A stretch of DNA of 64,000 nucleotides from a virus: positions 79,446 through 143,445 of the IMG/VR virus record IMGVR_UViG_3300034108_001154; one strand, 5' to 3'. Each line of letters starts with the position of its first letter. Positions within the stretch are counted from its first letter, which is position 1. Position numbers and translations under genes: made by a program. The notes beneath the pieces are model-generated. The model ran no database searches, had not been told where the DNA came from, and saw nothing but the letters and a program-made list of their open reading frames with translations. This document shows, one piece after another, positions 1 to 64,000 of this stretch.

Positions 1-309
1 CATTTTGGTGTAGGAACGTTTCAAGGTTATTCAGCATGGAGTATGAGTGCAACTGATGGGTTAAGTAGAGGTGTACCTTATTTACTACCTAATGATTTTT
101 GTTACCCTGAAATGGTTGGTAACGAATACCCACTTCTTTACAATGGAAAAAAAGAATTTAAAGAAATGGTTGTTAAATTATTAGATGGTGAAATTGAAAG
201 ACCTGATATAACTCACATTGCTCAATCACTATTATGGGAATCTCAACTTAAAAGTTGGAAAATCGAAGAAAACTTCGTAAATAATGCGAGAAATACTTTT
301 GATAAGTAA
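1..309 (+). CDS. Glycosyltransferase C-terminus (5' end outside window)
   Basis: The reading frame is open from the first base, so only the last 102 residues are present and the start lies upstream. The segment runs GVGTFQGYSAW, then SRGVPYLLP, then YPLLYNGKKEFKEMV, and resembles the end of a GT-B (GT4-like) glycosyltransferase, where a 'special privileges to this site' loop binds the sugar nucleotide and is followed by a closing helix. It lies directly upstream of the DNA polymerase promoter. The family call is an inference from a short fragment; another GT-B-fold protein is possible. Confidence 0.45.
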   Translation, partial: HFGVGTFQGYSAWSMSATDGLSRGVPYLLPNDFCYPEMVGNEYPLLYNGKKEFKEMVVKLLDGEIERPDITHIAQSLLWESQLKSWKIEENFVNNARNTFDK

Positions 310-328
310 AAAAATTATCGTATATTTG
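298..328 (+). promoter_or_regulatory. Bacteroidota-type promoter for DNA polymerase
   Basis: TTTG at 298-301 and TATATTTG at 321-328 are separated by 19 nt, fitting the Bacteroidota primary sigma consensus TTTG-N19-21-TAnnTTTG. It overlaps the end of the upstream gene and would start transcription near 335, just before the TTG start at 352. Confidence 0.75.
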
Positions 329-351
329 TAGAACAATTAAATAAAAGAAAT

Positions 352-2868
352 TTGTATTCAAACATATATTATCAAAGAGAAAAGAACTTAGTCCATTTGT
401 GGGATGATACTCAAGGGTATAGGAGTTTTCCATATACCCGATATGCTTATGAAAAAGCAGTAAATGGTGAGTACACCACTCTATATGGAGATAAGGTGAC
501 TAAGATTTATAAATTCAAAGGAGATGACCCTACACTATTTGAATCAGATGTACCTGAAACTACGAGAGTTTTAGTAGATATGTACACCAATTCGGATATT
601 CCATCTGAAGGACACGTTACACTTACATATGATATTGAGTGTGAGATGGAGAGTGGATTACCTGACCCAGAAAAAGCAGAGAATGAATTAACATCAATTG
701 CACTGCATGATTCTGCTACTAACCAATATTGGGTATTAGTAATGGATAAAAAAGGTCAAATGGTAGAGCGTAAAACTGATAAAGCTATCGTTATTCCGTT
801 TACACATGAAGAAGATATGTTAATGAAATATTTGGAATTGTATGAGTATATAAATCCATCTATTGTAACTGGTTGGAATATTGATTATTTCGATACACCA
901 ATGTTATATAATCGTATCAAACGTTTATTGGGTGAAAGACATGCAAATAGATTATCACCAATTGGACAGTGTTTTTGGTCACCATATCGTAAAAGGTATT
1001 TTATGGCAGGTGTATCTTATTTGGATTACCTTTCACTTTATAAAAACTTCACATATTCAGAATTAGATTCATATAGATTAGATACCATTGCTCAAAGAGA
1101 ATTGGGTAGGGGTAAGATTGAATATGAAGGAAACTTAGATATCTTATTCAGAGATGATATTGAAAAGTTTATTGAGTATAACTTAGTCGATGTTGAGTTA
1201 GTTGTTGATTTTGATAAGAAACTACAATTCATAGATACCGCTAGAGGTATCTGCCACGCAGGACACGTTCCATATGAAGATTTCGTATATTCATCAAAGT
1301 ATTTGGAAGGAGCATTATTATGTTATCTTAAAAGAAAGAACATTGTAGCACCTAACAAACCTGCTGATAGAAGAGAGAGAATGGAAGCTCTTAAGGAAAA
1401 TAATGAAGAGAAATTCATTGGAGCATATGTTAAAGCACCTATTGTTGGAAAATATGATTGGATTTATGATTTGGATTTAACTTCCCTATATCCATCAATC
1501 ATTATGAGTATCAATATCTCACCAGAAACCAAAGTTGGTAAGTTGGAAGATTGGGATGCACAAAAATACTTAAAAGGTGAAGTTAATGAGTATAAAGTTG
1601 GTGATAATTACATAACAAAAGAAAATCTAAAAATTCTATTAGAGAAAAGTAAATATTCCGTAGCATCAAATGGTGTTATGTATAGAACGGATACACCGGG
1701 TTGTATTCCTGATATATTGGACTTATGGTTCTCTCAAAGGGTTGAATTTAGAAAATTAGAAAAAAAATATGGTGATGAGGGAGATAAAGAAAAGTACGCA
1801 TTCTATAAAAAACGCCAGCTGGTTCAGAAAATTTTACTTAACTCTTTATATGGGGTGCTTGGTCTTCCTGCCTTTAGGTTCTATGATGTTGATAATGCTA
1901 CCGCTGTTACCACTACGGGACAGACAGTTATTAAAAGCACAGCTGATATGGCTAACATCAAATACAATAAGGAGCTTGGCACTCCTGATGCTGACAGTAA
2001 TATATATATTGATACTGATTCGGTATTTTTCTCCGCAGTTCCTCTTTTAGACCATCGAATTCCAAATTGGAAAAATGATGAGCAGGATGTAATTGCTGGT
2101 TATGTAAATGATATAGCTGGTGAGATGCAGAATTACCTAAATGACTTCTATGATATCTTAGGTAAAAGGGTATTCAACATTGATAAGCATAGATTTGAAA
2201 TTAAAAAGGAATTCGTATCAAAAGCTGGTATTTGGATTGCTAAAAAGAGATACGCACAATGGATTATTTCCGATAATGGTGTACCTTGTGATAGATTGGA
2301 TGTAAAGGGATTAGATGTGGTTAGGTCATCATACCCAGCGGCTTTCCGTAAGTTTATGGGAGAAATATTAATTGAAATTCTTAGAGGTGATACGGAAACC
2401 CAAATAACTGATAAAGTTTATAATTTCAAAAAAGAATTGGTTAATATGGATGTTGTTAAGATTGCTAAAGCCGGAGCAGTTAAAAACTTAACAAAGTACA
2501 TGCCAAAGAAGAAACAACAAACGGCAATGTTTCAATTCCCATCAGGTTGCCCAGCACACGTTAAAGCATCTATTGCATATAATCAACTATTAATTCATTT
2601 TGGTTTAGAAAATCAATTTGCACCATTAAAAGATGGTGATAAAATTAAATGGGTATATCTTAAACAAAACCCATTTGGATTAGATGCAGTTGGATTAAAT
2701 GGTTATAGTGACCCAAAAGAAATTATGGACTTAGTAACTACCTACATTGATTATGATAAAATCTTTGAAAGGGAACTCCTTAAGAAATTGGAAGATTTCT
2801 ATGGAGCATTAAATTGGGGAGAGGTTTTATCCTCAACCAAAACAGCAGAAAAGTTTTTTGCATTTTAA
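352..2868 (+). CDS. 43: Family B DNA polymerase (T4 gp43-like)
   Basis: Replicative DNA polymerase with 3'-5' proofreading, 838 residues (T4 gp43 is about 898). Exo I is TYDIE (D94, E96), Exo II is NPSIVTGWNIDYFD, and Exo III is YNLVDVEL. Polymerase motif A is DLDLTSLYPS (about 373-382), motif B is KILLNSLYG and motif C is YIDTDS (D554, D556), so both active sites look intact. The start is TTG at 352; it is the only good start between the promoter and the conserved region, and it follows an A-rich leader. It heads the replication block with clamp and clamp loader. Codon choice between about 1810 and 2045 differs from the rest of the gene (see findings). Confidence 0.97.
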   Translation: MYSNIYYQREKNLVHLWDDTQGYRSFPYTRYAYEKAVNGEYTTLYGDKVTKIYKFKGDDPTLFESDVPETTRVLVDMYTNSDIPSEGHVTLTYDIECEMESGLPDPEKAENELTSIALHDSATNQYWVLVMDKKGQMVERKTDKAIVIPFTHEEDMLMKYLELYEYINPSIVTGWNIDYFDTPMLYNRIKRLLGERHANRLSPIGQCFWSPYRKRYFMAGVSYLDYLSLYKNFTYSELDSYRLDTIAQRELGRGKIEYEGNLDILFRDDIEKFIEYNLVDVELVVDFDKKLQFIDTARGICHAGHVPYEDFVYSSKYLEGALLCYLKRKNIVAPNKPADRRERMEALKENNEEKFIGAYVKAPIVGKYDWIYDLDLTSLYPSIIMSINISPETKVGKLEDWDAQKYLKGEVNEYKVGDNYITKENLKILLEKSKYSVASNGVMYRTDTPGCIPDILDLWFSQRVEFRKLEKKYGDEGDKEKYAFYKKRQLVQKILLNSLYGVLGLPAFRFYDVDNATAVTTTGQTVIKSTADMANIKYNKELGTPDADSNIYIDTDSVFFSAVPLLDHRIPNWKNDEQDVIAGYVNDIAGEMQNYLNDFYDILGKRVFNIDKHRFEIKKEFVSKAGIWIAKKRYAQWIISDNGVPCDRLDVKGLDVVRSSYPAAFRKFMGEILIEILRGDTETQITDKVYNFKKELVNMDVVKIAKAGAVKNLTKYMPKKKQQTAMFQFPSGCPAHVKASIAYNQLLIHFGLENQFAPLKDGDKIKWVYLKQNPFGLDAVGLNGYSDPKEIMDLVTTYIDYDKIFERELLKKLEDFYGALNWGEVLSSTKTAEKFFAF

Positions 2869-2900
2869 TTTGGAAATGTGGAAAATAATTCGTATATTTG
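2869..2900 (+). promoter_or_regulatory. Bacteroidota-type promoter for the clamp operon
   Basis: TTTG at 2869-2872, a 20-nt spacer, and TATATTTG at 2893-2900. It begins at the stop codon of the polymerase gene, and the leader to the clamp start at 2933 is about 25 nt. Confidence 0.8.
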
Positions 2901-2932
2901 TATAACAAAAAAGTAAAACTTAAAATTAAATT

Positions 2933-3628
2933 ATGGAAAAATTAAAATTAGATGGCTTCATCAATCGTTACAACCTTGGTGGTGAAGTAGAATCAGTAAT
3001 GTTAAAATCAGATGATACAAGCGTATCAGTTAGAATGATTTCAGATGACAAAACCTTATTAGGTGATGTAAGTGTAGTAGAATCGGAATTCCCAAATGGT
3101 GAGTTCGGTATTTACACCACATCTCAATTAAGAGGTTTGTTAAGTGTATTAGATAATGGTATCACTGTTGAGGAAGTTACTGGGGCATTGAAGTTCTCTG
3201 ATAAAGGAACAAAAGTTCAGTATATGTTGGCAGCACCATCAGTTATCCCATCGGTACCTGACTTGAAAGCACTTCCACCATTCAATGTAAATATTACATT
3301 AGATAATGAGTTTATTAATAAATTCATCAAATCTAAAGGAGCATTAGCTGACGCTGATACATTTACATTCACTTGTAAAGATGGTAAAGGTGAAATTATC
3401 TTAGGATACTCATCAATAAACTCTAACCGAATCTCAATTGGTGTAGATTGTAAATGTGAAGGTAATGTGGATGCAATTGCATTCTCAGCAAAATACCTAA
3501 AAGCTATCTTAATGGCTAATAGAGGTTCAACAACCTCATCATTACAAATCTCATCACAGGGATTGGCAACGTTATCATTTACCGATGGTGACTATGTATC
3601 AAATTATTACTTAGTAGAGATTAAATAA
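2933..3628 (+). CDS. 45: Sliding clamp (T4 gp45-like)
   Basis: Processivity clamp of the replisome, 231 residues, matching the T4 gp45 size (228). It has the gp45 layout: an N-terminal MEKLKLDGFINRYNL helix, alternating beta strands, a linker around ALPPFNVNITLDNEFINKFIK that starts the second clamp domain, and a final strand NYYLVEIK. T4-type clamps form trimeric rings that tether the polymerase and, in T4, also activate late transcription. The identification rests on size, domain pattern and position between polymerase and clamp loader. Confidence 0.88.
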   Translation: MEKLKLDGFINRYNLGGEVESVMLKSDDTSVSVRMISDDKTLLGDVSVVESEFPNGEFGIYTTSQLRGLLSVLDNGITVEEVTGALKFSDKGTKVQYMLAAPSVIPSVPDLKALPPFNVNITLDNEFINKFIKSKGALADADTFTFTCKDGKGEIILGYSSINSNRISIGVDCKCEGNVDAIAFSAKYLKAILMANRGSTTSSLQISSQGLATLSFTDGDYVSNYYLVEIK

Positions 3629-3648
3629 TAACAACTAAAAAGTAGCAT

Positions 3649-4869
3649 ATGAGCTTTTGGGATACCGAACCGCAAAAACCAATATTTGTATTTGAAGATG
3701 AGAAACAAAAACTCATCGAAAATATGAACTACCTTATGACAATGAGTGTAGAAGAACAAACCTTATACAAAAAATGGGTAGAGTTGCAGGAGGAATCTAT
3801 GTTTAGGGATAAATCCCAAATGGCATCTCTATATGATACTCAATGGAAACCAACTGATATCAATAATAAGGAACTAACTATTAGAGAAATCGAAGAGTTA
3901 GACCCTTATGTTGAGATTGTTGAAGATGATGCAGTACAATCTACCAAATGGACTTATGTTCGTAAAATGATTCACACAATGAGTTGGACAGCAAATCCTG
4001 GTCGAAATGTGAAGATATTTATAAAAGATAGGAATAGTGGTAAATTGTTAGGATTAGTTTCATTAGCATCCGATGTAACCGCAATGGGTGTTAGAGATAA
4101 CTACATTGGTTGGACTAAGGAAGATAAATTTGCTAAAGGTAAACTTAACTATACAACTATTGCATCATCTATTGTATGTACTCAGCCACTTGGTTACAAC
4201 TTCTTAGGGGGTAAGTTAACCGCAATGATGACTACGGTTCCGGAAGTTAGGGAATTTTGGAAAAAGAAGTACGGACAAACTCTAATAGCAGTTGGTACAA
4301 CTTCCCTTTATGGAATACATTCACAATACAATGGAATTCCTCACTTTAAAACATTAGGTGAATCAGCTGGTAAAATTAGTTTAAAGCCGGATGATAAATT
4401 CTATGACCCTTGGCATCAATGGATTAAGGAAAATCGTGCAGAGTGGTATCAAACTGCTATCACAAACGAACGAATCCGTAATGGGGCTAATATGGGTACT
4501 GGTGAAGGAGCTAGTGGACCTGTAAGTGGTATTAAACAAAAGATTTTGGGACAGATATTCAAAGAATGTAACATTAAAGCAAATGAATATCATCATGGGT
4601 TTAAACGAGGTGTATATCTCGCTATGATTTATGAAAATGGACCTGAGTTCCTACGTTCAGAAATTGAAGAATCTGAATTGGTAATGAAACCAAAGTTCGC
4701 TGAAGGATATGATTACATTAATAAGTGGTGGAAAAGACAGGCAATTAAGAGATATTCTAAGTTGCATGATGAAGGTAGATTAAAACCGGAACATTTATAT
4801 TACATAGATGGTATTGGTGTAGAATGGGAAGATTTTAAGGCTCAGAGATTGAGTGAAGTAGGTAGATAA
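3649..4869 (+). CDS. DUF4338/DruA-like protein
   Basis: 406-residue protein between the clamp and clamp-loader genes. The centre carries the pattern I associate with DUF4338 (the DruA family): LLGLVSLASDVTAMGVRDNY, IGWTKEDK, then SSIVCTQPLG, and GTTSLYGIHSQYN followed by FKTLGESAG. The same elements (G-x-I-x-LAS, RD-x-x-IGW, G-T-S-Y plus LGES-G) recur in order in that family. DUF4338 proteins are known from transposon-linked genes and from the Druantia defence system; their biochemistry is not settled. The C-terminal part (GFKRGVYLAMIYENGPEFLR) is not recognised. Its position suggests a replication or DNA-processing role. The family call is from memory of the motif, so confidence is moderate. 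Confidence 0.6.
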   Translation: MSFWDTEPQKPIFVFEDEKQKLIENMNYLMTMSVEEQTLYKKWVELQEESMFRDKSQMASLYDTQWKPTDINNKELTIREIEELDPYVEIVEDDAVQSTKWTYVRKMIHTMSWTANPGRNVKIFIKDRNSGKLLGLVSLASDVTAMGVRDNYIGWTKEDKFAKGKLNYTTIASSIVCTQPLGYNFLGGKLTAMMTTVPEVREFWKKKYGQTLIAVGTTSLYGIHSQYNGIPHFKTLGESAGKISLKPDDKFYDPWHQWIKENRAEWYQTAITNERIRNGANMGTGEGASGPVSGIKQKILGQIFKECNIKANEYHHGFKRGVYLAMIYENGPEFLRSEIEESELVMKPKFAEGYDYINKWWKRQAIKRYSKLHDEGRLKPEHLYYIDGIGVEWEDFKAQRLSEVGR

Positions 4870-4885
4870 TAAATAAAAAAACAAA

Positions 4886-5833
4886 ATGGCATTTTTCGAA
4901 CAAAGTATAGAAGAAAAAGTAGATAATTCATTGTGGGTTGAATCATATAGACCTACTCGATTAGATGATTATGTAGGTAACGAACACCTTAAAGCAAAGG
5001 TAGCGGGTTATTTAGAAACTGGTGATGTACCACATCTTTTATTGTATGGTAGAGCTGGTACGGGTAAAACTACATTAGCAAAATTGATTGTAAAATCAAT
5101 TGAATGTGATTATATGATTATAAACGCATCATCTGAAAACAATGTGGAGACAGTTCGTAATAAAGTTACCAACTTTGCATCATCACAGGGTTTTAAGAAA
5201 TGGAAGATTGTAATTTTGGATGAGTTTGATTATATGACTCAAAATGCACAGGCAATTCTTCGTAACTTAATGGAAACGTTTAGTGGACATTGTAGATTCA
5301 TTTTGACTTGTAATTATGTTGAGAAGGTAATTGACCCGATTCAATCTCGTTGCCAAACTTTCCAAATTGTACCTCCAACTAAAAAAGATGTTGCAGTACA
5401 GGTTAGTAAAATCCTTAACAATGAAGGAGTAAAATTCGAAGTTAAAGATTTGGTACCAATTATTGATGCTGGGTATCCTGATATTCGTAAGATTATCAAT
5501 ACCTGTCAATTAAATTCAGTAAAAGGTGAGTTGAAAGTAGATACAAAAAATCTATTGGAAAACGATTACAAAATGAAAGTTTTGGATATTCTTAAATCAA
5601 AAGATGATAAGAGAAATAAGTATATGAATATGAGGCAAACAATTATTGATAGTAGAGTTACTGACTTTACTGAATTGTTTACATTATTATATGATAAGGT
5701 AGATGAATACGCTCCATCTAACACAGCAAATGTTATTATTGCATTATCACAAGGGCAAAGTAACCATTTCAATTCAATTGATAAGGAAATCCCAATGGCA
5801 GCGTGTTTAATTGAAATTTTAAATTTAGTATAA
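4886..5833 (+). CDS. 44: Clamp loader large subunit, AAA+ ATPase (T4 gp44-like)
   Basis: ATPase that opens the sliding clamp and loads it on primer-template DNA; 315 residues against 319 for T4 gp44. Walker A is GRAGTGKT (55-62), Walker B is ILDEFD (D112, E113), sensor 1 lies at LTCNYVEKV, and the clamp-loader signature SRC is at 154-156. It starts with SLWVESYRPTRLDDYVG, the usual 'WvekyRP' opening of RFC/gp44 proteins. The small subunit gp62-like gene follows after a short Zn-ribbon gene. Confidence 0.96.
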   Translation: MAFFEQSIEEKVDNSLWVESYRPTRLDDYVGNEHLKAKVAGYLETGDVPHLLLYGRAGTGKTTLAKLIVKSIECDYMIINASSENNVETVRNKVTNFASSQGFKKWKIVILDEFDYMTQNAQAILRNLMETFSGHCRFILTCNYVEKVIDPIQSRCQTFQIVPPTKKDVAVQVSKILNNEGVKFEVKDLVPIIDAGYPDIRKIINTCQLNSVKGELKVDTKNLLENDYKMKVLDILKSKDDKRNKYMNMRQTIIDSRVTDFTELFTLLYDKVDEYAPSNTANVIIALSQGQSNHFNSIDKEIPMAACLIEILNLV

Positions 5834-6147
5834 TGGCGAAAGTATTAGGAATGAATAGTGGGAAACCACAAAAACCATCAGCTGAAGCGCAAGCTGGTGG
5901 ACCAAAAATAGATATAGGTAAATCTAAACCAATCTTATGTGAAAAATGTGGATACGATACATTTGTAACTGGTGGTAAGTTTAGAAAAATATCAAAGTTA
6001 CTAACTGGAACACCACAAGATGTAGTTATCCCAATTGATATCTTTATTTGTGGTAATTGTGGTGAAGTATGTGAGGAATTGATGCCACCTGAATTGAGAG
6101 TATTAGAACAATTAGATAAGCAAAATACAAACGAACAAACTAAGTAA
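5833..6147 (+). CDS. Zinc-ribbon protein between clamp-loader genes
   Basis: 104 residues, overlapping the gp44 stop (TAATG) and the next start, so it is translated as part of the clamp-loader operon. Two CxxC knuckles, CEKCGYDTF and CGNCGEVCEE, are 45 residues apart and should bind one zinc ion; the N-terminus is flexible and Gly/Ala/Lys-rich. T4 has no such gene between 44 and 62. It could be a replisome accessory or transcription factor; no specific function can be read from the sequence. Confidence 0.7.
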   Translation: MAKVLGMNSGKPQKPSAEAQAGGPKIDIGKSKPILCEKCGYDTFVTGGKFRKISKLLTGTPQDVVIPIDIFICGNCGEVCEELMPPELRVLEQLDKQNTNEQTK

Positions 6148-6596
6148 TGGCAGCTACCCTTTTTGACCATATTACACAAATAACCAATGTTCAAAACCCT
6201 AAGTATTGGGATACATTGGATGAGAGTGACCGTAAGACCTGGTCAAACTATATGGTACTCCGTTTTCTATCTATGAAATATGAGTGGGTAGAAACTATCG
6301 CTAGTGTTCAACCATATCTTCAGGAAGTACCACCTAAAGCAATGTATTTGGCTTTAATTGATTTACTCCCAAAGGGTAGACATTTTATGAAATACATCAA
6401 ACCAAAGGGTGCTGATAAGTATGAGGGATGGTTAATAGATTTGGTAGCTAAAAACTATGAAGTATCAAAGATAGAAGCAGAAGATTATCTAAAGATATTA
6501 TATGCATCTCACACTGGTAAACAAAAAATTATTGAGTTGGCTGAAAACTATGGGACAGACCCAAAAGTGATAAAAAAACTAAAAATAAACGTATAA
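6147..6596 (+). CDS. 62: Clamp loader small subunit (T4 gp62-like)
   Basis: 149 residues. The segment LLPKGRHFMKYIKPK followed by LVAKNYEVSKIEAEDYLKIL parallels the T4 gp62 segment with the pattern 'vPrGkRygKw ... LLAKrYqVn..dA.nYksIL'. gp62 pairs with four gp44 subunits and bridges to the clamp. It is shorter than T4 gp62 (187). The gene overlaps the Zn-ribbon gene by one base and ends just before a terminator. Confidence 0.82.
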   Translation: MAATLFDHITQITNVQNPKYWDTLDESDRKTWSNYMVLRFLSMKYEWVETIASVQPYLQEVPPKAMYLALIDLLPKGRHFMKYIKPKGADKYEGWLIDLVAKNYEVSKIEAEDYLKILYASHTGKQKIIELAENYGTDPKVIKKLKINV

Positions 6597-6607
6597 TAAA
6601 TCAATTA

Positions 6608-6633
6608 AAGTTTGGAAAATCCAAACTTTTTTT
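6608..6633 (+). terminator. Intrinsic terminator after the clamp-loader operon
   Basis: Perfect 8-bp stem AAGTTTGG (6608-6615) / CCAAACTT (6621-6628) with a 5-nt loop, followed by a T tract. The hairpin lies between the -33 and -7 boxes of the next promoter and overlaps its -33 box. Confidence 0.85.
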
Positions 6634-6642
6634 GTATATTTG
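6611..6642 (+). promoter_or_regulatory. Bacteroidota-type promoter overlapping a terminator
   Basis: TTTG at 6611-6614 lies in the left arm of the terminator hairpin; TATATTTG at 6635-6642 directly follows the T tract; the spacer is 20 nt. It should drive the nuclease gene at 6661. Confidence 0.8.
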
Positions 6643-6660
6643 TAATATAAAATTAAAGTT

Positions 6661-7527
6661 ATGGCAAAAGTAAGTTTTTCACAATTCTCAACATGGAGTT
6701 CATGTCCTCAACAATATAAGTTGAGATACATCGATAAGTTGGGTGAAAGTTCTGCCAATATTCATACACTCTTTGGAACCGCAATGCACGAAACAATCCA
6801 ACATTTCCTTTCGGTTATGTATGGGGTTTCTAAAAAGCAAGCGGAACTAATTGATACTGATAAGTTATTATTAGAATGGATGCGTAAAGAATATATCAAA
6901 GAAACTGAAAAACTTAGTTCGGGTGTAATATGTACCCAATTGGAGTTAGAAGAGTTCTATGGTGATGGTAGAAGAATCCTTGAGTGGTTCAAAAAGAAAT
7001 TAGATAAGTTCTACACTAAAACTGGGTTTGAATTAGTTGGAATTGAAATTCCACTTAATGCACCTATTAAAGAAGGTGTATATCTTATTGGATTTATCGA
7101 TATTGTAATGAGAGATTTATCAACTGGTGAAATTATCATCATTGATTTAAAAACATCAACAATGGGATGGAATAAGTACCAAAAAGCTGATAAGTTAAAG
7201 AACGCTCAGATTATAATCTATAAAAAATATTATTCTGAATTATTTAATATTCCTTTGGATAAAATCAAAGTAGAGTATCAGATTATGAGAAGGAAAATGC
7301 CTGAAGAGGCTCCATTTCCAATTCCATATATGTCAAAACACATTCCTGCATCTGGAAAACCAACTGTAAATAAAGTATATGGTGAGTTTATGGAATTTGT
7401 GAATAGTGTATTTGATGATGAGGGTAAATTTAGAGATGTTCCATATCCAAAAAACCCCGGAGAACGAAAAAAGAATTGTAAATTTTGTGAATTCGGCCAA
7501 CGAGGTTTATGTGATGGGATTTCTTAA
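6661..7527 (+). CDS. PD-(D/E)XK exonuclease with Fe-S cysteines (Cas4/AddB-like)
   Basis: 288 residues. The catalytic core is GFIDIV (D147) and IIDLKTS (D162, K164), the PD-(D/E)XK pattern of RecB/Cas4/AddB-type nucleases. One cysteine near the N-terminus (C15 in WSSCPQQY) and three at the C-terminus (C273, C276, C284 in CKFCEFGQRGLC) match the split four-cysteine Fe-S cluster of AddB and Cas4. It opens with SFSQFSTWSSCPQQYKLRYI, typical of this family. The probable role is DNA end processing in recombination or replication. No cas genes are nearby, so a CRISPR role is unlikely. Confidence 0.88.
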   Translation: MAKVSFSQFSTWSSCPQQYKLRYIDKLGESSANIHTLFGTAMHETIQHFLSVMYGVSKKQAELIDTDKLLLEWMRKEYIKETEKLSSGVICTQLELEEFYGDGRRILEWFKKKLDKFYTKTGFELVGIEIPLNAPIKEGVYLIGFIDIVMRDLSTGEIIIIDLKTSTMGWNKYQKADKLKNAQIIIYKKYYSELFNIPLDKIKVEYQIMRRKMPEEAPFPIPYMSKHIPASGKPTVNKVYGEFMEFVNSVFDDEGKFRDVPYPKNPGERKKNCKFCEFGQRGLCDGIS

Positions 7528-7542
7528 CGAAAAATAAATATC

Positions 7543-7570
7543 CATATACTTATATATATAAATTAATATA
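7543..7570 (+). promoter_or_regulatory. AT-rich element, possible late-type promoter (weak)
   Basis: A stretch of alternating T and A (CATATACTTATATATATAAATT) lies upstream of 7577. It resembles, imperfectly, the TATATTTATA motif found before virion-type genes elsewhere in the window. It would be the only promoter seen before the long glycan gene run. Confidence 0.3.
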
Positions 7571-7576
7571 AACAAT

Positions 7577-7774
7577 ATGGAAACCCAAACAAAATTAACA
7601 ACTGTTAAGATTCTAAAGGGAGTATATTCGAATTTTAAAAGTGTATCTTTTGAATCGGATGTTACCTTACAAAAATTAGTAAATAGAACTGTAGAGAGAT
7701 ATGTTACAGATGAAAAATTCAGAAACGAAATGAACGAATATCTGAAATTACAAATCTCTGGTTCTCAATTTTAA
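7577..7774 (+). CDS. Small ribbon-helix-helix-like protein
   Basis: 65 residues. A strand-like TTVKILKGVYSNFKSVSF is followed by SDVTLQKLVNRTVERYV, the spacing of a ribbon-helix-helix DNA-binding domain (Arc/MetJ/CopG type) in which a beta strand precedes two helices. It sits alone between the nuclease and the glycan genes and could be an autoregulator of that run. This is an inference from a short sequence. Confidence 0.5.
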   Translation: METQTKLTTVKILKGVYSNFKSVSFESDVTLQKLVNRTVERYVTDEKFRNEMNEYLKLQISGSQF

Positions 7775-7797
7775 AAAAAAAGTTATTTCAATAAGTT

Positions 7798-9189
7798 ATG
7801 AATAAAAAGAAAAAGATTTTATTGCTTTCTGATGATTTGCGAATGGCAAGTGGTATTGCCACTATGAGCAAAGCATTAGTAATGGGTACTGTTGACAAGT
7901 ACGATTGGTTCCAAGTAGGAGCCGCAATTAATCACCCTGAGCAAGGTAAAGTATTGGATGTATCTGTTGATGTTGCCGCTCAAACTGGTGTAGCAGATGC
8001 TAGTGTTAAAATACTACCTTGGACTGGATATGGTGATGCTGGATTGGTTAGACAATTAATCAACGCTGAACAACCTGATGCTATATTACACTTTACCGAC
8101 CCGAGATATTGGATTTGGTTATATGAGATGGAGCATGAGATTAGACAAAATGTTCCAATTATGTTTTACGCTATTTGGGATGATTTACCAGACCCATTAT
8201 ATAATCGTAACTATTACGAAAGTTGTGATTGGATTGGATGCATTTCTCGTCAAACCTATGGTATCGTATCCCGTTTAACCGCATTAACGGACAAGCCAAC
8301 TTGGAAACCTCATTCAGATTGGCAGGTATCCTATGTACCACATGGTATTAATTCAAAAGAATATTTCCCAACAGAAGTACCAGCCGAATTTCGTTCTGAG
8401 ATATTAGGTGGTAAAGAATATGATTTTGTATTCTTTTGGTCAAACCGAAATATTCGTAGAAAACAACCATCTGATGTTATTATGGCATTTAAACAATTTT
8501 GTGAGGAATTGGGTGAAGAAAAAGCATCTAAAGTTTGCTTAGTGATGCACACACAACCTATCGATGAAAATGGTACCGATTTACCAACGGTTTATAGTAC
8601 ATTAGCACCAAATTGTAACGTTATATTTTCAGATAAACGTAGAACTACAAATGAATTAAATTACCTATACAATATGGCTGATGTAACAATCAATATCGCT
8701 GGTAATGAGGGATTTGGATTAACAACCGCTGAATCTATAATGGCTGGTACCCCAATTATCGTAAACGTAACTGGTGGTTTGCAAGACCAATGTGGTTTTA
8801 GGTATAAAGATAGTGGAAAATTGGTTAATTCGGAAGATTATATCAAAATTGGTTCACTTCACAATTGGAGAGATTGGGAAGATAAATTAGAACCAGGACC
8901 TTGGGTTAGACCTGTATGGAGTAGAGCACAATCATTAACAGGTTCAGTTCCAACACCATATATTTGGGATGATAAAGTTGATATCTATGATGTTGCTAAA
9001 GCAATGATGGATATGTACAATACACCAAAAGAAACTCTTTTAGAGAATGGATTAAAGGGAAGAGAAGCTTTCATTGGTGAAATAGGATTAAGTTCAGAAA
9101 ATATGTGTAAAACATTAGTTGATGGAATGGAAGGAACCTTTGAAAATTGGAAACCTCGTAAATCATACGAACTATTTAAATTGAATTAA
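7798..9189 (+). CDS. GT-B glycosyltransferase (GT4-like)
   Basis: 463 residues. The N-terminal Rossmann-like start is KILLLSDDLRMASGIA, and the C-terminal donor-binding region is NEGFGLTTAESIMAGTPII (about residues 303-322), the E-x7-E signature of GT4 enzymes. It transfers a sugar from a nucleotide-sugar donor; donor and acceptor cannot be told. It is the first large gene of the glycan run, with a 17-nt gap to the next transferase. Confidence 0.85.
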   Translation: MNKKKKILLLSDDLRMASGIATMSKALVMGTVDKYDWFQVGAAINHPEQGKVLDVSVDVAAQTGVADASVKILPWTGYGDAGLVRQLINAEQPDAILHFTDPRYWIWLYEMEHEIRQNVPIMFYAIWDDLPDPLYNRNYYESCDWIGCISRQTYGIVSRLTALTDKPTWKPHSDWQVSYVPHGINSKEYFPTEVPAEFRSEILGGKEYDFVFFWSNRNIRRKQPSDVIMAFKQFCEELGEEKASKVCLVMHTQPIDENGTDLPTVYSTLAPNCNVIFSDKRRTTNELNYLYNMADVTINIAGNEGFGLTTAESIMAGTPIIVNVTGGLQDQCGFRYKDSGKLVNSEDYIKIGSLHNWRDWEDKLEPGPWVRPVWSRAQSLTGSVPTPYIWDDKVDIYDVAKAMMDMYNTPKETLLENGLKGREAFIGEIGLSSENMCKTLVDGMEGTFENWKPRKSYELFKLN

Positions 9190-9206
9190 GAAGAAAATAA
9201 AAAGTT

Positions 9207-10502
9207 ATGAATAAACCATTATTAGTATATCAAGCTCCAGTATTCACTCGAAGTGGTTATGGTGACCATGCGAGAGATATCTTACGAAGCTTATTTGAAA
9301 TGGATAAGTACGATGTTAAAGTTGTACCAACCAGATGGGGAAATACTCCACAAAATCAAGTTGACCAAACAACTGAATTTGGTAAAAAGGTATTTGCAAA
9401 TGTAATTACCGAATTGAACCGAAAGCCGGATATCTTTATGCAGATGTCCGTTGCTAATGAATTTGAAGCAAAGGGTAATTTTAACATTGGTATTACTGCT
9501 GGTGTAGAAACTACTATTTTACCAAAGGAATTTATTGATGGTTCAAATAAAATGGATATGGTTATAGTACCATCTCAATTCACAAAGAATTTGATGTTAG
9601 GTACTGCATATCAAGAAAAAAATAATCAAACGGGGCAGATAGTAAATGAGTTCAGAATTAGTAAACCAGTTGAAGTTTTGTTCGAAGGTGTAAATACTGA
9701 AATTTACTCAAACCCGGTCAACTCATTAACTGAGTTAGATAAATTAGAAACTGATTTTAATTTCTTATTTGTTGGGCATTGGTTAAAGGGAAATTTAGGG
9801 CAAGATAGGAAAGATGTAGGTATGGTTATTAAAACATTCGCTACAGTATTCAAATATCTACCTAAAGATAAAAGACCTGGTCTTATTATGAAAACCTCAC
9901 ATGCTGGATTTTCAGTAATGGATAGAGAAGCTACAAGAGATAAGATTGATAATATATTAAAACCATTTGGTAAGGATGCACCTAAAGTATATCTTTTACA
10001 TGGTGATTTAACTGATGATGAAATGGCATCATTATACCATCATCCAAAAGTTAAAGCAATGGTTTCATTTACTAAAGGTGAAGGATATGGTAGACCATTA
10101 GCTGAATTCACTATGACCGGTAAACCAATTGTTGTTTCTGGGTGGAGCGGACAAATGGATTTCTTACCAAAAGAACACACTATATTTTTAGAGGGTTCAT
10201 TAACAAATATTGATGAATCCGCAGTTGATACATTTATATTAGCAAATGCACAATGGTTTAGTGTAAACTACTCAGATGCGGCCAACAAATTATATAAGGT
10301 ATTTAATGATTACGATGTACATTTAAAACAATCGGCTGGATTAAAATCCAACACATTAAAGAATTTTACATTAGAAAAAATGCATGAAGTTTTTAAACAA
10401 ATGATGGAAAGATATGAAAAGGGAATACCGCAGGTAAAACCATTCAACCTACCAAATTTAAACAAAAACAAAATGGAATTACCTAAACTAAATAAAGTAT
10501 AA
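9207..10502 (+). CDS. GT-B glycosyltransferase (GT4-like)
   Basis: 431 residues. The N-terminus VYQAPVFTRSGYGDHARDIL has the Gly-rich acceptor-side loop, and the C-terminal GEGYGRPLAEFTMTGKPIVV is the GT4 donor-binding motif. The internal DLTDDEMASLYHHPKVKAMV is also typical of GT4. It partners the preceding GT-B gene and overlaps the next gene by one base (TAATG). Confidence 0.85.
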   Translation: MNKPLLVYQAPVFTRSGYGDHARDILRSLFEMDKYDVKVVPTRWGNTPQNQVDQTTEFGKKVFANVITELNRKPDIFMQMSVANEFEAKGNFNIGITAGVETTILPKEFIDGSNKMDMVIVPSQFTKNLMLGTAYQEKNNQTGQIVNEFRISKPVEVLFEGVNTEIYSNPVNSLTELDKLETDFNFLFVGHWLKGNLGQDRKDVGMVIKTFATVFKYLPKDKRPGLIMKTSHAGFSVMDREATRDKIDNILKPFGKDAPKVYLLHGDLTDDEMASLYHHPKVKAMVSFTKGEGYGRPLAEFTMTGKPIVVSGWSGQMDFLPKEHTIFLEGSLTNIDESAVDTFILANAQWFSVNYSDAANKLYKVFNDYDVHLKQSAGLKSNTLKNFTLEKMHEVFKQMMERYEKGIPQVKPFNLPNLNKNKMELPKLNKV

Positions 10503-10987
10503 TGGCAACTACTCCAAATCAGGCAATAAAGTATAAACCACTAATATTAGAAGAAAAACGTGTATCCCGTTCGGCTGTACAGCCGTATGGGGTATATCGT
10601 ATATCTACTTACAAATATGCGGATGGTAATAAGGAATCCCTAAGTGGAGCCGATTCAACTATTATATTCGTAACGGGAATATATGAACAAAAGTTCTCAG
10701 CAATTAAATTATCATCAATTAAACCGGAAGATTTTTTCAAATGGTTTAAGAAATTGGAAGATAAAGCTAATAAAGTTTTAAATGAACAAAAAACTACAAA
10801 TGTTGGATTATATGATATAGCAACTGTATATGATAGAGGTGGAGAACGTATCTATAATAGTTACGTTAAAACTGGTATTGAATTAAAAAAGATTGAAAAT
10901 CCATATCGTACATATAACAAAGATGGGATTCAATATATGAGTGAAGTATTTTTTAAGAAAAATGTATTAGAAGAATATTATGGTTAA
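10502..10987 (+). CDS. Hypothetical protein within the glycan run
   Basis: 161 residues, not recognised. The sequence is mixed alpha/beta (VYRISTYKYADG, then STIIFVTGIYEQKF, then PEDFFKWFKKLEDKANKVL). No signal peptide or membrane segment. It overlaps both neighbours by a few bases and must be cotranslated with glycosyltransferases, but nothing links it to sugars directly. Confidence 0.7.
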   Translation: MATTPNQAIKYKPLILEEKRVSRSAVQPYGVYRISTYKYADGNKESLSGADSTIIFVTGIYEQKFSAIKLSSIKPEDFFKWFKKLEDKANKVLNEQKTTNVGLYDIATVYDRGGERIYNSYVKTGIELKKIENPYRTYNKDGIQYMSEVFFKKNVLEEYYG

Positions 10988-11609
10988 TATAACATATGCA
11001 GTTACAGTTTGTAATGAAATTGAAGAGATTACAAAATTAATCAATTTCATACATCCGAGAATTCAAAAAGAGGATGAGATTTTGATTCAATATGATTCAG
11101 ATGGGGCTACTGAAGATGTGGTAAACTATCTAAGAATTATAGGTGAATTACATCAAAACATAAACATAATAAGTTTTCCACTTAATAAGGATTTTGCAAG
11201 TTTTAAAAACAACTTAAAGAATCATGCAAATGGTATCTTTATTTTCCAATTGGATGCAGATGAAATCCCATCGGAATTTTTGATTGAAAATATGCACGAT
11301 TTAATCGAAGCTAACTTAGATATTGATTTATTCTTTGTACCAAGAGTTAATACCGTTGAAGGATTAACCGATGAACATATTAAAAAATGGGGATGGCAAT
11401 TAAATCCAAATGGTTGGATTAACTGGCCTGATTTACAAACTAGAATTTACCGAAGAACATCGGAGATTGAGTGGGATGGTAAAGTACATGAAAGAATCAA
11501 AGGTTATAATACATTAACTATCCTACCATTGCAAGAGGAATACGCTATCTATCACCCTAAAGGAATAGAAAGACAAGAAAAACAAAACGAATTGTACGAT
11601 ACTATATGA
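10980..11609 (+). CDS. Family 2 glycosyltransferase (GT-A)
   Basis: 209 residues. ITYAVTVCNEIEEITKLI is the GT2 opening strand-loop, DEILIQYDSDGATEDV the nucleotide-binding strand, and FQLDADEIP the DxD metal/nucleotide-sugar site. The tail carries a WDGKVHERIKGY segment common in these enzymes. It overlaps its neighbours by 8 and 4 bases. Confidence 0.85.
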   Translation: MVNITYAVTVCNEIEEITKLINFIHPRIQKEDEILIQYDSDGATEDVVNYLRIIGELHQNINIISFPLNKDFASFKNNLKNHANGIFIFQLDADEIPSEFLIENMHDLIEANLDIDLFFVPRVNTVEGLTDEHIKKWGWQLNPNGWINWPDLQTRIYRRTSEIEWDGKVHERIKGYNTLTILPLQEEYAIYHPKGIERQEKQNELYDTI

Positions 11610-12583
11610 GAATAGCATTTTTAACTGAAATGGGATTTAGTGGAACTATCCCACCAACTCATAATAATATGAGAACTGAGTTTGCTTGGATGAACGCTCT
11701 TAATGCGGTTCACTATCCATTAGAAACTTATGATTCGGTTAAAAACTATGATGTTGTATTTATCATATTTCCAAAAGGAAAAACCTATTTAAATTCTGAA
11801 GGTAGTACATTAGTAAATGGAGTAAATCCAGTATCTAAATATTTACAACAACCAATAATACCAACTTTAAAAGAAAGTAATACTAAAGTATATTACATTC
11901 AAGAAGGACCACATTGGTGGTGGAATGATTATGAAGTTATAGACCAAATTCAGTTCTATAACTTTTTATCACTTACTGATGGTATATTTGCACACAATCT
12001 ATCAGATTCTCAATATTATAGAGGATTATTCTGGAATAAAAAGGTAGAGATAATTCATTCACTTATGATAGAGGATTTCATCAAAGATATTCAACCTATT
12101 ACTGAGGATAAAGTACTGATTGGTGGTAACTTCTCCCGATGGTATGGTGGGTTTGAATCTTATATGGTAGCATCTGAATTTGGATTACCAATATGGGGAC
12201 AAGAATCTCACTCAAAAAGAGTAAATGAAGGTGGTATTGGTAACCTATCCCACTTCCCAAGAATGAATTGGAACGATTGGATGGTAGAAGTATCTAAATT
12301 CAAATATGGTGTACATCTAATGCCAACGGTAGCAGCTGGTACATTCTCACTTAATTGTGCATATTTTGGGATACCTGTAATTGGTAATGAAAAGTTAGAT
12401 ACACAACGATTGCTACATCCAAACTTATCAGTAGATGTATCTGATATTGAATCAGCTATGTTAATGGTTGAGATGTTAAAAGACCCCATTTTCTACAAAA
12501 AGAAAAGTGAAGAAGCAAAAGATAATTACCAAACTTACTATACAAAAGAAGTTTGGTTAAAACAAATGATGAATAAAATATGA
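11606..12583 (+). CDS. Probable GT-B glycosyltransferase
   Basis: 325 residues beginning RIAFLTEMGFSGTIPPTHNN. The C-terminal half has MPTVAAGTFSLNCAYFGIPVIG, the position and style of a GT-B donor-binding helix but without the usual E-x7-E. The middle holds QEGPHWWWNDYEV. ATGA overlaps join it to the genes on both sides. A transferase role is an inference from fold-like features and context. Confidence 0.6.
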   Translation: MRIAFLTEMGFSGTIPPTHNNMRTEFAWMNALNAVHYPLETYDSVKNYDVVFIIFPKGKTYLNSEGSTLVNGVNPVSKYLQQPIIPTLKESNTKVYYIQEGPHWWWNDYEVIDQIQFYNFLSLTDGIFAHNLSDSQYYRGLFWNKKVEIIHSLMIEDFIKDIQPITEDKVLIGGNFSRWYGGFESYMVASEFGLPIWGQESHSKRVNEGGIGNLSHFPRMNWNDWMVEVSKFKYGVHLMPTVAAGTFSLNCAYFGIPVIGNEKLDTQRLLHPNLSVDVSDIESAMLMVEMLKDPIFYKKKSEEAKDNYQTYYTKEVWLKQMMNKI

Positions 12584-13350
12584 TAACAGTTATATTAAAT
12601 GGTTATAAGAGAGGCGAAAACCTCAACGAACAATTAGAAGCTCTAAGGAATCAAACGGTAAAGCCGGATGAGATTCTTTTATGGTATAATAATCCAGGTG
12701 ATAACGATTTGTTGAATTATGATATTGGAACGGAAATTCCAGTTGCATATTGTAATTACAACTTTGGTGTATGGGCAAGATTCTACTTCGCAATGAACGC
12801 TAGAAATCCTTATGTTTGTGTATTTGATGATGATACAATCCCTGGCGAAAGATGGTTAGAAAATTGTATGGAAACTATGAAAACACATGAAGGTTTATTG
12901 GGTTCAGTTGGATTACTTTATCCAAACCCATTACCAGCGGAACATTCATCTTATTACGAACACTACTTAAGATTCGGATGGCCGGAATTAGGTAACAATG
13001 AAAGAACTGTACAAGTTGATTTAGTTGGACATAGTTGGTTCTTTAAGAAAGAATGGTTATCTCATATGGTGAGAGAATTACCTGACCCAAAATACAATAC
13101 CTGTGGTGAAGATATGCACTTTTCGTATATGTTACAAAAGTATGCAGGAATACCTACATTTGTACCGCCACATCCTAAAGATGATAAATCCCTATGGGGG
13201 AGTATCAAAGGAGCTGAATATGGTGGTGATGCTAACTCACTATGGGAATCAAACCAAGCTAGTGTAGAAGGTACACCATTTAAACAATTAATGAATCAAT
13301 ATTTTCACGAACAAAGAATTAAAGGTTGGAAATTAGTAAATGAAAAATAA
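12580..13350 (+). CDS. Family 2 glycosyltransferase (GT-A)
   Basis: 256 residues. It opens ITVILNGYKRGENLNEQLEA, has FDDDTIPGERWLEN as the DxD region and a later CGEDMHFSYMLQKYAG that matches the ED acceptor/base motif of GT2 enzymes. The ATGA start overlaps the preceding stop; the end overlaps the epimerase start. Confidence 0.85.
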   Translation: MITVILNGYKRGENLNEQLEALRNQTVKPDEILLWYNNPGDNDLLNYDIGTEIPVAYCNYNFGVWARFYFAMNARNPYVCVFDDDTIPGERWLENCMETMKTHEGLLGSVGLLYPNPLPAEHSSYYEHYLRFGWPELGNNERTVQVDLVGHSWFFKKEWLSHMVRELPDPKYNTCGEDMHFSYMLQKYAGIPTFVPPHPKDDKSLWGSIKGAEYGGDANSLWESNQASVEGTPFKQLMNQYFHEQRIKGWKLVNEK

Positions 13351-14341
13351 TACAATATTACTCTGTTTTGGGACAAGACCCGAATGGTTAAAAATTAAAC
13401 CATTGATTAAGATTATGGATAGAAGTGAATATAAACTTCTATTTACAGGTCAACACCCTGATTTACTTCAAAATGTTAAAGTAGATTATAAAATTAATAT
13501 AAACAATTCTGATAATAGATTGGATTCAATTATATCAGATTGTATGTTACAATTCCCTAATGGGGAATTCAGTTCAGTATTAGTTCAAGGTGATACTGGT
13601 TCAGCATTTGGCTGTGCATTAGCAGCATTCAATAGACAGTTAAAGATTTACTATTTGGAAGCTGGGTTAAGAAGTGGTGATTTACAACACCCATACCCTG
13701 AAGAGGGATATAGACAAATGATAGCAAGAATAGCAGATGTGAATCTTGCACCAACTCAATTATCGGCTAATAATCTAATAAAAGAAAAAGTACATGGTAA
13801 AATTCATGTAGTTGGAAACTCTGTATTGGATAATTTGGTAGATTTTGGTGACCCAACTTATGAAAACTTTGTACTGATTACTTTACATCGTAGAGAAAAT
13901 CATTATTGGATGGATAAGTGGTTTACAGAACTTAATGATTTAGCAATAGCTAATCCTGATTTGGAATTTATTTTACCAATTCATCCAAATCCAAATGTTC
14001 AAAAATGGAAACATCTATTAACCAGTGTTAATGTGGTTGAACCAATGGAACATACTGATATGATTTTACATATTAAGAAATGTAGATTCATTATTTCGGA
14101 TAGTGGTGGATTACAAGAAGAGGGCTCATTTTTTAATAAGCAAGTAATTGTATGTAGAACTACAACCGAAAGACCTGAAGGATTATATACAGGTCATTTA
14201 CATTTATGTAAAAATCCAAATGATTTAAAAAAATTATTTGGAAAAGTTAATAATAATCCGTATATTAGTGAAAATTGTCCATATGGTGATGGTGATACTG
14301 CTATTAAAGTTTTAAATATATTAAGAGATGAAAAATTTTAG
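13340..14341 (+). CDS. wecB: UDP-N-acetylglucosamine 2-epimerase (WecB-like)
   Basis: 333 residues; it should interconvert UDP-GlcNAc and UDP-ManNAc. Family motifs in order: FGTRPEWLKIKPLI, FTGQHPDLL, VQGDTGS, LEAGLRSGD, PEEGYRQMI, TLHRRENH and SDSGGLQEEG. These include the glutamate and histidine residues of the active site. It is slightly shorter than cellular WecB (about 375). It supplies a sugar nucleotide for the surrounding transferases and could be the committed step for a ManNAc-derived sugar. Confidence 0.92.
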   Translation: MKNNTILLCFGTRPEWLKIKPLIKIMDRSEYKLLFTGQHPDLLQNVKVDYKININNSDNRLDSIISDCMLQFPNGEFSSVLVQGDTGSAFGCALAAFNRQLKIYYLEAGLRSGDLQHPYPEEGYRQMIARIADVNLAPTQLSANNLIKEKVHGKIHVVGNSVLDNLVDFGDPTYENFVLITLHRRENHYWMDKWFTELNDLAIANPDLEFILPIHPNPNVQKWKHLLTSVNVVEPMEHTDMILHIKKCRFIISDSGGLQEEGSFFNKQVIVCRTTTERPEGLYTGHLHLCKNPNDLKKLFGKVNNNPYISENCPYGDGDTAIKVLNILRDEKF

Positions 14342-15104
14342 AGAACACTTTTTTAAATTTAAATCCAAATTGGATAATAAAGAAAACTTCGCATTTTCAC
14401 GTTATTCAGATGGTGAAATGTATATCTTACAAAATAAAGAATTAGTATTAGATAATGGGCTAATTCAGATTGGAAATGAAAAGCAAGGTGGTGTTTATCA
14501 GTCACCTGATTTCAAACACTTTGACCCAAAAGAACATTCATTTTATCAACAGAAGTTAGTTGAATCACTTCAATACAAACAACACAATTATTACAAAGGA
14601 ATTAGTTGTAGTTGTTGTGTAGGTAAGGAAGCATTTGATTGGCAGGTTGATTTAGCTGGTGGTGATGATGAATCACTAACTTGGGCTAATCTTTGGGTAA
14701 ACGGAAACTATCCTATATTCATAACACATATTCTACCAATTTTTTATAGTAGAGATTGTGTGTTTATTGGACATGAGGATGCTAACTTAAATAGATTACC
14801 ATTTTTTGTGAAAGACTTTAGAGTGGGTTATAACGCAATGATTAATGATTATGGAAAAATTGAAAATATTAAAGAGTGGATTAGAACAAATAATGTTAAA
14901 AACCACATATTCCTTTTTTCGGCTTCTACTTTTACCAATTTGGCAATTGTGGAGTTGTTTAGAGATTACCCTGATAACACTTATGTTGATATTGGGACTT
15001 GTTTAACACCAATGATGGATATGCCAACTCATAGAGGGTATTTACAATCATTTTGGAATTACCAAAACACACAAGATATTCAAAAGATTTGCATATGGAA
15101 TTAG
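14328..15104 (+). CDS. GT-D-like glycosyltransferase (DUF1792-type)
   Basis: 258 residues. FAFSRYSDGEMYIL near the N-terminus matches the 'F.R.gDGE' signature of GT-D-fold glycosyltransferases, and VDIGTCLTPMMD near the end parallels their 'lDiG' strand. A CSCC cluster (GISCSCCVGKEAF) is unusual. It overlaps the epimerase by 14 bases. The family call is from motif memory. Confidence 0.6.
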   Translation: MKNFREHFFKFKSKLDNKENFAFSRYSDGEMYILQNKELVLDNGLIQIGNEKQGGVYQSPDFKHFDPKEHSFYQQKLVESLQYKQHNYYKGISCSCCVGKEAFDWQVDLAGGDDESLTWANLWVNGNYPIFITHILPIFYSRDCVFIGHEDANLNRLPFFVKDFRVGYNAMINDYGKIENIKEWIRTNNVKNHIFLFSASTFTNLAIVELFRDYPDNTYVDIGTCLTPMMDMPTHRGYLQSFWNYQNTQDIQKICIWN

Positions 15105-15478
15105 TAGAATGTACAAGCGGATATTGGGAATTTGTAAGAGTTCTTAGAAATGATAAAAGAGTATTGAGTGGATTTATCAAATCAACTCATATTACTGAAG
15201 AAATGCAGAATTCATATATGAAAACACATTCTCAGTTTTATCGTATAGCATTGGTTAATGGTAAACCTGCTGGATACGTTGGTGTTATTGAAGATGATAT
15301 CAGAGTATGTACACATCCTGATTTTCAAGGTTTGGGAGTTGGTAAGTTTATGATAAACCAATGTATGGTTACATGGCCTACCGCATTTGCAAAAGTAAAA
15401 ATAGATAATGAAGCAAGTATGAAATTATTCGAAGCTTGTGGATTTACAAAAAAATATTATATATTAACTAAAGATTAA
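15095..15478 (+). CDS. GNAT-family N-acetyltransferase
   Basis: 127 residues from the chosen ATG at 15095, which overlaps the preceding stop by 10 bases; an in-frame ATG at 15053 would overlap by 52. The acetyl-CoA pyrophosphate loop is HPDFQGLGVGKFM (R/Q-x-x-G-x-G/A), followed by the usual NEASMKLFEACGF segment. It probably acetylates an amino sugar made for the glycan, as its neighbour is a DegT-like aminotransferase. Confidence 0.85.
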   Translation: MELVECTSGYWEFVRVLRNDKRVLSGFIKSTHITEEMQNSYMKTHSQFYRIALVNGKPAGYVGVIEDDIRVCTHPDFQGLGVGKFMINQCMVTWPTAFAKVKIDNEASMKLFEACGFTKKYYILTKD

Positions 15479-15481
15479 ATT

Positions 15482-16108
15482 ATGTTACACAATCCATACA
15501 AAATTGTAAGAATGTTTGAAGAGGAAATCGCTAATTATACCGGCGCTCCTTACGCTATCTCAATTGATAGTTGTACAAACGCATTATTCCTTATTTGTAA
15601 ATACAATGAGGTGAAGGAAGTTACAATCCCATCAAAAACGTATCTATCAGTACCTCAATCGATTATACATGCTGGTGGTACAGTTATCTTCGATAAGAGA
15701 GCAGAAACAAACCATTGGAAGGGTTTATACCAATTCAAACCATATCCTATCTACGATGCCGCAAAACGATTAACAAGCGGTATGTACATACCCGGAACTT
15801 ATATGGGGTTATCATTCCACATTAAAAAGTTACTTCCAATTTGGAAAGGTGGTATGATTCTAACCGATAATGCTGATGCGGCTGATTGGTTTAAAAAAGC
15901 TCGTTATGAAGGTAGAAGTGAAAAATATTACAAAGAGGATGATATTACATTCCATGGTTGGAATATGTATATGACTCCACAACAAGCAGCTCAAGGTTTG
16001 GCTATGTTTCAAAACTATCCAGAACATATGAGTGATTTAGGTGAAGATAATGGTTATAGAGATTTAACCGAATTTACTGTTTTCAAAAGCAATAAAGTTA
16101 TAGAATAA
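15482..16108 (+). CDS. Short DegT/DnrJ/EryC1-like sugar aminotransferase
   Basis: 208 residues, about half the length of the family (about 370-400). It keeps the PLP region: SCTNALFLIC, then IYDAAKRLTSG (the Asp that contacts the pyridine), then LSFHIKKLLPIWKGGMIL, where a lysine is the expected PLP Schiff base. The large C-terminal domain is mostly missing. Family enzymes aminate keto-sugar nucleotides. Whether this short form is active is uncertain; no second half is seen downstream. Confidence 0.8.
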   Translation: MLHNPYKIVRMFEEEIANYTGAPYAISIDSCTNALFLICKYNEVKEVTIPSKTYLSVPQSIIHAGGTVIFDKRAETNHWKGLYQFKPYPIYDAAKRLTSGMYIPGTYMGLSFHIKKLLPIWKGGMILTDNADAADWFKKARYEGRSEKYYKEDDITFHGWNMYMTPQQAAQGLAMFQNYPEHMSDLGEDNGYRDLTEFTVFKSNKVIE

Positions 16109-16773
16109 TGAAAGTAGAAAAATTAATTAGTAAAAATCAACCATCAAATTGGTTTAATCAAATAACAAAAGAATGTAGGGATGAATATCCAATTCATTTA
16201 GTTGACATAGATGCATCGGAAAAACTCGTTGATATGGGATGTAATGTTGGTGGTTTTAGTGAAGCATGGAATTATCGCTTTCATAATATCTTAGCAATTG
16301 ATGCAGCCTCATATAATGTTGAACAATATAAAAGTAGACATTCTCATCAAATTTTACACAAAGCAGTATCATCTAAAGATGGTGAAATTGTAAAGTTAAA
16401 AAAATATATGGGTAACAATGATGATGATACTAATTCTGGAAACTTTTCAATAACAGGTTTTGTAAATGAACATAACAAACATGGATTTAGGGGTGATGAA
16501 TATGAAGAGGTTGAAACTATTAGTTTAGAAACCATTTTAGAAATGGTTGGTACTATTGGTTTGTTGAAAATTGATATAGAAGGTGCTGAAGTGGATGTAT
16601 TGTACCAAAAGGATTTATCAAAAGTAAATTACATAACTGGAGAATTCCATAATTTTATTGGTAAAGAAAATCAATCAAAATTATTTGGATGGATTGGTAA
16701 TACTCATACTGAAATATATTCTGTTGGTGATGGTGTTAGTTCTCATTTTATAAAAATGTGGAAAAGAAAATAG
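16108..16773 (+). CDS. FkbM-family methyltransferase
   Basis: 221 residues. LVDMGCNVGGFSEAW is the SAM-binding motif I, LAIDAASYNVEQY follows with the acidic residue, and LLKIDIEGAEVDVL is the diagnostic FkbM motif. It should O-methylate a sugar or similar group using SAM. It lies between the aminotransferase and transferase genes with a TAATG overlap upstream. Confidence 0.9.
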   Translation: MKVEKLISKNQPSNWFNQITKECRDEYPIHLVDIDASEKLVDMGCNVGGFSEAWNYRFHNILAIDAASYNVEQYKSRHSHQILHKAVSSKDGEIVKLKKYMGNNDDDTNSGNFSITGFVNEHNKHGFRGDEYEEVETISLETILEMVGTIGLLKIDIEGAEVDVLYQKDLSKVNYITGEFHNFIGKENQSKLFGWIGNTHTEIYSVGDGVSSHFIKMWKRK

Positions 16774-16774
16774 T

Positions 16775-17500
16775 ATGAAAATAGCACTATGTTTACATGG
16801 TTTATTTGATTCAACAACTGATGGTAGTTCCAATGGTTATGATGGATACAACCATATTAAAAAACACATTTTAGATATTACTGATACTGATGTGTTTATC
16901 CATAGTTGGGATATTGAAAAAGAGAGTGAAATCACTAAGTTATATAATCCAACGTCAGCCATATTTGAAGCCCCAAAAGATTTTAATGAATTGGTAAATG
17001 GTAGAGGTTTAAATAATTTGAGTGGAACACCACGTTCACCTCAAAGTGTATTATCCCATCTTTATAGTGTAACTGAATCAATGAAGTTACCATATATAAC
17101 TAATTCAGAATATGATATCATTATTAAAGCTCGTTTTGATTTGGGTAGAATAAATAGAGATACATCTGGACCAGGTAGAGGTAACCCATACCCAGTTCAA
17201 TGTATTAATTTTCAAACTGAAATCGAATCTGATAAAATATATATGGCAGATTGGAATCATTTCAAAATGGGACCAGCGGATATGTGGTTTTATGGTACAA
17301 TGGAAACTATGAAACCATTTACATCATTATATAATTCATTAGAGGAGCAAATGGAATTTAGAAGTCCATTTCACACATTTGCAGCTCAGATAGAAGGAAA
17401 CCCTGGTGACCTTTCAAATTCCATAGCATTTTATAAATGGTGGATGATACAAAATGGACTTTGGGAAAATAGAATAAATTTACAAACAATATGGGAATAG
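16775..17500 (+). CDS. Putative glycosyltransferase-like protein
   Basis: 241 residues. MKIALCLHGLFD, then DVFIHSWDIE, then EYDIIIKARFDLGR and DMWFYGTMETM. The order and wording match the C-terminal half of the protein at 35869 (IALCFSGEIRD, YGSFWDTYN, YDIVIRARTDTYF, DLFAYGSPKMM), so the two are paralogous modules. The KARFD/RARTD segment sits where GT-A proteins carry their DxD. A transferase role is an inference. Confidence 0.55.
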   Translation: MKIALCLHGLFDSTTDGSSNGYDGYNHIKKHILDITDTDVFIHSWDIEKESEITKLYNPTSAIFEAPKDFNELVNGRGLNNLSGTPRSPQSVLSHLYSVTESMKLPYITNSEYDIIIKARFDLGRINRDTSGPGRGNPYPVQCINFQTEIESDKIYMADWNHFKMGPADMWFYGTMETMKPFTSLYNSLEEQMEFRSPFHTFAAQIEGNPGDLSNSIAFYKWWMIQNGLWENRINLQTIWE

Positions 17501-18189
17501 AATTACCAATAGTAGTGTACACTCACACCGATATGAAGGATGTATGGCCAATGTTTTTTGGACAATTCAAAAAATATATCAATGGTTATAAAGTGTATGT
17601 GGCTGTTAATCAAATAGATACGCAAATACCATCGGATTATATCCAATTGGTATATGATGATTCAAAATCATATACAGAGCGCTGGAGACAAATACTTCCA
17701 CAAATTGAGGAAGATGTTATTATGTTTTTGCATGAGGATATGATATTATTCGATACACCTAATTTTGAATTATTAGAAAAGTATTATGGTTATGTTAAAA
17801 GTGGAGTAGTTGAGAGTATTAAAATGATATTAGCAGGTGATTCATTTCTTCCATCAACCATAGATAGTACATTAGTTACCAATCAATACGCAAAGTTTTC
17901 AATCCAACCAACACTAGTTAAAAAGGAAATATTTCAAAATTTAGTTAATACTATTGGTTCGTTAAATATTTGGCAATTTGAAGAAGCTATTATTTCATAT
18001 GGTCGGGATTTTATGATACGAGTTGGTAGTGAGAAAAAAAGAGGTATGTATCACTATGATAGTATTGTTTTCCCTTATATAGCAACTGCTATTAATAAAG
18101 GAAAATGGAATATGAGTGAATACCAAAAAGAATTGGATAAAATGTTTAATGAATATGGTGTAATGCCATTTGAAAGAGGAATAGTATGA
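17491..18189 (+). CDS. Putative GT-A-like glycosyltransferase
   Basis: 232 residues. LPIVVYTHTDMKDVWPMFF is followed by DVIMFLHEDMILFD, an acidic segment at the position of a DxD motif, and by LNIWQFEEAIISYGRD. It overlaps both neighbours (10 and 4 bases). Not a textbook family; the call leans on fold-like pattern and context. Confidence 0.5.
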   Translation: MGIELPIVVYTHTDMKDVWPMFFGQFKKYINGYKVYVAVNQIDTQIPSDYIQLVYDDSKSYTERWRQILPQIEEDVIMFLHEDMILFDTPNFELLEKYYGYVKSGVVESIKMILAGDSFLPSTIDSTLVTNQYAKFSIQPTLVKKEIFQNLVNTIGSLNIWQFEEAIISYGRDFMIRVGSEKKRGMYHYDSIVFPYIATAINKGKWNMSEYQKELDKMFNEYGVMPFERGIV

Positions 18190-19553
18190 TAAAATTAATA
18201 GTATTTGATTTAGATGGAGTTTTAGTAGAAGCTAAGAATATCCACTTTGATGCACTAAATAATGCATTAGGACCTGAATATGAAATAAGTTGGGCTGAAC
18301 ACCTTTCAACTTATGATGGTTTGAAAACAAACCAAAAGTTGAATATGTTGAGTGAACAAAAGGGATTACCAACTGAATTACATAAACAAGTATGGGATAA
18401 AAAACAAAAGTACACATTACAGATGTTAAAAGAGTTGAAACCAAATCAAACTCTACAATCGGTAATGAATGCACTTTCTGAAGATGGATACAAATTAGCA
18501 GTTTGTTCTAATTCAATCAGAAAGACAGTTTTGACTGTACTTTCAAAATTGGGAATAATGGAGTTTATGGATTTAATTATCTCAAATGAAGATGTTAAGA
18601 ATTCTAAACCACACCCTGAGATGTATTGGAAAGCAATTTCAATGATGAGTTGTTTACCAGAAGAAACTCTAATTGTAGAGGATTCACCTTATGGGTTACT
18701 TGCGGCATCTCGTTCCAAATCTCATATTTTGAGAGTTAGAAATCCACAAGAAGTAACCTATACGAACATATTTAAAAAATTAACTGAAATACAAATGGGT
18801 AAAATAGAAACAACACCTAAATGGGTAGATAAAAAGTTGAATGTATTAATTCCAATGGCTGGTGCTGGAAGTAGATTCCAAACTGCTGGTTATACATTCC
18901 CAAAACCACTAATTGATGTAGAGGGTAAACCAATGATTCAAGTTGTGGTAGAAAATTTGAACATAGATGCAAATTACATATATGTAGTTCAGAAAGCACA
19001 TAGAGAGCAATATAACTTAGATACCTTACTAAATTTAATTACACCTGGTTGTAAAGTAGTAGAAGTAGATACATTAACCGAAGGAGCTGCTTGTACGGCA
19101 TTATTGGCTAAAGAATTTATTGATTCAGAGGCACCACTTTTCTTTGCAAATTCAGACCAATTTGTAGAATGGGATTCAAACGAATTCTTTTACAAAATGA
19201 ATGAGAACGATTGTGATGGTGGAATACCAACATTTAAAGCAACTCACCCAAAATGGAGTTTTGCTAAGTTAGATGATGATGGATTTGTAACCGAAGTACA
19301 AGAGAAAAACCCAATATCTGATTTGGCAACAATTGGTTTTTATTATTGGAAACATGGTTCGGATTTTGTGAAATACGCTGAAGAGATGATTGAGCAAGAT
19401 ATTAGAGTGAATGGAGAATTCTATGTTTGTCCTGTTTATAACAACGCAATTAAAGCTGGATTAAAGGTTAGAACATTCGATGTACCTAAAATGTGGGGAT
19501 TGGGAACCCCTGAGGATTTAAAATATTATTTAGAAAATTATAAAAATGATTAA
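18186..19553 (+). CDS. HAD hydrolase fused to sugar nucleotidyltransferase
   Basis: 455 residues with two enzymes in one chain. Residues 1-205 are a HAD phosphatase/phosphomutase of the beta-PGM type: FDLDGVLVEA (nucleophile Asp), CSNSIRKTV, and EDSPYGLLAA. Residues from about 217 are a nucleotidyltransferase: LIPMAGAGSRF, FPKPLIDVEGKPMI and FANSDQFVEWD, the RmlA/GlmU-type NTP and sugar-phosphate sites. The fusion could process a sugar phosphate and then activate it as an NDP-sugar for the neighbouring transferases. Confidence 0.88.
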   Translation: MIKLIVFDLDGVLVEAKNIHFDALNNALGPEYEISWAEHLSTYDGLKTNQKLNMLSEQKGLPTELHKQVWDKKQKYTLQMLKELKPNQTLQSVMNALSEDGYKLAVCSNSIRKTVLTVLSKLGIMEFMDLIISNEDVKNSKPHPEMYWKAISMMSCLPEETLIVEDSPYGLLAASRSKSHILRVRNPQEVTYTNIFKKLTEIQMGKIETTPKWVDKKLNVLIPMAGAGSRFQTAGYTFPKPLIDVEGKPMIQVVVENLNIDANYIYVVQKAHREQYNLDTLLNLITPGCKVVEVDTLTEGAACTALLAKEFIDSEAPLFFANSDQFVEWDSNEFFYKMNENDCDGGIPTFKATHPKWSFAKLDDDGFVTEVQEKNPISDLATIGFYYWKHGSDFVKYAEEMIEQDIRVNGEFYVCPVYNNAIKAGLKVRTFDVPKMWGLGTPEDLKYYLENYKND

Positions 19554-20373
19554 AACAGCTACTATAATAACAACTCATAATCCTAAATTTCATCATGCAT
19601 TTAATTTATTGGAATCCTATATAAAATATGTAGAGAAACCACATGACTTATATTTTATTTTTACAAATGAAAATGAAATGTTTGATTTTAATTGGAAATC
19701 CGAATACAAATATATGGATAATTATAAACCATTAATATTGGATGAATCATTGAGAGATAAAAAAAGTATTGTTAATGTTAAAAAAATGTTTGCATTACAA
19801 TCTATAATTAACGATTATGATTATGTTGGTGTATATGATTGTGAATCTGAATTTGTTAAAAATTGTAACTTAGATACCATATATGAAAATATTGCATCAT
19901 ATGATTATGTAAAGGCTAACGAATCTGAAATTGGAGGTAATATAATAAAGTTAGCAGCAGGATATATGGGATTGGATACTAATGAAATATTAATAAATCA
20001 AACTAAAAATTATTCTCTATATTGGTGGTTTAGTGAAATACCTGTTTATAAAAAAGAATTGTTTATAGATTTCTATGATTGGTATAAATCATCTGAAAAT
20101 TTAAATACATTACAATCAGAATATTATGCATTTGATTATTTGGTTTATATAATATGGTTAGTTTGTTTTAAAAATTTTAAAATCAAACATATTGAATTAC
20201 CATTTAAATCCGAAATTTCAGCAGTTGAGGATTTTAGATTAACACAAGAACAAAAGGATATTGTTAGTAATGAATTTCAATCGTATTGGTCTGTAAATGG
20301 TGTAAACCATAAAAAGTATGATAATATAAAATTAATAGTACATTCGGATAATGCTGGATATATAGATAAATAA
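19546..20373 (+). CDS. Hypothetical protein, possibly GT-A-like
   Basis: 275 residues. TATIITTHNPKFHHAFNLLESYI and later DYDYVGVYDCESEF suggest a GT-A fold with an acidic site, and YWWFSEIPVYKKELFIDFYDW resembles acceptor-side regions of such enzymes. Richer in A/T and Asn/Tyr/Lys codons than its neighbours. The assignment to glycan synthesis is mostly by context. Confidence 0.45.
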   Translation: MIKTATIITTHNPKFHHAFNLLESYIKYVEKPHDLYFIFTNENEMFDFNWKSEYKYMDNYKPLILDESLRDKKSIVNVKKMFALQSIINDYDYVGVYDCESEFVKNCNLDTIYENIASYDYVKANESEIGGNIIKLAAGYMGLDTNEILINQTKNYSLYWWFSEIPVYKKELFIDFYDWYKSSENLNTLQSEYYAFDYLVYIIWLVCFKNFKIKHIELPFKSEISAVEDFRLTQEQKDIVSNEFQSYWSVNGVNHKKYDNIKLIVHSDNAGYIDK

Positions 20374-20383
20374 AAAAATAATA

Positions 20384-21622
20384 ATGACAAATTATCAAAG
20401 AGTTACCTTTATTATACCTTGTAGGAATAATTTAAGATTTTTACAACAAGCCGTTTCATCAATTGAAGAACATTATGGTGATGGGCATGATATTGTGATA
20501 ATGGATGATGCATCAACTGATGATAGTTGGGAATGGATTGAAAAATATGGTTCGGATAAGAATCATATTTTAACTTATAGAAATGGTGGAAAAGATAGAG
20601 TTGGGCATACTGTTTTATACGATATAGGTATTCAATTAGCTAGAACACCAATCGTAACAATATTACATTCAGATATGATTGTAACACCAAACTATGTTGG
20701 GAATATGTTGAAACACCTTAAACCAATGAGTGTAGTTTCAGCCACTAGAATCGAACCACCATTGCATCCACCTGGTCCTGAAAAATATGTTAAGAATTTT
20801 GGAATGGATGTGGATGAGTTTACTGATGCCAAATCCAATTTCTTAAAATTTGTATATGAAGCTGAGTATCTAAATGAGGGTAAAGTTACTAATGGTATCT
20901 TTGCACCTTGGATGTTATATAAAGAAGATTTTGTATCTATTGGTGGGCATGATAAATTATTTGCACCTATGGAGTTGGAAGATTCTGATATATTTAATAG
21001 GTTCCATTTGAATGGGTACCAATTAATTCAGAGTAGAGATGCATTTGTATATCATATGACTTGTAGAGGTAGTAGATTTAAAGATGGTATCGAAATAGAA
21101 AAAGAGATACCACTACCAGATGGTACAATATGGTTCAAACCAAAAGACTCTGAAGAATATTTACAACTAAGAGCAACCAAATTTAGAGAGTGGTGGAGAA
21201 AGTGGCATACTGATGTTTTACATGATGATAATATGATGCCAATAGTTCCTAAAAGATATTCAACATCATTTATAATTGAAAATTGTAGACCACAACTACT
21301 TTCAATATTAGAACCCTGGTGTGATGATATCTATGTAGATTGTGAATTTAACTCATATATTATGAATGAAGATTCTAAATCGGAATATATAATATCCGAT
21401 AAAGTTCATTCAATTGGTAATGATGTTAAAAATAATGTACACATTAAATTTGATGCTAGTAAATTAACTAATCAACATTTTACTGAATTTATTAAAAAAT
21501 TACCATTTATTATTGAACAAACTGGGCAATTGGGTACATTCAATTGGGATATATTTGAAATAAGTATTTTATCTTTAAATACAATTGACATGATTAAACC
21601 TCACTTTAAAAACGTATTTTAA
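20384..21622 (+). CDS. Family 2 glycosyltransferase with C-terminal extension
   Basis: 412 residues. Residues 1-270 are GT2: VTFIIPCRNNLRFLQQAVSS, IVIMDDASTDDSWEWI, and TILHSDMIVTP at the DxD position, then MELEDSDIFNRFH as the ED motif. The last 130 residues (IIENCRPQLLSILEPWCDDI onward) are unrecognised. It shares one base with the next gene (TAATG). Confidence 0.88.
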   Translation: MTNYQRVTFIIPCRNNLRFLQQAVSSIEEHYGDGHDIVIMDDASTDDSWEWIEKYGSDKNHILTYRNGGKDRVGHTVLYDIGIQLARTPIVTILHSDMIVTPNYVGNMLKHLKPMSVVSATRIEPPLHPPGPEKYVKNFGMDVDEFTDAKSNFLKFVYEAEYLNEGKVTNGIFAPWMLYKEDFVSIGGHDKLFAPMELEDSDIFNRFHLNGYQLIQSRDAFVYHMTCRGSRFKDGIEIEKEIPLPDGTIWFKPKDSEEYLQLRATKFREWWRKWHTDVLHDDNMMPIVPKRYSTSFIIENCRPQLLSILEPWCDDIYVDCEFNSYIMNEDSKSEYIISDKVHSIGNDVKNNVHIKFDASKLTNQHFTEFIKKLPFIIEQTGQLGTFNWDIFEISILSLNTIDMIKPHFKNVF

Positions 21623-22506
21623 TGAAAAAAAAGACATTAGTATGTATCCATATAATGCCATCTGAAATAGAAATGTTTCAAAGGTTTATGGAACAATATA
21701 GAAAAGCATTATCGTATTGTAGAGAATATGATGTTACTATAAAAGCAACTTTGAATTTAAACCCAAAACTTACGGATTGGGAAAATAGTGAGTTAAAGCA
21801 AGATTACTTTATGAATATCTTCAATGCTCAGTTTCAATATAAAGAATTGAAAAATATAAATCAAATTATATTAGATGAATCTATGTGGGGTACAACTCAA
21901 CAAAAGAGAGAATCTATTAAAATTGATTACTTTGACCAATTTATATTTTGTGATACGGATATTGTGATGCATGAACATCAGTTAATATACCAATTACAAG
22001 CAGCAGAAAGATTGGAGGGTATGTATATACTTTCACCATCAATTCCAAAGTGGTGGGATATGAGTTGGGATGGTTTAGTAAGTGATTCAATGAAAAATGC
22101 CGAAGCATTTAGTGAAGAAACTATGTTAGGTGCATTTACACAAACTCCAACTAATATGCAACTTAAGAAGTTACCATATATTAAATTTGGATGTGGTATG
22201 CATACTCTATATTCTAAATCATTTTGGCAGTTTGTTGGAATACCTGAATCATTTGGTGGTTATGGACCCGAAGATACTTATGGTATGACAGCTGGTAGAA
22301 TAGCATTAGAAGCTGGTTATGTAGTGAATCAATACGTTTTAGATGGATTATACATTACAGAAGATTATATAAATAGAGTTCCATCATTTGATGGTAAAAT
22401 TAAAACTATTGACAAAAAATCTGAATTTTACAAAAACGCAGAAGCAATTGGTAGAGATGAATTGGTGGCATTTGTAGAAAGATTAAAACAAAAAAGTATC
22501 ACTTAA
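21622..22506 (+). CDS. Putative GT-A glycosyltransferase, last gene of the glycan run
   Basis: 294 residues. DQFIFCDTDIVMHEHQ supplies a DxD, and IPESFGGYGPEDTYGMTAG matches the acceptor/base region (G-x-G-x-ED) of polypeptide- and chondroitin-type GT-A enzymes. No gene of the run follows; the next gene has its own late-type motif. Confidence 0.7.
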   Translation: MKKKTLVCIHIMPSEIEMFQRFMEQYRKALSYCREYDVTIKATLNLNPKLTDWENSELKQDYFMNIFNAQFQYKELKNINQIILDESMWGTTQQKRESIKIDYFDQFIFCDTDIVMHEHQLIYQLQAAERLEGMYILSPSIPKWWDMSWDGLVSDSMKNAEAFSEETMLGAFTQTPTNMQLKKLPYIKFGCGMHTLYSKSFWQFVGIPESFGGYGPEDTYGMTAGRIALEAGYVVNQYVLDGLYITEDYINRVPSFDGKIKTIDKKSEFYKNAEAIGRDELVAFVERLKQKSIT

Positions 22507-22516
22507 TCATTAATTT

Positions 22517-22526
22517 GATATTTATA
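22517..22526 (+). promoter_or_regulatory. Candidate late promoter (TATTTATA motif)
   Basis: GATATTTATA, 52 nt upstream of the holin-like gene at 22578. One of about nine near-identical motifs placed before virion-type genes. Confidence 0.5.
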
Positions 22527-22577
22527 CCAAATACGTTTCAGAATTGGTTACATTAAATCTAATTAAGAAACAAAATT

Positions 22578-22811
22578 ATGGGATTTATCAAAGACATGTT
22601 TAAAGACAGTAACGAAATTAACGAAAAAAATGTAGTAGGATTTGCATCATTCGCAGTAATGGTAATATTCGCATTAGCTGATATCGTAACTGGATTTTTA
22701 GGAAAAGACTTAATGGTTCAAGAATTCATTTATAATTCATTCGTAATAATTACGTTGGGTTCATTTGGAATCGATGGATTACAAAAGTTTGCTGGAAAGA
22801 GAGAAGAGTAA
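22578..22811 (+). CDS. Small membrane protein, holin-like
   Basis: 77 residues. Two hydrophobic segments, VVGFASFAVMVIFALADIVTG and FIYNSFVIITLGSFGID, are separated by a short polar turn (GKDLMVQ), with charged ends, the pattern of a class II holin. It has its own late-type motif and an intrinsic terminator directly behind it, so it is a monocistronic unit. It could also be a virion or membrane anchor protein. Confidence 0.6.
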   Translation: MGFIKDMFKDSNEINEKNVVGFASFAVMVIFALADIVTGFLGKDLMVQEFIYNSFVIITLGSFGIDGLQKFAGKREE

Positions 22812-22818
22812 TAACATA

Positions 22819-22845
22819 AAGCCTCCCAATTGGGGGGCTTTTATT
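22819..22845 (+). terminator. Intrinsic terminator
   Basis: GCCTCCC (22821-22827) pairs with GGGGGGC (22832-22838) with one T-G wobble and an AATT loop, flanked by AAA and TTTTA. It separates the holin-like gene from the next unit. Confidence 0.88.
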
Positions 22846-22862
22846 GTTAAATAAAAATATCT

Positions 22863-22873
22863 TTATATTTATT
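22863..22873 (+). promoter_or_regulatory. Candidate late promoter (TATATTTAT motif)
   Basis: TTATATTTATT, 27 nt upstream of the virion-type gene at 22900 and just downstream of a terminator. Confidence 0.5.
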
Positions 22874-22899
22874 GTAAATGATATAAAAAGGATTAAAGT

Positions 22900-23460
22900 A
22901 TGAAATCAGTTGAAAAATACATTGTAGAGAATTATGGGAAAAGAACCGCATCAAAATTAATGAGTGAGGGTATTCCTAAATTATTTCTAAAAATTGAAGC
23001 AGTTAAGAAACAAATAGAAAAATTAACTGCAGAAAGAAAACAAAAATTTGGTGGAGCATATGCTGCTAAAGTTAATAGTGAAACGGATGTAAATAAAAGA
23101 AATACATTGGTTAAACCAATTTTAGACATCACCAAAAAAATAAATGCACTACACAAAAATCTTATCGATTTGTATGATATGGAGGAAAGATACATAAAGG
23201 ATTTAGGTAAAGATGATGAATTGGTAGTTTCCGAAGATACGGATTTAGGTCATCAGGATGATGAACCGGGTATGTTAAGAGCTGATTTAAGTATTATCGA
23301 AAGATATGCTGAAGAATTAGGTGAGATGTTGGCTCAGTTTGATAGTACTGGTGAAGAAGTTGATTTTCCACATTGGTGGCAAGCTAAGATAGTTAATGCT
23401 AAAGAAGATATGATTGCGGCTAAACACTACTTAAGGTCAGAATTAGAAAAAAATAATTAA
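22900..23460 (+). CDS. Probable virion/head protein with conserved DE-rich and PHWWQAKI domain
   Basis: 186 residues. The N-terminal half is helical with a possible prohead-protease site (KLMSE followed by G) and a Lys-rich coil. The C-terminal half (LGHQDDEPGMLRADL, then FPHWWQAKIVNAKEDM and AKHYLRSELEK) resembles a small domain I recall from marine T4-like phage structural or internal proteins. Its biochemical role is unknown. Confidence 0.6.
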   Translation: MKSVEKYIVENYGKRTASKLMSEGIPKLFLKIEAVKKQIEKLTAERKQKFGGAYAAKVNSETDVNKRNTLVKPILDITKKINALHKNLIDLYDMEERYIKDLGKDDELVVSEDTDLGHQDDEPGMLRADLSIIERYAEELGEMLAQFDSTGEEVDFPHWWQAKIVNAKEDMIAAKHYLRSELEKNN

Positions 23461-23472
23461 AAATAACTAACA

Positions 23473-23790
23473 ATGCAATCAGAATCAATTTACGCAGTAA
23501 TAATAACACTAATAACAGTATTAGGTTCAGCTGGAGCTTGGAGGTTTTATGAGAAAAAAGCCGAAAGACAGGAAAAGGAAGATGAATTTATTAAACATGA
23601 TTGCTCTAAGAGAATTGATAGATTGGAACAATTGTTAGAAAGAAGTAGTCAAGAAAAAGATGAACTTAGGGATAAGATACTAAATCTTACTAGAGATTTG
23701 GCAGAATTAACTATTAAAGTTCAATATCTTGAAATGGAAAATAAAAAATTGTTAGAATTAAATACTCAATTTCTGAAACAAAGCTCCTAA
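23473..23790 (+). CDS. Membrane-anchored coiled-coil protein, i-spanin-like
   Basis: 105 residues. A single N-terminal membrane segment (YAVIITLITVLGSAGAW) is followed by an almost unbroken charged coiled coil to the C-terminus. This is the layout of an inner-membrane spanin subunit; its position 3' of a holin-like gene fits lysis. No o-spanin lipoprotein was found nested in or after it, so the role is tentative. Confidence 0.5.
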   Translation: MQSESIYAVIITLITVLGSAGAWRFYEKKAERQEKEDEFIKHDCSKRIDRLEQLLERSSQEKDELRDKILNLTRDLAELTIKVQYLEMENKKLLELNTQFLKQSS

Positions 23791-23800
23791 TTTATTAGGA
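23785..23800 (+). terminator. Short hairpin upstream of promoter
   Basis: TCCTAAT and ATTAGGA form a perfect 7-bp stem with a 2-nt loop overlapping the stop codon of the spanin-like gene. There is no T tract, so it may be a weak terminator or an mRNA 3' end stabiliser. Confidence 0.4.
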
Positions 23801-23826
23801 TATATCAGAAAAAAATTGTATATTTG
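23795..23826 (+). promoter_or_regulatory. Bacteroidota-type promoter
   Basis: TATATTTG at 23819-23826 with TTAG at 23795-23798 in the -33 position, spacer 20 nt. It decides the start of the next gene: ATGs at 23816 and 23828 lie in or next to the promoter, leaving 23852. Confidence 0.7.
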
Positions 23827-23851
23827 TATGTTAACAATCAAACAAGAAAAT

Positions 23852-24382
23852 ATGATAGCAAGGAGTTTATTAGTGGAATCTAAGAAGTTAAGAATATTTG
23901 ATTTTGATGATACATTAGTAAAAACAACATCATTTATATACATAACGCATTCTAATGGAAAAAAATCAAAATTAACTCCAGGTCAATACGCTGTTTATAA
24001 TGAAAAACCTGGTGATGAATTTGATTTTTCTGATTTTCAAAAAGTTCAGAATCCTCAAGAAATAAAAAAGATTACGAATGTACTTCGTAGAGTAATGGGT
24101 AGTAGTGGTGGAGATGGTGTTTACATCCTAACTGCAAGAGCAGCATATCAACCTATTAAACAATATCTAAAGGATATTGGTATTAATTCTAATAAAATAT
24201 TTGTAGTTGCATTAGCATCTAACAACCCGAAAGATAAAGCAGATTGGATAGAAGATAAAATCGATAACGAAGGTTATGATGATGTTTACTTTGCGGATGA
24301 TTCTGAAAAGAATGTAGAGGCAACCAAAGCAATGTTAAGAGGTAAGGATGTTAGATGGAGAGTACAACATATAAAACATTAA
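23852..24382 (+). CDS. HAD-family phosphatase with possible capsid-targeting N-terminus
   Basis: 176 residues from the ATG at 23852. HAD motif I is IFDFDDTLVKT, motif II YILTARAAYQP, and motif IV FADDSEKN, as in polynucleotide-kinase-type or nucleotidase phosphatases. Before the domain comes MIARSLLVE, which ends in L-V-E like a T4 prohead-protease (LxE) site. If packaged, the enzyme would enter the host with the DNA. The substrate is unknown. Unlike other tagged genes it follows an early-type promoter. Confidence 0.8.
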   Translation: MIARSLLVESKKLRIFDFDDTLVKTTSFIYITHSNGKKSKLTPGQYAVYNEKPGDEFDFSDFQKVQNPQEIKKITNVLRRVMGSSGGDGVYILTARAAYQPIKQYLKDIGINSNKIFVVALASNNPKDKADWIEDKIDNEGYDDVYFADDSEKNVEATKAMLRGKDVRWRVQHIKH

Positions 24383-24386
24383 AAAG

Positions 24387-24397
24387 ATATATTTATA
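24387..24397 (+). promoter_or_regulatory. Candidate late promoter (TATATTTATA motif)
   Basis: ATATATTTATA, 20 nt upstream of the start at 24417, in the gap after the HAD gene. Probably drives the tagged-protein genes 24417-28811. Confidence 0.55.
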
Positions 24398-24416
24398 AGA
24401 ATAACAAAGTACAACT

Positions 24417-24698
24417 ATGAAATTAAACTTTAAACTAAAAGGTAATACATATTCAGCTGAATTTGGTGTACATCCCAACATTAAAGATGGTGGGATTGCT
24501 TGTATTGCAAAAACTTCAAAAGATTTGGATGTTTTACAAAATATAATATCTGATTCAAATGAAGCATTAGTTATTCCAAAGGCATTACAAAGTTATTTGG
24601 AATCAAAATTAAAATTACCAATTGATATTGATTTTGATTATAAAGGTGCTGGATATGGGTTTAAAATAGATATGTACAGCTTATTAAAGAAATTATAG
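24417..24698 (+). CDS. Hypothetical protein
   Basis: 93 residues, unrecognised. Alternating strands (LNFKLKGNTYSAEFGV, then DIDFDYKGAGYGFKIDMYSLL) suggest a small beta-rich domain. First gene of a late-type unit leading into the capsid-targeted proteins. Confidence 0.65.
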   Translation: MKLNFKLKGNTYSAEFGVHPNIKDGGIACIAKTSKDLDVLQNIISDSNEALVIPKALQSYLESKLKLPIDIDFDYKGAGYGFKIDMYSLLKKL

Positions 24699-24704
24699 AA
24701 GATT

Positions 24705-25892
24705 ATGAAAAAATCAATAAAAGAGGGTTCGATGAGTGATGTAGATTTGATGGCTAAAGAGGCATCATCATTTAAAGAATTCGTTAAGGAATTTTACAAA
24801 GAATTCAAAGACTTCCCTAAAAATAGAGATGCGATGAAATGGTTGGAAGATACCTATAAATCAGTTAGTGAAGGTACTGAATCTGATGAATTGGAAAGAG
24901 TGGCAGATGCACTTCCTCAAACTGTTGAAGAAATGATTAATGAAATTTCTTTATCATCAGCTGGTGTTAGAGATTTTTTAAGAGCGTTGTATCGTAATAA
25001 CAAAATACTAAAGAAATTAGGATTTTCTAATTTTAAAGGTGCAGTTGATTATATTAGAAGTAATGGTGGTCGTGATTGGGATGAGTTAAGAGATGAGGCT
25101 ACTGGATTTGGATTGAAATTTGAATCAATAAACGAAGAAAAACCTGGTCTTTGGGCAAACATCCGAGCTAAAAGAGCGAGAGGTGAGAAACCTGCACATG
25201 GTAATTCTGATGCACATAAAGATGCAGTTAAAGCTGGTAAGAAAATAAATAACGAAGACCATAGCGGAGACCCATCCGATAAATACGTTGTAAAACCTTG
25301 TAAAGACCCAATTGAAAAATGGGCTGTATGGGAAGGTGATATTAGAGTAAAGGGATTTGAAACACAACCTGAAGCTCAAGCATTCGCTGATATGAAAAAC
25401 AAAGAGCAAGGGTTAACTGAAGTAGGTGATGTAATTGATACAATCACTATGGATATACCATTGTTTATTAGAACATTGGAATTTGCAAGAGAAGATGCTA
25501 AAACTGATATGGATTTGCATGATTTTGCTGAAAGAGCTATTAAGCTTACAAAGGAAAAGGGTACAATCGATATGAGTTCATATAATGAATTGATTGGTGG
25601 TAGTTCTGTAAATGAAGGAGCCGGATGTGGTTGTGGTTGTGGGTGTGGTGGTTCTAAGTTAACAGAAAACACCGAACCAACTATTATAACCCAATTAAAG
25701 GATATAGTTAAGACTAGTTCAAATAAAGTTTTAGTAGACCCAAAGAGTGGTAAAAAAGTAAGAGTTGATTTGTACTCAGCATCAGCAATAACTAAAGTAT
25801 ATGATGCACTTAAGCAACAATCAAACAAAGATAAATTCGTAAGTACTGGATTAATGGGTATGCAATCAATGGCATTTAAATTATTAAAGTAA
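24705..25892 (+). CDS. Multi-domain putative internal head protein
   Basis: 395 residues, not a known enzyme. Several I/L-x-E sites could be cut by a T4-type prohead protease. Recognisable pieces: a basic stretch GLWANIRAKRARGEKPA followed by AHKDAVKAGKKIN, which I recall from internal or structural proteins of marine phages; a helical domain DIPLFIRTLEFAREDAKTDM; and a cysteine-glycine run CGCGCGCGG near residue 310. The pieces look like separate modules joined by linkers, as in packaged multi-domain proteins. TAATG overlap with the next gene. Confidence 0.6.
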   Translation: MKKSIKEGSMSDVDLMAKEASSFKEFVKEFYKEFKDFPKNRDAMKWLEDTYKSVSEGTESDELERVADALPQTVEEMINEISLSSAGVRDFLRALYRNNKILKKLGFSNFKGAVDYIRSNGGRDWDELRDEATGFGLKFESINEEKPGLWANIRAKRARGEKPAHGNSDAHKDAVKAGKKINNEDHSGDPSDKYVVKPCKDPIEKWAVWEGDIRVKGFETQPEAQAFADMKNKEQGLTEVGDVIDTITMDIPLFIRTLEFAREDAKTDMDLHDFAERAIKLTKEKGTIDMSSYNELIGGSSVNEGAGCGCGCGCGGSKLTENTEPTIITQLKDIVKTSSNKVLVDPKSGKKVRVDLYSASAITKVYDALKQQSNKDKFVSTGLMGMQSMAFKLLK

Positions 25893-26416
25893 TGAGCTCA
25901 TCTAAATTAAAAACCATATTATCGGAAATAGAATGGAAGGGTATGAAAGTTGAGCTTGGAAAAGTTTATACATTTAAAGATATTCCACCATTCAAAACTC
26001 CACAACAAATCAGAGAAGAGGAAGAAGTAGTAACTCAACCTGATAATGATAGAGAAATGGTAGTTGGTGTAGCTGAAATTGTTTCTATGGTAAGTGATAC
26101 CGAAAATAGAAAAGAGATAGCTGCTAAAATGATGAAAAAGTTTGATTATGAAAATGTAAAATATAATCCAACTGAATTTTTAAAACTAAGTGGAGTTACT
26201 GAAAGTATAGATGAGTTAGTTCAAATGTCAATACAAAATGTGGCAACTGATTTAATTCCAAGAGATATAGTTAATGTAGTAACACCAGAATCTAAAGAAA
26301 GATATACATCATTTGTAAGAGATTTGGTGAGTACATTAAATATGTTTTATAAGAAACATGGGGTGGATAGAAGATTTACCGATAGTAATTTCAAATATAC
26401 AAAATTTTCAAAATAA
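25892..26416 (+). CDS. Putative internal head protein with capsid-targeting N-terminus
   Basis: 174 residues. It begins MSSSKLKTILSE, an amphipathic leader ending in a possible L-S-E protease site, followed by a mostly helical domain of unknown function (SMVSDTENRKEIAAKMMKKF, then SIDELVQMSIQNVATDLIPR). Part of the 24.4-28.5 kb set of tagged proteins. Confidence 0.6.
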   Translation: MSSSKLKTILSEIEWKGMKVELGKVYTFKDIPPFKTPQQIREEEEVVTQPDNDREMVVGVAEIVSMVSDTENRKEIAAKMMKKFDYENVKYNPTEFLKLSGVTESIDELVQMSIQNVATDLIPRDIVNVVTPESKERYTSFVRDLVSTLNMFYKKHGVDRRFTDSNFKYTKFSK

Positions 26417-26417
26417 T

Positions 26418-26693
26418 ATGATACGATTAAGTAAATTAATAAACGAAGCATCTGTTGTTGAATTAAGTGAATTAACTCCAATTCAACAAAAGCAAATTAA
26501 AGCATTCGAATCAATAATCGGTGGAAAGGCCGAAATGATTTGGGATGGTATACATGGTTTTGTAGTTGCTATAAAATTACAAAATTATCATGGTGCATAT
26601 CGATTTGATGTAGATACTATGAAAAAATTAATAGCAGCAAAAGTTCGTTGGGTTGAAGAAGATTTGGGTAAACGAGTTAGTATAGGATTTTAA
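26418..26693 (+). CDS. Small putative internal head protein with capsid-targeting N-terminus
   Basis: 91 residues from the ATG at 26418, which follows the preceding stop directly; an upstream in-frame ATG at 26358 lies inside the previous gene and is not favoured. It begins MIRLSKLINE then ASVVELSEL, so the leader ends I-N-E followed by A, very close to T4 internal-protein leaders. The rest is a compact alpha/beta domain of unknown function. Confidence 0.65.
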   Translation: MIRLSKLINEASVVELSELTPIQQKQIKAFESIIGGKAEMIWDGIHGFVVAIKLQNYHGAYRFDVDTMKKLIAAKVRWVEEDLGKRVSIGF

Positions 26694-26708
26694 TAACAAA
26701 ATATAATT

Positions 26709-27689
26709 ATGATACAATTAAAACAATTGATAAATGAGGCTAGTGATTTCACTGCTAAGAGTAAGGAAAGTGGAAAGTTAGTACACTTCAAATCAAAAGA
26801 TTCTTATGATAAAGCTATTAAGGCTGGTTCACATGAGGACCCAACTGCAAAAACATCAAAGGGTGGTGATGCTAAGTCTGGTGTGAATATCTTTAATACA
26901 CCATCTAAAGATGAACCAAAATCGGATACACCCAAAGCAACTCCTGCTAGTTTAGCTGTTGATAAAGTTGTTTATAATACGAGAACTAAATCAGTTGGTA
27001 TTGTAAGAATGGCAGATGAAAGAGGTGAAACAAAAACCGATGCAGATGGTAATGTAAATACATCTGAATTAGAACCATATAACCCAACAAAGTATCCACA
27101 TCAAAAAGATGCTAAAGTTGCACCATCTACTCAAAAAGAGGTAGATAGTAGAGGTTTATGGAATCCATTTGCACCTGATAGTGATGAACCAAAAGCAGCT
27201 GAACCAAAAGCACCAAGAAAAGGTGACCCAACGGTAAATAAAGAAGTTAGAAAGATAGCTCAAAAGATGGGAATTTCATCTGATAAGATGGATAAAACTG
27301 AGTATCAAAAGAAAATGGCTCAAGCAGCAGTTGCGGCACTTACTGATTCAAACTTCCATAGTGAAGCAAGAGAGTTAGTAGCAGCATTAGAAGGGAAACC
27401 TGAATTAGCAGAGAAGCCAGATTACCCCAACCCATCAGACCCTAAGTTCAGAGAAAAGATGGATGTAATCAGAGCTAAATATGATTCAGTATATAGTTCA
27501 CCTGATGATGATGCACAAGATTTGGGGGTAGCCGCATCACAAGCAGCCGGATGGAGTGGAGATACCGCAATTGATGGAATTGCATTTGAATTAAGAATGA
27601 ACGGATTTCATAAATTAGCAGATAAGATACAATCAGTAATTAAAGAAGGTAAAGTTAATAGAACTTCACTTAAGAACTTAATGAAATGA
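26709..27689 (+). CDS. Putative internal head protein; N-terminal module shared with 48174
   Basis: 326 residues beginning MIQLKQLINE then ASDF, a clear T4-like capsid-targeting leader. Residues 13-70 (AKSKESGKLVHFKSKDSYDK, AIKAGSHEDP, then VNIFNTPS) match the start of the protein at 48174 almost position by position. A long Pro/Ala/Lys-rich linker follows, then a helical C-terminal domain (VNKEVRKIAQKMGISSDKM; GDTAIDGIAFELRMNGFHKL). The linker composition suggests a flexible, DNA-compatible head protein. It shares four bases with the next gene. Confidence 0.65.
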   Translation: MIQLKQLINEASDFTAKSKESGKLVHFKSKDSYDKAIKAGSHEDPTAKTSKGGDAKSGVNIFNTPSKDEPKSDTPKATPASLAVDKVVYNTRTKSVGIVRMADERGETKTDADGNVNTSELEPYNPTKYPHQKDAKVAPSTQKEVDSRGLWNPFAPDSDEPKAAEPKAPRKGDPTVNKEVRKIAQKMGISSDKMDKTEYQKKMAQAAVAALTDSNFHSEARELVAALEGKPELAEKPDYPNPSDPKFREKMDVIRAKYDSVYSSPDDDAQDLGVAASQAAGWSGDTAIDGIAFELRMNGFHKLADKIQSVIKEGKVNRTSLKNLMK

Positions 27690-28540
27690 TAAAATTAAAT
27701 CAGTTAACTGAAAATAAAAACACCCAACCCAACTTAAATGAGGGGTTGGGTGATGCTATTTCTAAGATTAGGAATTTAGCAATAAGGATAGCTGATAAGA
27801 AAGCTGGAAATGCGGTAAAGCATCTTAACTTAGATAAAATTAGTAAAGATAAACCGGATACAAAGGCAGCAATGAATAAAGCTCAATCGGTTTTTTCAAA
27901 GCAAACTGGAATGAATGAGGATTTACGAAGTACAATTAATAAATTTTCAGTTAATGTAGGAAGTAAATCAGCATTGGGAGCAATTATATCAGCTGTATTA
28001 ACTGCTGGTAGTTGGACTCAATACGCAACAGCATCATTTTCACAATGGTATTATTCTGAAATCCAAAGATTAGCAGAACCTGAGGTAATGAAAATAATGG
28101 AAGATGTATATGGTGCACAAGCAGCTGAAGGTTCTTTATGGGCTAAGTTGGGAATGTACGCATTTTTTATATTTTTTATAATTGCAGTTGTAATGTTTGT
28201 ATCTGCTAAAATAACACAAAATAGAAAAACCGAAAATACGATGATAAAATTAACTGATTTGATGTCAGAATCAAACGAAACTTATTTCAAATCATTTACC
28301 GATGCGGCATCAGCTGCTAAAGCATACGCTATGAAAAAAGGGTATGAAATTGATGAGAATGATTGGCAAACACAAATAGCAATGGGAGGTAAGTATTCTC
28401 GTTCAAGACCATCTATTGGTAAGACTAATTCATTTACTGTTGGATTATTGAGAAATGGTAAACCCCAAAGAAAGGCACTACATATTTCAGTATATGGTAT
28501 GGCTAGTGGAAACTTTGAATTAACTAATTATATTAATTGA
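27686..28540 (+). CDS. Fused putative internal/membrane protein with two capsid-targeting leaders
   Basis: 284 residues. Part one starts MIKLNQLTENK with a possible cut at NLNE/G and carries two hydrophobic segments (ALGAIISAVLTAGSW and MYAFFIFFIIAVVMFVSA). Part two begins in frame at codon 186 (28241) with another leader, MIKLTDLMSE, then a domain (FKSFTDAASAAKAYAMKKGY; RPSIGKTNSFTVGLLRNG) that I recall as a free-standing phage protein. The ATG at 28241 could serve as an internal start giving a 99-residue product, or the chain could be cut after MSE. A hairpin lies in codons 12-23. Confidence 0.65.
   Translation: MIKLNQLTENKNTQPNLNEGLGDAISKIRNLAIRIADKKAGNAVKHLNLDKISKDKPDTKAAMNKAQSVFSKQTGMNEDLRSTINKFSVNVGSKSALGAIISAVLTAGSWTQYATASFSQWYYSEIQRLAEPEVMKIMEDVYGAQAAEGSLWAKLGMYAFFIFFIIAVVMFVSAKITQNRKTENTMIKLTDLMSESNETYFKSFTDAASAAKAYAMKKGYEIDENDWQTQIAMGGKYSRSRPSIGKTNSFTVGLLRNGKPQRKALHISVYGMASGNFELTNYIN
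27721..27752 (+). promoter_or_regulatory. Perfect hairpin inside the start of a coding region
   Basis: CACCCAACCC (27721-27730) and GGGTTGGGTG (27743-27752) form a perfect 10-bp stem with a 12-nt loop, within codons 12-23 of the gene at 27686. No T tract follows. Confidence 0.6.
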
Positions 28541-28544
28541 TATA

Positions 28545-28811
28545 ATGAGTAAAGAAAAATCTTTGGTTACAGTTTATGTTAAAAATGGTGATATAAATAA
28601 AGCTCTTAAGATATTCAAAAACAAAACATTTGAATCAGGTCATCTTTTGGAGTTGAGAGATAGGAAGGAATTTACTAAACCAACTACTAAAAGGAGAAAG
28701 CAAATGAAAGATGCTATTCGTAGGCAAGAATTATTAACTATATTGGATAAAATATCCAATGGAGATACAACAATAAAGGTTCCGGAAAAGAAAGTTAAAA
28801 ATAAAAAGTAA
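28545..28811 (+). CDS. rpsU: Phage-encoded ribosomal protein bS21 homologue
   Basis: 88 residues. GDINKALKIFKNKTFESGHL, then LELRDRKEFTKPTTKRRKQM aligns with bS21 (pattern 'e.id.ALkr.Kr....aG....lR.R..f.KPs..R....'). It has a Lys-rich C-terminal tail of about 30 residues. bS21 binds the 30S platform beside the anti-Shine-Dalgarno sequence; in Bacteroidota this sequence is held away by bS21 and its neighbours. By alignment the aromatic residue of Bacteroidota bS21 near the end of the second helix is replaced here by arginine. It lies 4 bases after the tagged-protein genes and 27 before the tail fibre, so expression is likely late. Confidence 0.85.
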   Translation: MSKEKSLVTVYVKNGDINKALKIFKNKTFESGHLLELRDRKEFTKPTTKRRKQMKDAIRRQELLTILDKISNGDTTIKVPEKKVKNKK

Positions 28812-28825
28812 TATCTCAAAAAGAG

Positions 28826-28835
28826 AATATTTATA
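28826..28835 (+). promoter_or_regulatory. Late-promoter-like motif very close to the fibre start
   Basis: AATATTTATA ends only 3 nt before the ATG at 28839. A standard -10 spacing would start RNA inside the first codons, so this copy may be non-functional, or give a leaderless mRNA. Confidence 0.35.
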
Positions 28836-28838
28836 GAT

Positions 28839-31349
28839 ATGGCAGCAAGTATAAAAATATCAGATTTAAGTCAGTTAGTATCAGGTTCCATAGTTGGTAC
28901 AACTAAGATACCAGTTGTGGATGGTGGGACAACGTTATATGCACAGGCATCATCTATAAAAGCATACGTTAGTTCGGATTTAGCAACGGATGCTGAATTA
29001 GCATCGCAAATATCAGCGGTTAACTCCACCATTAGTGGATTAACAACTGCTAATATCTCTGAGAACGCATCTTATAAATATTATACCGATGCTAGGGTAA
29101 CTGATAGATTAAACGTACTTAATGTATTATCTGGTTCATCTACTTCATTGATTGTTTCTGATGGAAGTACAAACGTAACTGCTGTTGATAAAATTACATT
29201 TAATAATGCAACTGTTTTCAATGCTGGTAGTGGTGATGTGACTGTAACTGTACCATCTTCATTAACTGTTGGTAATGGTTCAGGAATACCTATTAGTAGT
29301 GTTGATACTATTACATTTCCAGGCGCAACAATTGCTGATAACACTAATGGTGATATAACTGTTACTATATCAGGTACAGCTACGAATATATCTGCATTAA
29401 ATTCATTCACATCATCAGCAAATTCATCTATTAATTCAATTAATTCAACTACTGGTTCTATTAATTTAACTACTGGTTCTATTAATTCATTTACTGGTTC
29501 TATTAGAGGTGAGGTTAATAGTATTGAAGCATATACTTCATCATTAAAAGCAGCATCTATTGTATCATCATCACAACAAATAACTAATTTAGGTTTTTTA
29601 AGTAGTTCATTTGGTCTAATATCATCATCACAACAAATAAGTGATTTTGGGTTTATAAGCGCATCTGGTGGTACAACAATTCCTCAGGGGACTGTTTCTG
29701 GTTCTCAACAAATAGTTGGTTTAGGATTTGTAACTACAAGTTCATTAGCAACTGGGCCAAATTTCCATATAATATCACAATCTATAATAGCTACTGACCC
29801 TATTGATTCTAATTTATTATTATCATCGGTATATGTAGATAAAACCAGAACAATAACATTTTCACAATTTTCAGCATCGTTAGATTCTAGGTTTGGAGCT
29901 GGTGGTGGTTCTGATTATATTTCAAATGTTACATTTGGTAATAATAGATTAACATTTACTGGGGTTGGTTCAGCATTTAATGATTTTGTTCAATTTCCAA
30001 ATGGATTGGTATCATCATCCGCACAATTAAATGGATTTGGATTCCTTACATCAACAGATGTTAATTCAACATACATAGTTAATAGATTACCAAGCGGAGT
30101 TATTAGTGGTTCAACTCAAATAACTAATTTAGGATTTGCAACAACATCATCTTTGATTGGTAATGGGTTTATATCATCATCCGCACAAATTACATTAACA
30201 AATTCTAACACTGGTGGATTTGATACATCCTATGTTGCTGAAAATGTAAATTATAAATATTATACTGATGCTAGAGTTCAAAATGTACTAAATGGATTAA
30301 CATTAGTATCTGGTTCATTCGGATTACCATCTGGTTCGGTTAGTTCATCATCTCAAATAGATTACCAACTAATATATAACAAACCAGTATTCTATACTGG
30401 TTCTAATAATGTTTTTATTACATCTGGCTCCTCTGGATATAGTAGTCCTTGGGTTATTATTGAGGTACTATCACCTACATTAACTCAATTTTCATCATTA
30501 GTATCATCGATTAGTAGTTCATTATTAACTAATGGTATAGTATCATCATCAACACAAATATCCAATTTAGGATTTGTGAGTAACGGAAGTTTAGCAGGAT
30601 TAAATAATTGGACGGGTTCAAGTGGTGGATTTGGGTTAACATCATCATCATTAGCAAGTAGAATTGTTAATTTATCAAATGTAGTATTAACCGCATCTGC
30701 ACAAATTGATTATGATTTTATTCAAAATACACCAACATTCGCACCTGGAGATGGTATTTTAATATCTCAAAGTTTAGAGAACGCAATTACTATAACAAAT
30801 AACGCATCGGCACCTACGTGGAATAGTATAACATCAAAACCAAATAATTTGGTATCATCATCATTACAAGTAGATGGATATAATTTATTTGCTAAGACTG
30901 GTTCTACAAATACATTCTATGGTAATCAAACTGTAAATGGTGAAGTTCAAACTACCGATTTAACTGTAACTGGTATTAGTGACTTTCAAGGAGCAGCTAC
31001 CTTTGCTGGTACATCTACATTTAATAACCCTGTTATTAATGAAATAACAGCCATATCAGTAAATGGATTTACGGCATCTTTAGATTTTAGTATAGGTAAT
31101 TTATTTGAAATAAATTTAGACGGAAATGCTATAACACACATATCAGCTAGTAATATATCATTCGGTCAAACTGCAACGGTATTAATTACAACTGCTAATC
31201 AATCTACTGCATCATTTAGTTCAAACGTAAGACAACCATTTGGTTCATTCTACACCGCATCTTTGGTTGGTAGTATTGATATTATAACACTTACAAAATT
31301 CAATTCTACTGATGTTTATGTAACTTCGGTAAAAAATAATTTTGTATAA
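28839..31349 (+). CDS. Repetitive tail fibre / receptor-binding protein
   Basis: 836 residues, rich in Ser, Thr, Gly and Asn. After an N-terminal SIKISDLSQLVSGSIVGTTK region, a unit like V-SSSQQI-xx-LGF-SSS (variants SGSTQITNLGF, SSSAQLNGFGF) recurs about ten times between about 29560 and 30860, separated by beta-rich inserts with YKYYTDARV motifs. The last 130 residues form a distinct domain (FEINLDGNAITHISASNISF). This architecture fits a trimeric beta-structured fibre that contacts the host surface. No chaperone gene follows; a late-type motif precedes it. Confidence 0.8.
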   Translation: MAASIKISDLSQLVSGSIVGTTKIPVVDGGTTLYAQASSIKAYVSSDLATDAELASQISAVNSTISGLTTANISENASYKYYTDARVTDRLNVLNVLSGSSTSLIVSDGSTNVTAVDKITFNNATVFNAGSGDVTVTVPSSLTVGNGSGIPISSVDTITFPGATIADNTNGDITVTISGTATNISALNSFTSSANSSINSINSTTGSINLTTGSINSFTGSIRGEVNSIEAYTSSLKAASIVSSSQQITNLGFLSSSFGLISSSQQISDFGFISASGGTTIPQGTVSGSQQIVGLGFVTTSSLATGPNFHIISQSIIATDPIDSNLLLSSVYVDKTRTITFSQFSASLDSRFGAGGGSDYISNVTFGNNRLTFTGVGSAFNDFVQFPNGLVSSSAQLNGFGFLTSTDVNSTYIVNRLPSGVISGSTQITNLGFATTSSLIGNGFISSSAQITLTNSNTGGFDTSYVAENVNYKYYTDARVQNVLNGLTLVSGSFGLPSGSVSSSSQIDYQLIYNKPVFYTGSNNVFITSGSSGYSSPWVIIEVLSPTLTQFSSLVSSISSSLLTNGIVSSSTQISNLGFVSNGSLAGLNNWTGSSGGFGLTSSSLASRIVNLSNVVLTASAQIDYDFIQNTPTFAPGDGILISQSLENAITITNNASAPTWNSITSKPNNLVSSSLQVDGYNLFAKTGSTNTFYGNQTVNGEVQTTDLTVTGISDFQGAATFAGTSTFNNPVINEITAISVNGFTASLDFSIGNLFEINLDGNAITHISASNISFGQTATVLITTANQSTASFSSNVRQPFGSFYTASLVGSIDIITLTKFNSTDVYVTSVKNNFV
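29451..29512 (+). repeat. 21-bp tandem repeat in the fibre gene
   Basis: Three copies of a 21-bp unit starting ACTGGTTCTATTA at 29451, 29472 and 29493 encode TGSIN-type heptads. Such in-frame repeats allow length variation of the fibre without frameshift. Confidence 0.75.
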
Positions 31350-31372
31350 TCCAAATTAATTTCGTATATTTG
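31341..31372 (+). promoter_or_regulatory. Bacteroidota-type promoter
   Basis: TTTG at 31341-31344 (inside the last codons of the fibre gene), 20-nt spacer, TATATTTG at 31365-31372. Drives the gene at 31390. Confidence 0.8.
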
Positions 31373-31389
31373 TAAAATAAATAAAAGTT

Positions 31390-31860
31390 ATGTCAAAAGG
31401 TAGAATCTATTGGTTTACTGGTGAAGCTAGTAATAGTAGAGAATTGGGAAAAAGACTTCACACACTTCTCCAATCTGAAAAAAGAAATTGGAGAAGGGAT
31501 GTATTTTACTTAGATAGTGAAGAGTTAAGAAAGATTACAAATAATACAGATTATACTGATTCTGGTACAATCAAACACATAAGACATTTACAAATGATTG
31601 CCCAATACCTACACACAACGGGTTGTGATGTAGTAGTATCTGATATATCACCATATAAAGAGGTTAGAGAGGAGTTTAAACGTAGAATAGGTTTGACTAA
31701 CTTTTCTGAATTTTATGTTCACAATTCAAAGCAACCATTGGATTATTCCACATATGGTGCACCAACCGAAAACTTCATATCAGTTGATACATTCCGAAAT
31801 AATTTTGAACTTTCATTTGGGAGTATAGTTAATTATCTAATAGATAATCATAAATTATAA
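31390..31860 (+). CDS. APS-kinase-like P-loop protein with degenerate Walker A
   Basis: 156 residues. It opens IYWFTGEASNSRELGKRL where APS kinase (CysC) has WFTG-xSGSGKST; here the Gly-Lys-Ser/Thr of the P-loop is lost. The rest follows CysC: FYLDSEELRK, HIRHLQMIAQYLHTTGCDVV, VSDISPYKEVREEF and FSEFYVH. It is probably unable to bind ATP in the usual way and may be regulatory or act on another ligand. A sulfotransferase-like domain is encoded 4.5 kb downstream. Confidence 0.75.
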   Translation: MSKGRIYWFTGEASNSRELGKRLHTLLQSEKRNWRRDVFYLDSEELRKITNNTDYTDSGTIKHIRHLQMIAQYLHTTGCDVVVSDISPYKEVREEFKRRIGLTNFSEFYVHNSKQPLDYSTYGAPTENFISVDTFRNNFELSFGSIVNYLIDNHKL

Positions 31861-31874
31861 AAAATCAAATAACC

Positions 31875-31884
31875 TATATTTATA
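31875..31884 (+). promoter_or_regulatory. Candidate late promoter (TATATTTATA motif)
   Basis: TATATTTATA, 28 nt before the start at 31913, in the gap after the APS-kinase-like gene. Confidence 0.55.
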
Positions 31885-31912
31885 TACATATAGTAGAAAC
31901 TTAAAATAGTAT

Positions 31913-32485
31913 ATGAAAATGGAAGATGTTACAAATGAGGAACCAATGTTCCCAAACTTTGACCCAACCAAAGATTTATCGAAAGCACCCAAACAACGAA
32001 CTAAACGTGGGTTAGGTGCAAAACCTCTAATGGAATCTGAAATTAGAGATGTACAACAAAAAGCACGTTCCGCTATGGAAGCTGCTAGAATGTTGGGAGT
32101 ATCATACAATACATATAAGAAATACGCAAGAGATTATGGTATCTTTGAAGATTTGAAGAATCCATTTGGACTTGGTATAACCAAAGGTTCATCTGATAAG
32201 GGTAGTACCCATGCATTGGATGATATCTTAGCTGGTATGTATCCCAATTACCCAATACATAAATTCAAAAAGAGATTATTGAATAATGGATATATGTTAG
32301 AAAAATGTAATAGTTGTGGATTTGAAGAAAAACGGGTAACCGATTTCAAGGTTCCATTAGTATTAGATTTTATTGATGGAGATAGATGCAACCACAAATA
32401 TGAGAACCTTAGAATGCTATGTTTTAATTGCTCATTCCTTATAAATGGGAACCTTACAGGTCCAAAAGCGGAGTACGAATATTAA
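31913..32485 (+). CDS. HTH plus degenerate HNH-like zinc protein
   Basis: 190 residues. Residues about 50-75 (SAMEAARMLGVSYNTYKKYA) form a helix-turn-helix. The C-terminal part CNSCGFEE, LVLDFIDGDRCNHKYENLRM and LCFNCSFLING follows the HNH pattern 'C..C...L.lDHIDGDr.Nn..eNLr.LCpNCH', but the catalytic His (DHID) is Phe and the final NCH is NCS. It keeps zinc ligands but has probably lost nuclease activity; a DNA-binding regulator derived from an HNH enzyme is the best reading. An ATG at 31919 is an alternative start. Confidence 0.75.
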   Translation: MKMEDVTNEEPMFPNFDPTKDLSKAPKQRTKRGLGAKPLMESEIRDVQQKARSAMEAARMLGVSYNTYKKYARDYGIFEDLKNPFGLGITKGSSDKGSTHALDDILAGMYPNYPIHKFKKRLLNNGYMLEKCNSCGFEEKRVTDFKVPLVLDFIDGDRCNHKYENLRMLCFNCSFLINGNLTGPKAEYEY

Positions 32486-32497
32486 TTTTAAAAAAAG

Positions 32498-32529
32498 TTT
32501 GGTAAATTCAGATTTTTTTCGTATCTTTA
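32498..32529 (+). promoter_or_regulatory. Bacteroidota-type promoter
   Basis: TTTG at 32498-32501, 20-nt spacer containing a T-rich stretch, TATCTTTA at 32522-32529. Drives the genes from 32568. Confidence 0.72.
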
Positions 32530-32567
32530 CATAAATAAACAATATATATAAATATAAAACACAAATT

Positions 32568-32780
32568 ATGAACAAGTATTTTGAAGTTACAGTAGAAGTT
32601 GTAGTTGCCACTCTTAAGAATGGTAAAGACAAGAAGAACAAAGAAATTTATTTAGTAGATGCACAATCGGTAACAGAAGCTGAAGCAAGAGTTGTAAAAG
32701 ACTTTATGGATGCGGGTGTGGTTGTAGACTACAAAGTAAGTGGAGCAAGAGAAAGCAGAATTATCAGAGTTATTGAATAA
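32568..32780 (+). CDS. DUF4494-like protein
   Basis: 70 residues. EIYLVDAQSVTEAEARV matches the core I associate with DUF4494 ('k..YLVdA.SfTEAEaRi'), a short family found mainly in Bacteroidota and their phages. Function unknown. It supports the host assignment. Confidence 0.7.
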   Translation: MNKYFEVTVEVVVATLKNGKDKKNKEIYLVDAQSVTEAEARVVKDFMDAGVVVDYKVSGARESRIIRVIE

Positions 32781-33043
32781 TGAAAGAACCTGAAGTTATT
32801 ACCGAAGAGGTGAAAATAAAAGTTGCTAAGAGAGTAGCACCTGGAGACAGGTGGACTCCCTTAGACAACACTTCAGTCATACTTGAATCGTTGACCGATT
32901 TATTAGAGTATGTTTATCAGAAAAGAGGCAATACACAATTTTACATGGATGCTAAGGATGGTTTCACTTACGTGATTGAAAAAGAACAAAAAGTAATAGA
33001 ACCACAACCCGATAAAAAGTATTCATTGTATGGAGAGTATTAG
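32780..33043 (+). CDS. Hypothetical protein
   Basis: 87 residues, unrecognised; overlaps the DUF4494-like stop by one base (TAATG). The centre (ESLTDLLEYVYQKRGNTQFYM) is helical. Cotranscribed with its neighbours. Confidence 0.65.
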   Translation: MKEPEVITEEVKIKVAKRVAPGDRWTPLDNTSVILESLTDLLEYVYQKRGNTQFYMDAKDGFTYVIEKEQKVIEPQPDKKYSLYGEY

Positions 33044-33176
33044 AACCTATTTTAAAAGATTATTATTAGGATTAGCAATAACATTTGTAACCATCTTATC
33101 AGATAAGAAACTACATGTAATAAACAAAGATATGGTTTCGGATTCAGTTGATGATGATTTTCATATGTTTATCTAA
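33030..33176 (+). CDS. Small hypothetical protein with hydrophobic N-terminus
   Basis: 48 residues starting MESIRTYFKRLLLGL. It overlaps the previous gene by 14 bases in another frame. A short hydrophobic stretch (LLLGLAITFVTILS) could insert in the membrane; the acidic tail ends VDDDFHMFI. Supported by tight overlap and the lack of another gene in the gap. Confidence 0.5.
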   Translation: MESIRTYFKRLLLGLAITFVTILSDKKLHVINKDMVSDSVDDDFHMFI

Positions 33177-33183
33177 TTTTGAT

Positions 33184-33193
33184 AATATTTATA
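33184..33193 (+). promoter_or_regulatory. Candidate late promoter within an inverted repeat
   Basis: AATATTTATA lies between TTTGATA (33178-33184) and TATCAAA (33192-33198), a 7-bp inverted repeat. It is 31 nt upstream of the gene at 33224. Confidence 0.5.
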
Positions 33194-33223
33194 TCAAAGT
33201 AAATTAATTTAAAAAAAAAAAGA

Positions 33224-33523
33224 ATGAACACAATTTTAATTATTATTGGAGTATTAGCTGTAGCTATTGGTATCGTAATCTATTTACAAAAGACAGGTAA
33301 AATAGAAGATAAGGATGGAGATTTAATTCCAGACTCAATTGAAGATACAGCAGCTAAAGTTAAAGAAGTAACTAAGCAAGTTAAGGTTAGAGCTAATAAT
33401 ATTGCTAAAGAATCTAAAGAAGTTGTTGCAGCGGTTAAGAAAGTTGCTAAAGAATCTAAAGATGTAATTGATGCAGTTAAAGGAACTTCTAAAGGAAAAA
33501 GAAAACCATCTACAAAAAAATAA
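33224..33523 (+). CDS. Membrane-anchored protein with DKDGD motif and Lys-rich tail
   Basis: 99 residues. One N-terminal membrane segment (ILIIIGVLAVAIGIVIYL) is followed by IEDKDGDLIPDSIED, a calcium-binding DxDxDG-type loop like thrombospondin type 3 repeats, then heptads of (V/I)AKESK-(E/D)V and a histone-like basic end (GKRKPSTKK). Probably a late membrane or virion-associated protein. Function unknown. Confidence 0.65.
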   Translation: MNTILIIIGVLAVAIGIVIYLQKTGKIEDKDGDLIPDSIEDTAAKVKEVTKQVKVRANNIAKESKEVVAAVKKVAKESKDVIDAVKGTSKGKRKPSTKK

Positions 33524-33805
33524 ATGGATTATTTATTGATTTTTAGTATAATCGCAATTATATTCATATTAGGGATTTTTGTAATCATTAGAATGATGTA
33601 TCAAACTAATGAATTGAAATATGAACTAAAATTGGCTAAAGTAAATTGCCAAAAGGATTTGGATAGAATTGAAGATAAAATTAATCAATTGGTACATAAA
33701 GATAGTTCATACTATTTTAATGAAATCCAAAAATTAGAAAAGTTGCAAAACACTTTAGCTAAGTTGATTGATTCACAAGTCAATAAATTTGATTCACAAA
33801 AATAA
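33524..33805 (+). CDS. Membrane-anchored coiled-coil protein
   Basis: 93 residues. N-terminal membrane segment (LLIFSIIAIIFILGIFVIIRM), then a charged helix with heptad spacing to the C-terminus. The layout repeats the spanin-like protein at 23473. It starts at the base after the preceding stop codon. Confidence 0.6.
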   Translation: MDYLLIFSIIAIIFILGIFVIIRMMYQTNELKYELKLAKVNCQKDLDRIEDKINQLVHKDSSYYFNEIQKLEKLQNTLAKLIDSQVNKFDSQK

Positions 33806-33824
33806 ATTTAAGTATTAGTTTATT

Positions 33825-33965
33825 ATGAAGCAGAATAATTCACTTTCTTCAAACCATTGGGATAATGAGTTTGATGGAATGAAAAAGAAACTCGCAAATA
33901 AGAAAAAAACTGAATATAAAAGAAAAGAGAAGTATCGTAAGGATAGATTCTCAGATGATTACTAA
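33825..33965 (+). CDS. Small Lys-rich hypothetical protein
   Basis: 46 residues; MKQNNSLSSNHWDNEFDGMK then a very basic KKKLANKKKTEYKRKEKY run and the end RFSDDY. It fills the only gap here and has an A/T-rich leader. Possibly nucleic-acid binding. Confidence 0.5.
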   Translation: MKQNNSLSSNHWDNEFDGMKKKLANKKKTEYKRKEKYRKDRFSDDY

Positions 33966-33986
33966 TCATTAGGTTATACTTGTTTA

Positions 33987-34736
33987 ATGGAAGATGTTAC
34001 AATTTTAATTCAGGGTAAAATTACCCAAGAAACCTATAATTTCTATGTTGAGGCCTATCCTCAATATCCAATTGTAATTTCAACTTGGTCTAATCATCAA
34101 TTAGACCTTTCTTATTTTCCTAATAATTTAACAATAGTTCAATCTCATTTACCTGAAAAATCAGGTGACCAGAATATGAACTATCAATTCATATCTACGT
34201 TAAATGGACTTAGTAATGTTAAAACTAAATATGTAATAAAATTTAGAGGAGATGAGTATTTTTCAAATATAAATACCATTAGTGAATCTATAAAAAGTAA
34301 CCCATCAAAGATATGGTCAGCACCTATATTTTTTAGACACCCATTACATTTCAAATATCATATATCAGACCACATCATTGGTGGTACAATCGAATCTCTT
34401 AAATTTATGTATAGTGCAGCTAAGTATGCATTTGATAATGAATTGATATTTCATGTAAAGGATGGGGTTAAACATAAATATTGGGAACCTGAAATCCATC
34501 TAACTCGTTCATTTTTAATGGCTAAGTATAAAACTGATTTGGTAAATGAAACCCCAGCAGAAATAATGTTTGAAAATTTTGATATATTAAAATTGGATAA
34601 ATTAAAACCATATAAAGTAATTGCAAATATATTTAAAACGCATTGGTATAGTGATTTTTCACCACATAATAATGAAAGTATAGAAAATATAAATGAATTA
34701 TTTGATGAAATATTGCCTTATAACAAATGGAAATGA
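33987..34736 (+). CDS. WavE-like glycosyltransferase
   Basis: 249 residues. ILIQGKITQETYNFYVEAYP and PIVISTWSN, then NYQFISTLNGL and KTKYVIKFRGDEYF match the WavE family ('vvvQGpi', 'ilSTW', 'Q...T..GL', 'kiRtDe'), associated with LPS core synthesis. First gene of a second glycan/small-molecule group. Confidence 0.72.
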   Translation: MEDVTILIQGKITQETYNFYVEAYPQYPIVISTWSNHQLDLSYFPNNLTIVQSHLPEKSGDQNMNYQFISTLNGLSNVKTKYVIKFRGDEYFSNINTISESIKSNPSKIWSAPIFFRHPLHFKYHISDHIIGGTIESLKFMYSAAKYAFDNELIFHVKDGVKHKYWEPEIHLTRSFLMAKYKTDLVNETPAEIMFENFDILKLDKLKPYKVIANIFKTHWYSDFSPHNNESIENINELFDEILPYNKWK

Positions 34737-35197
34737 TACTAATATCACATAGGGGAAATTTAGAAGGTAAATTAACGGATGTTGAAAATAGACCTGATTA
34801 TATAGATGAAGCACTTAATGCTGGATATGATGTTGAAATTGATGTGTGGATGATAGAAGGTGTTCTTTTATTAGGACATGATGAACCACAATATGGAATC
34901 TCACAACACTGGTTAAACGAAAGACATTCTAAGTTGTGGATACATTGTAAAAATGTAGAAGCAATAGAGTGGTTTAATATGATTGGTGGATTCAATTACT
35001 TTTGGCATGAAGAAGATACAATGACATTAACATCACATGGTTATATGTGGGTGTATCCAGGAAAACAACCTGTTAAAAATAGTATTGCAGTAATGCCTGA
35101 AATTCATAATGATGATATTTCAGAATGTAAAGGAGTTTGTTCGGATTATATAAAAAATTACAAAGATGAAAAAAGTAGTAGCGGGGATTTGTATTAA
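34733..35197 (+). CDS. Glycerophosphodiester phosphodiesterase-like protein
   Basis: 154 residues from the ATG at 34733, which overlaps the preceding stop (ATGA); 34727 is an alternative. ISHRGNLEG is the HRG catalytic start of GDPD enzymes, AGYDVEIDVWM is the E-x-D metal site and LLLGHDEP the second histidine motif. At half the usual length it is a minimal GDPD. It might hydrolyse glycerophosphodiesters or trim glycan-linked phosphodiesters. It overlaps the next gene by 32 bases. Confidence 0.78.
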   Translation: MILISHRGNLEGKLTDVENRPDYIDEALNAGYDVEIDVWMIEGVLLLGHDEPQYGISQHWLNERHSKLWIHCKNVEAIEWFNMIGGFNYFWHEEDTMTLTSHGYMWVYPGKQPVKNSIAVMPEIHNDDISECKGVCSDYIKNYKDEKSSSGDLY

Positions 35198-35552
35198 GTA
35201 TATTGATAACACACCATATGTGTTATTAGGATTGAAACCTGATGGGCATTGGGAATTTCCTGGTGGAAAGGTGGAAGTTGGTGAAATTGATAAACAAGCT
35301 CTTGAAAGGGAGTGGATAGAGGAATTAGATGCAATTGTTAAAGTTGGTGAATTTTATACCAGCGTACAAGAACATCCATATGATGTTTGGTTCTATAATG
35401 TAGAACTTACCAAAGATGATAATGATGGTAGTGGAGCAAAAGCAAAAGAACATATTGATGTAACTTGGTTTGATATTTCTAATTTGGATTCAATTCCAAT
35501 GGCATCTACAAACTATATAGTTGCTAACTTATTAATGCAAGATTATTTATAA
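35166..35552 (+). CDS. Nudix hydrolase
   Basis: 128 residues. The Nudix box is GKVEVGEIDKQALEREWIEE (G-x5-E-x7-R-E-x2-E-E), following WEFPGG. MutT-type length. Possible substrates are oxidised or damaged nucleotides, or NDP-sugars, given the glycan context. Confidence 0.9.
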   Translation: MKKVVAGICIKYIDNTPYVLLGLKPDGHWEFPGGKVEVGEIDKQALEREWIEELDAIVKVGEFYTSVQEHPYDVWFYNVELTKDDNDGSGAKAKEHIDVTWFDISNLDSIPMASTNYIVANLLMQDYL

Positions 35553-35872
35553 TGAAAGTAGATAAATTAAATGATTTTTTTAAAGGATGGGTAGTTGGAA
35601 ACTTCAACCCATCTCTTTTCAAAACGAACGATTTTGAGGTAGCTGTTAAGGAATATAAAACAGGGGATTATGAAGTAGCCCATTATCACAAAGTTGCAAC
35701 TGAAATAACAATTATAACACAAGGATTGGTTCGTATGAATGGTACTGTTTATACAAAGGGTGATGTAATTACAATCGAACCCGGTGAATCTACTGATTTT
35801 AAAGTTTTAGATAATACAACAACAACAGTTATTAAATTCCCTTGTGTAGAGGGTGATAAATATTTACTATGA
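35552..35872 (+). CDS. Cupin-domain protein
   Basis: 106 residues. HYHKVATEITIITQGLVRMN and GDVITIEPGESTDF are cupin motifs 1 and 2 (G-x5-HxH-x3-4-E and G-D-x4-P-G), with histidines and glutamate for metal binding. Some small cupins isomerise sugar nucleotides; others sense ligands. It overlaps both neighbours by 1-4 bases. Confidence 0.82.
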   Translation: MKVDKLNDFFKGWVVGNFNPSLFKTNDFEVAVKEYKTGDYEVAHYHKVATEITIITQGLVRMNGTVYTKGDVITIEPGESTDFKVLDNTTTTVIKFPCVEGDKYLL

Positions 35873-37362
35873 TAAATTACGTTTACATAAAAATACCAGC
35901 ATCCGATTTTGGGTTATTTGAAAATTTATTTCATGGCAAAAGAGCCAATGAATACAAAATACATTCAGCAGGACATAGTTGGAACTATCCTACTAAAATA
36001 AAAGGTTGGCAAGATTGGGATTACCCACAACAAACACCTAATATATTTAGAGATGTAGCTACATTTAAGTTAAGTCCAAATGATGTATTTATTACAACTA
36101 TTAGAAATCCATTTAATATTTTGGTAGATTATTATAAAGAAAACTGGGCTAATCTAAAGACTCATTATAATCTAGCTGATATAAATTCAGTTGATGATTT
36201 CCAAAAATTTGTGGATATCTATCTAAATAAATCTATTGTATTTCATGCACCCGCATTTCGTAACTCAATGTTTTCACAATTAAAGGATATCAATGGTAAT
36301 TGGTTATTTGATGATAATAGTATTATAATAAGGAGTGAATATATTAATGAGGATTTAGCTAAATTCTCAGAAACAATAAATTTACCAATATCGCTTGAAT
36401 TCACACAACCAAAGGTTGATAACGTTATAACATATAGAGATGACCAAATTGAGAGATTAACAAAATTATGGAAATCTGACTTGGATTATTTCGGATATTC
36501 ATTTAATAAATCAGAAATGAACACAAAAAAACAAACTAACAGTTTACATAAGCCAAAGATAGCATTGTGTTTCTCTGGTGAAATAAGAGATTTAGATAGA
36601 ACTAAGGAGTATTGGGGTGAATTGATTAAGAAGTATGACATTGATGTATATGGTTCATTCTGGGACACTTATAATACTGAATGTGGTGATACTATTGAAA
36701 ACTTTCATAGGATATACAATGTTAAGAAGGTGGAGGTTGAAAATTATAATTCATTTAATGAATCTACCTTATCTATTCTAAGAATTGGTATTGAACCACC
36801 AACTTCATTATTGTATTTTTTAAGAGATTCCTGTGTGAACTTTGGTACAATGAGTATGTGGTACAAAATTTGGAGAGCAAATTTATTAACAAAGGATTTG
36901 GGTATTGATTATGATATTGTAATAAGAGCTAGAACTGATACTTATTTTGATGATAATTTAGATATATCCATTAATGATATGTTAAATTTACCACATGGTA
37001 GGGTTAGGTTAAATAATCACGATAAATCGGAGGGTATATCGGACCTATTTGCATATGGTTCACCAAAGATGATGGATTATTATTCAACGTGCTATTTTTT
37101 CATAATGAATTATTTAACTGAAGGGTATTATTTGGTTCCACATGAGCATATGTTGCATATTCATATGAACAAAATAAACGTTCCAATTAGATTTATGGTT
37201 AATAACATAACAATCACAAGAACATCCAGAGGAACTGAGGATGAAGTATATTGTAATGGTGTTGATATAAATGAAGAGATTTTACAATCGGATTTTATGG
37301 AACTGGAACCACAAAAAGATTTATTCTACAAAGCAAATATTAAAGAAAAATTCAAAATATGA
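35869..37362 (+). CDS. Sulfotransferase-like domain fused to a glycosyltransferase-like module
   Basis: 497 residues. The N-terminal part (1-215) begins NYVYIKIPASDFGLFENLF, and has FITTIRNPFNILVDYYKENW, the 3'-phosphate-binding R-x-P region of sulfotransferases, then IIRSEYINEDLAKF. From about residue 227 a second module (IALCFSGEIRD, YDIVIRARTDTYF) is paralogous to the protein at 16775. The fusion suggests that a sugar is added and sulfated, or that a sulfated precursor is used. No PAPS-making enzyme with an intact P-loop is in the window. Confidence 0.65.
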   Translation: MINYVYIKIPASDFGLFENLFHGKRANEYKIHSAGHSWNYPTKIKGWQDWDYPQQTPNIFRDVATFKLSPNDVFITTIRNPFNILVDYYKENWANLKTHYNLADINSVDDFQKFVDIYLNKSIVFHAPAFRNSMFSQLKDINGNWLFDDNSIIIRSEYINEDLAKFSETINLPISLEFTQPKVDNVITYRDDQIERLTKLWKSDLDYFGYSFNKSEMNTKKQTNSLHKPKIALCFSGEIRDLDRTKEYWGELIKKYDIDVYGSFWDTYNTECGDTIENFHRIYNVKKVEVENYNSFNESTLSILRIGIEPPTSLLYFLRDSCVNFGTMSMWYKIWRANLLTKDLGIDYDIVIRARTDTYFDDNLDISINDMLNLPHGRVRLNNHDKSEGISDLFAYGSPKMMDYYSTCYFFIMNYLTEGYYLVPHEHMLHIHMNKINVPIRFMVNNITITRTSRGTEDEVYCNGVDINEEILQSDFMELEPQKDLFYKANIKEKFKI

Positions 37363-38045
37363 AAAAGTTTATTTTTATAACCATTTCCGTAGTATTACTA
37401 CCAATATTTGGATATTCTCAAACCAAATTGGACTCACTTGATTTTGATAAGTACATACATTCAATTACAGGTAGGTTTTCAACTAAATACCATTCAACCA
37501 TTGATACCACCAGAGGTGATGTATTAGTAAGGACTGTAGAGTATGATACACATGATGAAGCGACTCTAATCTATACTCAGCAAGGTGAACTAATTGAGGG
37601 TAAGTACTATCCATATAGACAACGTATATACGCAATATACCAAATTGATGATTATTACATTGGTTTAAACATATTCTCAATACCAAATGAAGTTGATTTT
37701 TGGAATGTACTAACTGATACCAAAGTTGCGTCTGGTAAGTTTAATTTAGATGATATAACATTTAAAGTTGATACCAACAAACTAAAGGCACTTGCCATCT
37801 ATGACCTACCATATAAAGTGGGGTGTGATATAAAGATATACAAAGATAACTTAGGGGCATTTAGAGGTAGTACCAATGAATCGGATTGTAAAGGCTCATT
37901 TAAGGGAGCAACCTACACTACAACTGAGTTTGTAATATACCAACACGAAGTTATTAGTTGGGAGAGGGGTTGGGATGATTCTGGAACTCAAATATGGGGG
38001 CCAAAAACAGGTCCATATATCTACTCAAAAGTTGCAAATCACTAA
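37359..38045 (+). CDS. Exported CpeT/CpcT-like protein
   Basis: 228 residues. A signal peptide (MKKFIFITISVVLLPIFGYS, then Q) is followed by a CpcT/CpeT-type domain: LTG-x-FS-like ITGRFSTKY, YYPYRQRIYAIY, VGCDIKIYKDNLGAFRGST, then FVIYQHEVISWERGWD and TQIWGPKTGPYIY. The order and spacing match chromophore lyases that attach bilins to phycobiliproteins in cyanobacteria; related exported proteins occur in Bacteroidota. Here it would act in the periplasm or be secreted. Together with the heme oxygenase and bilin reductase at 58 kb it raises the question of bilin handling. It overlaps the preceding stop by four bases. Confidence 0.8.
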   Translation: MKKFIFITISVVLLPIFGYSQTKLDSLDFDKYIHSITGRFSTKYHSTIDTTRGDVLVRTVEYDTHDEATLIYTQQGELIEGKYYPYRQRIYAIYQIDDYYIGLNIFSIPNEVDFWNVLTDTKVASGKFNLDDITFKVDTNKLKALAIYDLPYKVGCDIKIYKDNLGAFRGSTNESDCKGSFKGATYTTTEFVIYQHEVISWERGWDDSGTQIWGPKTGPYIYSKVANH

Positions 38046-38058
38046 TTTTTCAAATATC

Positions 38059-38068
38059 TTATATTTAA
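38059..38068 (+). promoter_or_regulatory. Candidate late promoter (TATATTTA motif)
   Basis: TTATATTTAA, 25 nt upstream of the small gene at 38093. Confidence 0.4.
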
Positions 38069-38092
38069 ACCCATATAAATAAAAACATTATT

Positions 38093-38251
38093 ATGGATAT
38101 AAGTGAAAGAATTCAAGATATTATTGATGGTTTAGAGGAGGCAATATCATATGAAGAGTGGAAACAGGTAGAGGATGCTAGAAAAGAGTTATTATTTCTA
38201 TTAGCAGACTTAGATTCAGATTTTCCATCTACATTTGAGGAAGATTTTTAA
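38093..38251 (+). CDS. Small acidic hypothetical protein
   Basis: 52 residues, MDISERIQDIIDGLEEAISY onward, predicted as two acidic helices. Its own late-type motif and the absence of any other frame support it. Function unknown. Confidence 0.55.
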   Translation: MDISERIQDIIDGLEEAISYEEWKQVEDARKELLFLLADLDSDFPSTFEEDF

Positions 38252-38276
38252 GAAAATCGTAAGATTTTTAAGAAAA
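38241..38276 (+). repeat. 16-bp direct repeat, period 20
   Basis: AAGATTTTTAAGAAAA occurs at 38241 and again at 38261, across the stop codon of the small gene and just upstream of a promoter. Confidence 0.7.
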
Positions 38277-38278
38277 CC

Positions 38279-38310
38279 CTTGTTTATATCAAATATTATT
38301 CGTATATTAG
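38279..38310 (+). promoter_or_regulatory. Bacteroidota-type promoter, TATATTAG variant
   Basis: CTTG at 38279-38282, 20-nt spacer, TATATTAG at 38303-38310. The spacer and leader (ACAGGTAATTGAGAGAG) are nearly identical to the promoter at 41066. Confidence 0.72.
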
Positions 38311-38349
38311 ACAGGTAATTGAGAGAGTAATTAATCAAACCCCTAATAT

Positions 38350-38490
38350 ATGAAACCAAAAAACACCCTTCCAACCCACAGACGATTGTTAATCGAGTCG
38401 ATGGAACTACTTTTTAGTGGTAAAAAAACCAAAGCTAAAAAGACACTAAAACAAGCCAAATTAGAGATTGATAAATTTTATCAAAAATAA
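38350..38490 (+). CDS. Small basic hypothetical protein
   Basis: 46 residues, starting MKPKNTLPTHRRLLIESMEL and ending in a Lys-rich helix (AKKTLKQAKLEIDKFYQK). It follows a promoter and the conserved AAACCCCTAA leader. Confidence 0.55.
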   Translation: MKPKNTLPTHRRLLIESMELLFSGKKTKAKKTLKQAKLEIDKFYQK

Positions 38491-38501
38491 CTTCAATTTT
38501 A

Positions 38502-38533
38502 TTTGGATATCTCAGGTATTTGTCGTATATTTG
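38502..38533 (+). promoter_or_regulatory. Bacteroidota-type promoter
   Basis: TTTG at 38502-38505, 20-nt spacer, TATATTTG at 38526-38533, then the conserved AAGAGATAAATTAA...AAAACCCTAAAA leader before 38575. Confidence 0.8.
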
Positions 38534-38574
38534 AGTATAAGATTAAGAGATAAATTAATTAAAACCCTAAAAAT

Positions 38575-40692
38575 ATGAGTAAATTTAAAAAGTACGGAAA
38601 TTCTTCTTATTGGTTAAAGGACTGGGAAGATGATGACATCATTGTTAATCAAATGAATGATGTGGAACGTAAATCACATGACCTTTACAAATTAGCCGCT
38701 TCTAAACGAGCTATCTCCAACTTCGTTAATATCGTTACCAACGATTCAATTCCTGTTAAATTTAGTACACGTGGTGATTCCTATACCGATGGTAAGACTG
38801 TGGTAATTGGTTCACAAATCGTAGACCCTAAGGATTTTGATGTGGCTGTTGGATTAGCATTGCACGAAGGTTCTCACATTAAACTTTCAGATTTTAAAAC
38901 ATTAGGTGATATTTACAATTTGGTTCCATCTCATATTAAAGATGGGGCAATCAAAAAAGGTATTACTAATCCAATTTCAACTATCAAAGATATTTGGAAT
39001 GTGGTTGAGGACCGTAGAATTGATTACTACGTTTTTACCTCCGCTCCGGGTTATAGAGATTACTATCGTTCAATGTACGATAAATACTTTAATGACCCAT
39101 TAATTGATAAGGGATTAACTTCAGATGAATATACTGAATCAACAATTGATTCTTATATGTTCCGAATCATTAACATTCACAACAAAAATACAAACCTTAA
39201 CGCTTTACCGGGTTTCACCGAAATCTATAAAACAATTGGTTTAGGTACTATTAACCGATTGAAATCTACCTTAGATACATTTAATGTGGCTATGGAAGTT
39301 TTTCAAATTATTCTAAATAACTTACCATCATTATCTGATGGTGAAGGTGAGGGTACTGGTGGACAGGGTGATTCTGAAGAAAATCAAAATCAAAATGGAA
39401 ATGGTAATGGTAGTTCAAATGAATCACGTGAAATGAGTGATTCTGAATTTGATGATTTAATGGATTCATTGGATGGTTCATCTCCAATGACGGGTGATAT
39501 GGATAGTAAACCAACTGGTGGTTCTTCTATGGAAATTGAAATGCCTGAAGGTGTTGAGCGTGGTGAAGCAACTGAATCAACTGAAGGTGGTAAGGAATCA
39601 AATAAATTAACTCTTAGTGATAACCAAAAAAACCTCCTTAAAAAGAAAATTCAAAAGCAGAAAGAGTTTATGAGAGGTGAAATTCGTAAAAAATCTATCA
39701 CTCGAACTGAAGCAAATAATGTTAACGCAATTGAGGAAAGTGGTTCAGAAATTACTTCAGTTGGTGCTGGTGTTAATGATGGTTGGGGTAACTCTCGAAA
39801 GGGTACAACTTGTATAGTAGTTAAGAAACTTACCAAATCATTATTTGAAAATCAAATGTTCCCAATGACTGATAACAATTGGTACAAACCTGAAGAGACT
39901 GGATTGATTAAAATGCATTATGAGACTGAAGTTCAAAATGGAATTCGAATTGGAACTATATTAGGAAAGAAACTTCAGGTTAGAGGTGAGGACCGTTCTA
40001 CGGTGTTCAATCGCCAAAAGAATGGTAGTATTGATAAACGAATGATTTCATCATTAGGATTTGGTAATGAAAATGTGTTCCAATATATGGAAACCGATTC
40101 TTACAAAAAAGCTAACCTACATATCTCAATTGATGCTAGTGGTTCAATGGGTGGTTCTAAATGGGTTAATACCTTAACCAATGTGGTTGCACTTTGTAAA
40201 GCAGTTGATATGATTCAAAACCTATCAATTCAGGTTTCATTCAGAACTACACATGGTAATTCACCATATGTGGTTATGGCTTACGATTCTCGTATTGATA
40301 AGTTCTCAAAGGTAAAACAAATGTTTCCGGCACTTAGAGCTGGTGGTACTACTCCTGAGGGATTATGTTTTGAGGCAATTATGAAGAATTTCTTAGGTTC
40401 TAATAACGATATGGATTCTTACTTCCTAAACATCTCAGATGGTGAACCTTACTTTGAAGGTGGTTCTTTCCGATATAGTGGTGAACCGGCATTCGAACAC
40501 ACTCGTAAAATGGTTAAACAAATCGAAGGAATGGGAATTAAAACTCTTTCTTACTTTGTAGATGAGTGGTCAAATACAACCGAACCATCTCGAGGATTTA
40601 AGAAGATGTATGGTAAGGGAGCTAAGAAAATCGATGTAACAAATGTGGCTCAAATAACTAAAACAATAAATGAGTTGTTCTTAACAAAATAA
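38575..40692 (+). CDS. VWA-domain protein with HExxH motif (CobT-like)
   Basis: 705 residues. The N-terminal half has ALHEGSHIKLSDF (HEGSH at 97-101), a metallopeptidase-like motif. The middle (about 250-370) is acidic and low-complexity, rich in Gly, Ser, Asn, Glu. The C-terminal VWA domain has the MIDAS motif DASGSMG (520-526) with later T (GGTTPEG) and D (NISDGEPYF) positions. This matches CobT-type partners of MoxR/CobS AAA+ ATPases, and such an ATPase is encoded 450 bases downstream. Known pairs remodel or insert metal into protein targets; the phage target is unknown. Confidence 0.85.
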   Translation: MSKFKKYGNSSYWLKDWEDDDIIVNQMNDVERKSHDLYKLAASKRAISNFVNIVTNDSIPVKFSTRGDSYTDGKTVVIGSQIVDPKDFDVAVGLALHEGSHIKLSDFKTLGDIYNLVPSHIKDGAIKKGITNPISTIKDIWNVVEDRRIDYYVFTSAPGYRDYYRSMYDKYFNDPLIDKGLTSDEYTESTIDSYMFRIINIHNKNTNLNALPGFTEIYKTIGLGTINRLKSTLDTFNVAMEVFQIILNNLPSLSDGEGEGTGGQGDSEENQNQNGNGNGSSNESREMSDSEFDDLMDSLDGSSPMTGDMDSKPTGGSSMEIEMPEGVERGEATESTEGGKESNKLTLSDNQKNLLKKKIQKQKEFMRGEIRKKSITRTEANNVNAIEESGSEITSVGAGVNDGWGNSRKGTTCIVVKKLTKSLFENQMFPMTDNNWYKPEETGLIKMHYETEVQNGIRIGTILGKKLQVRGEDRSTVFNRQKNGSIDKRMISSLGFGNENVFQYMETDSYKKANLHISIDASGSMGGSKWVNTLTNVVALCKAVDMIQNLSIQVSFRTTHGNSPYVVMAYDSRIDKFSKVKQMFPALRAGGTTPEGLCFEAIMKNFLGSNNDMDSYFLNISDGEPYFEGGSFRYSGEPAFEHTRKMVKQIEGMGIKTLSYFVDEWSNTTEPSRGFKKMYGKGAKKIDVTNVAQITKTINELFLTK

Positions 40693-40730
40693 TTCAAATT
40701 GTTAATAACTTTATTGAAAATAATTAGAAA

Positions 40731-40758
40731 AAGGCTTGTTTATCTCAAGTCTTTTTTG
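40731..40758 (+). terminator. Intrinsic terminator overlapping a promoter
   Basis: AAGGCTTG (40731-40738) pairs with CAAGTCTT (40746-40753) with one G-T wobble, loop of 7, then T6. It lies inside the spacer of the next promoter. Confidence 0.72.
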
Positions 40759-40766
40759 TATATTTG
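40735..40766 (+). promoter_or_regulatory. Bacteroidota-type promoter overlapping a terminator
   Basis: CTTG at 40735-40738, 20-nt spacer, TATATTTG at 40759-40766, with the GAGTATAAGATTGATAGATAG leader variant and ACCCCTAAA before 40815. Confidence 0.78.
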
Positions 40767-40814
40767 AGTATAAGATTGATAGATAGATTAAATCACTTAA
40801 AAAACCCCTAAATT

Positions 40815-41039
40815 ATGGCTAAAAGTAAAAAAACGATTGAAGTTAGTACTATGTTGGATTGGGCTAATGAACAACTAAAACGAACCGATGAGTTCGCTAC
40901 AGTGGCATTTAAGGCTGGCATTGCCACCACCATTGAAAGAATCCTATTCAATACCAATAATTACAAAGGATTTGGGTTTATAGACAACGCAGATTCGGAT
41001 ACTGGTACATTAGGTTATTATAGTCGATTTTATTATTAA
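40815..41039 (+). CDS. Hypothetical phage protein
   Basis: 74 residues. EVSTMLDWANEQLKRTDEFA and NTNNYKGFGFIDN then GYYSRFYY; I recall this wording from other phage small proteins but know no function. It lies between the VWA and AAA+ genes with its own promoter. Confidence 0.65.
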   Translation: MAKSKKTIEVSTMLDWANEQLKRTDEFATVAFKAGIATTIERILFNTNNYKGFGFIDNADSDTGTLGYYSRFYY

Positions 41040-41065
41040 AAAAAGCAAAAATAATTGGCAAAAAG

Positions 41066-41097
41066 CTTGTTTATATCAGAAATTGTTCGTATATTAG
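41066..41097 (+). promoter_or_regulatory. Bacteroidota-type promoter, TATATTAG variant
   Basis: CTTG at 41066-41069, 20-nt spacer, TATATTAG at 41090-41097; near-copy of the promoter at 38279 including the downstream leader. Confidence 0.75.
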
Positions 41098-41144
41098 ACA
41101 GGTAATTGAGAGAGTAATTAATTAAAACCCTAAAATAAATAAAA

Positions 41145-42353
41145 ATGAAAGATTTAAAAATTGGATTCGTAGGAAATGAGGTTTACAAAGTAGAAGCTTT
41201 TGGTAACTCATTTAAGTTAATTGACACTAAAGGTCAAAAAGTTGGTACAATGGGTATCGGAACCGGTACTCGTAAAGATGCATTTGAGCAGGGATTGGCT
41301 CTTCAGGCATTCGTTCAAAAGAATGGTAAGAAGGTTTTCCGAAAAGTGGGAATGGAAGTTTATAATAACTTAGTTTCCCCAATGAATACCGATAATGGTG
41401 GTGTTCAATTTGAAGATAAAGGTGACCATAACGCAATCAAAGATTTCATTCACAATAGTTCAATTGATTTGAAACCAATTGAATTGGTGATGACACCTCT
41501 AAAGTGGAAATACTTAGTTCGTTCAGCTGTTAGAGCTAAAAACATTATGATGACTGGACCTGCTGGTTGTGGTAAAACAATGGCAGCTAAAGCATTGGTT
41601 AAAGCACTTGACCGACCTGATTTCTACTTCAACTTAGGAGCAACGCAAGACCCTCGTGCTACTTTGATTGGTAATACTCACTTTGATAAAAACAAAGGAA
41701 CTTTCTTCGCTGAATCGGCATTCGTTAAAGCAATTAAAACTCCAAACGCTGTGATTCTATTAGATGAGTTGAGTAGAGCTCACCCTGATGCTTGGAACAT
41801 TTTGATGACCGTTTTAGATGGTGGACAACGTTACTTACGTTTGGATGAGGCTGAAGGTTCACCAATTGTTAAAGTGGCTGAAGGTGTTACCTTTATCGCT
41901 ACCGCTAACATAGGTTCTGAATATACTTCGACTAGGGTAATCGATAGGGCTATCTTAGACCGTTTCGTAACTATCGAAATGGATGTTCTAAATGATGAGC
42001 AGGAATTTGGATTGTTAAAGTTTATGTTCCCTGAGGTTAATGATTATGATTTGAAAGCAATCGCTGAAATCGCTCACCACACTCGAACTCAATCGATGAG
42101 TGATTCTGGTAAAGTTACCGCTATGGTATCGACGAGAGCTAGTGTTGAAATGGCTGGATTAATTTATGATGGATTCGATTTATTCGAATCAGCTGAAATT
42201 TCAATCTTCCCATTCTTCTCTAATGATGGTGGTGTAGATTCTGAAAGAACTTATGTGAAACAACTGGTTCAAAAATATGTTAAAGATACATCAGCAGAAG
42301 CTCTTTTTACCGAACAAAAAGAAGAGTTAGTAGATGAAATCCCAATGTTCTAA
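41145..42353 (+). CDS. MoxR/CobS-like AAA+ ATPase
   Basis: 402 residues. Walker A is GPAGCGKTMAAKAL (about 137-150), Walker B is VILLDELSRAHPDAWN, sensor 1 FIATANIGSEYTST, and the arginine-rich ILDRF follows. CobS-type ATPases are common in T4-like marine phages. N-terminal about 95 residues form a separate small domain (GNEVYKVEAFGNSFKLIDTK). It should work with the VWA protein at 38575 as a chelatase-like or remodelling pair. Promoters of the two genes share sequence, implying joint control. Confidence 0.9.
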   Translation: MKDLKIGFVGNEVYKVEAFGNSFKLIDTKGQKVGTMGIGTGTRKDAFEQGLALQAFVQKNGKKVFRKVGMEVYNNLVSPMNTDNGGVQFEDKGDHNAIKDFIHNSSIDLKPIELVMTPLKWKYLVRSAVRAKNIMMTGPAGCGKTMAAKALVKALDRPDFYFNLGATQDPRATLIGNTHFDKNKGTFFAESAFVKAIKTPNAVILLDELSRAHPDAWNILMTVLDGGQRYLRLDEAEGSPIVKVAEGVTFIATANIGSEYTSTRVIDRAILDRFVTIEMDVLNDEQEFGLLKFMFPEVNDYDLKAIAEIAHHTRTQSMSDSGKVTAMVSTRASVEMAGLIYDGFDLFESAEISIFPFFSNDGGVDSERTYVKQLVQKYVKDTSAEALFTEQKEELVDEIPMF

Positions 42354-42374
42354 GGTTAATCAATTATAAATGAG

Positions 42375-42395
42375 ATGGGGGGTAATACCCCCCTG
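42375..42395 (+). terminator. GC-rich hairpin after the AAA+ gene
   Basis: GGGGGG (42377-42382) TAATA CCCCCC (42388-42393), extendable by TA/TA in the loop. No T tract follows (an A tract does), so it may be a weak terminator or an mRNA stability element. Confidence 0.5.
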
Positions 42396-42425
42396 AATCT
42401 CTAAATTCAAAAAAAAAGATTAACT

Positions 42426-42761
42426 ATGAAAATACTCCAAACAATAGATTGGAAAATGCGAAAGTTCAATTTAAATATAAAATTACTTAATATATACATC
42501 AACGGACCTTATGAACAATGGGGTGTTGAAATTCTGAAAATAACAAAGGGATTGCATTCTTATTATTTATTTAAATTTTTATGTTTCTTACCAAATTACA
42601 CAAACCGATTTAGATTTAGATGGGAGGGTGATTTGTTCTTTTTAAGGAATACTTTAGCAAAGCAATTGGATGAGTTGCAAGACCACAAAGTATGGTCACC
42701 TCGAACATTCAATAAATTCCACAAAATAAAATACAATGTATTAAAATTCATATTACGATGA
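42426..42761 (+). CDS. Hypothetical protein
   Basis: 111 residues, rich in aromatic and basic residues (LHSYYLFKFLCFLPNYTNRF, then RFRWEGDLFFLRNTLAKQL). No known motif. It overlaps the ligase start by four bases. Confidence 0.65.
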   Translation: MKILQTIDWKMRKFNLNIKLLNIYINGPYEQWGVEILKITKGLHSYYLFKFLCFLPNYTNRFRFRWEGDLFFLRNTLAKQLDELQDHKVWSPRTFNKFHKIKYNVLKFILR

Positions 42762-43852
42762 AATTAGAAACGATTTACAAAAAAACTAAGACAGGTGCAA
42801 CTCAAGAGTGGACAATTGAAGTATCCGATAATAAATACAGAACTCATAGTGGACAATGTGGTGGAGTAATTACCACAAACACATGGACAGTTGTGTATGG
42901 TAAAAATGAAGGTAAAGCAAATGGTACTACTGATAACGAACAAGCTCTTAAAGAAGCAATAGCTAAGAGAACTAAAAAGTTAGAGAGTGGTTATTTTGAA
43001 AGTATTAATAACATTGATACTAAACAATACTTTGAACCTATGTTGGCGGCCAAGTGGGAAGATTACAAAGATAAAATTGAATACCCAATATTCTCTCAAC
43101 CAAAATTAGATGGTATCCGATGTATCCTTACCAAAGATGGTATGTTTAGTAGGAATGGTAAACCAATTGTATCAGCACCTCACATTTTTGAATCAATGAA
43201 ATATTTGTTTGATGAGAATCCAAATCTAATATTTGATGGAGAATTGTACGCTGATAAGTTCGCTAATGATTTCAATAAGATTGTATCGTTGGTGAAAAAA
43301 ACAAAGCCAACTCCATCTGATTTAGAGGAATGTAAAAAAGTAATCAAATACCATATCTATGATTTCCCATCACATGGTGGTGAATTTGTTGAAAGATTCA
43401 AAGCATTGTATGGTGTTAAGTTACCATCTACTTGTGAGTTTGTAACAACCCACCCTGTTAGGGATGAGGCTGGTGTTATGGATTTGTATGGTAAATATGT
43501 TGAGCAGGGTTATGAGGGGCAAATGCTTCGTACTGGTGGACTTTATGAGAATAAACGAAGTAAGTACCTTTTGAAGCATAAATCCTTTGTAGATGAGGAA
43601 TATACGATTTTAGATATATGTGAAGGTGAGGGTAACCGAACCGGCACTTGTGGATATATGGTATTTAATACCAAAGATGGAAAGCGATTCAAATCAAATG
43701 TAAAGGGGACATTTGCTGAAACAGCTGAGATTTTAGAAAACAAAGATTCCTTGATAGGTAAAGAAGCAACTGTTAAGTACTTTAACCTAACACCGGATGG
43801 AATTCCCCGATTTCCTTATGTTATAAAAATAAATAGAAATGAGTATGAGTAA
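42758..43852 (+). CDS. ATP-dependent DNA ligase with N-terminal WGR domain
   Basis: 364 residues. Residues 1-75 form a WGR-type domain (GATQEWTIEV, then TTNTWTVVYGKNEGKAN). The ligase core has motif I KLDGIR with the adenylated lysine at K116, motif III FDGELY (159-164), motif IV EGQMLR, and motif V YLLKHK. An OB-fold-like C-terminal part follows (ILDICEGEGNRTGTCGYMVF). It seals nicks during replication or repair. The same WGR-ligase arrangement occurs in some other phages. Confidence 0.93.
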   Translation: MKLETIYKKTKTGATQEWTIEVSDNKYRTHSGQCGGVITTNTWTVVYGKNEGKANGTTDNEQALKEAIAKRTKKLESGYFESINNIDTKQYFEPMLAAKWEDYKDKIEYPIFSQPKLDGIRCILTKDGMFSRNGKPIVSAPHIFESMKYLFDENPNLIFDGELYADKFANDFNKIVSLVKKTKPTPSDLEECKKVIKYHIYDFPSHGGEFVERFKALYGVKLPSTCEFVTTHPVRDEAGVMDLYGKYVEQGYEGQMLRTGGLYENKRSKYLLKHKSFVDEEYTILDICEGEGNRTGTCGYMVFNTKDGKRFKSNVKGTFAETAEILENKDSLIGKEATVKYFNLTPDGIPRFPYVIKINRNEYE

Positions 43853-43985
43853 AGACACCAAAGATTGGATGGAAAAGTTAGTAAAGAACTATCGAATTCC
43901 ATTGGAAGAGGACAAATCCAAAAAACAAGAACCAAAGAAACTATTGAAAGAATCACAATTAAAAAAGATTTTGGAAAGAAATTAG
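43839..43985 (+). CDS. Small Lys-rich hypothetical protein
   Basis: 48 residues (MSMSKDTKDWMEKLVKNYRI onward), overlapping the ligase end by 14 bases; a start at 43845 is also possible. The end (LLKESQLKKILERN) is a basic helix. Confidence 0.55.
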   Translation: MSMSKDTKDWMEKLVKNYRIPLEEDKSKKQEPKKLLKESQLKKILERN

Positions 43986-44013
43986 GTTATTTGAATTATT
44001 TTTTGTATATTTG
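43982..44013 (+). promoter_or_regulatory. Bacteroidota-type promoter
   Basis: TTAG at 43982-43985, 20-nt spacer, TATATTTG at 44006-44013. Transcription should begin near 44020, which rules out the in-frame ATG at 44018 and points to 44060. Confidence 0.7.
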
Positions 44014-44059
44014 AAATATGAATTACTATAATATACAAGCATTCGTAAAAAAGATAAAG

Positions 44060-44323
44060 ATGAAAACATTCAAAGATTTAGAATTTAAACCACATACTGC
44101 CGGAATGGGAGGTGTGATGAGTCGTATCATATTTGAAAATGGATATGGTGCTAGTGTAGTTAAGACCCCATATACCTATGGTGGTGATAGGGGAAAATAT
44201 GAATTAGCAGTATTAGGTACTGATGGTGATTTGACATATGATACTCCAATTACAGATGATGTTATTGGGTATTTATCAGAAACAGAAGTTACTGATATAT
44301 TAGAACAAATCCAAAAATTGTAA
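44060..44323 (+). CDS. Conserved hypothetical phage protein
   Basis: 87 residues from the ATG at 44060. MKTFKDLEFKPH, then SRIIFENGYGASVV and LTYDTPITDDVIGYLSETEV read like a small phage protein family I have seen without a known function. Promoter position decides the start. Confidence 0.65.
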   Translation: MKTFKDLEFKPHTAGMGGVMSRIIFENGYGASVVKTPYTYGGDRGKYELAVLGTDGDLTYDTPITDDVIGYLSETEVTDILEQIQKL

Positions 44324-44324
44324 T

Positions 44325-44786
44325 ATGGCATATAATAAATTCCGTTGGTACACATCTAAACTTAGAAAGAAGCCACTACCAAAATCAGCTCCATTACTCC
44401 GAAGGATTCAAAATGGTGATTTTGAAGTTTCACCTTATTTTGATGAGGCAAAGTATAATAGAGAACTTGCGATTGAAGCTTATGAATTGACTAAAAAGAA
44501 TGCACTTATTTCAGACCCAGCTCAATTAGAGATGGAGGCATTGTATGCTGGTAGAATTAAAAGAGTAAAAGCTCTTAAGTTAGATGAAGTAGGTAATACT
44601 GATGAGAATAAACGATTGCGAGAATTACAAAGAGCATTAGCCGAAGAATTCGAAAAGGATTTATGGGAGAAGGCTATGGAAAGAAAGCGGGGTAAGGGTA
44701 CTACTGAAGATTTATATTGGTGGTATAAAAAACAATGTAAGCTTGGTTACACTAAATCAGAATTACAAATTAGAGGAATCATATGA
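44325..44786 (+). CDS. Hypothetical protein
   Basis: 153 residues, helical and highly charged (DENKRLRELQRALAEEFEKD then EKAMERKRGKGTTEDLYWWY). Not recognised. One base from its upstream neighbour and an ATGA overlap with the next gene. Confidence 0.65.
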   Translation: MAYNKFRWYTSKLRKKPLPKSAPLLRRIQNGDFEVSPYFDEAKYNRELAIEAYELTKKNALISDPAQLEMEALYAGRIKRVKALKLDEVGNTDENKRLRELQRALAEEFEKDLWEKAMERKRGKGTTEDLYWWYKKQCKLGYTKSELQIRGII

Positions 44787-44959
44787 AAGAAGCATACTTT
44801 AAAGTACTAAATACAATTAAAACTGCACAATACGCTGCAATGGCAAATGGAAGTGTGAAAAAATTAATAAATAATTTTAGTAATATGTATGATGACAAGG
44901 ATTTAATTGAATCTTTGGATACTATTTATAATGAAAAACTAAAAGAATATCAACTATAA
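44783..44959 (+). CDS. Small hypothetical protein
   Basis: 58 residues (MKEAYFKVLNTIKTAQYAAM onward), ATGA-overlapping the previous gene. All-helical, no known motif. Confidence 0.55.
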   Translation: MKEAYFKVLNTIKTAQYAAMANGSVKKLINNFSNMYDDKDLIESLDTIYNEKLKEYQL

Positions 44960-44970
44960 TACTTATTGAT

Positions 44971-45246
44971 ATGGAAATGATTAAAAGCAGATACGGATTA
45001 GAGAGAGTTATCGAAAAATTAGATACCAATAGACTTAGGATTACTGGGGAATCTCAATTTCAAAGAACATCAACAAATGATTCCGGTGAAACGGTAATGT
45101 TTGACTTTGAAGGTGGACCGGTATTATCGGTAGGAGGAGTACTTAATTTTCAAAAATCAAAATGGATTATAACATCAATCACACCAATTGATTCAAAGTA
45201 CGAAGGATTGGTAGAATGCATTGTAGGGGTTAAATTATCTTATTAG
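44971..45246 (+). CDS. Hypothetical protein
   Basis: 91 residues; beta-rich (RLRITGESQFQRTST, GPVLSVGGVLNFQKSKWII). Not recognised. Could be a small virion or nucleic-acid-binding beta barrel. Confidence 0.6.
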   Translation: MEMIKSRYGLERVIEKLDTNRLRITGESQFQRTSTNDSGETVMFDFEGGPVLSVGGVLNFQKSKWIITSITPIDSKYEGLVECIVGVKLSY

Positions 45247-45257
45247 GAGAATAGATT

Positions 45258-45452
45258 ATGTTTGGTTTACTATCAGAGGCAGAAGTACAAGACCCACTTA
45301 TCACTAAAAAGATATTGGAATCACTTACAGCGGCCCAAAACAAAATGTTGAACGATGGTAGACTTCTAATCAACCCTATAACAGGGGATACAATAGTACC
45401 CATTCGGGTATCACAAAATCAAATAGCAAAAATTGTAATTAATATATTTTAA
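45258..45452 (+). CDS. Hypothetical protein
   Basis: 64 residues starting MFGLLSEAEVQDPLITKKIL. The opening MFGLLSEAE resembles an L-x-E capsid-targeting leader, but the spacing is short. Function unknown. Confidence 0.55.
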   Translation: MFGLLSEAEVQDPLITKKILESLTAAQNKMLNDGRLLINPITGDTIVPIRVSQNQIAKIVINIF

Positions 45453-45453
45453 G

Positions 45454-45564
45454 ATGGAAATCAAATATCCAACTTTTAAGTATTTTAATGAAGAGTGGAA
45501 TAACGAACCCCACACCGATGATGAGTATGGAGATACGCATGTAGATGGTGTAGATGAAATTTAG
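45454..45564 (+). CDS. Small acidic hypothetical protein
   Basis: 36 residues (MEIKYPTFKYFNEEWNNEPH, then an acidic tail). It starts one base after the previous stop. Short, so only moderately certain. Confidence 0.45.
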   Translation: MEIKYPTFKYFNEEWNNEPHTDDEYGDTHVDGVDEI

Positions 45565-45572
45565 TTATTGGG

Positions 45573-45634
45573 ATTAAGGGGATACCTCCTTTTCATCGAT
45601 TCGGTGGGGGGTGAGTCGCAACCTTAATTTTTTT
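45573..45634 (+). terminator. Terminator-like structure with a long, possibly structured loop
   Basis: ATTAAGG (45573-45579) pairs with CCTTAAT (45622-45628), followed by T7. The 42-nt loop is unusually GC-rich for this genome (contains GGTGGGGGGTGAGTCGC), so it may fold on its own. It lies in the 137-nt non-coding gap 45565-45701. Confidence 0.55.
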
Positions 45635-45645
45635 GATAGTTTTGT

Positions 45646-45655
45646 TATATTTATA
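45646..45655 (+). promoter_or_regulatory. Candidate late promoter (TATATTTATA motif)
   Basis: TATATTTATA, 46 nt upstream of the ATG at 45702 and directly after the terminator-like structure. Confidence 0.55.
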
Positions 45656-45701
45656 CTTATATTTGAATATTACATTTAGCTATCCTTACACTTATTACTA
45701 T

Positions 45702-45920
45702 ATGAATAACTCCGCACATCCGAATCCACAACGTAGTAGATTAGAAAGATTTATATACGAAATACAAAGCCGCTTGGGAATACAACCAAAATGGGAAAGG
45801 GATTTACTTCAAACCGATGAGAAGTTAAAGACGTATAAGGAGTTTAAGGATAAGGGGATATGTAGTACATTGTATTACTTAAGAATAAATTTTTTAAAAG
45901 GATGGACAATAAAATTATAG
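45702..45920 (+). CDS. Hypothetical protein
   Basis: 72 residues from 45702; an in-frame ATG at 45633 falls before the late-type motif and is not favoured. MNNSAHPNPQRSRLERFIYE then IQSRLGIQPKWERDLLQ; basic and helical. Function unknown. Confidence 0.55.
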   Translation: MNNSAHPNPQRSRLERFIYEIQSRLGIQPKWERDLLQTDEKLKTYKEFKDKGICSTLYYLRINFLKGWTIKL

Positions 45921-46111
45921 AGTTAATCAACAAATACCCAAACGATGCTGAGTTGGGAAATGTTATCCGTAGAGCGTATTGGAGAGAATCCACAACTGGG
46001 GAGAAAATCTTTGAATCCCCGGATAAGGGAAAAACGATATACTCCCGTCAAAGTGGTGAAACCGAACGAACTTTAGTAGATAGGCAGATGGAGATACCAT
46101 ATGAGGGATAA
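45902..46111 (+). CDS. Hypothetical protein
   Basis: 69 residues (MDNKIIELINKYPNDAELGN onward). Overlaps both neighbours (19 and 11 bases). The IIELINKYPND segment looks like the start of a small helical domain. Confidence 0.55.
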   Translation: MDNKIIELINKYPNDAELGNVIRRAYWRESTTGEKIFESPDKGKTIYSRQSGETERTLVDRQMEIPYEG

Positions 46112-46208
46112 ACTAAAAAGGTTTTGGAAGAGGTTAGTATCTCTTACATTAGAAGCTGGGGAAGGGATATGGGAAGCAACCAAAAATGGAAATTATCCAT
46201 ATTTATAG
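46101..46208 (+). CDS. Very small hypothetical protein
   Basis: 35 residues (MRDKLKRFWKRLVSLTLEAG onward), overlapping the previous gene by 11 bases. An amphipathic basic helix ending L-T-L-E-A resembles a capsid-targeting leader without a cargo. Low certainty. Confidence 0.4.
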   Translation: MRDKLKRFWKRLVSLTLEAGEGIWEATKNGNYPYL

Positions 46209-46239
46209 GGGAGTTAAGTAACAACCCAATTTCGAGTCT

Positions 46240-47010
46240 ATGTACAAAGTAAGAGGATATCAAAAACCGGAGGATTCGTTCCACACTATTGGAGAGTGGG
46301 AACGTATCTCTAAGCGTTTTTTAGACCTACAAAAGGGTGGTTCCGATACTAGGGGTGGGGTTTTACCTACGGACCCGAAGATGATGGAACTTATAGATAC
46401 TTATTTTGGATATCAACTATGGGTTGAAACCGATTTGTATGGGGATTTGACCAAGAAAAACGTTTTAGACTTTATTGAAGATTTTGTAAACCATAGGATA
46501 TGGGGAATCAGAGATGAGTTTGGGGATTATATAAAGAACATAAACAATGATAGGATTGCGTTCTTTAATAGTAGAGGAGCAATTGAACCTTATATTCTAT
46601 TGGATAAATCGTTTACTAAGGATACTTATGGTAACGTAGGTTCTGAGGTGGTAACGTACCATTGGACATCTGAGGAGGGATTCAGAAACCTTGCAGATAG
46701 TATCCGAAGTGGGTATAGTTTTTCTATATCAACGTTTACTACCCAAGCAAAGGAGTTCTTTAGACCGGAGAGTAATATATTGGTAAAGATAAGAGGAGAG
46801 TTAGTAGCCGCATTTAAATCAGATGTAAAATCATTTGCAACTGATAGAGGAAATCGGGCAGCTAACTTATTCCGTTTTTCATACCCGGATAATGAGAATA
46901 ATCTATGTACGGATTTAGTGAATTGTACTGAGAACAAAACCTCACTTTGGAACGAAATAATTGTAAAACCAATATCTATATTAGATTATAAGCAAATTAA
47001 AAAGTATTAA
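46240..47010 (+). CDS. Putative ADP-ribosyltransferase-like protein
   Basis: 256 residues. The C-terminal half has TYHWTSEEGFRNLADSIRSG, SFSISTFTTQAKEFF and, near the end, LWNEIIVKPISILDYKQI. These resemble, in order, the H/R strand, the S-T-S strand and the E strand with trailing 'vkp' of ADP-ribosyltransferase-fold toxins, but no pair is diagnostic. T4 packages such an enzyme (Alt) in its head; here the gene sits with capsid-targeted genes but lacks an obvious leader itself. Another toxin-like fold is possible. Confidence 0.42.
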   Translation: MYKVRGYQKPEDSFHTIGEWERISKRFLDLQKGGSDTRGGVLPTDPKMMELIDTYFGYQLWVETDLYGDLTKKNVLDFIEDFVNHRIWGIRDEFGDYIKNINNDRIAFFNSRGAIEPYILLDKSFTKDTYGNVGSEVVTYHWTSEEGFRNLADSIRSGYSFSISTFTTQAKEFFRPESNILVKIRGELVAAFKSDVKSFATDRGNRAANLFRFSYPDNENNLCTDLVNCTENKTSLWNEIIVKPISILDYKQIKKY

Positions 47011-47011
47011 T

Positions 47012-47425
47012 ATGATAAGTTTAAAAGAAATTATCTATGAAGTACTAAATGAGGTTGTGATAAGTGTATCGGATTTAGATGATACATTAGAACAATATAG
47101 AAAAGATACCAATTGGACAGATTGGTATATGAGTGGAGGATGTTATACATTTGCTGATGGTCTGAATAAGTATTTAGGAAATAGAGGTAAGTATGTAGCT
47201 ATAATAGAACCGGAAACGAAAGCGATGGTTCACGTTTGTGTTTTGTATGGTGGGAAGTATTGTGATTATAACGGATGTAGAAGTAAAAACGATATACTAT
47301 CCGATATCACTATAAATGGAACTCCGATATGGAAAACCATAAACCGGTCACAAATATCATCGGAACATAATTTTGATAATAGTGAAGTAACCTCAATAGT
47401 AAAGAATTTAAATAAAATAAGATAA
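47012..47425 (+). CDS. Capsid-targeted putative cysteine-peptidase-like protein
   Basis: 137 residues. The leader MISLKEIIYEVLNE (possible cut L-N-E) precedes a domain with SGGCYTFADGLNKYL and later VHVCVLYGGKYCDYNG. A Cys at the start of a helix plus His and Asp on following strands is the order of papain-like or transglutaminase-like catalytic triads. Function is inferred from this pattern only. Confidence 0.5.
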   Translation: MISLKEIIYEVLNEVVISVSDLDDTLEQYRKDTNWTDWYMSGGCYTFADGLNKYLGNRGKYVAIIEPETKAMVHVCVLYGGKYCDYNGCRSKNDILSDITINGTPIWKTINRSQISSEHNFDNSEVTSIVKNLNKIR

Positions 47426-48177
47426 TGATAAGTTTAAAGGAAATAATTAAAGGGATTCTAAGTGAGGGTGTTGATGACCCGGGAATCTTAAAATGTGTAT
47501 TTATGGCAGGAGGACCTGGAAGTGGGAAATCATTTACTGCTAAAGAGATATTTGGAGTGGGTAAATCTGCATTTTCATCGGTATCTGCTGGTGGATTGAA
47601 ATTAGTAAATTCTGATACTGCATTTGAGAAGGGTCTTAAAGATAATGGTATTGATATGAAGGAGTTGGGTAACATTGAAAAGAATGACCCGGAACTTTGG
47701 GATTTAATCACTAAGGGAGATAATTCAATTAGAGGAAAAGCAAAAGCGATTACCGATAAACAAAGAGCTTTTTATGAAGCTGGTAGATTGGGTATGATTA
47801 TCGATGGAACCGGAGATGAGGTATCTAAGATTAAAAAGAAAATGGAACATGCTGAATCATTAGGATATGATTGTTCAATGGTGTTTGTAAATACATCATT
47901 GGAAGTAGCATTGGAAAGAAATAAAAACCGAGATAGAGTTCTATCGGATGAGTTGGTAACCAAAATTTGGAAAGATTGTCAAAATAACTTAGGAGCATTC
48001 CAAGGTATGTTTAGTGGTAACTTTGTAATTGTAGATAATACCGTTTACAAACCGGTAAATAGACCAGTACAACAAGCAGTAGATGCGTTCTTAAGAAAAC
48101 CACTTTATAATCCAATTGGAAAAAAATGGGTAGCAACTGCTAGAATATTAAAAAAATCTAATCTGATTAAGAAATGA
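47425..48177 (+). CDS. Capsid-targeted Zeta-toxin/PNK-like kinase
   Basis: 250 residues. Leader MISLKEIIKGILSE (L-S-E followed by G) then FMAGGPGSGKSFTAKEIF, a P-loop at 29-36. LVNSDTAFEKGL and MIIDGTGDEVSKIKKKM follow, and VFVNTSLEVALERNKNRDR holds the lid arginines. This is the Zeta toxin / polynucleotide-kinase-like fold, which phosphorylates UDP-GlcNAc or nucleic acid ends. With the leader it may be delivered into the cell. Preceding stop and start share one base. Confidence 0.82.
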   Translation: MISLKEIIKGILSEGVDDPGILKCVFMAGGPGSGKSFTAKEIFGVGKSAFSSVSAGGLKLVNSDTAFEKGLKDNGIDMKELGNIEKNDPELWDLITKGDNSIRGKAKAITDKQRAFYEAGRLGMIIDGTGDEVSKIKKKMEHAESLGYDCSMVFVNTSLEVALERNKNRDRVLSDELVTKIWKDCQNNLGAFQGMFSGNFVIVDNTVYKPVNRPVQQAVDAFLRKPLYNPIGKKWVATARILKKSNLIKK

Positions 48178-49031
48178 TAAAATTAATGGACTTGTTGAAC
48201 GAAGAAAGCTTCGTAGCAAAATCAACAAAAACGGGTAAGGTAGTAAACTTTGGTTCAAGAGAAACCAGAGATGCTGCAATTAAATCCGGCGATTATGAAG
48301 AACCTGAAAAGGGAGATGCTGGTGCACCTCCTAAACCTAAAGTAAATATATTTGATAAACCAGCTGATAAGAAAGCTGGAGGAGAAACTCCAAAAGCGGC
48401 CGAAGAACCTACAAAGGAACCGGCTGAGAAAACCGATTACGAAAAGGGATTGGCTGCTAAGGCTAAGGAAGCAGTTGGTAGAATTAGTGATAAAATCAAA
48501 GGATGGGCCAAAGAAGAAAAAGAATTCTTTAAATCTGATTCACATAAAGGAGGTTCTAAGGAAAGAAGAAGTTGGGGACACGCAATTTCAGATAAAGCTA
48601 AAGGAGCTTGGGAAGCTGTTAAAAAGGGCGCTAAAGGTGAAGTAGAAGAATTCAAAACTGCAGGTGGTGCAGTTAAATCACTATTTAAAGGTGAAGAGAT
48701 GAATGACCACCAAAAGAAGGCTTTAAAAGCAGTAGCTATTAAAGTTGTAACAACTGCTCTATTTGGAGCTGCAACCGGTGGATTAGCACACGGAGCTGCT
48801 GCATTCGGTCAACACGTTGCTATGGAGTTTATTCCTCACGTAGTAGGTGAAACGATTTTAAAAGGAGTAGGTAAAGCGGCAATATTTGCTGGAGATGAAG
48901 AAGAGAATGAAGATGTATATATGGAGAAATTCGCTCAGATGATTGCTGAGAAATTGGCTAACGAACCAATACCGGCTGAGTTGATGGAGAAATTCGTAGA
49001 TTCATATAATGAAAAGAAACTAGCAAAATAA
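48174..49031 (+). CDS. Capsid-targeted Lys/Ala-rich internal protein; N-terminal module shared with 26709
   Basis: 285 residues. Leader MIKLMDLLNE then ESFVAKSTKTGKVVNFGSRE, AAIKSGDYEEP and VNIFDKPADK repeat the N-terminal module of the protein at 26709. The middle is histone-like (KAKEAVGRISDKIKGWAKEE; KAKGAWEAVKKGAKGE). A Gly/Ala-rich hydrophobic stretch (TTALFGAATGGLAHGAAAFG) could cross or bind a membrane, and the C-terminus is acidic. It fits a DNA-associated protein of the phage head. Confidence 0.65.
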   Translation: MIKLMDLLNEESFVAKSTKTGKVVNFGSRETRDAAIKSGDYEEPEKGDAGAPPKPKVNIFDKPADKKAGGETPKAAEEPTKEPAEKTDYEKGLAAKAKEAVGRISDKIKGWAKEEKEFFKSDSHKGGSKERRSWGHAISDKAKGAWEAVKKGAKGEVEEFKTAGGAVKSLFKGEEMNDHQKKALKAVAIKVVTTALFGAATGGLAHGAAAFGQHVAMEFIPHVVGETILKGVGKAAIFAGDEEENEDVYMEKFAQMIAEKLANEPIPAELMEKFVDSYNEKKLAK

Positions 49032-49034
49032 GAA

Positions 49035-49634
49035 ATGAAAAGATTAAGTTTATTTATCCCATTTATTTTAATATTATTTTCATTTACAGGTGATTCTCAC
49101 CGACATGAAGTTAAGGTAAAAACCCCAATATTTGAAGTACTATATTCAGAGGTATTCGAACAACCACTTTGGTTAACATATGAATCAACTAATAGAGCTA
49201 CAAATGTGAATAGAGGTTCTATGGATTTTTATACTGAAAAGGATGTACATACATCAGATGCTAATGATTATCGTACAAATGTATATGATAAGGGTCACTT
49301 AGCACCAGCAGCTACATTTTCTGATAATATAGAAAATTTAAAACAAACGTTTTCATATTTGAATTGTGCACTACAAGACCAATATATGAATAGAGGTGAG
49401 TGGAGAATGTTAGAAGAGCAGGAAAGAAAATGGGATGATACCGAAAAACTAAAAGTTAAAGTTGAGTTGGTATTTGGAAAAGGACATAAAGTCCTACCAA
49501 CCGGAGGACATGTTCCAACATCAATGGTTAAACATATCTATTTTTCAAAACAAAAGAAGTGGAAATGTTTTGATTTTCCTAATTCAAAACCAACTAAAGG
49601 TTGGGAAGGGCATGAAGTTAAACATATTCACTAA
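49035..49634 (+). CDS. Exported DNA/RNA non-specific endonuclease (NUC1-like)
   Basis: 199 residues. Signal peptide MKRLSLFIPFILILFSFTG, then a beta-beta-alpha-Me nuclease: YDKGHLAPAATF carries the catalytic His (H88) in the DRGH-type motif (here DKGH), and TFSYLNCALQDQYMNRGEW carries the metal-binding Asn and helix. It would act in the periplasm or outside the cell, perhaps degrading host or competitor DNA, or released DNA at lysis. Four bases separate it from the internal-protein gene. Confidence 0.85.
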   Translation: MKRLSLFIPFILILFSFTGDSHRHEVKVKTPIFEVLYSEVFEQPLWLTYESTNRATNVNRGSMDFYTEKDVHTSDANDYRTNVYDKGHLAPAATFSDNIENLKQTFSYLNCALQDQYMNRGEWRMLEEQERKWDDTEKLKVKVELVFGKGHKVLPTGGHVPTSMVKHIYFSKQKKWKCFDFPNSKPTKGWEGHEVKHIH

Positions 49635-49659
49635 AAAAATAGCGAAAACAAAAAAGATA

Positions 49660-49669
49660 TATATTTATA
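49660..49669 (+). promoter_or_regulatory. Candidate late promoter (TATATTTATA motif)
   Basis: TATATTTATA, 26 nt upstream of the virion-type gene at 49695. Confidence 0.55.
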
Positions 49670-49694
49670 ATAAGAAAACAAAAAAAGATTTATT

Positions 49695-50144
49695 ATGGCA
49701 TTAACATACGAATGGAAATTAACGGGTTTAAAAAAGCAAGATACTGCTGATTTAACTGATTTAGTAATTGGAACCCAATGGAAATTAATTGGTACTAATG
49801 AAAATGGTACTGAAGGTACATTTAGTGGAGCAACTCCATTGGATATTCCTGATGCTGATGAGGCGGGATTTATTCCTTATGAGCAACTTACTGAAGAAGT
49901 TGTATTAGGTTGGATTCAAAATATAGTATCTGGTAGTGCACCAACTAATTATATGGCTCACATCAATGAACAAATCTTAAAGCAAATCAACCAAAAAGAA
50001 TACGCTATTAAAGAAGTTGGTGAAACTGATTTACCTTGGTCACCTACATCTGGAAGTGTGACTCCGGCTGGTCCGATGGAACCTGCACCAACAGCAGCTC
50101 CAACAACTGAAACTACAACTGAAGTTGTGGTTGATGGTGAATAA
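49695..50144 (+). CDS. DUF7936-like virion protein
   Basis: 149 residues. LTYEWKLTGLKKQDTADLTD, GTQWKLIGTNENGTEGTFSG and EQLTEEVVLGWIQNIV, then HINEQILKQINQKEYA match a small T4-like phage virion family I recall as DUF7936. A Pro/Thr-rich tail (EPAPTAAPTTETTTE) follows. Its own late-type motif and following terminator make it a single-gene unit, as expected for an abundant virion protein. Confidence 0.7.
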   Translation: MALTYEWKLTGLKKQDTADLTDLVIGTQWKLIGTNENGTEGTFSGATPLDIPDADEAGFIPYEQLTEEVVLGWIQNIVSGSAPTNYMAHINEQILKQINQKEYAIKEVGETDLPWSPTSGSVTPAGPMEPAPTAAPTTETTTEVVVDGE

Positions 50145-50170
50145 TATCACCTAATAAAAAATAATTAAAG

Positions 50171-50198
50171 AAAAGCTTGGATATACCAAGCTTTTTTT
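50171..50198 (+). terminator. Intrinsic terminator overlapping a promoter
   Basis: AAAAGCTTGG (50171-50180) ATATA CCAAGCTTTT, a perfect 10-bp stem followed by further T's. Its left arm holds the -33 box of the next promoter. Confidence 0.9.
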
Positions 50199-50207
50199 GT
50201 ATCTTTG
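50176..50207 (+). promoter_or_regulatory. Bacteroidota-type promoter overlapping a terminator
   Basis: CTTG at 50176-50179, 20-nt spacer made of the terminator loop, right arm and T tract, TATCTTTG at 50200-50207. Confidence 0.8.
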
Positions 50208-50226
50208 TGTTTATAAAATATGTTAT

Positions 50227-51552
50227 ATGTTTACACCCTTTTCAGTATTAGATACTAGAACAAAGGAATGGAAGCAAAGAAAGGAATATTGGATTACTAA
50301 TTATGGTATCCAATCTGAATTAGGTAGAGAGGATACTCAATCCAAAACTATCTTTTGGGATACACCCAATTCAGTTTCCGTATTTGACCCAGTACTTTGT
50401 GAATTGATGTACGATTGGTTCTCACCCAAAGGTGGAATGGTATTAGACCCATTCGCTGGTGGTAGTGTGAGAGGTATCGTATGTGAAGAGATGAACCGAA
50501 GATACGTTGGAATTGATTTATCCAAATCACAAGTAAAAGCCAACAAAGAGCAATCAAAAAAACCCTTATGGATTAATGGTGATTCGAATGAGGAATTGGA
50601 CAAGGTAGCCGATGAATCATTTGATTTTGTATTTACATGCCCACCTTACTACGATTTGGAGATTTATACTGATGATGTGAATGATATTTCCAATATGGAT
50701 GTGGATTCATTTGATAAAGTATATGAATCAATACTCCTAAAATCAGTTCAAAAACTAAAAGATAACCGATTCTTTGGGATTGTAGTATCTGAAGTTAGAG
50801 AACCATCCGTAACTGGTAAGTATTCTAAAGGTAGATATAGAGGTTTGGTTCGTAAAACCATAGATATGTTGGAATCAGCTGGAATGGAATTCTATAATGA
50901 TATGATTCTATTCAATTCTCAACACCAAGCTTCACGAGTTGGTAAAACTTACTTTGATAGAAATCGTAAAATACCATCAGTTCATCAAAACATTCTAATT
51001 TTTGTAAAAGGAAACCCTGATATCGCAACTATTGAGATTGAAGGTGGTGAACCTATGTGTAAAGTAGATGGGAAGGAATACCTATCATTTAGACATGCGG
51101 CAATTGATGTGGATGCAGATAAGTTAGTTGCATCTGAAGTAGAGAGAAGATGTAGAAGTACTAAATCATCTTACAAAGAGTGGCAAATCATTGGTGAAGA
51201 AACCAACCCACATATAAAATACGAAGTAGATGGAGTTCCGTTTGAGAACCCAAAACAAATAGCAGATTTAATTGGTGGAGATTTCACCGAACAAATTGCT
51301 AGAAATTATATTGAATCAAACAATCCCAAATATAGACATTGGAAACGGGTGGATAGTAATGATATTACCTATGGTGAAATGATGGATATGTGGGATAATA
51401 ATATTAGATTAGAAATACCAGTTATAAGTTGTGATGGAATTGAATTCTATTCAATGGAAGATGCTGGTAACCATTTTGGTATCTCATCTGAAAGAGTAAG
51501 ACAGAAACTAAAATCGGATAAACATTCCGATTGGATTTATTTAGACAATTAA
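50227..51552 (+). CDS. DNA methyltransferase with C-terminal NUMOD-like repeats
   Basis: 441 residues from the ATG at 50227; an in-frame ATG at 50197 lies inside the promoter. Motif I is LDPFAGGSVRG (73-83) and motif IV is TCPPYYDLE (CPPY at 138-141), so it is an amino-methyltransferase (N6-adenine or N4-cytosine). After about residue 265, three modules of about 45 residues repeat the pattern DG-x-x-(F/Y)-x-S/N-x-x-x-A...W (CKVDGKEYLSFRHAA; EVDGVPFENPKQIADL; SCDGIEFYSMEDAGNHFG), like NUMOD DNA-binding repeats of homing endonucleases. It may recognise a longer site than usual methylases. Confidence 0.85.
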   Translation: MFTPFSVLDTRTKEWKQRKEYWITNYGIQSELGREDTQSKTIFWDTPNSVSVFDPVLCELMYDWFSPKGGMVLDPFAGGSVRGIVCEEMNRRYVGIDLSKSQVKANKEQSKKPLWINGDSNEELDKVADESFDFVFTCPPYYDLEIYTDDVNDISNMDVDSFDKVYESILLKSVQKLKDNRFFGIVVSEVREPSVTGKYSKGRYRGLVRKTIDMLESAGMEFYNDMILFNSQHQASRVGKTYFDRNRKIPSVHQNILIFVKGNPDIATIEIEGGEPMCKVDGKEYLSFRHAAIDVDADKLVASEVERRCRSTKSSYKEWQIIGEETNPHIKYEVDGVPFENPKQIADLIGGDFTEQIARNYIESNNPKYRHWKRVDSNDITYGEMMDMWDNNIRLEIPVISCDGIEFYSMEDAGNHFGISSERVRQKLKSDKHSDWIYLDN

Positions 51553-51556
51553 AATT

Positions 51557-52408
51557 ATGAAAGTATTAGTAACAGGCGGGAACGGCTTCATCGGTTCAAA
51601 CTTAATTAAACGATTACTATCCGAAGGACATCATGTAGTTTCATTGGATGACCTTTCAACTGGATTGAAGGAGTATGAAATTGAAGGATGTAATTATGTG
51701 TATGGTGATATAGAACATTTGATGTATTGGAAAGGTGATAACTTTGATTTATGTTACCATCTTGCTGCACTAAGTAGAATCCAACCATCATTTGATGACC
51801 CAATGGAAACATTTAGGGTAAATGCGGGTGGTACACAAATGGTAGCTGAATGGGCTAAAGAAAATAATGTAAAGGTAGTTTACGCAGGTTCATCATCTCG
51901 TTGGTGTAACCCTCAAACTTCACCATACGCAACTGATAAGAAGATTGGTGAGGATATCTTAAAGATGTACAAAACTGCTTATGGTTGTGATTTTGAAATT
52001 TGTAGATTCTATAATGTCTATGGTCCAAATGAATTAGTAGATGGTAAATGGGCAGCTGTAATTGGAATTTGGAGATATCAACTTCAAAATGGATTACCAT
52101 TTACAATAGTTGGTGATGGTGACCAACGCAGAGATTTCACTCACGTTGAAGATATTGTTGATGGATTGTATAGAGTTGGTATGGGTTCAGAAAAGCATGA
52201 TGATGCTTGGGAATTGGGAACTGGTGTTAACTATTCTATAAATGAAATTTATGATATGATGGTAGAAAGATTTGGTGAAATCCAAAAAGTACATATCCCA
52301 GACCAAGCTGGAAATTATCGTTCAACTTTAAGAGAAAACTATGATACTTTAAATCGATTAGGTTGGAGTCCATCTGATAAATTACATTCATACATACAAT
52401 CCCTATGA
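51557..52408 (+). CDS. NAD-dependent sugar epimerase/dehydratase
   Basis: 283 residues. VLVTGGNGFIGSNLI is the Rossmann GxxGxxG, SSSRWCNPQTSPYATDKKIG holds the catalytic Y-x3-K with preceding Ser, and RFYNVYGPNE is the typical substrate loop. UDP-glucose 4-epimerase-like extended SDR. It probably serves the phage glycan pathways even though it lies far from them. ATGA overlap with the next gene. Confidence 0.9.
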   Translation: MKVLVTGGNGFIGSNLIKRLLSEGHHVVSLDDLSTGLKEYEIEGCNYVYGDIEHLMYWKGDNFDLCYHLAALSRIQPSFDDPMETFRVNAGGTQMVAEWAKENNVKVVYAGSSSRWCNPQTSPYATDKKIGEDILKMYKTAYGCDFEICRFYNVYGPNELVDGKWAAVIGIWRYQLQNGLPFTIVGDGDQRRDFTHVEDIVDGLYRVGMGSEKHDDAWELGTGVNYSINEIYDMMVERFGEIQKVHIPDQAGNYRSTLRENYDTLNRLGWSPSDKLHSYIQSL

Positions 52409-52953
52409 GTAAAATAGTAAATCTATTTGGAGGACCTGGTATTGGGAAATCATCCATTGCCAATGGTCTTACATATAAGTTAAAAAAGAAACACATAAGT
52501 TGTGATAATCCATATGAGTTTCCAAAAGTATTGGCATGGGATGAGAATCATTCTGCTATCAAAGACCAATTGTATGTACTTGCAAACCAACATAGGGGAA
52601 TTGTTAAGAGTTATGGGAAGGTTGACTATATTATATTGGATTCACCAATTGTATTATCATTGGTATATAAATCAGTATATAAAGGTACTGAGTACCCAGC
52701 AACGCTGTATGGTGATTCATTTGATAAAATGGTGTTAGACATTCATAATCAATATGATACGCTTAATATCGTTCTAAAACGTTCTGAGGGTGGGTATAAT
52801 GAAAAGGAAAGGTACCAATCATTGAATGAATCCAAAATGCTGGATTTGGAGATAGAAAATACCCTAATTAAACACCATATTCCATTTATTTATGTAGATG
52901 TTAACGATGATACTTTAAAAAACATACTAAAATATTTGGATATTCCAAATTAA
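52405..52953 (+). CDS. P-loop nucleotide kinase-like protein
   Basis: 182 residues. Walker A is FGGPGIGKSSIANGL; DYIILDSPIVLSLVY is a Walker B-like DSP; RSEGGYNEKERYQSL matches the lid region of small kinases. Resembles deoxynucleoside or NadR-type kinase folds used by phages for nucleotide metabolism. Substrate not identifiable. Confidence 0.75.
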   Translation: MSKIVNLFGGPGIGKSSIANGLTYKLKKKHISCDNPYEFPKVLAWDENHSAIKDQLYVLANQHRGIVKSYGKVDYIILDSPIVLSLVYKSVYKGTEYPATLYGDSFDKMVLDIHNQYDTLNIVLKRSEGGYNEKERYQSLNESKMLDLEIENTLIKHHIPFIYVDVNDDTLKNILKYLDIPN

Positions 52954-52966
52954 TTTCGTATATTTG
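52935..52966 (+). promoter_or_regulatory. Bacteroidota-type promoter with hairpin spacer
   Basis: TTTG at 52935-52938, 20-nt spacer, TATATTTG at 52959-52966. ATTTGG and CCAAAT form a 6-bp hairpin around the end of the kinase gene. No other promoter was seen until 59384, so it may serve all genes from 52996 to 59396. Confidence 0.78.
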
Positions 52967-52995
52967 ATTATTAATAACTTAAAACTCTAAAATAT

Positions 52996-53340
52996 ATGGC
53001 AGCAAGGAAACAAAATCAGTTTAAGTATGGTATCGAAATCACCAAACCTTGGTCAAAAGAAATGTATGACCATAATGATAAGGTAGCTGAAATTGTTAAA
53101 CAAAACATTGAAAAAGCACTATTTGAAATCTTTAAAGATGGTGATGAAAAATCACTTCGTGAAATATCAAAATCGGTATGTGCACATGGATTCGGTGATG
53201 GGTATTCATTTGAGGATATCTATAATGAAACTATGAATGATTTGGATATGGCTCAAAACTATTGGTTGAATGATATCTATGATGATATTGTTTCAGATGG
53301 ATTTGCACCTAAGTTGGATGTATTTTTTATTGGTTATTAA
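52996..53340 (+). CDS. Hypothetical protein
   Basis: 114 residues, mostly helical (MYDHNDKVAEIVKQNIEKAL; FEDIYNETMNDLDMAQNYWL). It follows the AAAACTCTAAAAT leader. Function unknown. Confidence 0.65.
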   Translation: MAARKQNQFKYGIEITKPWSKEMYDHNDKVAEIVKQNIEKALFEIFKDGDEKSLREISKSVCAHGFGDGYSFEDIYNETMNDLDMAQNYWLNDIYDDIVSDGFAPKLDVFFIGY

Positions 53341-53341
53341 T

Positions 53342-53548
53342 ATGGTAAGTAAATTAAAAGAAGAGTGGTCTGTTGACCCACAACTTAAACATTGGAATGG
53401 TAAAAGTTCAGTTCAAGATGATAAATGTGGATGTTCTACACCCACATTAGTTGAACTTTGGGAGCATGATAGTTGTGTAAGGGGTAGAATTGATACCATC
53501 GTATGTACAAATTGTAATAAGATTAACTCATTTAATATCGTAAGATAA
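53342..53548 (+). CDS. Small zinc-binding protein
   Basis: 68 residues from the ATG at 53342, one base after the previous stop. KCGCSTPT and VCTNCNKIN provide two cysteine pairs (C-x-C and C-x2-C), a likely zinc ribbon. Function unknown. Confidence 0.6.
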   Translation: MVSKLKEEWSVDPQLKHWNGKSSVQDDKCGCSTPTLVELWEHDSCVRGRIDTIVCTNCNKINSFNIVR

Positions 53549-53559
53549 AAAATTAAATT

Positions 53560-53970
53560 ATGAAAAAAAGAATTTACTTAGATGATGTAAGAACTCCAGT
53601 AGATAAAGAATCTTGGGTAGTTGTTAGAAACTATGAACAATTTATTGATACAGTTACTTACATTGGATTGGAAAATATTGACTTGATTTCATTGGACCAC
53701 GATTTAGGAGATACTGCAATGGCAGAGTGGCATAAGAATGTATATCACAATTATGAATTAAACTATGATAATATTAAGGAAAAGACTGGAATGGATTGCA
53801 CTAAATGGTTGGTTAATCAATGGTTGGACGGACATGCTGTTGTTGATGTTGTAATACATTCAGCAAACGCAATTGGTTCAGCAAATATGATGGGATACAT
53901 TAACAATTATAGACACGTTAGTAGATTACCACAAAATTGTGTAAGAGTACAAATAGAACATACAGTATAA
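53560..53970 (+). CDS. Cyclic-phosphate processing receiver (cREC) domain protein
   Basis: 136 residues. RIYLDDVRTPVD, LISLDHDLGD and VVIHSANAIGSANM are the three blocks of the cREC family: acidic residues at the end of strand 1, DHDLG after strand 3, and HSxN after strand 4. The family is predicted, from gene context, to process cyclic phosphate ends of nucleic acids such as RNA. It could deal with host tRNA cleavage or RNA repair; no RNA ligase was seen nearby. Confidence 0.85.
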   Translation: MKKRIYLDDVRTPVDKESWVVVRNYEQFIDTVTYIGLENIDLISLDHDLGDTAMAEWHKNVYHNYELNYDNIKEKTGMDCTKWLVNQWLDGHAVVDVVIHSANAIGSANMMGYINNYRHVSRLPQNCVRVQIEHTV

Positions 53971-53973
53971 AAT

Positions 53974-54228
53974 ATGAAAACAATTTATAAATATCCGGTA
54001 ACTTCACAAGACTGCACTTTAAAATTACCTAAAGGTGCTGAAATCCTAACAGTTAAATTGCATGGTGAATTTCCATGTCTTTGGGCCGTAGTAAATCCTA
54101 AAGAGAAAGTAGAAGAAAGACACATTTGCATTGTGGGTACTGGTTGGGATATTGATGAAGGTATGAAATATATTGAAACATACATTGATGGATACTTTGT
54201 ATGGCACGTATTTGAATTAATAAAATAA
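53974..54228 (+). CDS. DUF7352-like small protein
   Basis: 84 residues. IYKYPVTSQDCTLKLPKGAE, LWAVVNPKEK and VGTGWDIDEG follow a small phage family I recall as DUF7352 (Y.y.....q...lP.ga.il.v...LWa.v.p...GTG). Function unknown. Confidence 0.7.
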   Translation: MKTIYKYPVTSQDCTLKLPKGAEILTVKLHGEFPCLWAVVNPKEKVEERHICIVGTGWDIDEGMKYIETYIDGYFVWHVFELIK

Positions 54229-54231
54229 ATT

Positions 54232-54891
54232 ATGAAAGTAGGATTTGCAGATAGTTTTGGAGATAGCTTAAAAACTCTGATTAGACATGAAAGTTGGTGG
54301 TATAAAACTTACGAAGTAGTTCGTTATAAGATACCGGTATTTTTTAAAAACATTTATAGATTCCGTAAAATGTTATGGAACCATAGATGGTATGATTACC
54401 GATTCACATTAGAGGCATTACAAACTTCATTAGAAATAATGGAAGCAAAGATGCATGATGGTATAGAGGTTAGAGAATCACGTGATAAGAAGATTGCCAA
54501 AATGCAAAGAGCAATCCAAATTCTTAAAAACATTAACGATGATAAATACATCGATATGGCTGAAGGGGAATTGGGGGTTCTTTATATGAGAGATTGGCAA
54601 TTTGAAGAAACTGGTGAAACTACTGATAATCCATTTGGAGAAAATAATGAAAAACTTTATGTATTAGTAGATAATGAAACTCCATCAGAAAAGAAACACA
54701 ATCGTAAAGTTTTTGATAGAGCTAGAAAGTTAGAAGCGCAAGAGTGGAAAGAACTTTGGAAAATCTTCGAAGGACAGGATATAAATGGATATAAAAAATT
54801 CAAAACTACAAAATCAGCTGAAGAAATGTTAAAAACTGATACATGGAACGAATGGTTTGATGGTTCGGATATGAGGGGCTGGTGGGATTAA
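54232..54891 (+). CDS. Hypothetical protein
   Basis: 219 residues, Trp- and Lys-rich and mostly helical (FRKMLWNHRWYDYRFTLEAL; ESRDKKIAKMQRAIQILKNI). The second half has KLEAQEWKELWKIFEG. A similar wording occurs in other phages, without known function as far as I recall. Confidence 0.65.
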   Translation: MKVGFADSFGDSLKTLIRHESWWYKTYEVVRYKIPVFFKNIYRFRKMLWNHRWYDYRFTLEALQTSLEIMEAKMHDGIEVRESRDKKIAKMQRAIQILKNINDDKYIDMAEGELGVLYMRDWQFEETGETTDNPFGENNEKLYVLVDNETPSEKKHNRKVFDRARKLEAQEWKELWKIFEGQDINGYKKFKTTKSAEEMLKTDTWNEWFDGSDMRGWWD

Positions 54892-54901
54892 AAATTAGAA
54901 T

Positions 54902-55183
54902 ATGGCAATAAGTGCAACAAACCAACCTCGTAAATTTGAACGTATCTATAAAGATGATGATGGTTGTATATCTATTTGGAAGTATGATTTAGATAGAACT
55001 ACAAATGGACCTGTTTCTGTTGAGATTAAATATCCAGCTGGTTGGGATAAAGCATATAAAGATGCACAAAAGCAGGCAGCATTAGAGAAAAAAGGTAAGT
55101 TGGGTGAGTTACATGATGCGTTCGCTAAGTTGGATGAAAAACGTAAAAGAGAAAAAGCTAAACAAACACCAAATAAAAAATAA
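54902..55183 (+). CDS. Hypothetical protein
   Basis: 93 residues. N-terminal beta-rich part (FERIYKDDDGCISIWKYDLD) and C-terminal charged coil (LEKKGKLGELHDAFAKLDEK). Not recognised. Confidence 0.65.
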   Translation: MAISATNQPRKFERIYKDDDGCISIWKYDLDRTTNGPVSVEIKYPAGWDKAYKDAQKQAALEKKGKLGELHDAFAKLDEKRKREKAKQTPNKK

Positions 55184-55186
55184 ACT

Positions 55187-55447
55187 ATGAGTTATAATAG
55201 AGAAAAAATTAATGAGGTAAACCCAGACGCATATATATGGGATGATATGGATGAAGCTATTGTTGGAATTTCCGATAGTGGTAGAGTTATATATGATATC
55301 TATAAAATGGAATGCTTAGTTTATGATGAGAATAAAGAAAATATGACATTTGAGGAAGCTGTTGAGTGGGTTGAGTTTAACGTACTATCAGCATACTTAG
55401 GTGATTTTACTCCAATTCATATTTGGACAATACCAACAAAAGAATAG
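55187..55447 (+). CDS. Hypothetical protein
   Basis: 86 residues (AYIWDDMDEAIVGISDSGRV; FEEAVEWVEFNVLSAYLGDF). The DDMDEAIVGIS-G-VIYD block is a pattern I have seen in small phage proteins without known role. Confidence 0.65.
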   Translation: MSYNREKINEVNPDAYIWDDMDEAIVGISDSGRVIYDIYKMECLVYDENKENMTFEEAVEWVEFNVLSAYLGDFTPIHIWTIPTKE

Positions 55448-55453
55448 AAAGAT

Positions 55454-56557
55454 ATGAATAAAATAGATAAACAATATCAGGATTTACTTCAAACCATTTT
55501 AGATTATGGTATTGATAAGAAAGATAGAACTGGTACTGGCACAAAGTCAATATTTGGTTATACTATCAGACACAATATGAAAGATGGATTTCCACTTCTA
55601 ACAACTAAGAAGATGCCATTTAAAACTATTGTAACTGAATTACTATGGTTTTTGAAGGGTGATACTAATATTAAGTATTTGGTTGATAATGGTTGTAACA
55701 TTTGGAATGGTGATGCCTATAAAAACTACGTTGATACTGTTGATAAGATGTGGTTAAAATCTGACATTGGGGATTTAGATGATATGATTTATGACAGACT
55801 ACTACTTGTTGTAGGGGATGAAATAAGACTTTTGACTCAAGAAGAATTTATATATACAATTAAATTAGATGATGAGTTTGCTAGTAGATACGGTGAATTA
55901 GGACCAATTTATGGTAAGCAATGGAGGAAGTGGGCACATGAAGCGGGTGAGATTAACAAAGGTGGTGTAGACCAAATACAAAACCTAATCAATGACCTTA
56001 AAACAAATCCAGACTCAAGACGATTAATGGTTAATGCTTGGAATGTAGGTGAATTAGACCAAATGGTTCTTCCACCTTGTCATTATGGATTTCAAGTTTA
56101 TACGAGAGAGTTGAGCCATGAAGAGAGAATAGGTGTATGTTTAGGTCAAAGACCAGAATCTAAGTTTGCAGCTCATGTTGATACAAATGAGATATTAATG
56201 AACGATTGGGGTATTCCAACTCGAGCAATCTCATTAATGTGGAATCAACGCTCAGTAGATACATTCTTAGGTTTACCATTCAACATAGCATCTTATGGAT
56301 TGTTATTAGAAATCATTGCTAAAGAAGTAAATATGATACCTGATGAATTGATTGGAAATTTAGGTGATACACATTTGTATTTAAATCACATTGAACAAGC
56401 AAAAGAACAAATTAGTAGAAAACCATTTGAGTTACCTACGCTAAAATTCAATCCTTGTCCTATAACAGGAATAGATATAGAATACCAAAGTATTGCGCAA
56501 TTTGAAATTGAAAATTATCAATCACATCCAGCAATCAAAGCACCATTATCAAATTAA
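55454..56557 (+). CDS. thyA: Thymidylate synthase (ThyA) with two insertions
   Basis: 367 residues against 264 in E. coli. It converts dUMP to dTMP with methylenetetrahydrofolate. KDRTGTGTKSIFGY, LLWFLKGDTNIKYL, GPIYGKQWRKW, SRRLMVNAWNVGELD, LPPCHYGFQVY with the nucleophile near C209, QRSVDTFLGLPFNIASYGLL and GDTHLYLNH are all conserved. Extra segments of about 60 residues (after IWNGDAYKNY) and 35 residues (after FQVYTREL) lie at surface positions. No dUMP hydroxymethylase signature, so no sign of modified pyrimidines from this enzyme. Confidence 0.97.
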   Translation: MNKIDKQYQDLLQTILDYGIDKKDRTGTGTKSIFGYTIRHNMKDGFPLLTTKKMPFKTIVTELLWFLKGDTNIKYLVDNGCNIWNGDAYKNYVDTVDKMWLKSDIGDLDDMIYDRLLLVVGDEIRLLTQEEFIYTIKLDDEFASRYGELGPIYGKQWRKWAHEAGEINKGGVDQIQNLINDLKTNPDSRRLMVNAWNVGELDQMVLPPCHYGFQVYTRELSHEERIGVCLGQRPESKFAAHVDTNEILMNDWGIPTRAISLMWNQRSVDTFLGLPFNIASYGLLLEIIAKEVNMIPDELIGNLGDTHLYLNHIEQAKEQISRKPFELPTLKFNPCPITGIDIEYQSIAQFEIENYQSHPAIKAPLSN

Positions 56558-56562
56558 AAATT

Positions 56563-57123
56563 ATGAAATCAAATTTAACAGAAAAATTATTATCAATCTG
56601 CGGAGATGCAGATAAAACTTATGGATACTTCGATAGTGAATTTATTATTAAATTAACTGAAGAACAACGTATTCAAGTAGAATCAGAATTAATCAAGTCT
56701 TTAGGATTTGATAAGATAGTATGGATGGACCTACCAGCTGGTTTGACTGAAGATGGAGAAAAGGCAGTTGTTATGAAAACTCACAAAATGTCAGATGTTG
56801 AAGAACCACCTTATATGGGTAAAGTAGGGTATGTTTACACTATAATGTTTACTCCAAAAATGTATGACCCGATGGAAATATATAAACCAGTAAAAGATGG
56901 TTGTGTTTTTGGTCCTATTGTATATAATCCAGAAACATTCGAACCTACACAAAGTATCACGTTAACTTGGTCACCTGAATTTGCACAAGATTTTCCAACT
57001 AACAACAATGAGGAGATGCTGAAACAAAGTTTAATAGAGCGTTTAGAAAAAGTATTAGATAATCCTGAAGAATATAGACCAAATGGATTTATAGGATGTT
57101 TACTAAGATACGCTGCAGTATAA
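56563..57123 (+). CDS. Hypothetical protein
   Basis: 186 residues, unrecognised. EFIIKLTEEQRIQVESELIK, then VGYVYTIMFTPKMYDPMEIY and EEMLKQSLIERLEKVLDNPE. No cofactor motif. Cotranscribed with thyA. Confidence 0.65.
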   Translation: MKSNLTEKLLSICGDADKTYGYFDSEFIIKLTEEQRIQVESELIKSLGFDKIVWMDLPAGLTEDGEKAVVMKTHKMSDVEEPPYMGKVGYVYTIMFTPKMYDPMEIYKPVKDGCVFGPIVYNPETFEPTQSITLTWSPEFAQDFPTNNNEEMLKQSLIERLEKVLDNPEEYRPNGFIGCLLRYAAV

Positions 57124-57150
57124 TTAAAACCAACAATTAAAGCATAAATA

Positions 57151-57297
57151 ATGATTATATTTAAAATTATTGGAATTTGTACGATAGTTAATTTTTTATT
57201 TATCGCTTACCATATGTGGAAAGCACCTGAGATGGATGAACAAACGGGTAGAATTATAAAAGAAGGTAAAAAACTATCCGATATTTTTAAAAAATAA
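57151..57297 (+). CDS. Small single-pass membrane protein
   Basis: 48 residues. MIIFKIIGICTIVNFLFIAY is a membrane helix, followed by a polar tail MDEQTGRIIKEGKKLSDIFK. Clear leader and no competing frame. Function unknown. Confidence 0.55.
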   Translation: MIIFKIIGICTIVNFLFIAYHMWKAPEMDEQTGRIIKEGKKLSDIFKK

Positions 57298-57303
57298 ATT
57301 AAA

Positions 57304-57546
57304 ATGACAATTCATATATCGGTATATGATTTAGAATCCAAAGTTCGTAAATTATATTTAGAAGATAAAATACAAAGCTTAGGAATAGATTATCAGCCAA
57401 ACTCAATTACTGGTTGGTATGATGGTAACGAAATTGAAGTATTTAACTTTAATAGGGTATGTAGAATGGATAACAGATGGAGTGGTTATGTATTACATAA
57501 AAACAAAACAGAAATAATAATTGAAATTACAAACTTATGGAAATAA
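57304..57546 (+). CDS. Hypothetical protein
   Basis: 80 residues, beta-rich (NSITGWYDGNEIEVFNFN; SGYVLHKNKTEIIIEI). Overlaps the next gene by 10 bases. Not recognised. Confidence 0.6.
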   Translation: MTIHISVYDLESKVRKLYLEDKIQSLGIDYQPNSITGWYDGNEIEVFNFNRVCRMDNRWSGYVLHKNKTEIIIEITNLWK

Positions 57547-57752
57547 ACGATGGACACTATTTGGAATTAATGGATAGACTTCATGTAGTATGTTGTACAA
57601 TTGATGAACATATATTAAATCATCCACTTACGGAAGTTAATCCGGATATACAAACAAAAATTGAAAAAGCATTGGAATTATTATACGATGCATACCAAGA
57701 CGCTGGGAATTTAGATTCCCAACTTGATGATGGTAAATTAAATAACAAATAA
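57537..57752 (+). CDS. Conserved small phage protein
   Basis: 71 residues. HYLELMDRLHVVCCTIDEHI then KALELLYDAYQDAG is a pattern I recall from T4-like cyanophage and other phage small proteins. Function unknown. Confidence 0.65.
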   Translation: MEINDGHYLELMDRLHVVCCTIDEHILNHPLTEVNPDIQTKIEKALELLYDAYQDAGNLDSQLDDGKLNNK

Positions 57753-57762
57753 AAACAAAATT

Positions 57763-57933
57763 ATGAGAAAATTTTATAGAAGTAGTAAGAACAAATTCCT
57801 AAGTGGTATTTGTGGTGGTTTGGGTTACCACACTAAAGTAGACCCAATTTTATGGAGAGCGTTATTAGTTGTCTTAGGACCGGCAGCAGTAATACCATAT
57901 ATAGTTTTAACATTTTTAACTGAAGATAAATAA
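57763..57933 (+). CDS. PspC-domain membrane peptide
   Basis: 56 residues. FYRSSKNKFLSGICGGLGYH, then TKVDPILWRALLVVLGPAAV follows the PspC domain ('l.Rs..d..iaGVcgGla.yf.vDp.lvRl.fvl'), with a membrane helix to the end. Bacterial PspC proteins sense or relieve inner-membrane stress. A phage copy might buffer membrane damage or interfere with the host envelope response. It directly precedes the heme oxygenase gene. Confidence 0.85.
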   Translation: MRKFYRSSKNKFLSGICGGLGYHTKVDPILWRALLVVLGPAAVIPYIVLTFLTEDK

Positions 57934-57934
57934 T

Positions 57935-58447
57935 ATGTTACCTTTAAAAGAAGCAACTGCTGAAAAGCACAAATTGGCTGAAAGAATGCCATTCAACGGA
58001 TTGATGTTTAGTGGTAGATTAACCGCATCTCAATATGGTGAGTATCTTAAATCACAATTAGCAATCTTTTCAACATTGGAAAACAACTTTGAATTTCCAA
58101 ATGAGGGATTAAAGAGAGTATCAGCTGTAAGTGAGGATTTGGGATACTTAGGTGTATCAGATGTTTCACCTGATTCAGCAACCGAATCATATATTCAATA
58201 TCTAAAAGGATTAACACAAGATGAGGCAAATGCTCATATCTATCTTAACTACTTAGCAATTATGTTTGGTGGACAGATGATGAAAGAGAAAACACCCGGT
58301 CAAGGTAAAATGTATGATTTTGAAAATATGATGGAATGTGCTGGTTCAATCAGAGCTATTCAAAAAGATGAATGGGCAGATGAGGTAAATGCAGGATTTG
58401 ATTTTATGATTGAAATCTTTAAAGAATTAGAAAAATGTACGATTTAG
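57935..58447 (+). CDS. ho: Heme oxygenase
   Basis: 170 residues. LKEATAEKHKLAERMPF carries the proximal heme ligand H12, and YLNYLAIMFGGQMMKEKTPG is the Gly-rich distal helix (family pattern 'Y...l.GGq.l'). The enzyme opens heme to biliverdin, Fe2+ and CO using ferredoxin or other electrons. It is shorter than cellular HO1 (about 235) but keeps the core. Its 3' end overlaps the bilin reductase gene by 13 bases, the same order as ho-pebS/pcyX cassettes of oceanic phages. It starts one base after the PspC stop. Confidence 0.88.
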   Translation: MLPLKEATAEKHKLAERMPFNGLMFSGRLTASQYGEYLKSQLAIFSTLENNFEFPNEGLKRVSAVSEDLGYLGVSDVSPDSATESYIQYLKGLTQDEANAHIYLNYLAIMFGGQMMKEKTPGQGKMYDFENMMECAGSIRAIQKDEWADEVNAGFDFMIEIFKELEKCTI

Positions 58448-59076
58448 TAGAACGTATAACATATCATAGTGAGAAGTTTAAAAACCTCATCGAATCAATC
58501 GATGGGGTTAAAGAACTCCATACTGATGATTATGGTTGGGAGAACTACCGATACGAATCACCAATTTTCAGATTAGCTCACGTAGAGAGATACTTTGTAG
58601 GTTCACTTGCAGTTTGTCACATCACTTGTTTCCCACATAAGAACTCAAAAGCACCAATCTTTGGATTTGATGTAGTTGGTGGTACTAATAGTGGAAAGAT
58701 AAGTGGAGCATTTATAGATTGTTCCCCAGTCCTTTATGATGAAGATTGGCATAATACTGAATGGAACACCGATAGAAAGTTACCTTATTGGGCATCGGTA
58801 TTTTCGGAACAATTCATAGCAGTAAGACCTACTGAAGATGAATATGAGAAAATATTTGAAACTGCTTGGGGGGTATTTCAACGATATATTGAACAATTAA
58901 GAAGTGAAGTAGATATTACATCCGATTCAAATGAGTTGAGAATTATTATAGAAAACCAAAACATATATTGTAGACACCAAGCTGATAATCCTCGTACATT
59001 TGGTGCATTGAAAACGGAAATTGGAGAAGAGAGGGCTACCTACTTTATGCAAAAAGTACTATTTCCAGAAATATAA
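58435..59076 (+). CDS. Ferredoxin-dependent bilin reductase (PcyA/PebS/PcyX family)
   Basis: 213 residues. YESPIFRLAHVERYFVGSLA, VCHITCFPHKNSKAPIFGFD and VVGGTNSGKISGAFIDCSPV follow the FDBR core ('sp.fR..h.E......vlH.v.FP.p....PiFG.DiV.g...vsaai.DlSPv'). H62 and D79 align with the catalytic His and Asp of PcyA. RKLPYWASVFSEQFIAVRPT and YCRHQADNPRT then MQKVLFPE match the C-terminal blocks. It should reduce biliverdin to a phytobilin; whether it is a two- or four-electron enzyme cannot be told. Cotranslated with heme oxygenase. Confidence 0.88.
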   Translation: MYDLVERITYHSEKFKNLIESIDGVKELHTDDYGWENYRYESPIFRLAHVERYFVGSLAVCHITCFPHKNSKAPIFGFDVVGGTNSGKISGAFIDCSPVLYDEDWHNTEWNTDRKLPYWASVFSEQFIAVRPTEDEYEKIFETAWGVFQRYIEQLRSEVDITSDSNELRIIIENQNIYCRHQADNPRTFGALKTEIGEERATYFMQKVLFPEI

Positions 59077-59081
59077 AAATA

Positions 59082-59396
59082 TTGAAAACCAAAAAACTAT
59101 ATCTTAACAACGATTCCATATTAAAATGGGTAGAATTAAATAGGGATACAATCAACCAATTATTGTATGAGAATGTATTTGATTTCGCAAAATCTGACAA
59201 AATGTCATTTTCAATCATGCGAATCTACTCATTTGATGACAAAGATTCAAATGGTATGGATATTGTAACTAATCTATTGATTACAAAAGAAGAGTTGTAT
59301 GATACAGTTGAAAAATTGTTAAAGGCATATGAGGGTGATGAATATTACGAAAGATGTGCAGAATTACTAAAACTTAAAAATAGTTTGGTAGATTAA
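59082..59396 (+). CDS. Hypothetical protein with TTG start
   Basis: 104 residues. TTG at 59082, 5 bases after the bilin reductase stop, is the best start. LYLNNDSILKWVELNRDTIN then LLITKEELYDTVEKLLKAYE; helical, no known motif. A role linked to bilins cannot be inferred from the sequence. Confidence 0.6.
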   Translation: MKTKKLYLNNDSILKWVELNRDTINQLLYENVFDFAKSDKMSFSIMRIYSFDDKDSNGMDIVTNLLITKEELYDTVEKLLKAYEGDEYYERCAELLKLKNSLVD

Positions 59397-59415
59397 AATA
59401 TTTTTCGTATATTTG
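59384..59415 (+). promoter_or_regulatory. Bacteroidota-type promoter for the chaperonin unit
   Basis: TTTG at 59384-59387, 20-nt spacer, TATATTTG at 59408-59415. It drives 59438, groES and groEL up to the terminator at 61660. Confidence 0.8.
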
Positions 59416-59437
59416 TAGAAATATAAAATTAACGCAT

Positions 59438-59698
59438 ATGAGAGCATTGGAGGGAGGAAGATTTTCGGTAAATGAATTTTTTGAAGCATTTGGAAATATG
59501 CCTAAAGATAATGATTTACATCGAATAACTCAAACATTCATCAAAGCTTACCATAGGAATGGTACAGACCCATTCGAATTGGTTAAGGGGTTTGGTATTG
59601 ATTGGGTGGAACTTCTTATGAAATATAATGAACAAGTTGAAGAGTACGAATTATGTGCTATCTTCAGAGATTTAATAAATGATTATAAAAACAAATAA
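59438..59698 (+). CDS. Hypothetical protein upstream of groES
   Basis: 86 residues (RFSVNEFFEAFGNMPKDNDL; VKGFGIDWVELLMKYNEQVE). Helical, unrecognised; first gene of the chaperonin unit and five bases before groES. Confidence 0.62.
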   Translation: MRALEGGRFSVNEFFEAFGNMPKDNDLHRITQTFIKAYHRNGTDPFELVKGFGIDWVELLMKYNEQVEEYELCAIFRDLINDYKNK

Positions 59699-59703
59699 AG
59701 ATT

Positions 59704-60000
59704 ATGGCAGAAAATGTAGGAAAACCATTAGGAGATAGAGTTCTCTTAAAATTAGAAGATACTTCAGATAAAAAATCATCTGGTGGTATCATCTTAAATC
59801 AATCAACTCAAACAGTTGTGGAAGCAGTTGTAATTGCAGTTAGTGATGGATACCCATCACAAGGTGGTGAGTGGATTAAATTATCAGTAAATGAAGGTGA
59901 TAAAGTATTAATATCAAATGGAACTCCTGGTGAGAAAATTAAGTTAGGTGGGGTTAGTTATAACCTTGTTAGAGATTCGGATTTATTAATGAAATTATAA
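59704..60000 (+). CDS. groES: GroES-type co-chaperonin
   Basis: 98 residues. KPLGDRVLLKLEDTSDKKSS then GGIILNQST is the conserved GroES start with the mobile loop that docks on GroEL, and VNEGDKVLISNGTPGEKIKL is the C-terminal barrel. It forms a seven-membered lid. Directly followed by groEL. Confidence 0.93.
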   Translation: MAENVGKPLGDRVLLKLEDTSDKKSSGGIILNQSTQTVVEAVVIAVSDGYPSQGGEWIKLSVNEGDKVLISNGTPGEKIKLGGVSYNLVRDSDLLMKL

Positions 60001-61608
<1,608 letters not shown>

Positions 61609-61657
61609 TACTTATATAGGAATCCTGTCGTAATTTAAAGTGACTGGACCTAACAAG

Positions 61658-61688
61658 AACCCCAACCCCGTAAGGTTGGGGATTTTTT
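61658..61688 (+). terminator. Intrinsic terminator after groEL
   Basis: CCCCAACC (61660-61667) CCGTAA GGTTGGGG (61674-61681), then a T run. Strong 8-bp GC-rich stem. Confidence 0.92.
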
Positions 61689-61742
61689 GTGCCATTGATT
61701 ATCAACACGTTATAAAAAAGTTGAAAAATAATTGGCAAAAGG

Positions 61743-61774
61743 CTTGTTTATATCAGGAATTATTCGTAGGTTTA
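61743..61774 (+). promoter_or_regulatory. Bacteroidota-type promoter, TAGGTTTA variant
   Basis: CTTG at 61743-61746, 20-nt spacer, TAGGTTTA at 61767-61774. Nearly identical to the promoter at 62172 from CTTGTTTATATCAGGAATTA through the AAACCCCTAAAA leader. Confidence 0.65.
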
Positions 61775-61818
61775 CATAGTAATAAGAGATGATAATTAAA
61801 CCCCTAAAATTAAAAATT

Positions 61819-62160
61819 ATGAACAAAGAGAAATTTAACGAAGTATTTGAGAAAAAAGTTGGCTATGATTCAGAGAACAAAAAGTTCTTAATTAGGGTAT
61901 ATCCATCCCTTATCAAAGTAATTAATAATAATCCAAAACCAAAGTGGGTGGATGTTATTGAGGATATGTTAGGATATAAGAGTAGCGGATATTATTCATC
62001 AATCCGTAGATGTTTAAAAGAGATTGATGTATGTACCTATGATAAAAGTGTAGGTCATTTTGTTAAAGGTTCAAATTGGGATAGGTTCGTATCTAATGAA
62101 AATTGGAATTGGTTTATTTGTAAAACAGGTAGTTGTGAACGTTCATTTGTTAAAAAATAA
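61819..62160 (+). CDS. Hypothetical protein
   Basis: 113 residues from the ATG at 61819, placed after the conserved AAACCCCTAAAA leader; an in-frame ATG at 61789 lies inside the leader. SENKKFLIRVYPSLIKVINN then SSGYYSSIRRCLKEIDVCTY. Unrecognised. Confidence 0.6.
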   Translation: MNKEKFNEVFEKKVGYDSENKKFLIRVYPSLIKVINNNPKPKWVDVIEDMLGYKSSGYYSSIRRCLKEIDVCTYDKSVGHFVKGSNWDRFVSNENWNWFICKTGSCERSFVKK

Positions 62161-62171
62161 TTACGAAATGT

Positions 62172-62203
62172 CTTGTTTATATCAGGAATTATTCGTATGT
62201 TTA
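62172..62203 (+). promoter_or_regulatory. Bacteroidota-type promoter, TATGTTTA variant
   Basis: CTTG at 62172-62175, 20-nt spacer, TATGTTTA at 62196-62203, followed by the same leader as the promoter at 61743. Confidence 0.68.
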
Positions 62204-62243
62204 CAGAGTAATAAGAGATAATTAAACCCCTAAAACTAATAAA

Positions 62244-62552
62244 ATGAAAACAAAATTCGAAATCTGGTTAGAAAATGTTAATACTGAGTTAGAAACTGAG
62301 TGGAACAATACCTTTACTCACAAAGCTTGGACTCCAATATTACCCAATAAAGGTAGTAAATTTATTAAAATGATGCATGGAACCACTGTTTGGGGGTTCG
62401 TATCAATGGTTGATGGTGAACACTTAGGAGCTCCAATCAAAAAAGGTGATTTAATGAAACCTGCTAGTTGGAGAGCCGCTGCTAAACATAGTAGAGGTAA
62501 TATCTTTGATGGAACTGCTAAATATGGTATGTACGGACCTAAATACCTATAA
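62244..62552 (+). CDS. Hypothetical protein
   Basis: 102 residues (KFEIWLENVNTELETEWNNT; KMMHGTTVWGFVSMVDGEHL; GNIFDGTAKYGMYGPKYL). It has a Trp/Gly-rich centre and no known motif. Confidence 0.62.
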   Translation: MKTKFEIWLENVNTELETEWNNTFTHKAWTPILPNKGSKFIKMMHGTTVWGFVSMVDGEHLGAPIKKGDLMKPASWRAAAKHSRGNIFDGTAKYGMYGPKYL

Positions 62553-62553
62553 T

Positions 62554-62946
62554 ATGAACCAATTCCCTAACAATTTTCAAAAAGTTGTTAATTTTCTTAA
62601 AAACCAATCAATATCAGTTGAACTATCAAATAGTACCTGTTACATTGGTAATTCTGATAATGCTAAAATTTACATTCATAGGAGATATAATCTAAATAAA
62701 AACGGATTGTATGCACTTTTACATGAAGCTGGTCACTTTTTACAACCACATGGTAAGTATAGTGCTAACCACTATAAAAATGTTGATGATTGTGAACAAC
62801 CTACCAAATTCAATATGTATCAGTTTATGAATGAAGTTGATGCATGGGATAGGGGGTTAAATCTGGCTAATGAATTGGGTATTTTCATTAACAAAGAAGA
62901 ATGGGGTAAGGAAAGGGAAATTGCATTGTTAACCTATTACGTTTAA
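62554..62946 (+). CDS. HExxH metallopeptidase-like protein
   Basis: 130 residues from the ATG at 62554, one base after the previous stop; an ATG at 62506 would overlap by 47. LYALLHEAGHFLQPHGKY holds the zinc motif HEAGH, and a later EVDAWDRGLNLANEL supplies the downstream acidic residue seen in small metallopeptidases. Substrate unknown. Confidence 0.72.
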   Translation: MNQFPNNFQKVVNFLKNQSISVELSNSTCYIGNSDNAKIYIHRRYNLNKNGLYALLHEAGHFLQPHGKYSANHYKNVDDCEQPTKFNMYQFMNEVDAWDRGLNLANELGIFINKEEWGKEREIALLTYYV

Positions 62947-62950
62947 ATCT

Positions 62951-63451
62951 ATGAGAGAGTATATTTTAAGTTATTTACCACAGGTTGTTGAGGAAGCTAA
63001 TAACAGATTCAAAATTTTCAAATCTGTTGTGGATTATGGTTCCCTATCTACTAAGTTGAAATCGGAACTGATATCCAATATGTTAGAAGCATCATTTTCT
63101 AAGGTGGTTCCTGAGGTAATATCCCCATTTTCCGATGGTGAACCTGACCTTTATGTGAAAGGTACCGCATTGGAGATTAAAACCGCTAAAACTACCCATA
63201 TTTGGAGGGGTGGTGAGTTTTCTAAGAGGGAATCGGACTACCTATTGGTATCCTACGATGATTCTGGGGCTGACCTTAAGTGGTTCTTTATACACACCTA
63301 TCTAATGGAATCCGATTGGAAATCATCAGGAAGCGATTCCTATTACGCTACAACGATAGATTTAAACTATGTGATGGAAACCAAAGAATATCAGATTCTT
63401 ATGGGTAAAATTCAGAAAAAAAGGGTTAAAAATCACTTAATTTGTTGTTAA
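62951..63451 (+). CDS. PD-(D/E)XK restriction-like nuclease
   Basis: 166 residues. SDGEPDLYVKGTALEIKTAK gives the PD...ExK core (D, then E-I-K), preceded by ISNMLEASFSKVVPEV with a candidate helix glutamate; the following DYLLVSYDDSGADLKWFFIH is the next core strand. It resembles a type II restriction enzyme or Mrr-like fold. No partner methylase is adjacent. It could attack host or rival phage DNA. Confidence 0.75.
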   Translation: MREYILSYLPQVVEEANNRFKIFKSVVDYGSLSTKLKSELISNMLEASFSKVVPEVISPFSDGEPDLYVKGTALEIKTAKTTHIWRGGEFSKRESDYLLVSYDDSGADLKWFFIHTYLMESDWKSSGSDSYYATTIDLNYVMETKEYQILMGKIQKKRVKNHLICC

Positions 63452-63454
63452 AAA

Positions 63455-63486
63455 TTTGGAAATACCAAATATTATTCGTATATTAG
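63455..63486 (+). promoter_or_regulatory. Bacteroidota-type promoter with hairpin spacer
   Basis: TTTG at 63455-63458, 20-nt spacer, TATATTAG at 63479-63486. ATTTGG and CCAAAT pair across the spacer start. Confidence 0.72.
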
Positions 63487-63503
63487 ACATATAATTAAGA
63501 GAT

Positions 63504-63917
63504 ATGATATTAACTAAGGAGTTGGAAAAGTTTATTAATAGTAAGTTAAAAAAGGTTGCTAAACACTATGGATATAGTAATTTTCAATCAACTTTACCTT
63601 ATTTGGAAATTATAAAATCGGATGAAATTTGGGCCGATGATGATTTGGAATTTTATGGTTCAACTACAAAGTCAAAATCTGAAGAGGATAAAGAATTGAA
63701 AGGTTGGTATGAGAGTATGGATAATACACTTACTATTGTAATTGATAATGTAAAAAATAGGAGAGATTTGGTAAGGACAATCATTCACGAATATCAACAT
63801 TATTTACAATCACCCTGTTGGATGAGTAGGTATTATAATATGGGTTATGAATATTCAAACCACCCATATGAAGTTGCAGCATACGCTGAGGAAAATAACT
63901 ATAAAATGTTTATGTAA
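63504..63917 (+). CDS. HExxH (SprT-like) metallopeptidase-like protein
   Basis: 137 residues. VRTIIHEYQHYLQSPCWM holds the zinc motif HEYQH; HPYEVAAYAEENN downstream provides the third-ligand glutamate region. This arrangement is frequent in small phage SprT/WLM-type putative peptidases. The N-terminal part (INSKLKKVAKHYGYSNFQST) is a helical domain. Confidence 0.72.
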   Translation: MILTKELEKFINSKLKKVAKHYGYSNFQSTLPYLEIIKSDEIWADDDLEFYGSTTKSKSEEDKELKGWYESMDNTLTIVIDNVKNRRDLVRTIIHEYQHYLQSPCWMSRYYNMGYEYSNHPYEVAAYAEENNYKMFM

Positions 63918-63918
63918 T

Positions 63919-64000
63919 ATGATACAAAAATTAATACAAAAGATTGAATCAAAGATTCTAACAAAGTTATTCATGCGTTGGGTGGATAAAGAATGGGATT
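63919..64000 (+). CDS. Start of a gene running past the window end
   Basis: An ATG one base after the previous stop opens a frame to the edge: MIQKLIQKIESKILTKLFMR and on. The beginning looks like an amphipathic helix; nothing more can be said. Confidence 0.45.
   Translation, partial: MIQKLIQKIESKILTKLFMRWVDKEWD

Follow-up and report, generated by a model that had tools for sequence, protein, structure and literature searches.

A putative heme-to-bilin gene cassette with an aspartate-less heme oxygenase-like protein in jumbo phages with Bacteroidota host signals

Why would a phage whose host does not appear to be a cyanobacterium carry genes for turning heme into a reduced bilin? The question is raised by two overlapping genes in the final 64 kb of a 143,445-bp IMG/VR record (IMGVR_UViG_3300034108_001154); these 64,000 nucleotides are called the window below. 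A preliminary description, drawn from the sequence, had read the two genes as a heme oxygenase and a ferredoxin-dependent bilin reductase, and had taken every host clue to point to Bacteroidota. Here we analyzed the gene pair, its catalytic residues, the likely host and the possible use of the pathway.

A conserved pair of overlapping genes in a jumbo phage

The window's phage was also found in three other contigs (100% over 15.5 kb), one of which, of 270,865 bp, has both ends adjoining on G000 with an overlap of ~238 bp. This indicates a circular or circularly permuted genome and makes the virus a jumbo phage of ~270.6 kb. Its genome encodes a T4-type DNA polymerase, a sliding clamp, a CobS-like ATPase and a DNA ligase, as well as thymidylate synthase, GroES and GroEL. 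Self-similarity comparison also revealed diverged repeats of ~100 bp (75-87% identical) scattered in the genome, among them window positions 38268-38594, 40697-41150, 61720-61823 and 62149-62250.

Both of the overlapping genes originally reported were recovered on the plus strand: a heme oxygenase-like protein (HO, 170 aa) at 57935..58447 and a ferredoxin-dependent bilin reductase (FDBR, 213 aa) at 58435..59076, with a reading-frame overlap of 13 nt (58435..58447). HO matched Pfam Heme_oxygenase (PF01126; 47.8 bits against a cut-off of 23, 2e-12), and FDBR matched Fe_bilin_red (PF05996; 82.5 bits against a curated cut-off of 31, 4.5e-23) and PHROG 7278, "ferredoxin oxidoreductase"; a failure of the reductase profile at the gene starting at 58435, which the preliminary description had named as grounds for abandoning its reading, therefore did not occur. 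AlphaFold2 models drew solely on phage relatives and reached a pLDDT of 94.5 for HO, with HmuO (1iw1) as the best PDB match (Foldseek, TM 0.82) and HO-1 at a TM of about 0.8, and a pLDDT of 92.7 for FDBR, with PcyA (2g18) as the best match (Foldseek, E 1.1e-15, TM 0.85). The closest solved FDBRs by sequence were PcyX 5owg and PcyA 2g18. A chance match or a wrong frame for either gene is ruled out by these Pfam, PDB sequence and fold matches.

The two genes are adjacent and on the same strand in a phage genome, as in known phage HO-FDBR cassettes. Searches with HO or the HO alignment returned 29 and 40 viral loci, and the FDBR alignment returned 58, three of which belong to the window's own phage; the pair is present in 55 further IMG/VR contigs. 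HO lies upstream of FDBR in all 58 FDBR-found loci, and the frames overlap in the relatives too, L081 excepted. Among 38 HO-found loci, some of them near-identical, HO and FDBR were the sole families present in every one, and the next neighbour family was found near 18. In the closest pairs, dN/dS ran from about 0.08 to 0.39 in HO and from about 0.07 to 0.12 in FDBR, showing that purifying selection acts on both. Together with the universal pairing, these low ratios indicate that selection maintains HO and FDBR jointly within otherwise reshuffled surroundings. In a 251-kb relative (L081/L138), FDBR appears frame-shifted and HO is intact.

With respect to expression, a Bacteroidota-type promoter, TTTG-N19-GTATATTTG (52935..52966, plus strand), precedes the same-strand gene run containing the cassette, and we infer that it serves the cassette. 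The next promoter of this type (59384..59415, plus strand) lies downstream, ahead of the genes leading to groES/groEL. A small PspC-domain protein (57763..57933, plus strand; PF04024, 2.2e-14) ends just before the HO start codon; such a protein is near the cassette in four of the 38 loci and is not a conserved cassette member. Other phage genes near the cassette include those for a 48-aa hydrophobic protein (57151-57297), whose relatives are the commonest cassette neighbour (18 of 38 loci), and for a protein with a cREC receiver-like domain (53560-53970; PF20274, 1.4e-21).

Conserved and replaced active-site residues

We compared HO with HO-1, for which residue roles in the active site have been described (PMC5623701). 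The proximal heme ligand His25 corresponds to H12, invariant in the HO alignment, and the equivalents of Glu29, Glu62, Tyr114, His132, Tyr134, Tyr137 and Gly143/144 are aligned and retained. Four positions are substituted, namely Tyr58 (Phe45), Arg136 (Asn105), Gly139 (Ala108) and Asp140 (Ile109), so that the motif "AIMFGGQ" stands where HO-1 has "GDLSGGQ". The proximal His and the GGQ of the distal helix (residues 112-114) had thus been correctly noted at the outset, but the replacement of the catalytic Asp just before this GGQ by Ile had been missed.

The loss of this residue extends to the whole group: Asp was absent from all 58 FDBR-found loci, 52 of them having Ile or Leu at the position and the other six Met or Leu, and the Asp-less HOs make up one side of the HO tree (support 94/97). 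Since these loci were found via FDBR alone, an artefact of searching with an HO pattern is ruled out. In contrast, the HOs of pelagiphage-type PcyX cassettes, including that of Pelagibacter phage Mosig, retained Asp140 in 70 of 70 readable loci (67 by motif, three by eye). Previous studies demonstrated that HO-1 turns into a peroxidase upon the D140A change (PMC5623701) and loses much activity upon D140H (PMC7948506). Plant HOs are active without Asp140 and Arg136, with Ala and His instead and a different hydrogen-bond network (PMC7948506). The phage HO resembles plant HY1/GmHO-1 in lacking both residues and in having Ala at the Gly139 position (PMC7948506); however, the plant enzymes carry His at the Asp140 position, whereas the phage proteins carry hydrophobic Ile, Leu or Met. 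Family, fold and heme ligand make the phage protein HO-like, and its predicted catalytic site is atypical. Because the distal Asp needed by non-plant HOs is missing, conversion of heme to biliverdin cannot be taken for granted.

The reductase retains its known catalytic residues. E51, H62 and D79 align with PcyA Glu76, His88 and Asp105, which are essential to the PcyA reaction (PMC9800206), and are invariant in a 14-row alignment, bearing out the earlier assignment of H62 and D79 as catalytic. When 40 loci were checked automatically, the triad was also read, except in the frame-shifted L081 and in L064 (Asp motif unscored). FDBR fell short of the NCBIfam PcyA equivalog cut-off (95.4 versus 206 bits), and in a tree with PcyX and PcyA, as initially proposed, the window clade grouped with PcyX (99/95) and away from the PcyA of cyanobacteria and cyanophages. 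Simple acquisition of FDBR from cyanobacteria is ruled out by this tree. PcyX may nest within the window clade, which would then be paraphyletic; a constraint to a single window clade was not rejected (p-AU 0.41). Compared with cyanobacterial and cyanophage PcyA, FDBR has the same Glu/His/Asp triad and fold, with 2g18 as the best structural match, but shares only about 25% identity and belongs to a separate clade; the cyanophage PcyA copies inspected had no adjoining HO, unlike the window. PcyX converts biliverdin to phycoerythrobilin and PcyA converts it to phycocyanobilin. The PcyX-specific catalytic Asp is found in Mosig and 5owg, whereas the window clade has Glu; here PcyX Asp55, a residue taken from PMC11480375, was equated with the Glu76 position by alignment. 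The absence of this Asp has been offered as an explanation for the phycocyanobilin made by the enzyme of methanotroph phage CB_2 (PMC11480375). With the PcyA triad intact and the PcyX Asp absent, phycocyanobilin is likely the product of the window's reductase as well.

Two known phage systems are most comparable. In the marine pelagiphage Mosig (MT647606), large, T4-like and likewise without a cyanobacterial host, the hemO-pcyX pair has the same arrangement, with HO directly followed by an overlapping FDBR; identities to the window's proteins are 32.3% (HO) and 32.5% (FDBR). Mosig differs in host phylum and in the ferrochelatase and 2OG oxygenases that adjoin only its pair. CB_2, compared here by its published description, resembles the window's phage in being a freshwater phage of a non-cyanobacterial host whose reductase (vHemO/vPcyA cassette) lacks the PcyX-type Asp; unlike the window, its cassette is broken, with an alaS gene, and the proposed host is Methylocystis (PMC11480375). 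Its FDBR falls between PcyX and PcyA, and its hemO and pcyA enzymes were both demonstrated to be active (PMC11480375). Hence the occurrence of HO-FDBR genes beyond cyanophages was already known from Mosig and CB_2 (PMC11480375). The novelty appears to lie in the host phylum, in the clade to which FDBR belongs and in an HO without the distal Asp, and a search of PMC papers turned up no report of an FDBR in a Bacteroidota phage.

Host signals and missing partners

We next considered the host. Seven TTTG-N16-22-GTATATTTG sites occur in the window where 0.17 would be expected; every one lies on the coding strand, and the pattern fits the Bacteroidota -33/-7 promoter. Of the genes in this genome, 9% have a Shine-Dalgarno (SD)-like site ahead of them, compared with 5% for its relatives and 49% for PcyX-type contigs; SD sequences are absent from Bacteroidota (PMC6847099). 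A scan of GTDB (one genome per species) with the FDBR alignment gave a single match, a contig of the Bacteroidetes MAG RE-18aug17-35 (L041:5272-5732), which carries an FDBR pseudogene of the phage clade, 5'-truncated and with in-frame stops. This pseudogene shares 67% protein identity with phage L022 and 81% DNA identity with L065, and its neighbours encode FG-GAP and Ig_7/SprB proteins characteristic of Bacteroidota; at a length of just 8 kb, the contig could be a chimeric assembly. Moreover, HOs of the Asp-less clade were found in two Bacteroidota chromosomes (L233:1501-2022 and L234:1495-2010), one of them on a 3.3-Mb contig. They are perhaps derived from phages, and no FDBR was found in the L234 genome. 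As further host clues, ThyA is nearest to Flavobacterium phages, and GroEL finds its best matches over the full length in Bacteroides phages. A search for tRNA genes in G000, which might have served as another clue, found none.

A different signal came from the replication module. The DNA polymerase (50.5% identical) and several replication genes are nearest to Microcystis phage Mel-JY01 (L238, PP395634). The Mel-JY01 record names Microcystis elabens as host; the phage has Bacteroidota-type promoters between its own genes, 31% of which are preceded by SD-like sites, and in view of these promoters the stated host may deserve checking. The original claim that all host clues point to Bacteroidota thus held for the promoters, the SD sites and the MAG pseudogene, while the Mel-JY01-like replication module dissents. 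A non-cyanobacterial host, with Bacteroidota as its phylum, is supported, and the other ground named at the outset for abandoning the reading, a host mapped to a cyanobacterium, did not arise.

Partners for the pathway are rare in such hosts. None of 395 other Bacteroidota genomes contained FDBR (PF05996), and HO occurred in three of 60 MAG relatives, in one case as the Asp-less type. A phytochrome search in the predicted host, proposed at the outset, detected the PHY domain in one of 41 relatives of the MAG. In eight phage records, including the complete genome G002, we found no Fer2-type ferredoxin, PHY domain or phycobiliprotein. With no host FDBR, rare HO and no phage Fer2, both catalytic steps would most likely be new to the infected cell, with electrons supplied by host ferredoxin. 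These results agree with the earlier idea of a reduced bilin made in cells not expected to use one, although its first step, from heme to biliverdin, is questionable without the distal Asp.

Proposed pathway and alternatives

We consider it reasonably probable (about 60%) that the pair constitutes a two-enzyme heme-to-bilin cassette of Bacteroidota-infecting jumbo phages. In this pathway, HO would bind heme through His12 and open it to biliverdin with release of iron, a rebuilt distal pocket replacing the usual Asp, and FDBR would reduce the biliverdin with host-ferredoxin electrons, most likely to phycocyanobilin. Because the likely hosts lack FDBR and mostly lack HO or phytochrome, the payoff would probably lie not in light harvesting but in heme breakdown itself (iron release and heme removal), possibly aided by the reductase as it drains biliverdin from HO; what the phage gains is a matter of guesswork. 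The peroxidase behavior of HO-1 D140A and the activity loss of D140H, the missed NCBIfam PcyA cut-off and the Mel-JY01-like replication module count against this pathway. A more specific proposal, somewhat short of even odds, is that HO cleaves heme without a distal Asp or plant-type His, by a new proton delivery or to another product, and that, paired with a PcyA-like reductase from a clade of its own, it provides Bacteroidota with a route to bilins that the phylum lacks.

The HO-like protein may instead no longer be an oxygenase, serving as a carrier of heme or biliverdin, a peroxidase or a heme sponge, with FDBR using biliverdin from elsewhere. This would be in line with the clade-wide replacement of the distal Asp, Arg and Tyr of the HO-1 network alongside retained ligand and structural residues, with the peroxidase behavior of HO-1 D140A (PMC5623701), and with the two Bacteroidota chromosomes that keep an Asp-less HO, the one tested genome having no FDBR. 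However, the adjoining FDBR needs biliverdin, yet HO occurs in only three of 60 likely-host relatives, and plant HOs with Ala and His work without Asp140 and Arg136 (PMC7948506), so we regard a loss of oxygenase function as rather unlikely, although the missing Asp gives a carrier or peroxidase role real weight. Less probable still is that the cassette supplies the chromophore of a photoreceptor (phytochrome or bilin-binding globin), either the host's or the phage's, and alters light signalling during infection: in E. coli, a functional phytochrome was assembled with phycocyanobilin from CB_2 PcyA (PMC11480375) and one of the 41 MAG relatives has a PHY domain, but PHY is rare in the relatives tested, and neither it nor a phycobiliprotein was present in the eight phage records. 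Infection of cyanobacteria (e.g., Microcystis), with the cassette supplying phycobilisome pigment as proposed for cyanophages, is very improbable, as the Mel-JY01-like DNA polymerase and replication neighbours stand against Bacteroidota promoters (a type shared by Mel-JY01 itself), few SD sites, the pseudogene in a Bacteroidetes MAG, the phage affinities of ThyA and GroEL, and an FDBR on the PcyX side rather than with cyanophage PcyA.

Under the heme-to-bilin pathway, an active Asp-less HO would be a natural exception to the accepted oxygen-activation rule of non-plant HOs, available in dozens of variants. The cassette would extend phage bilin synthesis to Bacteroidota, a phylum in which the search detected no host FDBRs and few HOs occur. 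The cassette therefore isolates the question of what a phage obtains from heme breakdown where light harvesting is not an option.

Bacteroidota HOs with Asp140 were also observed (L235:1444-2037 and L236:1501-2094). They lie beside an imelysin (M75) and a di-heme oxidoreductase, a neighbourhood that suggests an iron-uptake operon.
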